DNA from: a virus
Direction: 5' to 3' (one strand)
DNA: 36,547 bases
IMG/VR virus record: IMGVR_UViG_3300042691_033510
Span: 1 to 36,547 of that record
Shown here: positions 1 through 36,547 of the stretch, one piece after another
How the letters are laid out: the number at the start of each line of letters is the position of its first letter
Numbering within the stretch: the first letter of the stretch is position 1
The notes under the pieces: generated by a model
Database searches by the model: none
What the model was told of the DNA's origin: nothing
Seen by the model: the letters and a program-made list of their open reading frames with translations, nothing else
Position numbers and translations under genes: made by a program

Positions 1-149
1 AGAGGAAGCGGAAGCGAGAAGCGGCAGAAGAAGCGAAGAGGCAAGCGGAAGCCGCTCAGAAAGAGAAAGATGAACACCGATCGCGTTGGGAAGAGAGAAC
101 AAGAGCTGCGCCGAAGAATTCTCGATGGTTTCGAGGTGCAACATTTTAA
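1..149 (+). CDS. 3' fragment of DUF2786-like protein (copy of 35990..36460)
   Basis: This is the redundant 3' end of the gene that starts at about 35990. It is cut here only because the circular genome was opened inside it. The encoded stretch is a charged Lys/Glu/Arg-rich coiled-coil tail ending in an aromatic motif, with the stop at 147-149. It is not a separate gene. Confidence 0.9.
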   Translation, partial: RKRKREAAEEAKRQAEAAQKEKDEHRSRWEERTRAAPKNSRWFRGATF

Positions 150-236
150 CCGCCCTGCAAGGGCACAAAAAGGAGAAGACGATGCAAGCTGTTAAAGAAG
201 AAACTACCCCCCCCCAATACGGGGAAACTAACTTAG
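1..236. repeat. Terminal direct repeat, left copy
   Basis: Identical to 36312-36547, including the nine-C run at 207-215 (36518-36526). The copy covers the 3' end of one gene and the start of the next. This is what an assembler produces from a circular or circularly permuted molecule. A true short terminal repeat cannot be excluded, but it would be odd for one to end inside two coding genes. Unit genome length is therefore about 36,311 bp. Confidence 0.95.
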
Positions 237-481
237 CTAATGAGGAGATTGAGATACTCCTTGAGGCGCTAGAGTCCTGGGAAAGCAAGGGCTCCGCTGG
301 CCGACTGATGAGTTCGATGATGACCGGTCTAATGTCGAAGAACTTGTCAGAAAGGGAACAGAAAGAACTTGAGGAGAGGGATCGACAAGCGGAAGAAAAG
401 TATGCGTTTGAGGTTAAAGCTCGGCGCAATAAGAGCGTTTTGCTTCAGGCAAAGCTGATTCGAATGATGCAAGGACATTGA
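182..481 (+). CDS. Small acidic/charged phage protein, unknown function
   Basis: 99 aa. The ATG at 182 is preceded by an AAGGAG ribosome site and lies after the stop of the upstream gene (149). The longer open frame from 86 would overlap that gene, so 182 is preferred. The N-terminal third is acidic and contains EEIEILLEALESWESKG. The middle is Met/Ser-rich, and the C-terminal part is a charged helix likely to form a coiled coil. No catalytic motif is visible. It begins the chain of very small genes that ends at tRNA-Cys. The family is not recognised. Confidence 0.7.
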   Translation: MQAVKEETTPPQYGETNLANEEIEILLEALESWESKGSAGRLMSSMMTGLMSKNLSEREQKELEERDRQAEEKYAFEVKARRNKSVLLQAKLIRMMQGH

Positions 482-572
482 ACAACATGCTATCGCTCGC
501 GCCCATCTGCTATCTTGGCTTTCTCACGAGAGCCTTGGGGCGCGGGCGGTGGCTCTTTTTGGGGGGAGGGAG
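482..572 (+). promoter_or_regulatory. Attenuator-like leader with competing hairpins
   Basis: The gap between two early genes holds mutually exclusive RNA folds. One pairs 517-523 (GGCTTTC) with 528-534 (GAGAGCC) around a four-base loop, and 498-504 (CGCGCCC) can close around it with 538-544 (GGGCGCG). The other pairs 529-534 (AGAGCC) with 551-556 (GGCTCT), followed directly by T's at 556-560 in terminator style. The shared GAGAGCC arm can join only one fold at a time, as in a transcription attenuator. The function is inferred from pairing alone. Confidence 0.45.
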
Positions 573-938
573 ATGACAACCCGTGAGGAATTAGAGGACC
601 AGCTCGAAGACTTGCTTTGGGAGAAAGAGCAAGAGTTAGCAAGGCTCGATTCTATTAAAGCGCAGGTCGAAGAGGCGCGGAGAAGTGCGGCCATAACCGG
701 GGACTACTCCGATAGCGATTGGTACAATCGAGCAGAGGGCGCTCAGAGGGCTTGCTCGCGGAATATCCAGAAAATTAACCACGACATTAGCGCAACTAAT
801 CGAAAACTGAAGCGACTCAACATTGAAGAGTCGGATAGCGAATATAGGCGGTTTCGGATAGCCGCTCACAGATTGCTCGACGCTGACACCTTCCAACGGA
901 TAGTTGACGAAGTGGCAAAGGATAAGGAAAAACCATGA
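573..938 (+). CDS. Coiled-coil small phage protein, unknown function
   Basis: 121 aa from the ATG at 573, which follows a GGGAGGG ribosome site. An upstream in-frame start at 549 lies inside the hairpin leader and is less likely. The protein is almost entirely alpha-helical and highly charged. Glu/Asp-rich heptads are at the start (TREELEDQLEDLLWEKEQEL), followed by an Arg/Lys-rich middle. The stop overlaps the next start as ATGA. No enzymatic motif is seen. The position directly after the attenuator-like leader suggests that its expression and that of the downstream chain is regulated there. Confidence 0.7.
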   Translation: MTTREELEDQLEDLLWEKEQELARLDSIKAQVEEARRSAAITGDYSDSDWYNRAEGAQRACSRNIQKINHDISATNRKLKRLNIEESDSEYRRFRIAAHRLLDADTFQRIVDEVAKDKEKP

Positions 939-1168
939 CGGATATACAGAAGTTGAGAGAGTTGCGCAGGATGACGTGCGATGAGCGGGTCCACCACATC
1001 GAGCGAAAGCAAGCTCGTTGGGAGCTTGTAGCTGCCCTCCCCTCCCTCCTCGACGAACTGGAGAAGCTGAGGGCGGAGATAGCCTTTCGAGATGCGCCGG
1101 ACGAGCCATTGAGTAAGGAAGAGATAGATTCCATTGTTGAGCGCGTTGTTTCAGGAGGTGAGCTATGA
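935..1168 (+). CDS. Small hypothetical protein
   Basis: 77 aa, coupled by ATGA overlaps to both neighbours (935-938 and 1165-1168). The N-terminal part is rich in Arg, His and Glu, and the C-terminal part is acidic with DEPLSKEEIDSIVERVV. It is probably a helical soluble protein. No known family is recognised. It belongs to a run of six genes whose stops and starts overlap by four bases, so translation is probably coupled along the run. Confidence 0.65.
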   Translation: MTDIQKLRELRRMTCDERVHHIERKQARWELVAALPSLLDELEKLRAEIAFRDAPDEPLSKEEIDSIVERVVSGGEL

Positions 1169-1419
1169 CCAACAAAGAGCTGATTGAGAAGCTGAGAGCG
1201 CACGCTCCTACCTGCGCCTGCAATTCGATCGACGAGGTTGTTACCCTCTGCGATCGCTTGGAAGCTGCCGACGCTGAGATTGACCGTCTCAAGGGGCTGG
1301 TTCGGTGGATGCACAAACAGATGAACTTCGTCTGGGACGGAGACGCTTTCACTATATTTACCGGCCTTGAAGACTGCCCAGAGAAAACCGAGATTGAGAA
1401 GATTGTGGGGGCAGGATGA
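1165..1419 (+). CDS. Small hypothetical protein
   Basis: 84 aa. The start follows a GGAGGTGAGCT ribosome site inside the end of the previous gene and overlaps its stop as ATGA. A helical N-terminal part (NKELIEKLRAHAPTCACN) contains a CAC pair, followed by an acidic helix with LEAADAEIDRLKGLV. This resembles the small Ala/Glu-rich accessory proteins common in phage early regions that lie next to Ead/Ea22-like genes. No function can be assigned. Confidence 0.65.
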   Translation: MTNKELIEKLRAHAPTCACNSIDEVVTLCDRLEAADAEIDRLKGLVRWMHKQMNFVWDGDAFTIFTGLEDCPEKTEIEKIVGAG

Positions 1420-1751
1420 ACCTGAAAGCGATTAAAGAGCGGTGTGAGCAGGCTGTGCCTGGTCAGTGGAGATACGACGAAGGAACGCTTTTTGTTGGCG
1501 CTTATTTTCAAGATGGCGGCGCTACGTCCATTTGCGAAGTTAATCCGAAGTCGACGCTCTGGTGGAATTACGCAGAGAACAACGGGCGCTTCATAGCAGG
1601 AGCCCGCACCGATCTCCCCGCCCTAGTCTCTTGGATTGAGAGAGCAAAAGGACTGCTAGACCTCCTCCTGTCCGAGCCGTTTTACTTAGAGGCATACGCA
1701 GTTAACATTCAAGAAGAAGCACGAAAACTACTAGCGGAGCTGGAATCATGA
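1416..1751 (+). CDS. Ead/Ea22-like small phage protein
   Basis: 111 aa. The pattern is typical of a very common phage accessory family. An N-terminal helix (LKAIKERCEQA) runs into VPGQWRYDE, then a short beta region, then NGRFIAGARTDLPALVSWIERA, where the FIA.AR.D.PAL block is the family signature. A C-terminal helix follows. The start overlaps the preceding stop as ATGA. Members occur in phage early operons and their role is largely unknown. The family resemblance is from memory of the motif, not a search. Confidence 0.7.
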   Translation: MNLKAIKERCEQAVPGQWRYDEGTLFVGAYFQDGGATSICEVNPKSTLWWNYAENNGRFIAGARTDLPALVSWIERAKGLLDLLLSEPFYLEAYAVNIQEEARKLLAELES

Positions 1752-1948
1752 GAGCCTGGGTTGTGTTTGATAGGGAAGGAAACCCTGTCTCGGCAGACTT
1801 AAGCGAGGAGCAAGCAAAGGATGACGCGGCGAAGCTGGTCCTGGACTACAGCTGGGGAAGTCTCGAAGGCCTAGGCTACACATGCCAGCTGTGCATCATC
1901 CACCCGATACCGGTTGAGCAACTGGAGAGGGAGGAGGAGAAACAATGA
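1748..1948 (+). CDS. Small hypothetical protein
   Basis: 66 aa, ATGA-coupled on both sides. It begins with a short beta-like segment (AWVVFDREGNPVSADLS), followed by a helix and a second beta segment containing CQLC, and ends in an acidic tail (EQLEREEEKQ). The tail-coding DNA is purine-rich and doubles as the ribosome site of the next gene (GAGGGAGGAGG). The alpha/beta pattern looks like a real small fold, but the family is not recognised. Confidence 0.6.
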   Translation: MRAWVVFDREGNPVSADLSEEQAKDDAAKLVLDYSWGSLEGLGYTCQLCIIHPIPVEQLEREEEKQ

Positions 1949-2328
1949 GCACTAAAGACCCTAAGCCCTGGGAGCCGGGAGAGAGAAGCGCTGCCCGTTT
2001 AAAGTTTTGGCCGGAGGAATTCCCTTATCCGTGGGAATCAAGCTTCGATATCGATGCTTACTGCCAGCGTTTTGCAAGCGTCAGAGTCGAGCACGGCCTA
2101 ATCCCGGATATGGCAGAGGTTCTACGAGATGCCATGCTCGGACGGATTCGGGAGCTGGAGGAGGAACTAGCGAACGTCAAGCCAGTTCTAGAATGGTGCT
2201 ATGAGCAAATGACGGCCTTCGATGACGGATGGGGCACTATCTTACAGCAGAGCAAAGCACCGGAGAGAGAAGTGTTGATTTCTTTTATCAAGAGGGAAGA
2301 GAAGGATAAGGGTCCAAGCTCCGCCTGA
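1945..2328 (+). CDS. Hypothetical protein, last protein gene of the early unit
   Basis: 127 aa, started by an ATGA overlap with a strong GGGAGGAGG site upstream. The first 50 residues are Trp/Pro/Phe-rich (WEPGERSAARLKFWPEEF), followed by a long helix containing RIRELEEELANVKPVL and a short acidic-basic tail. No catalytic motif is visible. It is followed by two hairpins and tRNA-Cys, so it is the last protein-coding gene of the rightward transcript. Confidence 0.65.
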   Translation: MSTKDPKPWEPGERSAARLKFWPEEFPYPWESSFDIDAYCQRFASVRVEHGLIPDMAEVLRDAMLGRIRELEEELANVKPVLEWCYEQMTAFDDGWGTILQQSKAPEREVLISFIKREEKDKGPSSA

Positions 2329-2340
2329 ACCCTCTATGTA

Positions 2341-2393
2341 AACCGCCTCATGCGGGTTATAGTGTCTCGTCCCGAGGCTTCCTTTCCTCGGGA
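2341..2393 (+). terminator. Two stem-loops between last early gene and tRNA-Cys
   Basis: The first hairpin (2341-2357) pairs AACC/GC with GC/GGTT around a one-base bulge. The second (2370-2393) is a perfect 8-bp stem, TCCCGAGG/CCTCGGGA, with an 8-base loop. No U-run follows, so this is not a standard intrinsic terminator. It could be a processing signal that frees the tRNA at 2399, or a transcript stabiliser. Confidence 0.4.
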
Positions 2394-2398
2394 GGTTT

Positions 2399-2469
2399 GA
2401 TCCGATGGTAGAGCGGCGATACGCTGGATTGCAAACCCAGTTAGGCAGGTTCGACTCCTGCTCGGATCT
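2399..2469 (+). tRNA. tRNA-Cys (anticodon GCA)
   Basis: A 71-nt cloverleaf is readable. The acceptor GATCCGA pairs with TCGGATC, the D stem is GTA/TAC, and the anticodon stem 2424-2428/2436-2440 has one A-C mismatch. The loop has GCA at 2431-2433, the T arm is GCAGG-TTCGACT-CCTGC, and the discriminator is U73 as in cysteine tRNAs. CCA is not encoded. It is the only tRNA I can see. It probably supplements host Cys-tRNA during infection. It ends head-on against the late operon, overlapping the last codon of the 37-aa gene on the other strand. Confidence 0.9.
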
Positions 2470-2581
2470 ACCGCTTCTTTGCCTTCTTACACTTCGGTCG
2501 ATGCTTGGCCCGGTGGTTGCGAGTCGAGTCGTGCATCTTGAGCTGAACCGGCTTCCACACGTAGACGCGCGCCTTTTTCAT
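2468..2581 (-). CDS. 37-aa strongly basic microprotein
   Basis: The ATG at 2581 is preceded by a near-perfect AGGAGGTT site. The 37-residue product contains about 16 Lys/Arg and 3 His. It begins MKKARVYVWKPVQLKMHDST and ends in KKAKKR. The stop (2470-2468) overlaps the 3' end of tRNA-Cys on the other strand by two bases. It is the last gene of the late operon, 48 bp after the zinc-ribbon gene. Its charge suggests RNA, DNA or ribosome binding, which is inference only. The strong ribosome site is the main evidence that it is real. Confidence 0.65.
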   Translation of the reverse strand: MKKARVYVWKPVQLKMHDSTRNHRAKHRPKCKKAKKR

Positions 2582-2629
2582 ATAACCTCCTGTGGTTCGA
2601 GATTGGACCCGTATAGCGAATCGAAAGAA

Positions 2630-2905
2630 CTACCAGGGAAGATTAGGCTCTACCCCGCAATTAATGCAGAACAACTGCTCAGGAGTAATGCCGAAATAAC
2701 GGCAACCGCAGCTACACTCCCAAGCCGGATACTTGTGAACCATGCCTTCGTAAGTTCCCTTGAACGATTGACACGACGGGCATTCAAAGTTGAAGACGCC
2801 TAGAGGCGATACGGCCTGCCATTTGTGTTTGCATGCAAGACATAAAGCCGGACCCTCCATGTGAGGCTTGTACGCATTGAAGTCGATTACCTCGGCTGCC
2901 ATCAT
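2630..2905 (-). CDS. Double zinc-ribbon phage protein
   Basis: 91 aa with two four-cysteine clusters: C22xxC25 with C42xxC45, and CSCGC (64-68) with C80xxC83. Both fit zinc ribbons. The N-terminal stretch AEVIDFNAYKPHMEGPALCL matches a small protein seen in many proteobacterial phages, mostly unannotated. The start overlaps the preceding stop as ATGA, and a second ATG follows immediately. A role in nucleic-acid or protein binding is inferred from the ribbons. It lies at the far end of the late operon. Confidence 0.75.
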   Translation of the reverse strand: MMAAEVIDFNAYKPHMEGPALCLACKHKWQAVSPLGVFNFECPSCQSFKGTYEGMVHKYPAWECSCGCRYFGITPEQLFCINCGVEPNLPW

Positions 2906-3306
2906 CTCACCGCGCTACACTTGCGACCGCAGACTTTCCTGAGCCGCGCCACGAGTCCCTGAGTCTGAACAAGCGTGTCCTTGCAAGCCGTCCAATGATC
3001 CCGGTACGGCTGCCCGTTTGGATGGTAACAATTCGGTATTTCAATCGGCGGTAGACTTGGCCCGGGACTGGGACATGGGGCGGGCAGCGGCACTTTTACC
3101 TTCTCCGTGCGAAAACTAAGCGGGGGGCTTTCTATGCCGTTGGTGCGGTAGCTAAAGCTGTAAAGCGTGTCCTCTGCGAGAGAAAACTGAACCCGGCCTG
3201 AATTGTCTGATATGCACACCTGAGGCTCGCCTGCTCTTTGGTAGCAAACCTCATGTTGCGCCCCAAGCATAACAGACCAATGCACGAGAACGACCGCGGC
3301 TCCCAT
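2902..3306 (-). CDS. Hypothetical proline-rich, possibly exported protein
   Basis: 134 aa. The N-terminal 15 residues are hydrophobic (GAAVVLVHWSVML) and may act as an export or membrane signal, although no clear basic start or cleavage site is seen. A beta-rich segment follows, then a proline-rich linker (residues 70-90, PLPAPCPSPGPSLPP), and a Cys-containing C-terminal helix with RKVCGRKC. It lies three bases after the holin-like gene. An o-spanin-like role is conceivable given the Pro-rich linker and lysis neighbours, but no lipobox is visible. Confidence 0.55.
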   Translation of the reverse strand: MGAAVVLVHWSVMLGAQHEVCYQRAGEPQVCISDNSGRVQFSLAEDTLYSFSYRTNGIESPPLSFRTEKVKVPLPAPCPSPGPSLPPIEIPNCYHPNGQPYRDHWTACKDTLVQTQGLVARLRKVCGRKCSAVR

Positions 3307-3309
3307 GGT

Positions 3310-3561
3310 TTACTCTTTCTTCTTTGTCCAAAAGATGTCGATGAGGTCGATAGCTTGCCCGCCGAGAACAATTAAAGCCCCCAACGCAACGGTGCTAACA
3401 TCCACGATCTGACCGGCGACATTACCGGCGGCATCGGCCACCTCAGGAGGAACGTGCACCATTGGCTTGCCCGTGAAGGCCATGACAGTTCCGAACACGA
3501 GCATGCCGCTCGAAACAACGGAGGCGGCGATTCGTCCATATTGAGTTTTTGGCTTTTCCAT
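3310..3561 (-). CDS. Small membrane protein, holin candidate
   Basis: 83 aa from the ATG at 3561, which has an AAGGAG site. An upstream ATG at 3594 overlaps the previous stop but lacks a ribosome site. Two hydrophobic segments are visible (IAASVVSSGMLVFGTVMAF and VDVSTVALGALIVLGGQAI), separated by a short loop, with a basic start and KKK at the C terminus. Size and topology fit a class II-type holin. The lysozyme is far away at the other end of the late operon, so the assignment rests only on topology. Confidence 0.55.
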   Translation of the reverse strand: MEKPKTQYGRIAASVVSSGMLVFGTVMAFTGKPMVHVPPEVADAAGNVAGQIVDVSTVALGALIVLGGQAIDLIDIFWTKKKE

Positions 3562-3590
3562 TTGTCTCCTTGGGTTGAAATTGTGGGTAG

Positions 3591-4751
3591 TCATCTCATG
3601 GCGCCGTCGCGGCCGTATGGGTAAACCACGTATCGAGCGCGACCTTCGTCGATGGAAATGAACGGTGAGCCAGAAACAATCTCAGCCTGTTGCCCTATCC
3701 AGAACGAAGTTTTTTTTGAGTAGTAGCGAGGGTAGATCCCATCGAGCCAGTTCCGCGGGTCGTTGCAGTTGTTATAGAGGACGAAACATTGAAGCGTGTC
3801 GATGTGTGCGCCGTTCTGGGCGTAGATCTTGAGAGTGTTTGGGTTTGCAACTCTTCCCTTTTTGTCTTTAAAAGGAAGCGTGATGAGTAGGCCCTTGCAG
3901 TCCTTACCCTGGCATCCTTTAGGGTTTCTTGGCGTACCGCCGTGGTTGTCTGAATATGGTTTCCAAATGCGTCCACCATCAAGTCGCCTATGTCCGGGAT
4001 ACGCTGGTCGAGGATACGTCAAGCGAATCATCGAGTAGAACTCATCCTGCGTAGGGCAGTCAGTTCGATCTCGAGCGGCCCGCCTGTCTTTGTTCGAGAA
4101 TTTACAGTTGAGCGAGGTGTCCCATTCTAAATACGCTTCGCGCGCCTTCTTTCGGTGCTCGAAGGTATCGACGTCGAATACTCCGTTTGCATCGTCGTCT
4201 CCTCCATCCTGGGAAATCCAGGCAGTGCCAGCTGGCGGCTTGCGGTTTCCGTGCACCTCACGAGTTGCCCGCCTATCGTAAGCGCGCTGCCCGGAATCGA
4301 TCCAGCCATCAGTATCAGTCAGATAGGGGTTCAGTGCGTTATGCACCGCCGCGGATTCTGCTTCCCCTGCCCAATGCTCGCAGGTCGCGGACGGGCGGAA
4401 TTTAATGTGAGAGAATCGCTTTGCCCAGCCATTGAACTTGATTGCCGTCGGAACGAGTGAAGAAGCTGGGGCGAGGGCGTGGTTGTTGTTCCACTTGAAG
4501 TGTCCTCGGAACTGAGAAACTTTGCCCGTCTCAAGAAGCCTGATGATGCAGGAATCATCGTCACCAAACGTGGAATCGATGAACGCGCCAAAAGGGATCG
4601 GTTTTGCTAGCGTCCTAACCGCTCGCAGCATCGCTTCGCAGTCCCAGTGCCGCGACTTGATGCCAAGAAGATCAATACCCACCTCTTGCGCCCTTGCAAC
4701 TTCGCAGAAAATGCCAAGGCAGACTGTTAAGAGGATAAATAATCTCTTCAT
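3591..4751 (-). CDS. Large secreted protein of unknown function
   Basis: 386 aa from the ATG at 4751, which overlaps the upstream stop as ATGA. The frame is open further upstream, but only this start gives a clean signal peptide: MKRLFILLTVCLGIFCEVARAQ with cleavage likely after ARA. The mature part has about nine cysteines and Asp-rich loops (YLTDTDGWIDSG, GGDDDANGVFDVD) like calcium-binding turns. A region rich in Trp/His/Glu (HWAGEAESAAVHN) could hold an active site. No family is recognised. Its place after the fibre and small tail genes suggests an exported enzyme or an adsorption/lysis accessory. Confidence 0.65.
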   Translation of the reverse strand: MKRLFILLTVCLGIFCEVARAQEVGIDLLGIKSRHWDCEAMLRAVRTLAKPIPFGAFIDSTFGDDDSCIIRLLETGKVSQFRGHFKWNNNHALAPASSLVPTAIKFNGWAKRFSHIKFRPSATCEHWAGEAESAAVHNALNPYLTDTDGWIDSGQRAYDRRATREVHGNRKPPAGTAWISQDGGDDDANGVFDVDTFEHRKKAREAYLEWDTSLNCKFSNKDRRAARDRTDCPTQDEFYSMIRLTYPRPAYPGHRRLDGGRIWKPYSDNHGGTPRNPKGCQGKDCKGLLITLPFKDKKGRVANPNTLKIYAQNGAHIDTLQCFVLYNNCNDPRNWLDGIYPRYYSKKTSFWIGQQAEIVSGSPFISIDEGRARYVVYPYGRDGAMR

Positions 4752-5071
4752 AGCGCTTGTTCCCGAATGACCAAGGTGGCATCCTCTTGCAGCACTTTGC
4801 CGTTGCTTTGAACGAGGTTCAGTCTCACCCTGTAGATATCCCAAGGCTTTGCCCCGGTTTTGAGCGTGATGGTTGCAAGGTTGGTGCTTGCCGAAGTGGT
4901 GACTGACGCAGACGCCAGAATCAGATCTGTAACGTCGATGTCGTAGGAATCGTAGACCTCCGCAGTTCCGCCAGAGGCAGACAGGGTGACGTCATCGGGC
5001 AAAGAGTCGGACATATCCGCCGCGTAAGCGTTATTTTCCCCCGGCAATGCTTCGAATTCGATGGTCGCCAT
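4748..5071 (-). CDS. Small beta-rich minor structural protein
   Basis: 107 aa, nearly all predicted beta strand. The acidic start (ATIEFEALPGENNAYAADMSD) is followed by Ser/Thr-rich strands (LILASASVTTSASTNLATIT). It resembles a single Ig-like or fibre-associated domain. It lies directly after the repeat-rich fibre gene. The -10 box of a putative late promoter (5078-5114) lies so close that transcription would start at or near this ATG. Ribosome binding upstream is weak (no GGAGG), in keeping with that. Confidence 0.6.
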   Translation of the reverse strand: MATIEFEALPGENNAYAADMSDSLPDDVTLSASGGTAEVYDSYDIDVTDLILASASVTTSASTNLATITLKTGAKPWDIYRVRLNLVQSNGKVLQEDATLVIREQAL

Positions 5072-5077
5072 GTGGGC

Positions 5078-5114
5078 ATGATACGGGCGAGTTGCCCGGC
5101 CTTCATACGGTTAA
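5078..5114 (-). promoter_or_regulatory. Putative late promoter (motif copy 6)
   Basis: Reading leftward, TTAACCGTATGAA (5114-5102) is followed after 18 bp by TATCAT (5083-5078). The first base of the motif overlaps the stop codon of the fibre gene. The start codon at 5071 lies about 7 bases past the -10 box, so a transcript would be nearly leaderless. A GC hairpin (CGGGC/GCCCG) occupies the spacer. It is one of six copies of the shared motif. Confidence 0.55.
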
Positions 5115-6655
5115 CGGCGGTTCTTTGCGGTATCGGAGTAGGTCCTCTCCCGAGCGTTCTGGGCAAACGTGCGAGAGCGGCCGGATCCAGAGAAGGCGCG
5201 GGTTCGGTTTCGCCTAGACACAATCGGCACAACTTCCCCGCCGAGCGAAAGGTTTGCGGCAATGCCGGTAAGGACGAATGTGCCCGAATTGAGCTGGAGT
5301 AATCGAGATGCCCGCAAATTGGCCGATTGACCGCCAAGCGTGAAGTTGCCGACTGACGAAGTGAGGACACGAGCCGAGACCAGCAAGACCGTCTGCCCGG
5401 ATAGCAAAAATGAGCCATGAGCGGCCACCAGCTTTCGGGCAACAATTAGTCCGGCGTCTTGCCCGCCGAGCACCAGAGACCCCTGGGCGGCTGTGATTTG
5501 TCGTGCCGCTCGTAGTCCTGCGTCTTGTCCATTTAACGCAAAACTTGCCTGAGCCGCTGTAAGATTAAAACCTTTAAGCAGGTTTGCCGCCTGTCCCGAG
5601 AGAACGAAAGACCCTTGGGAGGCAGAGAGCGTGTAAGAGCCTGCGGGCGCATATATTAGCGCCGCGTCTTGGCCACTGAGAACAAAAGCGCCGTAAGAAG
5701 AGGTGAGCTTCAGGCCTCTATATAGCCCCGCATCCTGTCCCGAAAGCGTAAGCGAGCCTTGTGATGCGGTTACATTAAAGCCTTTGAGTAGGTTTGCGGA
5801 CTGCCCCGAAAGGGAAAATGACCCTTGTGCTGCAGCTATGTATCTCGTTGCAACGAGTCCAGCGCTTTGCCCTGAGAGTGTGAAAGAGCCCTGGGCGGCT
5901 GTGACCTTGAGACCCCTATACAATCCCGCCGTTTGCCCACTGAGAGAAAATGAGCCTTGAGCTGCCGTAACTTTCAGACCCCGCACAAGCGAGGCCGCTT
6001 GGCCGGACAGCGTGAAACTTCCTTGAGCTGCGGTTAGAGAATACGGAGAGCCCGACGCCGCCCGGATTTCGATAACGCGGGCGCGATACCCTGACGATGT
6101 TCCGCCGCCGACCTTGTTGGTCGTGCTCCACCCAGTCACGCCGCCGTTGGTGTCGTGGGCGCTACATTCATCGGTGGCGTCAACATCGTCCACTCGGTTT
6201 GTCATTCCGGTTGGAGCGCCGAGGTCGTTATCTACCGCCCGATGTCCGGCAAAGCCGACCGCCCACGAGCTGCCGCTTGAGTCGGCGAAAGTAACGGCGT
6301 TATAAGCCACCGTCGCCGAGCTGCCTCCGGTATCCGAATCATTCCCCACGGGTGTAGTTTGATGAACCCCGCTGTATTGCAGGGCTACAACCGACGTGGC
6401 GTTTGTGAATGTGCCAGTGCCGGTGTCAGATGCCGAGGCCACAAGGCGATAGCAAAGAACGGAAGAACACGTATTTCCGCCAGACGCAGCGGAAGGCGCG
6501 ACCGTCCAGGCGTTTCCCGTTGGAGGAGTTGGGACGGTAGGGGCCGTGTTCGACCCGTCCCGGAAGGCGAAAATTATCTGGAGATATCCCGCGACTGGGC
6601 TTGTGAACGTCGCCGAGGTCGTGCCGCTTGCGCTGTTGACGTAGGCGATCGCCAC
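5111..6655 (-). CDS. Repeat-rich tail fibre/minor tail protein
   Basis: 514 aa. Residues 1-200 form a Ser/Thr/Gly-rich beta domain (head-binding or lectin-like). Residues 206-475 are 12 tandem units of about 22 residues with the pattern xLTAAQGSFxLSGQxAxLxxGxx. The last 39 residues are Arg-rich (RRNRTRAFSGSGRSRTF) and could contact a partner. The start at 6655 has AAGGA upstream. Such GSFxLxGQxAxL repeats are frequent in phage structural proteins. A role in the distal tail or as a fibre is inferred from position after the tail hub and from the repeat fold. Receptor binding is not shown. Confidence 0.7.
   Translation of the reverse strand: MAIAYVNSASGTTSATFTSPVAGYLQIIFAFRDGSNTAPTVPTPPTGNAWTVAPSAASGGNTCSSVLCYRLVASASDTGTGTFTNATSVVALQYSGVHQTTPVGNDSDTGGSSATVAYNAVTFADSSGSSWAVGFAGHRAVDNDLGAPTGMTNRVDDVDATDECSAHDTNGGVTGWSTTNKVGGGTSSGYRARVIEIRAASGSPYSLTAAQGSFTLSGQAASLVRGLKVTAAQGSFSLSGQTAGLYRGLKVTAAQGSFTLSGQSAGLVATRYIAAAQGSFSLSGQSANLLKGFNVTASQGSLTLSGQDAGLYRGLKLTSSYGAFVLSGQDAALIYAPAGSYTLSASQGSFVLSGQAANLLKGFNLTAAQASFALNGQDAGLRAARQITAAQGSLVLGGQDAGLIVARKLVAAHGSFLLSGQTVLLVSARVLTSSVGNFTLGGQSANLRASRLLQLNSGTFVLTGIAANLSLGGEVVPIVSRRNRTRAFSGSGRSRTFAQNARERTYSDTAKNRR
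5231..6040 (-). repeat. Twelve 66-bp coding repeats in the fibre gene
   Basis: Each unit encodes about 22 residues with conserved GSF.LSGQ.A.L. Unit 6 carries a four-residue insertion and the last unit has lost the Gln. Units ending LYRGLK and LLKGFN recur, which indicates higher-order duplication. Codons differ between units, so the array is old rather than freshly expanded. Confidence 0.8.
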
Positions 6656-6674
6656 ATCTCAGTATCCTTTTTTC

Positions 6675-6935
6675 TTAATCCACCGCGCCAGGCTCGCCGG
6701 TTTTACCCTTCAAGGCTCGAGCAATGGTTGCACGTTCATTCGAAAGCTCGCTCATCCTATCTTCTATTGGACGAAAGAGCTGAACGCACTCTTTTTGCGC
6801 CGCTTGCAGCTTGGCAATATCTCTCGCTATTTCGTCATAGCGTTCACGAAAGGGAGCTCTTTCTTTTTCAAGTTTCTCCCACTCCGCAGTTGCTTCATGA
6901 AATCGAGCACGAAGAATTTCCTCTGTAGTTGCCAT
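6675..6935 (-). CDS. Small coiled-coil protein
   Basis: 86 aa, highly charged and helical throughout (EEILRARFHEATAEWEKLEK, then RYDEIARDIAKLQAAQ), with a short Gly/Pro end. It lies between two tail structural genes with gaps of 19 and 9 bp. It is likely a dimeric coiled coil. Whether it is a virion part or an assembly helper cannot be told. The family is not recognised beyond being common in phage late operons. Confidence 0.6.
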   Translation of the reverse strand: MATTEEILRARFHEATAEWEKLEKERAPFRERYDEIARDIAKLQAAQKECVQLFRPIEDRMSELSNERATIARALKGKTGEPGAVD

Positions 6936-6944
6936 TATGTATCC

Positions 6945-7364
6945 TTATGCGTTCTGCAACACGCCGTTTGTAGGGTCAAAATCTACGGTGAATGTTTCGC
7001 CTGCGGCCAGGGTGATACTCGATCCGTAGTCCCAAGAGCCGATCAGTTCGTCATTAGTTGCCGTGTCGTTGCAAAGCACCGCATAGCGAAAAGGCCCCAT
7101 AGAACCCCCGGAAGCGGTGAAGACAACATCCGCCAAGACGAGCTTATAGGTGCCGGAGGTCTGGGATGAGCTTGAGATGGTCGCCGCAGTTCCGCCGGTG
7201 GTGTATCCGTTGCCATTTGAAATTTGGGTAATGTTACTGAGCTGCGTGTCTGTGGCGTTTGGCGCTGTGTTGGTGAGTACAACTTTTAAGGTGTCCGAGC
7301 CGAGGTTGTGAACCTTCTCGGCGAGCGCCTCTACGAATGAATTAAACTTTACAAACGAAGCCAT
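6945..7364 (-). CDS. Minor structural (tail/decoration) protein
   Basis: 139 aa from the ATG at 7364, preceded by GGGGGTGGTGG. It starts ASFVKFNSFVEALAEKVHNL. The C-terminal half has VVFTASGGSMGPFRYAVL and GSWDYGSSITLAAGETFTVD, a pattern I know from many phage structural proteins annotated as tail or hypothetical. It is beta-rich with no enzymatic motif. A putative late promoter (7396-7431) lies about 30 bp upstream. The molecular role in the virion is unknown. Confidence 0.7.
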   Translation of the reverse strand: MASFVKFNSFVEALAEKVHNLGSDTLKVVLTNTAPNATDTQLSNITQISNGNGYTTGGTAATISSSSQTSGTYKLVLADVVFTASGGSMGPFRYAVLCNDTATNDELIGSWDYGSSITLAAGETFTVDFDPTNGVLQNA

Positions 7365-7395
7365 CCACCACCCCCGCAATTCTCATCACAGGGGA

Positions 7396-7431
7396 ATGAT
7401 AAGGCTCTAGGGACGGGGTTCAAACGGTTAG
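7396..7431 (-). promoter_or_regulatory. Putative late promoter (motif copy 5)
   Basis: CTAACCGTTTGAA (7431-7419), a 17-bp spacer, then TATCAT (7401-7396). This is the best copy, since TATCAT matches five of six bases of the sigma70 -10 box. It lies in the 70-bp gap between two genes. A start near 7389 would give a 25-base leader containing the GGGGGTGGTGG ribosome site of the gene at 7364. Confidence 0.6.
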
Positions 7432-7434
7432 AGC

Positions 7435-7686
7435 TTAGCCGTCGTCCTCGATGGCGACATGCCCCCGCTGCCTGCGATCCTTGTCGAGTGTTGCCAATTC
7501 CACTGCGAGCTGGTTGATGTCTTGCCCGTGCCGGTCCAATCTCTTCCAGATTGCTTCGACGCTTCGAGCGTAGCTCTGCTCAATTCGCTCGATTGTCGCG
7601 TCCATCTTTGAGACACAACGATTGAGCGTCCAACCGAGTAAACCAACACACAAGCCCCCAAGGCCAACGTAATCAGGCTGATCCAC
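7435..7686 (-). CDS. Membrane-anchored coiled-coil small protein
   Basis: 83 aa from a GTG at 7686. An N-terminal hydrophobic segment (YVGLGGLCVGLLGWTL) is followed by a long amphipathic helix (KMDATIERIEQSYARSVEAI, then ELATLDKDRR). This fits a single-pass inner-membrane protein with a coiled-coil domain, similar in plan to i-spanins or class III holins. A second frame from the ATG at 7688 (stop at 7428) also starts with a hydrophobic segment but has an unstructured remainder, so this frame is preferred. AGGA lies 8 bases before the ATG/GTG pair. Confidence 0.55.
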   Translation of the reverse strand: MDQPDYVGLGGLCVGLLGWTLNRCVSKMDATIERIEQSYARSVEAIWKRLDRHGQDINQLAVELATLDKDRRQRGHVAIEDDG

Positions 7687-7698
7687 ATTCTGCGCTTC

Positions 7699-8169
7699 CT
7701 ATGCTCTGAATTTCAGTTGAATAATATGGTACTGCCGATCCTTTGAATACATCGTCCCAGTTCCTGAGCTTCTGACCATTTTTTGAGCAAATGCTACGGT
7801 GCCACTGAGCCCAGAAGTAACAGCGATGGTAAACATGCTGTCTTCATTTGCCGAGATGTTGGAGTTTCTGCCGGTCCGCCAGGCATAGTTTTGCATGTCG
7901 GTCCCGCCGATGGTTGACCAGCACTTGAGCAGGGCCGAGGTATCGCCAATTGAATATGAATGTTGAAAAAGGAATATAAGAAGGTCAGATGTCTCGACAT
8001 TGGTAACGCTGACGGTATCTAGCGTTAGGTCGCTACCCGTGCCGCCAGTATCTTTCTGACTGGCGCTCTGACTTGAAGTCCAGCGAGCGGGCAGCTTAGA
8101 GTCGAGCGCCGCTTGGAGAATTGATGCGTCGCCAATTGATGAACTCAGAATGCCGGAAGAAAAAGCCAT
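7699..8169 (-). CDS. Minor tail structural protein
   Basis: 156 aa, beta-rich and Ser/Thr/Gly-rich, with a short N-terminal helix (SIGDASILQAALDSKL). No catalytic motif is visible. The start (8169) shares its base with the last base of the tail-hub stop. Composition resembles baseplate-tip or fibre-attachment proteins. A putative internal promoter lies 250 bp upstream inside the hub gene. Confidence 0.6.
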   Translation of the reverse strand: MAFSSGILSSSIGDASILQAALDSKLPARWTSSQSASQKDTGGTGSDLTLDTVSVTNVETSDLLIFLFQHSYSIGDTSALLKCWSTIGGTDMQNYAWRTGRNSNISANEDSMFTIAVTSGLSGTVAFAQKMVRSSGTGTMYSKDRQYHIIQLKFRA

Positions 8170-10535
8170 TAGACCGTCCCTGTAAAGCTATTCATGCTTT
8201 CGACTGTCACGACCATGTAAGCTCCTGCCTCCTCAACTTTGAGCACCTCGCCCGTATGTACCCCCTCAGAAATCCAAGTGATCGGCACACCGTCCTGATA
8301 GAAAATCGCCGTTGAGCCTGCGCCGTCAGTGATTCGAGTCGGTTCATCTCCCCTACTTCCGACCGGCCCCATTATGCGCGAATGCTTGGTGCGACCCTTG
8401 CTGAACAGGTCAATCGTAGAATACCAAGTCTTCCTAGGGATTCGAACGGTTAAAAGGGTGCGCTGCTTGCTGTAACGGTCGAAGTAGTAGTTTAGGACCT
8501 TCCGCACTCCTTCCTGCCGAACGTGCATGTAAAAGCGCCATACGGCTGCCCTGAGGCCATATAACGCGATGGATGCCGTTGCCGCCGCTGCTCGTTGCGT
8601 GTCGTTTGAAGCTTCCCCAGTCTCCCCGTCCCGGATGTATTCAAGCTCGAGATATTTCTGGTCAATAACCTTGCGAGTGAGCGCTGCATCTGAGTTCACG
8701 GCAAGCGCGTCGGTGGAATACAGCACGTCGATGCTATTAATTAAATCGTTGTCGGGGCTTTCGGTGATGCCGAGCACCCGAAGATCCCCCCGGTGCGCCG
8801 CCTCTGAGAGGTCGAAATCGTAGGTTCCTGTTTCGGGCGTCGGGAAGTTCAGGGACATCTTGCCCGCGCGGGTCTTCCAGAGCCTTAGGCGGAACTGTCG
8901 GCAAACCTCGTTTATAATTTCAGCGACCGAGGCTGAGGATTCTTGCACCCAAGCGGCTTTCAGGTTCGATCCTATCTCGTCCCTGATGTCATCGATCTGA
9001 TCGTAATCGGCGTATGAGGTAGAGAGGTTCAGTCCCATAACGTCGTTTCGTAATAGGTAATGGATGATCGATGCCGGGTTCTCAAGTGTTGCTGACGATG
9101 CGTTATAGGGTGTGCCCGCTATCGCCTCTAAGCCTATCTTGAATTCGACGCCGTCGAACTGATAAGGGTTTGTTCCGCTCATCAAGTTGTCGAGGCGCTG
9201 AGTGTAAACGTAGTAATCACCTACGGCAGTGCCTGTTACTGTCCCCTCCGCACCAAAATCCCAAATTTGAAGTTGGAGTTCGGCAGCGGTCTCAGTCCAA
9301 CCATCTTTATTGACGGTCTGGTCGTTTGTGTAGACAGGATTCGTCGTGACGACCGTGTCATATTTTGCCACAACGTAGTTGCTGGTGTCGGTGCTGTTCG
9401 TCCACTCAAGCGTAAAGAAGTAACTGTGGCCTGGCGGCAAAACTAGAGGCTGCTGGAAGTAAAAGTTCACATCCGCGTAGGAGGTAGAGAGATTGACGGC
9501 ATCACCCACCGCTTGAGCAAGAACGCTGCCAACTGCTGCCCAGTTACTCCCGTTTACCTGAATCGCCTTTCGGACAGTCACCATGAGCTGCCCTGTTCCA
9601 GCTACAATAGTCCCAACTCGCTTAAGTCGAGCCGAGCACCCGCCAATCAGCCGAGCGTTTGTGGTGACGGTGCATCTGGTAGAGAGTCGCCATTGATACA
9701 TATTCTGGTCAGTCCCGGCAGCCCACGAAGAGGGCCCAACAAGCGGCGCCCGGAAATTATACGTGTTGTTTAGGTGAGCAAGGGGGAGCCACGAGCGCGA
9801 GTCGAGATCCAGAAACTGATTCCGAACGTATATCTGGCCGCGGGTTAATCCGATATCGTCGTCAAAGACCCCGGCGATGACGTAGATTCGCTGATAGTTG
9901 TTACTCCCGCCGTCAGAGACAATTTCAGATTTGTATAACGGACACGATGAGACGATAACGCCCGTGGTCCCATCCTCGGACTCGCCGAAACTTGAGGGTG
10001 CTGATTCCCCTATCCACTGTCTTATGTAGTTATCGACGTTTGTGGAGAAATCGGCAGCGACGAATCTGTGGCCGAATTCCTTGTCCTTGAACCACGTATC
10101 ACGCGCCTGAATCTCAAGGATATTCTCCTCGTTGCCGAAAACGATATCCACGATCTCAAGGGTCTGCCGAACATTTGCCGCGCCGTTGGTGGTCGTGGTG
10201 TCATCGGGCTTGGGGTAGTAGTAGACCGTCGCCGTTCCGTTTTGGTAATCGTGAGTAGTGAGCAGATCGCAGAAGGTCGTATTGACGTTCGAGAGCGGAG
10301 CGTGAGCAAAGATTCTCAGCGTGACGTTGTGCCTCACAGCCGAATTGATCCCGCAAGAGCGTATGCAGGTTGGCGCACCGGCAAGAAGCGGATAGACAAT
10401 CCCGCTCCCGGAATAGACGCCGGAGGCCGGATAAAACTCAGTGCCGAAGTTGTAGGTCGTGGTCCCGCTTCCGTCCTTTTTGTTCAGAACGATGGTAACG
10501 AACTCGACATCGGTATCAACAAATAGAGTGCTCAT
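8169..10535 (-). CDS. Tail hub / host-specificity (gpJ-like) protein
   Basis: 788 aa, the largest protein after the tape measure, and downstream of it and of two distal tail proteins, where siphophages place their central tail-tip protein. It is beta-rich throughout. Residues 130-180 (VDIVFGNEENILEIQARDTW) and 545-590 (VAEIINEVCRQFRLRLW, then KMSLNFPTPETG) resemble hub folds in which a short helical bundle precedes beta barrels. The C-terminal part has RTKHSRIMGP and TWISEGVHTGEVLKVEE, typical of baseplate hub ends. The start overlaps the preceding stop as ATGA. Receptor contact is inferred. Confidence 0.7.
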   Translation of the reverse strand: MSTLFVDTDVEFVTIVLNKKDGSGTTTYNFGTEFYPASGVYSGSGIVYPLLAGAPTCIRSCGINSAVRHNVTLRIFAHAPLSNVNTTFCDLLTTHDYQNGTATVYYYPKPDDTTTTNGAANVRQTLEIVDIVFGNEENILEIQARDTWFKDKEFGHRFVAADFSTNVDNYIRQWIGESAPSSFGESEDGTTGVIVSSCPLYKSEIVSDGGSNNYQRIYVIAGVFDDDIGLTRGQIYVRNQFLDLDSRSWLPLAHLNNTYNFRAPLVGPSSWAAGTDQNMYQWRLSTRCTVTTNARLIGGCSARLKRVGTIVAGTGQLMVTVRKAIQVNGSNWAAVGSVLAQAVGDAVNLSTSYADVNFYFQQPLVLPPGHSYFFTLEWTNSTDTSNYVVAKYDTVVTTNPVYTNDQTVNKDGWTETAAELQLQIWDFGAEGTVTGTAVGDYYVYTQRLDNLMSGTNPYQFDGVEFKIGLEAIAGTPYNASSATLENPASIIHYLLRNDVMGLNLSTSYADYDQIDDIRDEIGSNLKAAWVQESSASVAEIINEVCRQFRLRLWKTRAGKMSLNFPTPETGTYDFDLSEAAHRGDLRVLGITESPDNDLINSIDVLYSTDALAVNSDAALTRKVIDQKYLELEYIRDGETGEASNDTQRAAAATASIALYGLRAAVWRFYMHVRQEGVRKVLNYYFDRYSKQRTLLTVRIPRKTWYSTIDLFSKGRTKHSRIMGPVGSRGDEPTRITDGAGSTAIFYQDGVPITWISEGVHTGEVLKVEEAGAYMVVTVESMNSFTGTV
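8418..8453 (-). promoter_or_regulatory. Putative internal late promoter (motif copy 4)
   Basis: TTAACCGTTCGAA (8453-8441), a 17-bp spacer and TATTCT (8423-8418), wholly inside the tail-hub gene. The gene can accommodate the motif as LTVRIP codons, so chance is possible, but the spacing equals that of the intergenic copies. It would drive the genes from 8169 leftward. Confidence 0.45.
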
Positions 10536-11311
10536 GGGTAGTGCTTGAGCCTCCTCAGAGTTATCTCTACAAAGTGCCGGTCGTCCTCGATGACGGTTTC
10601 GATCCAGCCTTCGATGACAACGTGTTCAAGCTTCCAAGGGAAGACGTCGCCCGCTGTGTCGTAGAGAAATAGCGGCCACTTCAGAAGCATCGGCAACGCC
10701 TTGAAGCTCGTCATCTCCGCTCGTGTGGCGGGGAATCCCAGCTTGAATTGCTTCTCGGTTTCGTATTCGTAGGACGTTTGCTGAGGTCTAAACCATCTGT
10801 CTGATTCAGGGATATCGACCCAAGGCTGAGCGAAGACCGGCGGCATGGCGAAGGAAAAGCCCGCGCTTGCATACATCTTCGTGAACGTCATGGCCTCAGT
10901 TCCGGCCGAGTCCATTTCGATGCCGTAGCCGCGATAATTCGTCGCGCCCGATACATCGATCACCAAGTCCTGAGACCTGTAGCCCGTTAGGTTTGCAGCC
11001 GCTAAGGTCGAGATGGTCGTGCCCGAGATTGCAGACCACGAACCGCCAGAACTCTTCTGCATGGCTCGGACCTGAGAGCCCGCGAGCGTCACCATCTTAT
11101 CCGCCCGCGCAATCACGAGATAGTTCGCGACGTAGTTGGCGGCGAGCGAATAGCCCGGAGAAACAGCGGAGGAACTCGCCGTCCCTCTCCAGTATGTGTT
11201 TCGAGGTCCTGAAATGAGGTCGTAGATATCCCCCGACGCGGTTGAGCCGGTTATCATCGCCAAGGATGAAGCAAGGTCGCCGACGTGATTAGGGAGAAAC
11301 TTAAGCGACAC
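10532..11311 (-). CDS. Distal tail protein, paralogue B
   Basis: 259 aa. It is clearly related to the upstream neighbour (11301..12056). Shared blocks are SGPRNTYW/RGPRHLEW, IARADK/ITRADR, RSQDLV/NSQDYV and the C-terminal LFLYDTAGDVFPWKLEHVVIEGW/CFLYDSAGTILADKLWHCIV, and both end in an R(L)K/REYP motif. This points to tandem gene duplication. Position between tape measure and hub fits a distal-tail or tail-tip adaptor protein. The start overlaps the end of the neighbour by 11 bases. Confidence 0.65.
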   Translation of the reverse strand: MSLKFLPNHVGDLASSLAMITGSTASGDIYDLISGPRNTYWRGTASSSAVSPGYSLAANYVANYLVIARADKMVTLAGSQVRAMQKSSGGSWSAISGTTISTLAAANLTGYRSQDLVIDVSGATNYRGYGIEMDSAGTEAMTFTKMYASAGFSFAMPPVFAQPWVDIPESDRWFRPQQTSYEYETEKQFKLGFPATRAEMTSFKALPMLLKWPLFLYDTAGDVFPWKLEHVVIEGWIETVIEDDRHFVEITLRRLKHYP

Positions 11312-12056
11312 TTGGATACTCCCGCAGACGATAGACCTGTAAGTCCACCTGATACTTGTCGTTGAACATCGGAGTTACCTGGAGGTTCGAAACAATGCAG
11401 TGCCAGAGCTTGTCGGCTAGAATGGTTCCGGCGCTATCGTAGAGAAAGCACGGCTCTTCTTTGAGGAGGAACTGAGCCTCGAGACTTGTTGCGGTCGTTG
11501 CGGGCTCATCTTTGAATTGGATGTTCATCACCTCAGAGCAAAGGTAAGTCTTGCTGCCATTCGAATACCTATCCCAATAGGGCGAGATGGTCGGCGACTG
11601 AGGCTCGGCAAATGCAAGCGCCGTTCCGAAGTAGATTTTATTTACTATCTTCGCACCGCTGCCCTTAAACTCAACTGAGAACGCTTGCTGAGAAGCGGCA
11701 GCCGTAAAGCTTGCGACATAGTCCTGAGAGTTCTGGCCTATGCAGGTCGGTGCGCTTGCCGCGTCTTCAATGGTCGTAGCTGAGCCGGAGTAGGTCGAAT
11801 ACTTCCTAATGGTGTAGCCGGAGCTGTAGCGGTCCGCCCTCGTTATGACGCAACGATTCGCGCCGAGGTTCCCCCGCTTGTTCTCGTAGACGAGCCGACG
11901 AACCGCAGTGCCCGTCTGAGCCCATTCAAGGTGGCGCGGCCCTCTTGTGATGTTCTCAATGTTAGCAGTGTCGGAGGTTGCTGCGTTAGAGCTGTCGGTA
12001 GGCAAGACGAGCGCCGAATCCTTCCACACGGTGTTTGTGATTAGTTCGATTGCCAT
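11301..12056 (-). CDS. Distal tail protein, paralogue A
   Basis: 251 aa from the ATG at 12056, which overlaps the preceding stop as TAATG. The longer frame from 12155 runs through another gene and is rejected. It is beta-rich with the conserved C-terminal segment LKEEPCFLYDSAGT and ending RLREYPSVA. It is a paralogue of the next gene. In siphophages the slot after the tape measure usually encodes Dit-type or tail-tip proteins linking tube and hub. That role is inferred from order only. Confidence 0.65.
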   Translation of the reverse strand: MAIELITNTVWKDSALVLPTDSSNAATSDTANIENITRGPRHLEWAQTGTAVRRLVYENKRGNLGANRCVITRADRYSSGYTIRKYSTYSGSATTIEDAASAPTCIGQNSQDYVASFTAAASQQAFSVEFKGSGAKIVNKIYFGTALAFAEPQSPTISPYWDRYSNGSKTYLCSEVMNIQFKDEPATTATSLEAQFLLKEEPCFLYDSAGTILADKLWHCIVSNLQVTPMFNDKYQVDLQVYRLREYPSVA

Positions 12057-12238
12057 TAGCGAAGTCTTCGAAGAGGTTTGTTGTCGTCGTCCGACGCGCT
12101 GTGTCCACCCGTTGCAGCACGCGCTTGCTTTGCGGCCTCTGTTACCGCGTTCCACGCCTTCACCATCCGCGCAGCTGCGCGCTCTACCTTAACGGCTGGG
12201 TCGCTAACCGACAGCCGCGCTCGCTTCTGCCGCATCAT
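12056..12238 (-). CDS. Small ORF duplicating the tape-measure C terminus (+1 frame)
   Basis: 60 aa. It overlaps the last 35 bases of the tape-measure gene in the +1 frame. It contains ERAAARMVKAWNAVTEAAKQ, a close copy of the tape-measure C-terminal RSADRMVKAWNKVEQAANDA. It could be started independently at ATGATG (12238), with GGAG about 16 bases upstream. It could also be read as a +1 frameshift extension of the tape measure, or be its broken-off end after a 1-nt indel. Its stop overlaps the next start as TAATG, so the region is translated through. Confidence 0.5.
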   Translation of the reverse strand: MMRQKRARLSVSDPAVKVERAAARMVKAWNAVTEAAKQARAATGGHSASDDDNKPLRRLR

Positions 12239-12275
12239 TTGCTGCTTGCTCCACCTTGTTCCATGCCTTCACCAT
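12149..12275 (-). repeat. 18-bp direct repeat, 109 bp apart, spanning tape-measure end
   Basis: Copies at 12149-12166 and 12258-12275 differ at one base and encode MVKAWN in both. The 109-bp offset is not a multiple of three, so the second copy is in frame with the +1 ORF and not with the tape measure. Confidence 0.85.
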
Positions 12276-14819
12276 TCGATCCGCAGAACGTTCTGTTTTA
12301 TTTGCCGATGCCTCGGAGCCGTCTCCGACATCCTTCACTCCGCCGAACACTTCTTGAAACACGCCCGAGAGCGGCTTCAACTGATTGAATATCGCAAAGA
12401 CGGTATCGCCACTTGCTCCCTCGATATCCTCGAAAGAATCGATCCCCTGTGCTGCAAAACTATCAAATACTGGGGTAAGTTTGGGGTAGTTCAGCGCGAT
12501 GTAATCGTGAATCTGGGCGGTTGTTTTGATTCCCTCGTCTGCGAGTTCCTTAAAGACAAAGCCTAGGCCCTTGAGCGCTTTTCGCGGGTCCTTGTCTATG
12601 TTTTCTGCCAAGATTGTGAAGGCGTCGCTAATGGAGTTCTCTCCAACTAAGTCTTTTTGGGCGAGCAAGTTGGTGTTCTGTATGTCTGCGCCGAACTCTT
12701 CAAGCGAAAGCTGGCCGTCAAGGAAAGCTTCCGTAAGGCTGTTTTTCACATCCTCAGCAGTAAGCCCGAGTTTCCCCATGAGGCCCTGCATGGTTATGAG
12801 GGCCTCGTTAAAGCTCTTTGCATCCTTTGCTTGGTTCGCGAAGATTGCCGCGACGTCTGCCCCGAGCTTTCCGCTTCCGCCGGTGGTCGCGTGTGACAAT
12901 GCGTTGCCAAAGCCAACCGCGCCTGCCGCCACCGATCCCGTTGGCGCATTAATGTTGTAGTCGTTTTCGTTTAGTGGAATGTTGAGGGTTTCTAAAAAGT
13001 TCTGTCGAGCCTCGCTCTCTTGCCGCTTCTTCTTGTCTCCACTGGTGAGACTAGAGATGGCAAAGTAGGTTTGAGAAATTCCAGTTACGTCACCCGCTAG
13101 ATACGTTGCCCCTCCTGCTTGCGCTGCGTCGCCGGGTTTACGGTCTGAATTCTGAAAGCGATTGTAGGCCGTATATGCCAGGGCACCGCCCGCCACGACT
13201 CCAGCCGCGGGAATGATTGCAGTGAGCGATCCCGCGATCGATGACATAGACATTGCCGAAGAGGAAAGAGAAGCGGCGTATTCGGAGCCGTTGGCAATCG
13301 GTCCAATACCGGAACCTCCGGCACCGCCGAAGATTGAGCTGGCTAGGTATTGACCTAACCCTGACGCGCTTCCAATCTGAGAAAGCAGACCGCTTCCACC
13401 CATGGAAGCCGCCACCTGGGCGAGAAGTTGAGCACCAAAACCAATAGCTACCCGCTTCAGCGCGTCTTCAAGAATTTGCTCCAGGCTCTGAGAGCTGCCA
13501 GTGATAGTCGAGGTTAAAATGTCCTCGAAGAAACCAACCGAGTTTTTGAAGGCCTCTTTGTTCCTCTCCTCCAGCTCTTTTGCACCGTCGCTTGTTATCT
13601 TAAAGAGATCCTGCGCGGCATCTGAGACTTCTTTCCCGTAGAATGTCCCGAGCGTTCCGAAGACGTCGCTGAAGCCGGTGGCGTTGAGTTTTACGAAGCT
13701 TATCGGATCGACCAGATCGCCTAGAGACTCAGAATAGACCTTCACCTCTTTCGCGATTGCCGAATACTTCTTTCGTAGCTCTTCAGCAGACTGCGCCTGT
13801 TTGTCAATGGCGACAGTGCCCTTTTCCTGCTGCTCTACGCCCTTGGCTCGCTCAGCGTTAACGGCCTCGAGTTGTCGCTTTAGGTCAGCAAGTATTTCAT
13901 ATTCGTCTTCGCCCGCAATTTGCCGACCAAGTGCGCTAACGATTCCGGTAAGCCCCCCAGAATTTATCTCTTCTTGGACGTTGCGGATTGCAAGGCTGAG
14001 TCTTTGCGCCTCCGCGTCTAGCGAGTTAGAAAAGAGAAGTCTTAGCCCATTCGCGGCAAAACCAGCCCACTCCTGAATTTCCTTAAGCGCACCAACAAGG
14101 ACCGTGCTTTCGTTTACAAACCGGGCGATTCCGTCCTGTGCGTTCGTTATCGCTACGCCCATTTGCTGGATTATGTCGCCTGCAGTCTCACTAGCGCTTC
14201 CGGCAGCGAGCGTCTGTTTCTCTAGCTCAGCGAGGATTGCGATTCTTGCAGCTTCACGCTTGCCCGCCTCGTTCAGCTTATCGGCGGTCAACCCAATTGA
14301 TTTTGCAAATTCCTCCTCAGCCTTTTTGTTATCGACCATGATTCCGAACTGCTTCAGAAGCCGATCGTTTCCAGTGGCGACCGCATTCGTGAGCAGGTCC
14401 ATTGATTGTTTCGTGTCAATGCCGACGGCATCGCCCATGGCATCGGCGGCAGAAGCAACTTGAAGAAATTGGTCTGGAGACAGTCCCGCTAGTAGCGCCT
14501 GATTTGACGCCCGCATGAGGTCGGTATCGGCAAGAAGCCCTTGCGTTGCTTCCCGTAGCGTGGATAGCGCGGTGGTCGAAGCACCCGCTTTGGAATTGAG
14601 GGAATCAAAAGAGGATGCAAGCTCGGAAACCCCTTGCCCGCGGTTGATGGTGGAAATCAATGCAGTGGCGGCGGCTCCAGAGGCAGCAATTGCCGCAGCC
14701 GCCACGAGTCCTGCCGCCTTGAGAGCCTCAAAGGACGAGTTCGCTTCTTGGTTGCCCTGCTTAACCCCGGTCGCGTCCGTCCGAAGACGGATTAGCACAT
14801 CTCTGATTTCGTCCGACAT
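12204..14819 (-). CDS. Tape measure protein
   Basis: 871 aa from the ATG at 14819, after GGGGGTGGTGG. The upstream in-frame start at 14837 lies before the ribosome site. It is the longest gene in the genome and directs tail length. The N-terminal part is helical (SDEIRDVLIRLRTDATGVKQ) with a Gly/Ala-rich segment near residues 30-60. A central hydrophobic Gly/Ala-rich region (about 450-540) is typical of the membrane-interacting part of tape measures. Coiled-coil stretches occur elsewhere. It is preceded by G/GT-type chaperones, as expected. The C-terminal helix motif MVKAWN recurs in the next ORF. Confidence 0.85.
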   Translation of the reverse strand: MSDEIRDVLIRLRTDATGVKQGNQEANSSFEALKAAGLVAAAAIAASGAAATALISTINRGQGVSELASSFDSLNSKAGASTTALSTLREATQGLLADTDLMRASNQALLAGLSPDQFLQVASAADAMGDAVGIDTKQSMDLLTNAVATGNDRLLKQFGIMVDNKKAEEEFAKSIGLTADKLNEAGKREAARIAILAELEKQTLAAGSASETAGDIIQQMGVAITNAQDGIARFVNESTVLVGALKEIQEWAGFAANGLRLLFSNSLDAEAQRLSLAIRNVQEEINSGGLTGIVSALGRQIAGEDEYEILADLKRQLEAVNAERAKGVEQQEKGTVAIDKQAQSAEELRKKYSAIAKEVKVYSESLGDLVDPISFVKLNATGFSDVFGTLGTFYGKEVSDAAQDLFKITSDGAKELEERNKEAFKNSVGFFEDILTSTITGSSQSLEQILEDALKRVAIGFGAQLLAQVAASMGGSGLLSQIGSASGLGQYLASSIFGGAGGSGIGPIANGSEYAASLSSSAMSMSSIAGSLTAIIPAAGVVAGGALAYTAYNRFQNSDRKPGDAAQAGGATYLAGDVTGISQTYFAISSLTSGDKKKRQESEARQNFLETLNIPLNENDYNINAPTGSVAAGAVGFGNALSHATTGGSGKLGADVAAIFANQAKDAKSFNEALITMQGLMGKLGLTAEDVKNSLTEAFLDGQLSLEEFGADIQNTNLLAQKDLVGENSISDAFTILAENIDKDPRKALKGLGFVFKELADEGIKTTAQIHDYIALNYPKLTPVFDSFAAQGIDSFEDIEGASGDTVFAIFNQLKPLSGVFQEVFGGVKDVGDGSEASANKTERSADRMVKAWNKVEQAANDAAEASAAVG

Positions 14820-14837
14820 CCACCACCCCCAGCCCAT

Positions 14838-14874
14838 AGAATAGGGCCAGGGGTGAGGATCTTCAGACGGTTAG
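14838..14874 (-). promoter_or_regulatory. Putative late promoter for tape measure (motif copy 3)
   Basis: CTAACCGTCTGAA (14874-14862), an 18-bp spacer and TATTCT (14843-14838). A start near 14831 leaves a 12-base leader containing the GGGGGTGGTGG ribosome site of the tape-measure gene. In a longer read-through transcript the same region can fold: CACCCC at 14846-14851 pairs with GGGGTG at the ribosome site, which could hide it. Confidence 0.55.
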
Positions 14875-15056
14875 GGATTAGGCGTTCCCATCTTTTTGCC
14901 GAGAACGGCTTCCATCTGGGCAAGCTCCTTCTTGGCTTCATGAAAGGCAAGGCCACTCTCGACGCCCTTTCGAACACCGTCGTGCAGAAAGAAAATTACG
15001 AGGTAGGCTAAGCATCCGAGAATGAGCGTTTGAATAATCGCGCAGTAGGTTCTCAT
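14871..15056 (-). CDS. Small single-pass membrane protein
   Basis: 61 aa. A hydrophobic helix near the N terminus (AIIQTLILGCLAYLVIFFL) is followed by a charged helix (KKELAQMEAVLGKKM). It is coupled to the lipoprotein gene by an ATGA overlap and probably shares its dedicated promoter. Pairing a lipoprotein with a small inner-membrane protein next to the tape-measure gene suggests a two-part envelope function, for example superinfection exclusion or spanin-like. That is inference. Confidence 0.6.
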   Translation of the reverse strand: MRTYCAIIQTLILGCLAYLVIFFLHDGVRKGVESGLAFHEAKKELAQMEAVLGKKMGTPNP

Positions 15057-15505
15057 GAATCATCCCTGCTGAACGTCCCGGTATAGACCAGCTCGCATCG
15101 CAGCAAGCTACCGTCGCATTGGGACACGTCTGAAATTGTCACTGTGGCGACTTCGGAATCATACAGGTCGCCCGCGCCACGGTTCATCGTAATGGTATAA
15201 AAATCTTGTGCGGTAACATTTCCCCCGCACGAAACGATCTCAACCTTATTGGCCGTAAGCTCCTCTCGGTTTGGAGATGTCCCGTTAAAATCATTGCCAG
15301 AAGGCGTTCTAATGGCAGCGTCGGTTCCAGACTGATTCACGGTCAAGGTGCTTTGGAACTGCTGATCGACCGGAAAGTTGCAGTTATTTTTTGCAATCCT
15401 TAGAGTTCCCCGCCAAACCCCTGCAAAGGTGTCATTGTCCCCTCCACCGCCTCCACCGCCGCCGCATCCAAGGCAAAGCAGACAAAGTAGAATCAAGCGC
15501 TTCAT
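15053..15505 (-). CDS. Glycine-tract lipoprotein (moron candidate)
   Basis: 150 aa. The signal peptide MKRLILLCLLCLGC ends in a lipobox-like CLGC, with Cys14 the likely lipidation site, followed by eight glycines. The rest is a compact beta-rich domain (TFAGVWRGTLRIAKNNCNF) with several cysteines, similar in feel to small lipocalin-like outer-membrane lipoproteins. GGAGG lies just before the ATG. It breaks the usual chaperone-to-tape-measure order and has its own promoter-like sequence upstream. A prophage-expressed surface or exclusion function is plausible. The protein family is not recognised. Confidence 0.7.
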   Translation of the reverse strand: MKRLILLCLLCLGCGGGGGGGGDNDTFAGVWRGTLRIAKNNCNFPVDQQFQSTLTVNQSGTDAAIRTPSGNDFNGTSPNREELTANKVEIVSCGGNVTAQDFYTITMNRGAGDLYDSEVATVTISDVSQCDGSLLRCELVYTGTFSRDDS

Positions 15506-15536
15506 ATTTCCTCCGTGGTTACTCGGTTACTGATTC

Positions 15537-15565
15537 ATAATTACCAATCCACGGAGACAGGTCAA
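15537..15565 (-). promoter_or_regulatory. Sigma70-like promoter for the lipoprotein
   Basis: TTGACC (15565-15560), an exact 17-bp spacer and AATTAT (15542-15537) in the 96-bp gap between the chaperone and lipoprotein genes. Expected start is near 15530, leaving a 25-base leader with GGAGG. It does not contain the YTAACCGT motif of the putative late promoters, which fits independent expression. Confidence 0.5.
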
Positions 15566-15601
15566 CATAATGCCCTATAATGCGCCGGTAATTGACCCGC
15601 G

Positions 15602-15886
15602 TCACTTAGCAGCCTCTTCCCGCTCCCACTTATTCCAGACGGCATCGAGCATGAGGATGATTTCAAGGTCGGGTTCGGTAATCTTTGCCCGTCGCAGCAT
15701 CATGCCTCGGACGGGTGCGAGGGTCTGACAGCGCAGCAGGAAATAGAACTCGATCCAGACGTCGAGCTCGGGCGTCATTAGCTCCGAGGTTACGCACGGG
15801 CGCAAATGACACTGAGGCTGGAACTGAGCCTTATGGTCGGCCTTCCACTTCTTAAGGAAGGAGCTTCTGCACCCTCCGCAAGTCAT
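15602..15886 (-). CDS. Tail assembly chaperone, T part of G-T frameshift fusion
   Basis: 94 aa if started at the ATG at 15886. The same frame is open back to the A9 slippery site at 15961, so the likely product is a 261-aa fusion made by -1 frameshifting from 15895..16386. The frame contains CGGC and later cysteines (QCHLRPCVTSELMTPELDVW), a possible zinc site, and an acidic C-terminal helix (NKWEREEAAK). The C-terminal helical region resembles GT chaperone ends that bind the tape measure. The relation to lambda gpGT is by position and mechanism, not by sequence. Confidence 0.75.
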   Translation of the reverse strand: MTCGGCRSSFLKKWKADHKAQFQPQCHLRPCVTSELMTPELDVWIEFYFLLRCQTLAPVRGMMLRRAKITEPDLEIILMLDAVWNKWEREEAAK

Positions 15887-15894
15887 CTCGCCCT

Positions 15895-16386
15895 TTAGCT
15901 GGGCTCTGAGCCTCTTCCCGAGTGCTTCGACGAATCCGGCTCCATAGGTGGAGCGTTTTCTTTTTTTTTGGTGAGCGCTTCTAGGGCCTCGGAATAGCCC
16001 ATACCAATCTCGACCTTCTCCCAGTACTCGAGTACGTCAAACATCTTTTTTGCTTCCGCAGCCGAATACTCAACAGGTTGATGCCCCTCGGGTGGCGTAT
16101 GCTTCCAGCCCTTGAGGTGTCGCCACACGATGGGAGCAAGCGTGTAATAGCTAGTACTCTTGGCATCCACGAACCAATTCTTAAGCGCCTCAGGGTCGCC
16201 GTCTTTAGGGGTTTCTAGTCCTCGCTTCTTGCGAATGCCATCTGCATCGAACCGCGCCTTATCCGCCTCATCCGGGGAGAACCTCGCAATCTCGAATATA
16301 AACTCTGGATTAGCCCGTGGCCATGATACCGATACCGTAGTCGGCAGGTTTTGACGTTCCCGCATCCGGGACATTATACTTTCCAT
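15895..16386 (-). CDS. Tail assembly chaperone, G part
   Basis: 163 aa. It lies between the tail tube gene and the tape measure, the standard slot for siphophage tail chaperones. The ATG at 16386 has GGAG upstream. A beta-like N-terminal half is followed by a helical half (EAKKMFDVLEYWEKVEIGMG). Codons 140-142 are AAA AAA AAA, followed by GAA. A slip to the -1 frame here joins the downstream frame. Without slippage, translation adds 21 residues and stops at 15895. Confidence 0.8.
   Translation of the reverse strand: MESIMSRMRERQNLPTTVSVSWPRANPEFIFEIARFSPDEADKARFDADGIRKKRGLETPKDGDPEALKNWFVDAKSTSYYTLAPIVWRHLKGWKHTPPEGHQPVEYSAAEAKKMFDVLEYWEKVEIGMGYSEALEALTKKKENAPPMEPDSSKHSGRGSEPS
15960..15969 (-). 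promoter_or_regulatory. Programmed -1 frameshift site (A9G)
   Basis: On the coding strand nine A's (15969-15961) followed by G encode Lys-Lys-Lys in frame 0. This contains an A-AAA-AAA slippery heptamer. After a -1 slip the next codon is AGA and the frame stays open into 15602..15886. Frame arithmetic agrees: the two start positions differ by 500, which is 2 modulo 3. Confidence 0.8.
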
Positions 16387-16395
16387 TCTGTTCTC

Positions 16396-16417
16396 CGCAC
16401 CTCTGGTTAAAGGTGCG
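16396..16417 (-). promoter_or_regulatory. Hairpin upstream of chaperone G
   Basis: A perfect 7-bp stem, CGCACCT/AGGTGCG, with an 8-base loop in the 104-bp gap after the tail tube gene. It lies just before the GGAG of the G gene. No U-run follows in the leftward direction. It may limit read-through or translation after the highly expressed tube gene. No promoter motif is seen in the rest of the gap. Confidence 0.4.
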
Positions 16418-16490
16418 AGGGGTCTTTCTTACGACGCAGCAGCAACCACACCACGACAACCAATGCAAGAAATCCCCCTTCGCACGTCTG

Positions 16491-17567
16491 TTACGCCGAC
16501 CATTTTGTCGACCTTGTTCTGTGAATCTCGGCCAGCCGGTGAGCGGTTACGCCCGACATTCCGGTAGGCGCAGCCGAACGCTTGAGGCTTTCCCATGAAA
16601 GCGTAGGCGTGAATCGGCTGTTGTTGTTCGAGAAATCGTGTCCGCCTGGAACCTGCGCCGTCGGCCATAAGTAAGGCCATTGGAACTTGAGCGACTCGTT
16701 GAGCGTCGAGCCGATGATGTTCCCGTCAAGGAAGAACTCGGCCTTAAGAGTCGTCTGTGCGAGCCACTGGCCCCACATATCCCACGACGCATTATCGAGT
16801 TCCGACATGGTGACGGTAAGCACCTGCTTGATCGGCCCAAGCTGTTGCGGCTCCATCGTAAACTGTGAGTTTGCTGCACGAAGCCCGAATATCTTGTCGT
16901 GGTCCCTGGTTATTGTCCAATTCAGGTTGGTGATTGTCTTGTCATCAGAAGACGAGAGAGAACCACCGCTATCGGCATTTTGACGGAAATAGTGATTAGC
17001 ACCGCCCAGCGTCGCCTCGTTGTATGTGTATTGAGTGAGCGCCTGAATTTCAGTAACGGTGTTCGCGCTGCCTTCGGTGTATCGGTCTGCGATACCTTGG
17101 AACGTAACTGTGCCCGCCTGATTCGGCGCAATGGACAGAGACATCGATGTCCACTTAACGGACGGAATCGAGATTGTGCGGTCGGACTCAATGGAGAATC
17201 CGAGAGTCCAAAATATCCCGTAAATGGAGTTTGCAAGGTCGTGATTGACCAAATAGTCGGCCTGCGATGCTGTTTGCTCCGCCGGAGTCGACTCGGTTCC
17301 CATCAGCGACTGATAAAGCGCCAGCCAACCTTGCCCGTATGTAAGCGCGCAAGTGAGTGTGACTGTACCATCGAACTGCAATCGCTTTAGCTGCGTTCGC
17401 TGCTTTGGTGATCCAACATCCCGTTGCAATGACTCAGCGAACCCGCCACCGAGCTTGATGCTTGAACAGTAGAGGTAGATACCACCGGAAGTGATATCTG
17501 CTTCAGTGCCCCAAGTTGAACCCTTCTTAAGTCCGACTACAACGTCATTCGTTTGAATTACCGCCAT
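16491..17567 (-). CDS. Major tail (tube) protein
   Basis: 358 aa with GGAGGTGAG before the ATG. It is beta-rich from end to end. It begins AVIQTNDVVVGLKKGSTWGT, as many siphophage tube proteins do, and has repeating strands in the middle (TVTFQGIADRYTEGS). It lies immediately before the frameshifted chaperones and after the neck genes, which is the diagnostic position. At 358 aa it is longer than minimal tubes, so an extra C-terminal domain (about 270-358) is likely. Confidence 0.75.
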   Translation of the reverse strand: MAVIQTNDVVVGLKKGSTWGTEADITSGGIYLYCSSIKLGGGFAESLQRDVGSPKQRTQLKRLQFDGTVTLTCALTYGQGWLALYQSLMGTESTPAEQTASQADYLVNHDLANSIYGIFWTLGFSIESDRTISIPSVKWTSMSLSIAPNQAGTVTFQGIADRYTEGSANTVTEIQALTQYTYNEATLGGANHYFRQNADSGGSLSSSDDKTITNLNWTITRDHDKIFGLRAANSQFTMEPQQLGPIKQVLTVTMSELDNASWDMWGQWLAQTTLKAEFFLDGNIIGSTLNESLKFQWPYLWPTAQVPGGHDFSNNNSRFTPTLSWESLKRSAAPTGMSGVTAHRLAEIHRTRSTKWSA

Positions 17568-17778
17568 CTCTCACCTCCGCCCCCGCCGAGCCCCAACCAT
17601 CAGGAAGTTCCCCAATGGGTGCTCGTTCATGCTTCGCAAGTCCCGCCTTGATCATCTCAACCGCTTGCGCCCGCGTTACCTCGATTGAATTACCGATGCC
17701 GTAGACCTTGCCGTCTTCGTCTTTCAGTAGTTCGTAAACAACTTCGTTAGAAATCTGGGTTTGCTCTTTCCGCGACAT
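17545..17778 (-). CDS. Small head-tail region protein
   Basis: 77 aa. It overlaps the upstream gene by 32 bases and the tail tube start by 23. AAGGA lies about 10 bases upstream of the ATG. A short strand-turn-strand (VVYELLKDEDGKVYGIGNSI) is followed by a helix (TRAQAVEMIKAGLAKHE) and a Gly-rich end. This looks like a small folded domain. The family is unknown, and the role may be in tail tube assembly. Confidence 0.55.
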   Translation of the reverse strand: MSRKEQTQISNEVVYELLKDEDGKVYGIGNSIEVTRAQAVEMIKAGLAKHERAPIGELPDGWGSAGAEVRDGGNSNE

Positions 17779-18247
17779 AGGTCATTGTTCCTTTAATGAG
17801 TTCGCCCTGGTCGGCGTTGAAACCGGAGATGCGGTCAAGCCGAATCTCTCCGGTAGAATTGACGAGGTCGACAGTGTTCGAGAGGCGAGAGCCGAGAGAG
17901 CGAATTGCTCCCCGTACGATTCTTGCTCCATCGATAATCGCGTTAACCCCAGCACCGTTGATACCCAGGCTTTCAAATCCCTGAATCTTGATTGTATATG
18001 TCCGTCTCGTAATATTGCCCGCCGCATACCAATCATCATTTGCAACTACTTCCACTCCCCAGACCCGGACCTGTCTTCTGCCTCCGACATCGGCCATCAA
18101 GTACTTATCCACGAGCGAGGCCTCTTCCCATTCGAGCAGGTAGTCCTTGACGTTCCCGTTCGTTTCATCGAATCCCAGAGAGCTTGCTACCCCTCGAATA
18201 GCCCCTACGATCACGTTTCGAACCGTCGGCTCCTTGCTCGTTGCCAT
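17747..18247 (-). CDS. Tail terminator/neck protein candidate
   Basis: 166 aa. A helical N terminus (PTVRNVIVGAIRGVASSLGF) is followed by mixed strands (VWGVEVVANDDWYAAGNI) and a C-terminal beta segment with GTMTYVAERANPDF. The size and place just before the tube gene fit a tail terminator or head-tail joining protein of the gpU/gp17 type. The assignment rests on position and fold pattern. The start shares one base with the preceding stop. Confidence 0.55.
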   Translation of the reverse strand: MATSKEPTVRNVIVGAIRGVASSLGFDETNGNVKDYLLEWEEASLVDKYLMADVGGRRQVRVWGVEVVANDDWYAAGNITRRTYTIKIQGFESLGINGAGVNAIIDGARIVRGAIRSLGSRLSNTVDLVNSTGEIRLDRISGFNADQGELIKGTMTYVAERANPDF

Positions 18248-18987
18248 CAGCGAATAATCGCAACCGCCCCGCTGAATGCTCTCTCATTCGGCGTTGGCCT
18301 GTCGTCCCCGTCCGTATCTACGCCAACCGGAATCACCGTCAGCGCCTCTTCAAAAAGTCCGTTGTAAATGTCGAATTTCTTTGCCCAGAACTCGTTGCCC
18401 TGACCGCTGAGGTCCAGGCAACAGTAGGCCGTCGCGAGAAGTTCCACAGCTTCGTTAAGCAGCTCCCGGTTAAAGGTTCGTTTTCGGTTGTAGCCCCGGT
18501 TTCGCAAGATGCGGTCAACTCGGGTGATGGCGTCTCGGATCTTTTCGTCAATGAAAGTCTTGCGCGGGAGGATGTCCCCTATCTTCGACTCTCGCCCGAC
18601 GATGTCATTCGGCCTTACGCTAATCTTTGAGGTAAGCGCATCCGGCCGATAGACAAAAATCTGTTCAGTCACCGATTGAACTGGCCCATCAAGCTCAAAA
18701 CGGAATCGTGTCGTTACGAAATACGGCTCATAGTCTTCCGAGGACTCGGGGTCATCGTCTGTTAATGCTGGGAATACGATTGAGTAGGAGCCGCGCTGGC
18801 CCTCGGTCCATTCAGTAACATCGCTGCCAATGGCGCCGGTGGTGACTGTGTTATTCTTCTGCGCTGCCGTGGGCTCATCCGCATAAATTCGGGCCGTCAC
18901 GATGCTATGAGCCGGCACACTCTCATCACCCGCAAGCGGGTTGAACTGAAAGTTTATGCTACGCCCATATACGTGCCGGGTGATCAT
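18247..18987 (-). CDS. Head completion/neck protein, two-domain
   Basis: 246 aa from the ATG at 18987, overlapping the preceding stop as TAATG. Residues 1-115 form a beta domain (RSINFQFNPLAGDESVPAHS). The C-terminal part (about 140-215) is helical with KTFIDEKIRDAITRVDRILR and ELLATAYCCLDLS, resembling the helical bundle of phage head-tail adaptor (gp6/gp15-like) proteins. This suggests a fused adaptor plus beta domain. The assignment is by position and pattern only. Confidence 0.55.
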   Translation of the reverse strand: MITRHVYGRSINFQFNPLAGDESVPAHSIVTARIYADEPTAAQKNNTVTTGAIGSDVTEWTEGQRGSYSIVFPALTDDDPESSEDYEPYFVTTRFRFELDGPVQSVTEQIFVYRPDALTSKISVRPNDIVGRESKIGDILPRKTFIDEKIRDAITRVDRILRNRGYNRKRTFNRELLNEAVELLATAYCCLDLSGQGNEFWAKKFDIYNGLFEEALTVIPVGVDTDGDDRPTPNERAFSGAVAIIR

Positions 18988-19421
18988 TATGCACAAATCC
19001 AAGTGTCAGCAGCGGTTGAATAGCAAAGAATCGGCTTAATGCCGGTCAGCGCGGAGAAAGCAGCGTTCGCCGATCCCCCGTTCACGGTCCCGCCAGATGC
19101 TGCGTAAATCTTCAGCACTCCCGACGTCGCATTTAGAATGATTTCAAACTGTCCCGCAGTTGAGGTCGCAAACTTGACGCCTACGGCTCCGTCTGCGCCG
19201 GTCACTCGGTGAATCTGCGCGGTAGCGGAAAGGGCAGTGGCGTCAGCAACAGTCGTTCCCGCAGCCGCTACGACTTCATAGTTGGCGGCCGGAAATGCAA
19301 TCCTAGTGGTAGAAATCCCACCTGAGAATGTTTGCAGTGCGGTATAGGTAACTAGATCCGGGTTAGTTGCGGCAATGCAAAGCAGCCCCAGAATCGAAAT
19401 GAGAAAGATTTTCAGTTTCAT
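18987..19421 (-). CDS. Signal-peptide-bearing beta protein in the head operon
   Basis: 144 aa. A clear N-terminal signal (MKLKIFLISILGLLCIAAT) is followed by a Gly/Ala/Thr-rich beta domain (TTRIAFPAANYEVVAAAGTT) and a C terminus with two cysteines (ILCYSTAADTWIC) that could form a disulphide. An export signal is unexpected for a capsid or tail part and suggests periplasmic or surface location in the host. It is ATGA-coupled to the gene before it. The domain resembles phage-borne beta-sandwich proteins, but the function is unknown. Confidence 0.6.
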   Translation of the reverse strand: MKLKIFLISILGLLCIAATNPDLVTYTALQTFSGGISTTRIAFPAANYEVVAAAGTTVADATALSATAQIHRVTGADGAVGVKFATSTAGQFEIILNATSGVLKIYAASGGTVNGGSANAAFSALTGIKPILCYSTAADTWICA

Positions 19422-19600
19422 GACTTACCCTTTTTGTGTTCGCCCCAGTCTCGTCGCTTGTCCTGCACGTCAGCCCTCTCGCAGATAGTTCGATGCGCAG
19501 TCTCGTAAGACATCGGCTTGCCGGTCATCTCACTATGCTTCTTCAGCTCCCTTGCGCAGTCTTCTCGGGCCGCGCGTCTTGCGTCCTCACGATCCGACAT
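19418..19600 (-). CDS. Small charged protein
   Basis: 60 aa, very rich in Arg, Lys, Glu and Asp (DREDARRAAREDCARELKKH), with a short TICERADVQ segment, and likely a soluble helical hairpin. It overlaps the upstream gene by 14 bases and the downstream gene by 4. No zinc or catalytic pattern is complete. It is similar in type to small phage proteins that bind nucleic acid or capsid, but the family is not recognised. Confidence 0.55.
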   Translation of the reverse strand: MSDREDARRAAREDCARELKKHSEMTGKPMSYETAHRTICERADVQDKRRDWGEHKKGKS

Positions 19601-20120
19601 CTGCCCCCTCGCCCTTCTGCGCCTGCTTTCCGGTTCGAGTGCTTTGCTTTTCTGACTTGGCTAGTTCCGCCGCCTCAGCCTCAGCAGCGGATGCCTTTGC
19701 CGCCTTCTCTGCATCTCGTTCAGCTTGAGCAGCATCACCGAGAGCCTTGAGTCGCGCGATCTCCTCATGCAATGCCTTGTTCTCAGCTTCCAGAGCTTCC
19801 TTCTCAGCACGAATCAGTTCAGGAGGTCGGGCATAAGAGCCAAGTCTCCGCTTCATCTCCGCCACTTCTTTCGCCTTGTTCGGAAAATCGCGGACGATGT
19901 TGTCAAGATTCTGGTGCTCAACGACAGCAAAGCCCTTGAAGGCCCGACAGAACTCGACATGACTGAGGTCATCAAGCGCGGTTACCGGATAGTAAACGTA
20001 GGTGCGTTCCCGAATGTCGTGTTTTGAGACTTCATCCTTGGTTGCCCCCGATCTGGAGTGCCTGTGATTCGGAGATTCCATGACCACGCATGGATACGGT
20101 TGCTTTTCTGGTGCGTCCAT
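19587..20120 (-). CDS. Coiled-coil protein downstream of major capsid
   Basis: 177 aa from the ATG at 20120, with GAGG six bases upstream. A TTG twelve bases earlier is less likely. Residues 1-95 are a mixed fold (RTYVYYPVTALDDLSHVEFC). Residues 100-150 form a strong coiled coil (ELIRAEKEALEAENKALHEE), followed by an Ala/Glu/Lys-rich tail. It is possibly a capsid-associated or neck-assembly protein given its place after the capsid gene. No family is recognised. Confidence 0.55.
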   Translation of the reverse strand: MDAPEKQPYPCVVMESPNHRHSRSGATKDEVSKHDIRERTYVYYPVTALDDLSHVEFCRAFKGFAVVEHQNLDNIVRDFPNKAKEVAEMKRRLGSYARPPELIRAEKEALEAENKALHEEIARLKALGDAAQAERDAEKAAKASAAEAEAAELAKSEKQSTRTGKQAQKGEGADVGS

Positions 20121-20136
20121 TGCTTGCCTCAAATAC

Positions 20137-20152
20137 GGGGGATTTCTCCCCC
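20137..20152 (-). promoter_or_regulatory. GNRA-loop hairpin after major capsid gene
   Basis: On the transcript, GGGGGA-GAAA-TCCCCC is a perfect 6-bp stem capped by a GAAA tetraloop, seven bases after the capsid stop. No U-run follows, so it more likely stabilises the capsid mRNA or partly attenuates it than terminates it. Confidence 0.5.
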
Positions 20153-20158
20153 TGGTTG

Positions 20159-21034
20159 TTAAGTGTCAGACTTGACCATGCAGCCAGACAGGTCTCTGCG
20201 CTCAATGACCTTAAAGAAAGTCCAATTAAGGATTTCAGTTGAGAGTCCGTTGATTGCAGCCGGGTCCTTCAGTGTGTTGTTCACTCCGTTTCGCCCATCG
20301 ACCCCTGCGTGAAAGCACTGCATTGGATCCCAAACGCACGCTTGGTCGTCACCACCGGAGGTTGCAAGACCATCAGTTTGATAGAGGTCGATACCCATCA
20401 CAGAGCCAGCGAAACCGCTGGCGGGCTGAGGCATTCCGAGAATTCCCAGAAGCTCCATGTTTCCGAAGGCGCTCGCGGTCGTTGCCACGATTTCCTTTTG
20501 AAGTTCCATGATGCCCTTGAAGTCGAACATCCCAACAAGCTTCCCGGAAAACGCACCTTTTTCCGCCGACACAATGTTGTATCGAGCGTCAATCAGGTTG
20601 TTAATAACGAGAGTCGAACTTGCTGTGACAGTTGTGGAAATCGAGGGAAACAGCGCCTTCAGGTCGGCGTCGAACAATCGAGCCAAAGCGCGGCCGAACT
20701 CAGCGGAGAACCTCTCGAGCTTTGCCATCCCGCCCCCGAAGCGAGCCGCTTCAACGGTGATCTTACTTCCGATTACGGCCTTCTTGGCGGTGCAGGTTAC
20801 CGATGTGTCGGTCAGCTCGGAGTTCGCTGAGTATGAGTAGTCGGTGGATTCCGCCAGAGTCTCCGCAACAAGGTATCCGCTAATTGGACACTTGATGACG
20901 TTGGTATCGTCCGGAAAGACCTCAGTCGTTACGAGCGAAAGCCCTTGCGAGCCGTTTACAAACGCCTCTCCGATCAATGCGGAGACCGCGTTCGCCTTGA
21001 TAATTAAATTACCTAATTCAGTTTCGTATGCCAT
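20159..21034 (-). CDS. Major capsid protein
   Basis: 291 aa from the ATG at 21034, with GGTGGTGGGG upstream. It is preceded by a scaffold gene, as in most siphophages. The N terminus ETELGNLIIKANAVSALIGE leads into an HK97-like pattern: an early helix, LVTTEVFPDDTNVIKCPISG, KKAVIGSKITVEAARFGGGM, a long helix around residues 130-190, and a C-terminal beta region with WDPMQCFHAGVDG. The assignment is by gene order, size and pattern. The ribosome site is buried in a hairpin (21040-21073). Confidence 0.75.
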   Translation of the reverse strand: MAYETELGNLIIKANAVSALIGEAFVNGSQGLSLVTTEVFPDDTNVIKCPISGYLVAETLAESTDYSYSANSELTDTSVTCTAKKAVIGSKITVEAARFGGGMAKLERFSAEFGRALARLFDADLKALFPSISTTVTASSTLVINNLIDARYNIVSAEKGAFSGKLVGMFDFKGIMELQKEIVATTASAFGNMELLGILGMPQPASGFAGSVMGIDLYQTDGLATSGGDDQACVWDPMQCFHAGVDGRNGVNNTLKDPAAINGLSTEILNWTFFKVIERRDLSGCMVKSDT

Positions 21035-21039
21035 CCCCA

Positions 21040-21073
21040 CCACCACCGTTAACGGCTAAGCTCCCGGTGGTGG
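21040..21073 (-). promoter_or_regulatory. Ribosome-site-sequestering hairpin before major capsid
   Basis: CCACCACCG (21073-21065 on the transcript strand) pairs perfectly over 9 bp with CGGTGGTGG (21048-21040), which contains the capsid gene's ribosome site. The loop of 16 bases includes half of a 10-bp palindrome CCGTTAACGG (21046-21055), which allows an alternative smaller fold. Translation control of capsid synthesis is inferred. Confidence 0.5.
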
Positions 21074-21081
21074 CTGGATGC

Positions 21082-21723
21082 TTATCCTTTTCGGAGCACC
21101 TCGCGAGCCAAGTCCGGGTTGTTAGCCAACAGCTCCCGACCCCTGTCAGGTAGCTTTGCCAAGTCTGCAATCGTCGTAGCGGGCGCTGGGGCTGTGCCCT
21201 TCTGCGTTCCGCCGCCCGCCTGTTGCGGGTTCCGAGCGTATTGCGGTTTCTTTTCGAACCATTTTTCGAGGAACTGTTTTGGGCTTAGCGCGCTCTCTTT
21301 TACGACAGCGTTTGTGCCGTCTTCACTCACGTCAAAGAGATCTTTGGTGAGCGTGTAGACGTCATCGGCCATTCCATCAGCGGCGAGATTCGCGATTATT
21401 GCGCGAACATCTTTTTCAACCGTCACGGCACGCAGTCTTGCTTCAGCTTTGTCGGCGCGGTCTTTCTCCGCAGCGATTTCGATCTGAGCGTTCTCGCGTA
21501 TCTTGTCGGCGTTTCCGCCTTTAACTAGTTCGTCGGTTTCTTTCGCCTTGGCCTCTTTCTCAAGAGTCTTCAGACGCTCCGCGGTTTGCCGATGTTTGGC
21601 TGCGAGGTCGTTAAACTTCGCTTCCCAATCGGGCTGCGGGTCGGGTTTTGTTGTGTCGCCTTTCGGCGCACCATCGTCGGTTTTTACTTCACCTTCGACG
21701 GGTGGTTTTACTTCTGTGCTCAT
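21082..21723 (-). CDS. Scaffolding protein
   Basis: 213 aa. Immediately upstream of the capsid gene, acidic and Lys/Pro-rich at the start (VKPPVEGEVKTDDGAPKGDT), then a long coiled coil (TAERLKTLEKEAKAKETDEL), and a conserved-looking C-terminal part (ALSPKQFLEKWFEKKPQYAR) followed by a Gly/Pro/Ala linker and a short helix. This matches phage scaffold proteins of the DUF4355/GP20 kind. AAGGAG lies upstream of the ATG. Confidence 0.75.
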   Translation of the reverse strand: MSTEVKPPVEGEVKTDDGAPKGDTTKPDPQPDWEAKFNDLAAKHRQTAERLKTLEKEAKAKETDELVKGGNADKIRENAQIEIAAEKDRADKAEARLRAVTVEKDVRAIIANLAADGMADDVYTLTKDLFDVSEDGTNAVVKESALSPKQFLEKWFEKKPQYARNPQQAGGGTQKGTAPAPATTIADLAKLPDRGRELLANNPDLAREVLRKG

Positions 21724-21737
21724 GATGTGGTTGCTCC

Positions 21738-22268
21738 TTACTTTATGTCAACGATCGCCTTAATGTTCTTATCGATGGCCTTCATGATGGATTCCTGAAG
21801 TCGCTTGAGATCCGCTTTTCCCAACTGAAACCACCCCACAAAACCGCGGGCGTAGAGAGACGCGGCAAGGCCAGCATTCGATAATCCGCCCTCGCGTGTT
21901 CCCTGAAATGTGATTGTCCCTTCCTCGTCCACCGACTTCGGGACGTTTACGTTCATCGATCTATGTAGCTCGCCGGTCACAAGGAGGTTTACCGTCGACC
22001 CTCCATATGCCGGGCCGTAAGTCTTTTCAGGCCTGCTCTTCTTCCGCTTCTTCTGTCCACGCACCTCTATTCCTCGTGCCTTGGCGTATGCATATGCTGG
22101 GGAATAGGGCCTCAGAGCGACACCGTTGGCGTCTTTACCGTCGTTGAGATTGTCCTCGATGCGAGTGCGAGAGGTCTGGAGCTCCTGCCCGATTACTTTA
22201 GGCAGCCCCAGTTTCTCTACCCATTGGTCCTCGATCTTAATTTCTGGGAAGTCGATCTCAATTTTCAC
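21738..22268 (-). CDS. Mu gpG-like virion morphogenesis protein
   Basis: 176 aa starting at GTG 22268, which overlaps the stop of the small membrane peptide as GTGA. The longer frame from 22421 runs through other genes. It contains DGKDANGVALRPYSPAYAYA, typical of Mu gpG-type morphogenesis proteins, then a basic linker and VNLLVTGELHRSMNVNVPK. The C terminus FVGWFQLGKADLKRLQESI fits the same family. It lies next to a Mu F-like minor head protein, as expected. Probable role is in head or tail completion. Confidence 0.65.
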   Translation of the reverse strand: MKIEIDFPEIKIEDQWVEKLGLPKVIGQELQTSRTRIEDNLNDGKDANGVALRPYSPAYAYAKARGIEVRGQKKRKKSRPEKTYGPAYGGSTVNLLVTGELHRSMNVNVPKSVDEEGTITFQGTREGGLSNAGLAASLYARGFVGWFQLGKADLKRLQESIMKAIDKNIKAIVDIK

Positions 22269-22372
22269 AGTGACACCATGAACTTTATGAAGGCCCACCA
22301 AAGAAAGAAGTTGATAGCAATGCAGGTAAACATGACGGTGGAGAACCCTAGTCTGAATAGAAAGCGATTCAT
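22265..22372 (-). CDS. 35-aa membrane peptide
   Basis: A strong AGGAGG site lies six bases before the ATG at 22372. The product begins MNRFLFRLGFSTVMFTCIAI and continues with NFFLWWAFIKFMVSL, essentially one transmembrane helix flanked by Arg and Lys. It is ATGA-coupled to the minor head gene and its stop overlaps the next GTG as GTGA. That tight coupling on both sides, plus the ribosome site, argues it is real. It is too short for most gene finders. A holin-like or pinholin-like role is possible but unproven. Confidence 0.65.
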   Translation of the reverse strand: MNRFLFRLGFSTVMFTCIAINFFLWWAFIKFMVSL

Positions 22373-23226
22373 GCTGCCTCCTGTAGTTGCTGCCTCGGAA
22401 CGAACCCAAGCGAGACCGCATAGTCTTCAGTTACGGGGCTCCATTGATGCCTGCAGCGAGGATGTCCACCGCCGATAAGCGGATTTCGTGTCAGGTTCTT
22501 GTGCAGGCCGACCGTGATTTCGTCTTCGTAAAGCATGCCCTCGACGCCGTGCTTGTTTATGTGCAGCATCGCGTCGCACTGTTCTGAGGTAATCGCGTCG
22601 TCTGGTCCTAGGTACTGGTATATCTTCATGTCCAGCACCTGCGCCTTCTGAACGGTCACGGCTCGTTGGTATTGCGCATATATGTCATCCACAAGCACAT
22701 TGGCATTGCGTGTGCTGGGGTCCATTTCAAGGATGGTGTTTACGAGTTCCGAGCGGTCGACGTTTCCGACAGCAGCTTGGAGCAGATGAGATTGCACCGG
22801 CCCGACAAGCGCGCTTTCGATGTGAGAGGTAAGCTCGTTACGCCCAAAGTTAATGAGCGCATGCAGCCCCTCCTCGTCAATTCCGGCAAGAGATGGCTTG
22901 ACGCCGAATGCTTCAAAGTATTCGAGAGCCTGCTTTGTTACAGCCGGAAAGCGGTCGAGATAGTCGGCAATGACATCCTCGTAGCCGGAATCGGAAAGAA
23001 TCTTCGACAGGTCGTTGATGACCTTCGTAGCGTCGTTCATGTTGATGGCGTCGGTCGCGCTCTTGTCCTTCTTTGAGATGAATCGAGCCACACGAAGGAA
23101 GTATTGGTCGTAGAGCTGTTGCAGTTCCTTTTCAAATGCTTCGACGGCCTCCTGTTGAGCCTTGGCGGAATCCTTCGCGTGAGACACAAGCTTCGCCTTC
23201 GGCGGGATCGTCTGCTTCATCATCAT
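22369..23226 (-). CDS. Minor head protein, Mu gpF / SPP1 gp7-like
   Basis: 285 aa. A helical N-terminal part is followed by a C-terminal block characteristic of the Mu F-like family: CDAMLHINKHGVEG, then GLHKNLTRNPLIGGGHPRCR, where GG.HPRCRH is the family mark. Such proteins bind the portal and enter the capsid in small numbers. It follows the portal gene with an ATGA overlap. Start at 23226; two further in-frame ATGs follow directly. Confidence 0.8.
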   Translation of the reverse strand: MMMKQTIPPKAKLVSHAKDSAKAQQEAVEAFEKELQQLYDQYFLRVARFISKKDKSATDAINMNDATKVINDLSKILSDSGYEDVIADYLDRFPAVTKQALEYFEAFGVKPSLAGIDEEGLHALINFGRNELTSHIESALVGPVQSHLLQAAVGNVDRSELVNTILEMDPSTRNANVLVDDIYAQYQRAVTVQKAQVLDMKIYQYLGPDDAITSEQCDAMLHINKHGVEGMLYEDEITVGLHKNLTRNPLIGGGHPRCRHQWSPVTEDYAVSLGFVPRQQLQEAA

Positions 23227-24701
23227 TGAGTCAACTCCGCCCCGAGGTTAGGGCGTCCGTTTATGTTGACCTGCGATGCGAGCCTAGATCCTGATTCAGC
23301 GACATCGATGTTGTCGTAGAGCTCTTGTCGAACCTCGTCTTCGGTGGTCCCATCATCACGGGCAACGAAGCGCATTCGAGATACGGCGGTCTTGAGCGTT
23401 TCCTTTTGAACCGATGGAACGCCAAGCTGACCCGCCATACTGAACACTTGCTGACGTTCGGATGCTTCCTGCACCTTGTCATCAAGCCCGTACTCCCGGG
23501 CGATGCTGACTGCGATCTCTGCGTTAGGCTCGCCCTCGAACATTGCGTGAAAGCGATAGATCTTCTTCTGGAAGTTCGTTAGGAGATTCAGCGTCACGTC
23601 ATAAAGCTTACGTCGCGCTTTAGTGTCTTTCTCTTTCGACTCGGATGACTGGATGTTCTTGGAATCATCCGCCATTTGGTTATGTTCTTTCATGCCAACA
23701 CGGCGAGAATAGACTCGCATCTCTCCGATTTGCTCGGTGAGAGCTATAGGATCTCCGGCGTCAATGCTGTGAACCGTAACATCCCTATCGGCCATATGCG
23801 TGATGGTAGATTCCGACATGACTTCAAGTTCTTTCGCATCGCCCCCGGCGACAATTGACTTCTTGAAGCCTTGGTAGTGGTTCACGTTGTCTCGAACCGA
23901 GAGGCGATTCATCATCGCCTCGTTCACGTATGTCGAATCTAAAATGAAGGACTTGCTTGGACCCTCGCCCATTAGCGCAAAAGGGATTTCTGTTACCTTA
24001 TCTCCAAGCTTTCCAGCTGGGCCGGCTTCCCCGGAAATGGTGGCGTCTTTACCTATTTTAGCATTCGTCTCAACGAAATAATCTCTCCAGGTCACGGGAC
24101 CCACGCCATCGGAAACGTATTCGCGGAGAACTTTCTTTTCCTTTTCGCTTATGACCCGAATGCCGTTTGAAAGCAGAAGTCGGGAGAGTTTCCCCTTGTT
24201 CGGTCCGCTCTTGAAGTACTCCCAATTGAGAATCTCGGAGCCGCAATACTTGACCTGATAGCTACGCGTCTTCTTAGCCTGCGCCTCTGCCTTGGTTGGC
24301 GGAACGCTTTCTTCCTGGTCGACCAATACCCCGACTATCCCGTCTCGGCAGTAATCGAGCAAAAGCTCCTCCGCCATCTCCTGATAGGGCTGCCCAAACT
24401 GCGTGACATCGTCTTTGATTTCCTTCCAGGTGTCTCTGTCCGGAAGGGTAAGATCGATTGGCTGACTCATGTGCGAGACATGGACTTCGAGATACGGACG
24501 AACAACGTTCTCGTTATAGAGACGCTCTCGCCTGTTGGCGAAGGCTCTGCGGCCCTCCGCGGTAGCGGGACTCTCAGAGTTATATCGAATCAGGTATTTA
24601 GCAACGATTTCGGGCCGCCCATCCACGAAATCGGCTATCATCTTGAACGTCTCAAGGTTCTCCGAATACTTGGGATGAACTTTTAGCTTTATGCTTTCCA
24701 C
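23223..24701 (-). CDS. Portal protein
   Basis: 492 aa starting with GTG that shares its first base with the terminase stop codon. It follows the large terminase, as is standard. Motifs reminiscent of DUF4055-type portals are YNENVVRPYLEVHVSHMSQP, ELLLDYCRDGIVGVLVDQEE, and the helical C-terminal region KEHNQMADDSKNIQSSESKE. The ring-forming protein through which DNA enters and leaves the capsid. Subfamily is less certain than the role. Confidence 0.8.
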   Translation of the reverse strand: MESIKLKVHPKYSENLETFKMIADFVDGRPEIVAKYLIRYNSESPATAEGRRAFANRRERLYNENVVRPYLEVHVSHMSQPIDLTLPDRDTWKEIKDDVTQFGQPYQEMAEELLLDYCRDGIVGVLVDQEESVPPTKAEAQAKKTRSYQVKYCGSEILNWEYFKSGPNKGKLSRLLLSNGIRVISEKEKKVLREYVSDGVGPVTWRDYFVETNAKIGKDATISGEAGPAGKLGDKVTEIPFALMGEGPSKSFILDSTYVNEAMMNRLSVRDNVNHYQGFKKSIVAGGDAKELEVMSESTITHMADRDVTVHSIDAGDPIALTEQIGEMRVYSRRVGMKEHNQMADDSKNIQSSESKEKDTKARRKLYDVTLNLLTNFQKKIYRFHAMFEGEPNAEIAVSIAREYGLDDKVQEASERQQVFSMAGQLGVPSVQKETLKTAVSRMRFVARDDGTTEDEVRQELYDNIDVAESGSRLASQVNINGRPNLGAELTQ

Positions 24702-26017
24702 TAGAAAGAAACGCCCTTTGATTCGAACCTGACTTCCGGCGGCTCGAGCACTATGAGCCCCATGTCCACCGCCTCCATTGGGTGGGTGGTATCCGAGTCT
24801 CCGCCGGGCTTCTTAATCCCCGCCTTGCCGTCGGTTTCGCATGTTTTTGCTGACATGATGACATTGCGGCACGACCTATCGATCTTCAAACGGTTAAGGG
24901 AGAACAAGTGGTTGGTGCAACGAGACCTCTCTTCAATGAATGGGTTCTGCCGATGCGCCTGGAGATGAATCAGCGGGTAGTGGGGTTTGAGGATCGACTG
25001 CATCACCTGATAGCCGGTTGTGTAAGTCTGGTCCGACCGATTCCAGCCCCGGGCGTCACCCAGGATCGTGATGTTGAAATGTTTGAACTGCGCGGGGGGA
25101 AAAGCGTTGATGAATTGCTGGCAGGCGTCTTGCACGTTTCGCCCGTTAGACCCGTTTTCTTTCACCACCCAGTATTCATCCCCGACCCGCTGGATGACGA
25201 CCCAGGTCATCTTCGCCACGTTCCAATCCCAGGAGAGATACATGTATGGCCAAGCCGGATTGAACGGATAATTCCCGACATGCGCCCGCTCGTCGAACTT
25301 GAAATAGAAGGCGTTGCGGGAAAGCGAGACGAACTCGCCCAGAACATAGTTTGCGTAATACAAAGGGTCCCAGCCGAACTCTCGCTCGAGCTTGGCGAGG
25401 AATCTCTTGGATAGGTAGGGGTTGTCGTGCGACCGCCCGTGCAGGAGCAGCTTGCTGTTACCTTTCGAGATTACCCCTTCTCTGGTCAGGTGCTCTGGGT
25501 TAAATCTTTCATAGACCCAATTCAGCCCTTCGGGCGTAGTGGTGTCGAGAGTCTGGGGGAACTCCGCGCGCGGGTTCCGGTTCCGCATTTCGCAGTTGTT
25601 CTTTACCTCCACCGACATGATGGAAGACTCGTCGCGCCAAATACCCCCTGTGTTGTATGACGCAATCTTTTCGGGCTTCTCGCCGCTTAGCCCGATAACT
25701 CGCTGGTCAGTGTCGTGGAAATGAAACACGAAATCGGAGCGGTTGTAGCTGTAGTCCTCGCCCTCCTCCATGCCGCAGAGCTTCAGGAACTTTTCGTATT
25801 CAACAAGGGTGCGTTGCTTGAGCATCCGATAATCAGGGGCAACGATTAGCCACTCATCGCACTTGGGAGAGCGGAGGCGCCGATACTCAAGCCAGGGAGG
25901 GCCGAAATGGGTCTTTCCATACCCTACGCCAGCCACGATGCCGTGGTCTTCGTGCTCCAGGTCAAAGAGCAGGACATCCTGCCCATGGTGAAGGGTTGCA
26001 TCCTCAGTCCTCTTCAT
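24701..26017 (-). CDS. terL: Terminase large subunit
   Basis: 438 aa. The ATPase has Walker A GVGYGKTH (30-37, Lys35), Walker B IWRDES (Asp129-Glu130) and coupling motif TTTP (159-162). The nuclease has LSWDW (Asp264), ILGDARG (Asp321) and a late acidic site GGDSDTTHPMEAVDM (407-419), as expected for the RNase H-fold. It cuts and pumps DNA into the prohead. It overlaps the small subunit by 14 bases. A copy of the promoter-like motif lies inside it at 24885-24897. Confidence 0.9.
   Translation of the reverse strand: MKRTEDATLHHGQDVLLFDLEHEDHGIVAGVGYGKTHFGPPWLEYRRLRSPKCDEWLIVAPDYRMLKQRTLVEYEKFLKLCGMEEGEDYSYNRSDFVFHFHDTDQRVIGLSGEKPEKIASYNTGGIWRDESSIMSVEVKNNCEMRNRNPRAEFPQTLDTTTPEGLNWVYERFNPEHLTREGVISKGNSKLLLHGRSHDNPYLSKRFLAKLEREFGWDPLYYANYVLGEFVSLSRNAFYFKFDERAHVGNYPFNPAWPYMYLSWDWNVAKMTWVVIQRVGDEYWVVKENGSNGRNVQDACQQFINAFPPAQFKHFNITILGDARGWNRSDQTYTTGYQVMQSILKPHYPLIHLQAHRQNPFIEERSRCTNHLFSLNRLKIDRSCRNVIMSAKTCETDGKAGIKKPGGDSDTTHPMEAVDMGLIVLEPPEVRFESKGVSF
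24861..24897 (-). promoter_or_regulatory. Late-promoter-like motif inside terL (copy 2, weak -10)
   Basis: TTAACCGTTTGAA (24897-24885) matches the shared motif fully, but the hexamer 18 bp on (CAATGT) is a poor -10 box. The motif lies in coding sequence (codons for LNRLK). It could be a weak promoter for portal and downstream head genes, a regulator-binding site only, or chance. Confidence 0.3.
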
Positions 26018-26387
26018 TGGAATCGTCCGCTGAGGAGGTTTCTATGCGCTCACCAGGTCCGGTGACCCGGAATGTAATTTGGCGTTTCTTTTTCTTGCCG
26101 GGGTCTGGGGCATCCTCTCGATATCCAAGCCGAGACTTGGCGTAAAAGATGGCAGCAGAGTCCGACTTGCCGAACATCGCCCGCTGGTAAAATGATTGTT
26201 CGAATGCGGCCATGGCCTTGGCGTTGCCGACACTTAGAACCTCCTTGAAGTGGTTTTTGAGCGTTGATTCAGACACGCCAATAGAGGCGGCTATGCGGTC
26301 CTGCCTGACGCCGTTCTCGGCAAGGGCCTTCACCACCGCTTCCTGCTCGGGCGTAAACTCAATCCGCGGTCTGCCGGTTTTTGCCAT
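26004..26387 (-). CDS. terS: Terminase small subunit
   Basis: 127 aa. The N-terminal helix-turn-helix GRPRIEFTPEQEAVVKALAE, then GVRQDRIAASIGVSESTLKN, is the DNA-recognition domain of small terminases. A central oligomerisation helix (AMAAFEQSFYQRAMFGKSDS) and a charged tail that meets TerL follow. It immediately precedes terL. It selects phage DNA for packaging. A putative late promoter (26434-26469) lies 50 bp upstream. ATG at 26387; an out-of-frame ATG at 26391 is ignored. Confidence 0.85.
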   Translation of the reverse strand: MAKTGRPRIEFTPEQEAVVKALAENGVRQDRIAASIGVSESTLKNHFKEVLSVGNAKAMAAFEQSFYQRAMFGKSDSAAIFYAKSRLGYREDAPDPGKKKKRQITFRVTGPGERIETSSADDSNEED

Positions 26388-26433
26388 TCATGCGGCTTTT
26401 TATAGGGGCCAAAAAGTAATGTGGTCTGTGATT

Positions 26434-26469
26434 AGTCTACTGGCGAGCGCGGTTACTTCGAACGGTTAG
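26434..26469 (-). promoter_or_regulatory. Putative late promoter for packaging genes (motif copy 1)
   Basis: CTAACCGTTCGAA (26469-26457), a 17-bp spacer and TAGACT (26439-26434). The motif overlaps the last codons of the gene at 26453. Transcription from about 26427 would give a 40-base leader for terS. It would start the packaging and head operon separately from the lysozyme gene. Confidence 0.5.
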
Positions 26470-26950
26470 AGACCCTGAGGCCAGATTCGACTCGGTGTCG
26501 CTGAGCGGAAGCGAGCTGTGTGTGATGCCCGTTTGCGGCGAGCCTATCGAGGTATGGTGTGATGTCTTGCGGGAGGCCGAGGTAGCTCGCGACCCACCGA
26601 TAGGAAAAAGGGCCATCCTCGTCAGAGGTGAACCAATCCCACGCCTGCTTTGCGTGCTGCAGGAGTTCGTCGTGCTCGTTGAGCTGGTTGGTTACCCGCA
26701 TCCGACGATAGCCGCCCAGGTCAAGTTCTATTGCGGCGTTGTAGCCCTGCTGGAGTTCGTGCTCCCAATTCTCCCATGTATCTCTTGGTCTGGTAACGAA
26801 ATCATCGAGGGCCCGCCGGAACGCTGCCCAGAGAAGTTTTCTTTCGGCTTCGATGGCATCAAAAACGCTTTCTTGGGGCTCCATTTGTGGGCCCTTAAAG
26901 GAAGCTTTGCTCCCCCGGTCCAAATAGGCATCGAAAGCGCCTTCACCCAT
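26453..26950 (-). CDS. Hypothetical protein between lysozyme and terminase
   Basis: 165 aa from the ATG at 26950, which overlaps the lysozyme stop by 8 bases. The open frame extends further upstream inside the lysozyme gene, but those residues are unlikely to be used. It has helical, Trp-rich charged stretches: FDAIEAERKLLWAAFRRALD, PRDTWENWEHELQQGY and LLQHAKQAWDWFTSDEDGPF. No known motif. It could be a lysis accessory or packaging-related protein. The family is not recognised. Confidence 0.6.
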   Translation of the reverse strand: MGEGAFDAYLDRGSKASFKGPQMEPQESVFDAIEAERKLLWAAFRRALDDFVTRPRDTWENWEHELQQGYNAAIELDLGGYRRMRVTNQLNEHDELLQHAKQAWDWFTSDEDGPFSYRWVASYLGLPQDITPYLDRLAANGHHTQLASAQRHRVESGLRVSNRSK

Positions 26951-27401
26951 TTTGCAGCATCTCACAGATGCGGTCGCCTCTGCCTGGGGGCTTAGGCGTG
27001 ACCTGGTGGTACCACTTGGAATCCTTGGCGTGATAAGCGGCCGCGGCCCAGTCGCCGATACGAACCGCACCAATCATTCGCGTGAAATTAAGGAGCCGCA
27101 ATCGGCCGAGATTGAACGCCATCTCGATAAGAGCGGCTTGGCGTCGGGGCGATGCGGTATCGAAAGCATCGCCAAAAATATACTTGGCATCGGCGACGGC
27201 TACGATGATGTCTTCCGAAAGCATCTGCTCTGCGATTGCTGCGGAGATGCCGTTGTCCTCGATGTTCCGACCGTAACCTATGGTCAGCTTGCCTTCCGTG
27301 TCGGGGTAGAGTTTTAGCGCCGGGCGGCAGTTGCGACCCTCGGCGCACTTTATGTTTTCACGGGCTAGTAAGATGGGATCTGGATTAGATTCGTCCGCCA
27401 T
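26943..27401 (-). CDS. Endolysin, GH24 (T4-type) lysozyme
   Basis: 152 aa from the ATG at 27401, with GGAGG just upstream. The catalytic triad pattern of phage lysozymes is present: Glu21 in CAEGRN, Asp34 in LYPDTEG and Thr40 in LTIGYGRN, followed by MAFNLGRLRLLNFTRMI and a C-terminal DRICEMLQNG. There are three extra residues between Glu and Asp relative to T4 lysozyme. It cleaves the NAM-NAG bond of peptidoglycan. There is no signal peptide, so a holin is needed. It is the first gene of the leftward late unit. Confidence 0.85.
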   Translation of the reverse strand: MADESNPDPILLARENIKCAEGRNCRPALKLYPDTEGKLTIGYGRNIEDNGISAAIAEQMLSEDIIVAVADAKYIFGDAFDTASPRRQAALIEMAFNLGRLRLLNFTRMIGAVRIGDWAAAAYHAKDSKWYHQVTPKPPGRGDRICEMLQNG

Positions 27402-27444
27402 TTGCCTCCGCAGAAGGGGCAAGATGGGGAGATAGGCCTCGATG

Positions 27445-27510
27445 CCCGATATTCTTCCTGCTTATTCAACCGATTAAAAATTAATGGTTGAATCTTTCGA
27501 TGATATCGGG
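27445..27510. promoter_or_regulatory. 66-bp nested three-level inverted repeat
   Basis: Three nested dyads share nearly one centre (about 27478). The outer is CCCGATAT (27445-27452) with ATATCGGG (27503-27510). The middle is ATTCAACC (27464-27471) with GGTTGAAT (27486-27493). The inner is ATTAA (27473-27477) with TTAAT (27481-27485). All are perfect. The arrangement fits a regulator operator or replication/recombination site. The late-strand reading also holds an 11/13 match to the late motif (TTAATCGGTTGAA). Confidence 0.6.
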
Positions 27511-27529
27511 TATCTAATAAGGAGATTCA

Positions 27530-27563
27530 CTTCCGCTGGCCTATTTCCCACTTGCCAGCGAAG
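27530..27563. repeat. Inverted repeat CTTC(C)GCTGGC / GCCAGCGAAG
   Basis: Six plus four base pairs with one bulged C around a 13-base loop. It lies between the large dyad and the TATA-rich repeat, and may form a hairpin in either transcript or be an operator. Confidence 0.5.
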
Positions 27564-27577
27564 CACCGAACGGCCTC

Positions 27578-27603
27578 ATATATACTTATTATCAGGTATA
27601 TAT
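27578..27603. promoter_or_regulatory. TATA-rich 8-bp inverted repeat upstream of the early unit
   Basis: ATATATAC (27578-27585) and GTATATAT (27596-27603) are perfect inverted arms around a 10-base spacer. TATACT at 27581 could serve as a -10 box for the rightward unit, but no good -35 box lies 16-18 bp upstream, so an activator or non-standard sigma would be needed. An operator function is equally possible. Confidence 0.45.
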
Positions 27604-27682
27604 AGCAGGCTGAGGAGGTGCCTCGCAAAGCATAGATAACACGGGGGAAAACCCAGCGGAACTCTAAAAATAGGAGTTTCGT

Positions 27683-28774
27683 ATGGAGACACAGAAAGAC
27701 AATTTGCCTAGCCCGATATCCTCGGCGGGCTCACCTGCGATAATGGGCGCCCTCACCCCCGCCCAGGTGATTGCCCAAATACACCTAATTCAGTCGTTAA
27801 TGAGCGACGTCATGAAAGACGGCGAACATTACGGGAATATGCCTTTCCAAAAAGAAGGCGAAAAAAAGGTGCTTTTCAAATCCGGCTCAGAAAAGCTCGG
27901 ATTCACGTTTCGTCTCACTCCAAGCTTCGAAATAGACCAGCGTGACTTTCCAAATGGGCACCGCGAGATCCGCGTCGTTACCACGTTGACACATATTCAG
28001 ACCGGAGAGGTCTGGGGCGAAGGGGTTGGGTGCGCCACGACGATGGAGAGCAAATACCGGTATCGCAACTCCGAGCGAAAGTGTCCGCATTGCCTGAAAG
28101 AAACAATCATCAAGGGCAAGGATGAGTACGGCGGTGGCTGGCTATGCTTCGCAAAACGAGGCGGGTGTGGAGCTAAATTCAAAGACGGTGATGCCAGCAT
28201 TGAAAAGCAAGTCCCGGGAAAAGTAGAGCATCCCGACCCAGCCGACTACTACAATACGGTCTTAAAGATAGCCAAAAAGCGGTCGCACGTTGATGCAATG
28301 CTGACCGCCACTGCTGCCAGCGACATATTCACTCAGGACCTTGACGACATGGCCGACCTTCTTGCCGGTCAAGTAATTGACGTTACGCCTAAGGAGCAGC
28401 CTGCCGCAAAGAAGGCCGACACTCAGCGTCAGCAACCTGCGCGTAAAGCCCCTACTCCTGCCGCTGAAGATGTTTCGCAAGAGATCCTGCCAGAGCCGCT
28501 AGCAAACCCCTGGATGCACAAAATCCAATGCTCTCAAGGCGTGAGCATACAAGGCAAAGGTCGGTATCTCTTCGAGGCCAGTTATGACTGGATGGTCAAA
28601 TACACAAGTGCCGCACTCCGCAACCGCCTGTCTCCCGAAGATATCGCCAACATCATTGCAGCCCAAGCTCAGCCAGAGCTCAAAGAACCGGCTCGGGCCG
28701 CCGTGATGGGAACTCCGGCAGACGACGAAGATGACGATTACAACGCACGTTTTAGCGAACAGGAGGCAGCATGA
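27683..28774 (+). CDS. Zinc-binding recombination-associated phage protein
   Basis: 363 aa, first gene of the early unit, with TAGGAG upstream of the ATG. The N-terminal domain has MKDGEHYGNMP, KKVLFKSGSEKLGFTFRLTP, NGHREIRVVTTLTHIQTGEV and MESKYRYR, a signature I recall from a widespread phage family next to recombination and replication genes. A zinc site is likely at CPHC (134-137) with Cys155 and Cys162. A Pro/Ala-rich linker precedes a C-terminal domain of unknown type, ending in an acidic DDEDDDY tail like those of ssDNA-binding proteins. Exact biochemical role is unknown. Confidence 0.65.
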   Translation: METQKDNLPSPISSAGSPAIMGALTPAQVIAQIHLIQSLMSDVMKDGEHYGNMPFQKEGEKKVLFKSGSEKLGFTFRLTPSFEIDQRDFPNGHREIRVVTTLTHIQTGEVWGEGVGCATTMESKYRYRNSERKCPHCLKETIIKGKDEYGGGWLCFAKRGGCGAKFKDGDASIEKQVPGKVEHPDPADYYNTVLKIAKKRSHVDAMLTATAASDIFTQDLDDMADLLAGQVIDVTPKEQPAAKKADTQRQQPARKAPTPAAEDVSQEILPEPLANPWMHKIQCSQGVSIQGKGRYLFEASYDWMVKYTSAALRNRLSPEDIANIIAAQAQPELKEPARAAVMGTPADDEDDDYNARFSEQEAA

Positions 28775-29301
28775 GCTTGTACGAATTAGCCGCAGAATTG
28801 CGGGAAGTAGAAGAGTTGATTGAAGCGGCAGAGGCAGAGGGGGCGCAAGCCGCCCCTGCCCTTCTGTCCGAAACCATCGATTGTATCGAGATGGATATTG
28901 CGGCCAAAGTAGATTCCGTCGTGCGCTACATTGAGAACGAAGGTGCCCGCGAAGCTGCCCTTGCAGAAGAGATCAAGACCCTCCAGGCCAAGAAGAAAAC
29001 GGCGGAAAAGCGTCAGCAATGGCTGCGTGAGTACCTGCGTGACTTCTTGCTGAATACCGGTCGGGACAAGTTCGAGACGCGGATTCGCAAAGTGTCGCTC
29101 AAGAAGCCGGTGAAGAGTTTAAACGTCGACCTCTCCAAGCTCTCGGAGTGGGACGAGAAGCTTTATGCCACGGCGGTCAAGATTGGGGCCGTCGAGGAGA
29201 AACGCGAGGTCAAGAAGACCTTGCTCAAGGCCATGCCGGATTACCTCTCTCTGCCGGGAGTTGAGGAAGTTGAAGGCGAATACAGCATTATCATTCGATA
29301 G
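28771..29301 (+). CDS. Siphovirus Gp157-like protein
   Basis: 176 aa. An N-terminal acidic helix (SLYELAAELREVEELIEAAE) is followed by SVVRYIENEGAREAALAEEI, then LQAKKKTAEKRQQWLREYLR and the beta-rich end KFETRIRKVSLKKPVKSLNV. This is the layout of the Siphovirus Gp157 family, usually found beside single-strand annealing or ssDNA-binding genes. It is ATGA-coupled to the gene before it. The family's molecular role is not well known; a recombination accessory role is inferred. Confidence 0.8.
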   Translation: MSLYELAAELREVEELIEAAEAEGAQAAPALLSETIDCIEMDIAAKVDSVVRYIENEGAREAALAEEIKTLQAKKKTAEKRQQWLREYLRDFLLNTGRDKFETRIRKVSLKKPVKSLNVDLSKLSEWDEKLYATAVKIGAVEEKREVKKTLLKAMPDYLSLPGVEEVEGEYSIIIR

Positions 29302-29311
29302 GACAAACCCG

Positions 29312-30148
29312 ATGAAGAGCAGAGTAATTAAACCTGGTTTCTTTCTGTCCGAAGAGCTGGCGGAGCTCGACGTGCGCGCGCGTCTGCTCTTCATCGGTCT
29401 TTGGTTGGCGGCGGATCGTGAAGGACGGTTTGAGTGGCGACCAAAGAAGTTACGGGCCGAAATCTTCCCGCACGAAGCAATCGACGTCGAACCACTCTTA
29501 ATGTCGCTACATGACGCGAAATTCATCTGCATGTATCGACATGATGGTAAGGTCTACGGATTCTTACCGAATTTCCGAAAGCACCAGAAGATCCACAAAC
29601 ATGAGGCCGCCAGTGTTCTTCCTGCCCCTCCTGACAATGTAGCTACATCTCCCGACATTCCGCTACATGATCAGACAACCTTACCGAGTGTTCAAGGTAC
29701 AGGTACAAGTAAAGGTACAGGTAGAGGTACAGGTAAGAGCACCCCGCCCTCCCCGGTGGATAACTCTCCCGAGACCGTAGCCGTGGAATCTGAACCGGCG
29801 TTTGAAGCTCCGCTAACCTTCCCTGAAGGCGTCGATGACGAGGAGTGCCGCATCGCTTGGGACGAGTGGGTTGCTCACCGTCGCCACATGAGAAAGCCCT
29901 ATCGAGGACGAGCCGAGGAGCAGAAGGCGCTGAGCGTCGCCGGGAGATTCGGCCGTGAAGCCTTTCTCTGGGCGGTCAAACACTCCTTACCACCAAACAG
30001 TTATCAAGGGCTCTTCCCCGAAAAGTATCGGCCTGAAGGCCGAACACAAACCCCTTTCAAATCCGCCGCCGAGCGCAGGCTGGAGAGCCGCACGGCAGCA
30101 TTCGATGAGTTTGAGCGCAATGTTGAGAAAAAGCGAGGTGTAAAATGA
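29312..30148 (+). CDS. Phage replication initiator (winged-helix)
   Basis: 278 aa from the ATG at 29312. An earlier in-frame ATG lies inside the Gp157 gene. The N-terminal domain FFLSEELAELDVRARLLFIG, then DREGRFEWRPKKLRAEIFP, is typical of phage replisome-organiser/DnaD-like initiators that bind origin DNA. A linker encoded by GGTACA hexamers (QGTGTSKGTGRGTGK, residues 128-142) joins a C-terminal domain with EECRIAWDEWVAHRRHMRKP and YRGRAEEQKALSVAGRFG. As in lambda O, the origin may lie within the gene. Confidence 0.75.
   Translation: MKSRVIKPGFFLSEELAELDVRARLLFIGLWLAADREGRFEWRPKKLRAEIFPHEAIDVEPLLMSLHDAKFICMYRHDGKVYGFLPNFRKHQKIHKHEAASVLPAPPDNVATSPDIPLHDQTTLPSVQGTGTSKGTGRGTGKSTPPSPVDNSPETVAVESEPAFEAPLTFPEGVDDEECRIAWDEWVAHRRHMRKPYRGRAEEQKALSVAGRFGREAFLWAVKHSLPPNSYQGLFPEKYRPEGRTQTPFKSAAERRLESRTAAFDEFERNVEKKRGVK
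29696..29737 (+). repeat. Seven tandem hexamers GGTA(C/G/A)A in the initiator gene
   Basis: Units start at 29696, 29702, 29708 (degenerate), 29714, 29720, 29726 and 29732, exact 6-bp period. They lie in the linker between the two domains of the initiator. Nearby are a 12-bp palindrome ATGTAGCTACAT (29637-29648) and CGCTACATGA at both 29505 and 29661. Iteron-like arrays inside initiator genes often mark phage origins. Confidence 0.6.
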
Positions 30149-30477
30149 TGACCACAAAAGAGTCGAAAATTATTTGCGATCTCTGCTTTGCCGAGTCGCT
30201 GAAAGAGCCTACTGCTGCCGACTACGAGAGCTTTTACGGTCTGCTGCGAGATTACTCGCTCGAAGAGGCAGAGCAGGCGTTTTATCGCTGCAAGCGCGAG
30301 AATGCGATTGTTAGGTCAACTGACATCCTGAAGTCGATTCACAATTTCCGGAAGGCGCTACAGAGCAGCAATCGGCCAAACATTCCGCCCCCCCTGCCTG
30401 ACGACAAGATCCGGCAGGAGATTGAAATTGCCCGGCGGCGGCACCCAGAATTTTTCCGCGACAAGGAGGCCGCATGA
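30145..30477 (+). CDS. Small replication accessory, possibly helicase-loader-like
   Basis: 110 aa, ATGA-coupled to the initiator. The pattern CDLCFAESLKEPTAADYESF, then YGLLRDYSLEEAEQAFYRC and RSTDILKSIHNFRKALQ resembles the N-terminal helical domain of G39P-type helicase loaders/inhibitors, which sit after the initiator in several siphophages. C-terminal residues are charged with a Pro-rich linker. The similarity is by pattern only and no ATPase domain is present. It likely recruits the host helicase if the assignment is right. Confidence 0.45.
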   Translation: MMTTKESKIICDLCFAESLKEPTAADYESFYGLLRDYSLEEAEQAFYRCKRENAIVRSTDILKSIHNFRKALQSSNRPNIPPPLPDDKIRQEIEIARRRHPEFFRDKEAA

Positions 30478-30734
30478 GGCAGCAATCTGTCCAGTTCCAT
30501 CCGTATATCGACCAGCGCCTGCAGAAAGAAGCTGGTGAGGGGCAACGTGTGTCCCGACGCGTTCAGGAGATTCTAGGTGAGCACTACGTCCGCGACGACA
30601 TCGAGCAGGGGCGCGGCAACACGGAGGACGCGAAGGAGTTTCGTGACTGGTTCCGCATTTGGCAGCGAGAGAACGAACTGCGTGACGCCCGAAGGGCGGA
30701 GCGTTTAGCGAAGGCAAAAGCGCGTGGGAAGTAA
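30474..30734 (+). CDS. Ribbon-helix-helix-like small protein
   Basis: 86 aa. The N-terminal part QSVQFHPYIDQRLQKEAGEG, then RVSRRVQEILGEHYV, has a short strand followed by two helices, the plan of MetJ/Arc-type DNA-binding proteins. The C-terminal half is strongly charged and helical (RENELRDARRAERLAKAKAR). It could be a regulator of the early or late unit. Four-base overlap with the gene before. Confidence in the fold is moderate. Confidence 0.55.
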   Translation: MRQQSVQFHPYIDQRLQKEAGEGQRVSRRVQEILGEHYVRDDIEQGRGNTEDAKEFRDWFRIWQRENELRDARRAERLAKAKARGK

Positions 30735-30927
30735 AATTATTTTGCTCGATGAGCACCGAGATGTGGGCAACGTACCTTTGAAGGTGCGCGACGTAAAGAG
30801 ATTTGAAGTTGTTTGGCCTGAGGAGGCGCTCCCAGAGACAGCGCGGAAGGATTCCCAGTGGTGGGTCCCGGTAACAATCTGGGCGATCTTCTTCGGGGTT
30901 TTAGTTGTGCGGTTCTTTTATCTTTAG
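30724..30927 (+). CDS. C-terminally anchored small membrane protein
   Basis: 67 aa from a GTG at 30724 inside the end of the preceding gene. A soluble 45-residue part with EEALPETARKDSQWWVP is followed by one transmembrane helix (VTIWAIFFGVLVVRFFYL) at the very end. No family is recognised. It lies directly before the secreted transglycosylase, so the two may cooperate at the envelope. Confidence 0.55.
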   Translation: MGSKIILLDEHRDVGNVPLKVRDVKRFEVVWPEEALPETARKDSQWWVPVTIWAIFFGVLVVRFFYL

Positions 30928-30936
30928 GAGGAAAAA

Positions 30937-31461
30937 ATGAAAAAGTTAATTGCTCTGTTTTTAGTATTGGTTTGTTCGGTTGTTATGACTGACGAGTATG
31001 CATCGGCAGCTCGACGTGCAAGTCACGATACGCCCACACTACGCATGATTGAAAAGGAAGGTCGCAGACGCGGAGCATCTCGAAAGTTAATTCGGGCGGT
31101 GAAGACCATCGCTTGCATTGAGTCGAGTTGCGGCGTTAACCCCATTCCAGCTCGCGAGAAATCGCGCACATGGGCAAAACTCGCGCGTAAAGTAACGAGC
31201 AATAAGCAGAGACAAGACGCGCTCATGCACAGTTGGGGCAGCACTCAGCTATCGGGAATCTACACATACCTCGATTACGGCGTGGAGCCTGAGCAGCTCC
31301 TCGATGACGAGGTGAGCATTCCGATCAGCTTTGATAAGGCCGAAAAACTCTTCAGGCAATGTCGCGAATCTACTTACTGCACTTATGCGAAATGGAACGG
31401 AACTGGCGAGAAGGCAAGGCAATATGCCCGAAAAGCTCAGGTCTTAGAAGCGTTTGTCTAA
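30937..31461 (+). CDS. Secreted lytic transglycosylase (SLT-like)
   Basis: 174 aa with AGGAGG before the ATG. A signal peptide (MKKLIALFLVLVCSVVMTDE, then YASA) is followed by an SLT-type domain: VKTIACIESSCGVNPI with catalytic Glu62 in the IES motif, then MHSWGSTQLSGIYTYLDYGV, and CTYAKWNGTGEKARQYARKA, which matches the YNG/arm motifs of these enzymes. It cleaves peptidoglycan to the 1,6-anhydro form. Being exported and in the early unit, it is separate from the GH24 endolysin. It may act in DNA entry, superinfection control or lysogen cell-wall change. Confidence 0.75.
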   Translation: MKKLIALFLVLVCSVVMTDEYASAARRASHDTPTLRMIEKEGRRRGASRKLIRAVKTIACIESSCGVNPIPAREKSRTWAKLARKVTSNKQRQDALMHSWGSTQLSGIYTYLDYGVEPEQLLDDEVSIPISFDKAEKLFRQCRESTYCTYAKWNGTGEKARQYARKAQVLEAFV

Positions 31462-31581
31462 AACAGGACTAATTCTGACGGCCCAGACGTAACTCAACGA
31501 GAGGTATCAGCGATGAAATACACACTTATTAAATTATTAATCTTTGCATTTGGCTCAGCAGTATCGAGCCACGGAGGTAGT
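31462..31581 (+). other. Leader before integrase; attP candidate region
   Basis: About 120 bp, AT-rich at 31525-31545. It contains a hairpin GGCTC/GAGCC (31552-31570) right before the GGAGG of the integrase. A frame from an ATG at 31513 (GAGG upstream) runs in phase into the integrase and encodes a hydrophobic stretch, MKYTLIKLLIFAFGSAVS. I treat it as untranslated leader or a leader peptide. attP sites often lie beside the integrase gene, but no core can be identified without the host site. Confidence 0.35.
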
Positions 31582-32580
31582 ATGTCCACGCAAGGTAATG
31601 CCAGGGGGCTCATCGCGCTCATCCAGCAGTTCAAAGACGAAGAAGTATCGAGTAACGTCCACACCTATAGGGCTAAGGAAACCGACCTGCGGCACTTCGT
31701 GCAGTTTGCTTCTGCGGCTCGCAGGGTCAAACCGTTTCAGCTTAATATTAATGACCTTAACATCGTTACAATCAGAGGTTTCATTCAGAACCGCATCGAT
31801 GTCGGGGAAGCGCCTGCCACAATCAACAGGCGTATCTCTACAGTAAAGCATCTCTGCAACTGGCTCGACCTTGATGTGGAACCCCAGGGCTGGCGAAATC
31901 CGGCGATAAAGGTTCGTAATCTGCCAAAGCAAAAGGTGCATAGTCCCGATGCTCTTACGGCCGAGGAGGCTGAACGTCTCAAGTTCGCGGCGAACCAATA
32001 CGGCACCACCGAATTCATGCAAATGCGCTCGCGCGCCATTGTGGAAACCGTGCTCGCCACCTCGATGCGGCCTGCAGACTTACGTAGGCTGAGGCTGAGG
32101 CACCTTTCCGGCGACCTCACGAAGATCCTCGGCCTGCCGACCAAGTTTCAGCGGGTTCGTAACTACGTGGTGCGCTCGGACCTCCGGATGGTGCTTGAAA
32201 AATGGATCTACGTAAGAGAGTCCGCACTAGTTGACCGAATAGACGGTTACCGCGGGCTTACGAACCAAGAGAAGGAAGAGCTTCCTCTCTTTCTCAGTTT
32301 TCGGGGTTCTAACCTGCGCGAACCCGAATCGTTTCAAATGGCTACCAAAACGATCTACCGCACGTTTGCAGGAGCAAGCGGCATTGCAAAGATTCCGGTC
32401 GCCGCTGGCCGCAAGTGTCGGCACACGTTTGCCCACCAGGTTCTCGACGCGACCAAAGACATCCGACTGGTGTCGCAGTTGCTTGGCCACAGCGATGTCA
32501 GAACCACCATGCGTTACACCGAACGGTCGGACGCGCAAATGGCGGAGCAACTCGAGAAGACAAGACGAAGAAGAGCATAA
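31582..32580 (+). CDS. int: Tyrosine recombinase / integrase
   Basis: 332 aa from the ATG at 31582, with GGAGG upstream. The core-binding domain is residues 1-115 (NVHTYRAKETDLRHFVQFAS). The catalytic domain has Arg163 (TSMRPADL), Lys188 (TKFQR), Arg280, His303 (LLGHSD) and the nucleophile Tyr312 (MRYTE). In the box usually HxxR the sequence is R277-K-C-R280, so the first His is replaced by Arg. It integrates the genome or resolves dimers. It lies among early genes with no repressor nearby, so expression and lysogeny control are unclear. Confidence 0.85.
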   Translation: MSTQGNARGLIALIQQFKDEEVSSNVHTYRAKETDLRHFVQFASAARRVKPFQLNINDLNIVTIRGFIQNRIDVGEAPATINRRISTVKHLCNWLDLDVEPQGWRNPAIKVRNLPKQKVHSPDALTAEEAERLKFAANQYGTTEFMQMRSRAIVETVLATSMRPADLRRLRLRHLSGDLTKILGLPTKFQRVRNYVVRSDLRMVLEKWIYVRESALVDRIDGYRGLTNQEKEELPLFLSFRGSNLREPESFQMATKTIYRTFAGASGIAKIPVAAGRKCRHTFAHQVLDATKDIRLVSQLLGHSDVRTTMRYTERSDAQMAEQLEKTRRRRA

Positions 32581-32597
32581 AAAAAGGCAGCAACCAC

Positions 32598-33503
32598 ATG
32601 ACAAACCAAGAAACAGATTTTACGGCGCTTATTACCTACTCGGTCACAGAGGCCGGACTAGCGGAGATTCAGAAGCGGATGCTTCCGATGGTGGTATCCG
32701 GCATCGATGACGAAGCCGGATACGTCGCCTGCAAAGACGCGCGGAAAGAGTTGGTGTCGTTGCGTCAAGCCGTCGAGAAGCGTCGCAAGGAGCTCAAAGA
32801 GGACTCTCTCAAATTTGGCCGAATGGTCGATGCGGAGGCGAAGAAGATTCGCGAGGCGCTCGAAGCGGTCGAGGAGCACCTGAACAGCCAGCTTAAAATC
32901 GTCGACGACGAGGCGGAGCGGCGGCGCACCGAGAAGGCGCGAAAACTTCAGGACCGGGTGGACCGGCTCGCGAAGTACAACGCGCCAGCAAACCTCGCCG
33001 CCCTGAAGGCAATGTCAGATGAGAACTTTGCCGCCCTCGAGGACCAAGCTCGCGAGATGTGGGAGGCCGCCGAACAGGCAAAGCAGGCCGAGAAGGAACG
33101 GCTTGCCAAGGCCGAAGCGGAGCAAAAGCGCTTGGATGCCGAGAACAAGGCTAAGGAAGACGAAGCTGCAAAGCTCCGAGAGGAGCTGCTTGAGAGCAAG
33201 CGCAAGGAGCTGGAAGCGCAGGCAGAAGAACTGCGGAAGTCTAAGGCTCGGGAAGTTGAGGCCGAGAAGGAACGGCAGGCTGAGGTTGAACGGGTTCGAA
33301 AAGAGGAGGCGGCAAAAATTGCGGATGCCGAGCGCGCTCGAGTGCTGGAGGAGCGTAAACAGTTGGAGGCAAAAGCGGCGGCCGACATTCAGGATCGCAA
33401 GCTGCTGGAGGAAATCAAAGCCCTCTTCCCTACTCTCGACAAGGCATGGGTGGAGATTGCGCGGCTGACGAAGCTGCTCGGTGGTGATGACGTAGAATTT
33501 TAA
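32598..33503 (+). CDS. Long coiled-coil phage protein (DUF1351-like)
   Basis: 301 aa from the ATG at 32598. The start seen further upstream in the same frame lies inside the integrase gene. The N-terminal domain TALITYSVTEAGLAEIQKRM leads to ARKELVSLRQAVEKRRKELK, typical of phage DUF1351/coiled-coil proteins next to recombination genes. Residues 140-260 are almost all Glu, Lys, Ala and Arg in heptads. The C-terminal segment LEEIKALFPTLDKAWVEIAR is conserved-looking. It is probably an elongated dimer, and a role in early DNA metabolism is inferred from neighbours. Confidence 0.65.
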   Translation: MTNQETDFTALITYSVTEAGLAEIQKRMLPMVVSGIDDEAGYVACKDARKELVSLRQAVEKRRKELKEDSLKFGRMVDAEAKKIREALEAVEEHLNSQLKIVDDEAERRRTEKARKLQDRVDRLAKYNAPANLAALKAMSDENFAALEDQAREMWEAAEQAKQAEKERLAKAEAEQKRLDAENKAKEDEAAKLREELLESKRKELEAQAEELRKSKAREVEAEKERQAEVERVRKEEAAKIADAERARVLEERKQLEAKAAADIQDRKLLEEIKALFPTLDKAWVEIARLTKLLGGDDVEF

Positions 33504-33512
33504 GGAGGAAGC

Positions 33513-33719
33513 GTGAAAAGAAGATACTCGTACGAAGAGGCTGTAGACGAAGTGAGAAGCAGAATTGGCTATGGCTGTAGTGCCTCTGCGCTCGCCGAAA
33601 AATGCGGAGTCTCCCAGTCTATGGTCTCTGAAATTCTCAGCGGGAAGAAAACCGCATCTCTGCAAACAATGAAGAAACTTGGCTACGACGTTGTGTTCGT
33701 TCGGAGGAAAAGAGCATGA
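33513..33719 (+). CDS. Small HTH (XRE/Cro-like) DNA-binding protein
   Basis: 68 aa with AGGAGG eight bases before a GTG start. The helix-turn-helix is CSASALAEKCGVSQSMVSEI followed by LSGKKTASLQTMKKLGYDVV, like Cro or XRE regulators. It is the only clear HTH regulator in the early unit, so it is the best candidate to bind the nested dyad at 27445-27510, but it sits 6 kb away and lacks a sensor domain. ATGA overlap with the next gene. Confidence 0.7.
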   Translation: MKRRYSYEEAVDEVRSRIGYGCSASALAEKCGVSQSMVSEILSGKKTASLQTMKKLGYDVVFVRRKRA

Positions 33720-34270
33720 GCCTATATCAATTTCGCCCACTTCCTCAACCGTTCAAGACGAAGTACCGCCCAGGGTCGCCGTTCTTCGCGGAATACACGG
33801 ACACCGAAATCCTGCTTGAGCGCGAGATTCGGCACCTAAACGCGCGCAACGTCGTCCTTCAGGCTGATTGCTTGCCGTCGGAGATTCGACTTGATGGGAC
33901 GTTGAAAGCGAATGCCCGACTGCGCTCCCCTGGGGTGATTCTGTCATTCGATTCGAAGCACGGGCCCCTCTCGTACCCCTGCGACAAGTTCAACAACTGG
34001 CAGTCGAATGTTAGGGCCATCGCGCTGGCACTCGAAGCGCTGCGAAAGGTCGAGCGCTACGGCGTGACGAAGCGCGGCGAGCAGTATCGAGGTTGGGAGC
34101 AGCTTCCCGAACCCGACCCGACCGCCATCATTCTCAAGTACGCACCGCACTCGGCGAACGACATTAAGAACGCCGTGCGAGAGGCGAAAAAGAAGACCCA
34201 CCCGGATGCGGGCGGAACTCACGAGGACTTTATAGCGGTCTGTAATGCGGCTGAGAGCTTAGGATTGTAG
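33716..34270 (+). CDS. J-domain-like (HPD) phage protein
   Basis: 184 aa. The N-terminal two thirds (LLEREIRHLNARNVVLQADC, then NVRAIALALEALRKVERYGV and RGEQYRGWEQL) match a family common in phages of many hosts. The C-terminal part has REAKKKTHPDAGGTHEDFIA, where His162-Pro-Asp is the J-domain motif that stimulates DnaK. A host chaperone interaction for replication or virion assembly is therefore plausible. No start problem; ATGA overlap with HTH gene. Confidence 0.7.
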   Translation: MSLYQFRPLPQPFKTKYRPGSPFFAEYTDTEILLEREIRHLNARNVVLQADCLPSEIRLDGTLKANARLRSPGVILSFDSKHGPLSYPCDKFNNWQSNVRAIALALEALRKVERYGVTKRGEQYRGWEQLPEPDPTAIILKYAPHSANDIKNAVREAKKKTHPDAGGTHEDFIAVCNAAESLGL

Positions 34271-34278
34271 GAGAGAGC

Positions 34279-34932
34279 ATGAAAGAGCGACCGATACTTT
34301 TCAGCGGCCCTATGGTGAGCGCGATTCTCGATAGGACTAAGAGTCAGACTCGTCGGGTGGTAAAGTTCCCCATCAAGTGCCCTGACTCTGGATGCGAATT
34401 AGCAGGGAACGAATTGAATGGCGAACTCCAGCGACACGCCGGGCAGACAAACCGCGTATGCCCTTATGGCGGTCCAGGCGATCGCCTTTGGGTGCGCGAG
34501 ACTTGGCAGCATGCGCCTTCGGATTACTGCTACTGCCCTCAACCGTCGGAACCGACTCCTTGTGACCGTTGGAGCATGGGTATCGGCTGCCGACGCCGAC
34601 TTACAGAGGTTCTTTACCGCGCAGATAGGCACGAGGCACCTAGCTGGAGGCCGTCAATCCACATGCGTCGTGAAGATAGCCGGATTACGCTTGAGATCAC
34701 TGGCGTCCGAATTGACCGCCTTAACAACATCAGCGAACGAGACGCGCAGGCGGAGGGGGCGTGCCGAGAGCTGCGACCCGGATTGTCTGATGAATTTTAT
34801 GGCTACGACAATCATCGCTCCTACAGGAACGGGTTTCACATTTTGTGGGAATCTATCAACGGCGCAGAGTCGTGGGCAGCAAATCCCTGGGTCTGGGTAA
34901 TTGAGTTCAAGAGAGTTAACGATGACCGCTAG
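34279..34932 (+). CDS. ASCH/PUA-like phage protein
   Basis: 217 aa. The start PILFSGPMVSAILDRTKSQT (RR) is the hallmark of a widespread phage family. It is followed by YGGPGDRLWVRETW, SWRPSIHMRREDSRITLEIT, and the C-terminal ESINGAESWAANPWVWVIEF. These fit the ASCH (PUA-superfamily) fold expected to bind nucleic acid. A Cys-rich insertion (residues 83-104, YCYCPQPSEPTPC) may bind zinc. Function in the phage is unknown. GGAGAGAGC lies before the ATG. Confidence 0.75.
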   Translation: MKERPILFSGPMVSAILDRTKSQTRRVVKFPIKCPDSGCELAGNELNGELQRHAGQTNRVCPYGGPGDRLWVRETWQHAPSDYCYCPQPSEPTPCDRWSMGIGCRRRLTEVLYRADRHEAPSWRPSIHMRREDSRITLEITGVRIDRLNNISERDAQAEGACRELRPGLSDEFYGYDNHRSYRNGFHILWESINGAESWAANPWVWVIEFKRVNDDR

Positions 34933-35113
34933 AGACTTCACCGACAACGAGCTGACCGCGATGGTCAAGTATCTGCGATGTCAGGCGATGGCTTACGCGG
35001 GTTTTAATCTTGAGCTTCAGCGCCAATGCCTTTTGAACGTCGCAAAGAGTGTCCAGGCCGAGCTGGATAGCAGGAAGAAAAATCGGAGGCCTGCGCATGT
35101 CCTACGTCGCTGA
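34922..35113 (+). CDS. Small hypothetical protein
   Basis: 63 aa from the ATG at 34922, which overlaps the end of the previous gene by 11 bases. Helical and charged (FTDNELTAMVKYLRCQAMAY, then LLNVAKSVQAELDSRKK), with a basic tail. No known motif. The longer frame from 34901 lies inside the previous gene and lacks support. Confidence 0.55.
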   Translation: MTARDFTDNELTAMVKYLRCQAMAYAGFNLELQRQCLLNVAKSVQAELDSRKKNRRPAHVLRR

Positions 35114-35378
35114 ACCAATCTTGTGCAAGTGCGGCAAGGAGATGCGCCAATTCACTTGGGAAGGTGACAACTGGAACTGTCAATGCGGAAAGATGCGAAC
35201 GGCACGTGAGGTCTATCTAGAACAGAAGGCCAAAAGAGACGCGGGATTCTTTCAAATCTTTCTGGAGCACGTCATAAAACCCGGCGCAGATGCGAAGGCG
35301 GAGAAGGAGCGGCAGCAGCGAGAGGATCAGCGAGTATATCGGGAGATGGTTGAATCATCGGGGAGAGGCAATGGATAA
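35097..35378 (+). CDS. Zinc-ribbon protein
   Basis: 93 aa from the ATG at 35097, with GGAGG upstream. Two knuckles, CKCGK near residue 10 and CQCGK near residue 29, form a four-cysteine zinc ribbon. The rest is a charged helix with EKERQQREDQRVYREMVE. It is a small DNA/RNA- or protein-binding candidate. Phage zinc-finger proteins such as P2 Ogr act as late activators, but there is no direct link here, only the shared idea of a small Cys4 protein. Confidence 0.6.
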   Translation: MSYVAEPILCKCGKEMRQFTWEGDNWNCQCGKMRTAREVYLEQKAKRDAGFFQIFLEHVIKPGADAKAEKERQQREDQRVYREMVESSGRGNG

Positions 35379-35823
35379 GTTGATTTTAACCGAGAGGAAT
35401 GTCGCGCAAGCACTCTTTCGACGGCTGGCAACCACGAGGGATCGCATGGCGCCTAACTGTTACGCCCTGGGGTGGGAATGCGACCTGTTACGAATCACGC
35501 CAGCGCACTACTGCCATGGCTATGAAATCAAGTTGTCGAAGTCTGACTTTCAAGCTGAGTTCCGAAAGAGCGGAAGAGCCGACAGACGGAAACCCAACTA
35601 TTATTGGTTTGTCACGCCTGCAAATATGGTGACCGTTGACGACATTCCAGACAGTTCGACCGGCCTGATTTGGGTCGAGGAGCGGAACTACGCGGTCAGG
35701 CCTCGGATTATCCGCGTAGCTTCGAGGCTACACAAGGAGAAGGTCCCTGAAGGGGTTTTGAAAGACCTTATGCTGTCGATCTACTTTCGGTATTGGCGAA
35801 GGGTTGCGGGAGACGACTCATGA
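35371..35823 (+). CDS. PD-(D/E)XK-like nuclease-fold protein
   Basis: 150 aa from the ATG at 35371. The core WECDLLRITPAHYCHGYEIK has Asp38 and Glu52-Ile-Lys54, the D...ExK arrangement of PD-(D/E)XK nucleases, followed by SKSDFQAEFRKS, typical of a family common in phage genomes and related to MmcB/repair-type proteins. Then KPNYYWFVTPANMVTVDDIP and a C-terminal helix. Nuclease activity is inferred from residues; catalysis has not been shown for the family as far as I know. Confidence 0.65.
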   Translation: MDKLILTERNVAQALFRRLATTRDRMAPNCYALGWECDLLRITPAHYCHGYEIKLSKSDFQAEFRKSGRADRRKPNYYWFVTPANMVTVDDIPDSSTGLIWVEERNYAVRPRIIRVASRLHKEKVPEGVLKDLMLSIYFRYWRRVAGDDS

Positions 35824-35993
35824 TCTATCTCCTATACCTCCTGCTTGTATCTGCTGCTCTGAAGTTGCTGGGCTTCTGTTGGCTTGTGGCTTTTACTCCG
35901 CTGTGGCTGCCGATAGCCGCTTTGTTAATCGTTGTGGTGCTGCTCGGATGGGCTGAGGAGCACGAGAGGAAGAGATGGGAGAGAAGGAGATGA
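35820..35993 (+). CDS. Two-helix membrane protein
   Basis: 57 aa, ATGA-coupled to the gene before. Nearly the whole sequence is hydrophobic: MIYLLYLLLVSAALKLLGF, then CWLVAFTPLWLPIAALLIVV. It ends in a charged cytoplasmic-type tail (EEHERKRWERRR). The topology would suit a holin or small inner-membrane anchor. It lies in the early unit, away from the lysozyme, so an envelope or membrane-modifying role is equally likely. Confidence 0.55.
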   Translation: MIYLLYLLLVSAALKLLGFCWLVAFTPLWLPIAALLIVVVLLGWAEEHERKRWERRR

Positions 35994-36460
35994 CGCCTGA
36001 ACGCCGAACGCTACTTTTCAAGCTGCTACGCCTGGCCGGGTCTGACTCCGAGCCAGAAGCACTATCAGCGATGAGGAAAATCAAACTGACGATCCAGAAG
36101 GAGAGCATGAACTGGAATCAGTTTGTGGAGATGTGCGAGAAACCCGCCGCTCAGGAGTCTAGCTCGCGAACCGGATTCGGGAATAGCCGCAGTTGGCATC
36201 AAAGTGGTTTCGCTTCAGACGGTTTTGAGCAGCACTTCAATAACGCCTTCAATCGGAGTTTCTACCGAGCGTGGGCTGGTAGTGCATTTTGGGACGAGCC
36301 CGACACCGAAGAGAGGAAGCGGAAGCGAGAAGCGGCAGAAGAAGCGAAGAGGCAAGCGGAAGCCGCTCAGAAAGAGAAAGATGAACACCGATCGCGTTGG
36401 GAAGAGAGAACAAGAGCTGCGCCGAAGAATTCTCGATGGTTTCGAGGTGCAACATTTTAA
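35990..36460 (+). CDS. DUF2786-like protein, crosses the genome join
   Basis: 156 aa from the ATG at 35990 (ATGA overlap). An alternative ATG at 35975 has a better-placed AGGA and would add five residues. RRTLLFKLLRLAGSDSEPEA, then LSAMRKIKLTIQKESMNWNQ resembles the helical N terminus of DUF2786 proteins. It is followed by a Ser/Phe-rich linker (GFGNSRSWHQSGFASDGF) and a charged coiled-coil tail. The last 149 bases are repeated at the start of the window. Function is unknown. Confidence 0.6.
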   Translation: MTPERRTLLFKLLRLAGSDSEPEALSAMRKIKLTIQKESMNWNQFVEMCEKPAAQESSSRTGFGNSRSWHQSGFASDGFEQHFNNAFNRSFYRAWAGSAFWDEPDTEERKRKREAAEEAKRQAEAAQKEKDEHRSRWEERTRAAPKNSRWFRGATF

Positions 36461-36547
36461 CCGCCCTGCAAGGGCACAAAAAGGAGAAGACGATGCAAGC
36501 TGTTAAAGAAGAAACTACCCCCCCCCAATACGGGGAAACTAACTTAG
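36312..36547. repeat. Terminal direct repeat, right copy
   Basis: Second copy of bases 1-236, exact over its length as read. It closes the genome into a circle, so the small-gene region at 1-2470 continues directly from the early region that ends here. Confidence 0.95.
36493..36547 (+). CDS. 5' fragment of the gene at 182..481
   Basis: The redundant copy of the start of the next gene on the circle, cut by the end of the window. The ribosome site AAGGAG and ATG are the same as at 182. Confidence 0.85.
   Translation, partial: MQAVKEETTPPQYGETNL

Follow-up and report, generated by a model that had tools for sequence, protein, structure and literature searches.

A three-level nested palindrome at positions 27445-27510, located at the sole early/late divergence point of this uncultured phage, is proposed as the operator to which a dimeric DNA-binding protein of the phage would bind. 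From the sequence, this reading is assigned a probability of roughly 0.58. The element is most likely a genuine regulatory palindrome of a general kind that is already known, with uncertainty in the detail. The firmer result is a family of six late promoter boxes.

The nested palindrome in the divergence gap

The window, i.e. the whole stretch of 36,547 nucleotides analysed, is a complete phage genome: bases 1-236 are identical to bases 36312-36547 as a direct terminal repeat, and the circle comprises 36,311 bp. This 236-bp repeat is the evidence for completeness; the IMG/VR record itself carries no completeness estimate. The early genes run rightward from 27683 across the joint to 2803 and encode a Gp157/Gam-like protein, a lambda-O-like replication initiator, a tyrosine integrase and a small HTH_3 protein. 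A tRNA-Cys (gca) is located at the end of the early operon (2399-2469). The late genes run leftward from 27401 to 2902, with the lysozyme, the small and large terminase subunits and the portal protein followed by others; the further late genes without family matches are presumably structural. The portal protein had no match among 50,697 phage records. The 281-bp gap at 27402-27682 is the single divergence point in the genome and contains the nested palindrome. The gap, its flanking genes and the palindrome comprise the following features:

26943-27401, minus strand: lysozyme, first late gene, ATG at 27401 preceded by GGAGG
27683-28774, plus strand: first early gene, PHROG 10048, function unknown
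27445-27510, no strand assigned: three-level nested palindrome, 66 bp, proposed operator
27445-27452, plus strand: outer left arm CCCGATAT, perfect, 8 bp
27503-27510, plus strand: outer right arm ATATCGGG, perfect partner of CCCGATAT
27464-27471, plus strand: inner left arm ATTCAACC, perfect, 8 bp
27486-27493, plus strand: inner right arm GGTTGAAT, perfect partner of ATTCAACC
27473-27485, plus strand: innermost level ATTAA-AAA-TTAAT with a central A-tract, arms at 27473-27477 and 27481-27485

A preliminary description of this DNA had reported a perfect, nearly concentric palindrome of three levels over 66 bp, and all three arm pairs are indeed present at this place. Their centres fall at 27477.5, 27478.5 and 27479, a spread of at most 1.5 bp. 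Drawn as a single hairpin, the inner two levels form one arm of 13 pairs with an unpaired G at 27472 and an AAA loop, and the outer arm can be extended to 27441 (GATGCCCGATAT / ATATCGGGTATC, 11 of 12 pairs). The inner arms are separated by 14 bp, their half-site centres are 22 bp apart, and the A+T content of the 30-bp core is 77 %.

With 21 paired bases the element outranks every other nested palindrome in the genome, the runner-up having 16. A score of 21 was reached somewhere in 2 of 12 shuffled genomes, and an equal strength within the 281-bp gap in 2 of 2000 gap shuffles. In a fixed rarity test, defined as two concentric perfect 8-bp arm pairs inside 70 bp, the real genome had one such structure, while any such structure occurred in 6 of 300 shuffled genomes. 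The assertion that random sequence rarely yields this arrangement is therefore sound for the gap and only moderately so genome-wide. A chance origin at this position is unlikely, but the genome-wide rarity is not astronomical. The structure has probably been selected, but taken by themselves the sequence statistics are of moderate strength.

The palindrome was present in three other IMG/VR contigs, 100 % identical with zero differences over 7.5-11 kb, and searches for relatives by terminase and portal led to the same three contigs. Relatives identified via the first early gene (protein identity up to 61 %) had no similar palindrome upstream of that gene, and their records contained no portal match. 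Pattern scans of IMG/VR with the core palindrome retrieved only the known copies and one further locus, L038, with no independent copy in a like context. L038 was rejected as an independent copy: it sits at the end of an unrelated gene on another phage contig and is probably a terminator. L038 and the window have one unrelated protein in common; the PHROG 874 protein at 34279-34932 shows 33 % identity to its counterpart on this unrelated contig.

Three further elements lie in the gap or close to it:

27489-27517, plus strand: possible rightward promoter TTGAAT-17 bp-TATCTA in the right half of the palindrome, with a poor -10, missed by the consensus scan
27578-27603, no strand assigned: second palindrome ATATATAC-10 bp-GTATATAT, candidate early promoter/operator, with TATTAT (plus) and GATAAT (minus) inside
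27712-27719, plus strand: third copy of CCCGATAT, at the beginning of the first early gene

The consensus scan of the gap found no promoter. The second palindrome, approx. 70 bp beyond the nested one, is AT-rich and, judged by its -10-like TATTAT and GATAAT, could host the early promoter just as well. The nested palindrome would then influence the early genes from upstream, or only the lysozyme. A CCCGATAT triple of any such kind was obtained in 166 of 5000 shuffles. At 27654-27683, AACTC-TAAAAATAG-GAGTT flanks the ribosome-binding site of the first early gene and may form a hairpin hiding it. Both arm motifs also occur in swapped order at 35336-35355; this site is inside a coding sequence and was taken as chance.

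Late promoter boxes and the match inside the palindrome

The genome contains six YTAACCGTNYGAA sites, all of them on the late strand, compared to an expectation of 0.07 per strand within two mismatches of TTAACCGTTTGAA. Thus the late promoter box invoked in the preliminary description exists:

26457-26469, minus strand: late box CTAACCGTTCGAA, -10 TAGACT at 17 bp
24885-24897, minus strand: late box TTAACCGTTTGAA, weak -10 CAATGT at 18 bp
14862-14874, minus strand: late box CTAACCGTCTGAA, -10 TATTCT at 18 bp
8441-8453, minus strand: late box TTAACCGTTCGAA, -10 TATTCT at 17 bp
7419-7431, minus strand: late box CTAACCGTTTGAA, -10 TATCAT at 17 bp
5102-5114, minus strand: late box TTAACCGTATGAA, -10 TATCAT at 18 bp
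27465-27477, minus strand: TTAATCGGTTGAA, weak seventh match inside the palindrome, 64 bp upstream of the lysozyme start and without a -10 at 17-18 bp

Five of the six boxes are followed at 17 or 18 bp by a TANNNT -10 (TATCAT and TATTCT twice each, TAGACT once), the sixth by CAATGT. Four boxes lie 25-70 bp upstream of late-gene starts and two 184-272 bp upstream. The arrangement looks like a phage activator site that replaces the -35 element and is combined with a -10 for the host RNA polymerase. With a late promoter family specific to the phage, one would expect it to encode a transcription regulator of its own. In distant relatives the late box was not enriched, and reversed control patterns scored alike.

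The seventh match is the left inner arm of the palindrome read on the late strand. It had been described as 11 of 13 identical to the late box but lacking a spaced -10, which is correct for TTAATCGGTTGAA against TTAACCGTTTGAA at 24897. Among the seven late-strand sites within two mismatches it is the weakest, with a score of 12.5 compared to 17-21 for the six real boxes (leave-one-out). Two positions invariant in all six boxes are altered (AACCGT to AATCGG), and the late-promoter core, AACCGT with GAA 2 bp further on, is missing from the palindrome copy (27477: AATCGG). At 17-18 bp the sequence reads GGGCAT/GGCATC instead of a TANNNT -10. The right inner arm has no box match at all, because one base is missing. 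The score was reached in 32 of 4000 gap shuffles (0.8 %), and it is equalled or exceeded by an unrelated site (903, minus strand) antisense to an early gene. A good inverted partner was found near none of the six strong boxes, and a mirrored late box occurred nowhere in the IMG/VR pattern scan.

From this match a shared recognition protein had been surmised. The box family is real and the 11 of 13 match holds, but with two invariant positions broken, no -10 and the right arm unmatched, the sequences only suggest one protein recognising both the palindrome and the late boxes. Considering also the weak score and the missing inverted partners at the six boxes, such a protein is only possible. A further step, doubtful in our judgement, would be a single phage protein for which lone late-strand boxes serve late activation, while the same motif doubled inversely at the divergence shuts off the early operon. 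If so, the choice between activation and repression would depend on how a single box is oriented and how many copies are present, and would be made by a protein unrelated to phi29 p4.

The proposed operator and known phage systems

The inner half-sites flank an A-tract at a spacing of 22 bp, roughly two turns of the helix, which suits a dimer bound to one face of the DNA. We propose that the dimer would grip the inner half-sites ATTCAACC and GGTTGAAT, and that the outer arms CCCGATAT and ATATCGGG may constitute another pair with its own recognition or extend the site cooperatively. With less certainty, the bound protein may block rightward early transcription, since the right inner arm overlaps TTGAAT, the only candidate rightward -35 in the element, and might prepare or modulate the expression of the leftward lysozyme-terminase block. 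One candidate binder is encoded in the early operon:

33513-33719, plus strand: 68-aa HTH_3 protein

Its earlier designation as a helix-turn-helix protein agrees with the HTH_3 assignment. The second binder named at that time, a ribbon-helix-helix protein at 30474-30734, found no support in Pfam, PHROGs, PDB sequences or its low-confidence fold and was rejected (model pLDDT 70, no strand, no match).

Since phages commonly have operators where their genes diverge, the palindrome itself is unsurprising. In temperate lambdoid phages, the immunity operators OR and OL, bound by repressor and Cro, are small palindromes between divergent promoters. The phage studied here likewise has an integrase and an HTH_3 protein; however, its HTH gene is neither beside the operator nor divergently transcribed, and one nested site takes the place of the tandem 17-bp copies. 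In phage phi29, the p4 sites at the early/late junction consist of CTTTTT-15 bp-AAAATG with half-site centres 21 bp apart and A-tracts; p4 covers the -35 elements of the early promoters, causing repression, and activates the late promoter (PMC3100819). The predicted site resembles the A2c-A2b-A3 region of phi29 in having inverted repeats at the early/late junction with a nearly equal geometry (22 bp, central A-tract). In contrast to the four separate sites of phi29 there is one nested site, and the arm sequences differ. Scans of early proteins against Pfam and PHROGs yielded no p4 homologue. Phage Mu has several late promoters with a common site for the activator C at the -35 region (PMC4461284). 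Similarly, the six YTAACCGTNYGAA boxes appear to share an activator site in the -35 region, but the sequence differs from that of Mu, no C relative was found, and the palindrome cannot be counted among the six boxes with confidence.

Alternative readings and the regulatory map

The symmetry could reflect merely two host-type promoters placed back to back, with outward TTGAAT -35 elements in the inner arms and an AT-rich centre acting as the upstream element of both. TTGAAT is present in both inner arms, TATCTA follows at 17 bp on the plus strand, and the high A+T content of the core would fit. We consider this unlikely: the consensus scan detected no promoter, the leftward -10 position is occupied by GGGCAT/GGCATC, and the perfect 8-bp outer arms are left unexplained. 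Rather improbable is a role as leader RNA, in which a leftward transcript from 27578-27603 crosses the palindrome and folds into a structure that controls elongation or lysozyme expression. The predicted fold is stronger than that of shuffled sequences (minus strand -27.6 kcal/mol, z -3.07; plus strand z -2.79), and the -10 of a weak leftward promoter match, GATAAT, is located within the second palindrome. Yet Rfam matched a tRNA elsewhere and nothing at the palindrome, a U-run for a terminator is missing, and the perfect symmetry is explained equally well at the DNA level. An intrinsic terminator, i.e. a G+C-rich hairpin with a T-run, was excluded, as the scan found none at the palindrome and no T-run is present.

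Improbable, too, is a functionless chance or relic palindrome. Shuffled genomes contained equal strength somewhere in 2 of 12 cases, and the element is absent from all relatives found beyond the identical contigs; the 2 of 2000 for the gap, the position at the sole divergence point and the overlap of one arm with the weak late-box match speak against it.

The location had been described as one where a control switch or an origin is expected. As the only divergence point it is best read as a control site; an origin is unsupported, with candidate repeats located in the initiator gene. We regard a replication origin or primase-loading hairpin, at which the strand extrudes or folds and starts replication, as very unlikely. 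The single-strand DNA fold has a z of -2.28, and the cumulative GC skew has its minimum near 24-26 kb, but the GC-skew check suggested for an origin gave no support, as the skew tracks gene direction. In lambda-type phages the origin is inside the initiator gene. Correspondingly, a search for lambda-type iterons in or beside the initiator gene (29165-30148) revealed AGGTAC tandem repeats at 29695-29735 and none at the palindrome, and DnaA-like boxes were at chance level and located elsewhere. The nearly seven AGGTAC copies may be a candidate origin as in lambda O, or a coding linker (GTGxGTG). The initiator reading frame also contains a perfect 15-bp inverted repeat CCGATGAAGAGCAGA (29309-29323 / 29383-29397, 59 bp apart). 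Least credible is the attP site of the tyrosine integrase (31513-32580): the phage encodes this enzyme and nested inverted repeats occur at attP sites, but the gene is 4 kb off, the half-sites are 14 bp apart versus 6-8 bp, and no integrated copy, host or host attachment site was found.

Read as an operator, the nested palindrome marks the likely control centre of a phage lineage that is otherwise undescribed. Together with the six-box late promoter family it provides a short regulatory map that can be tested.
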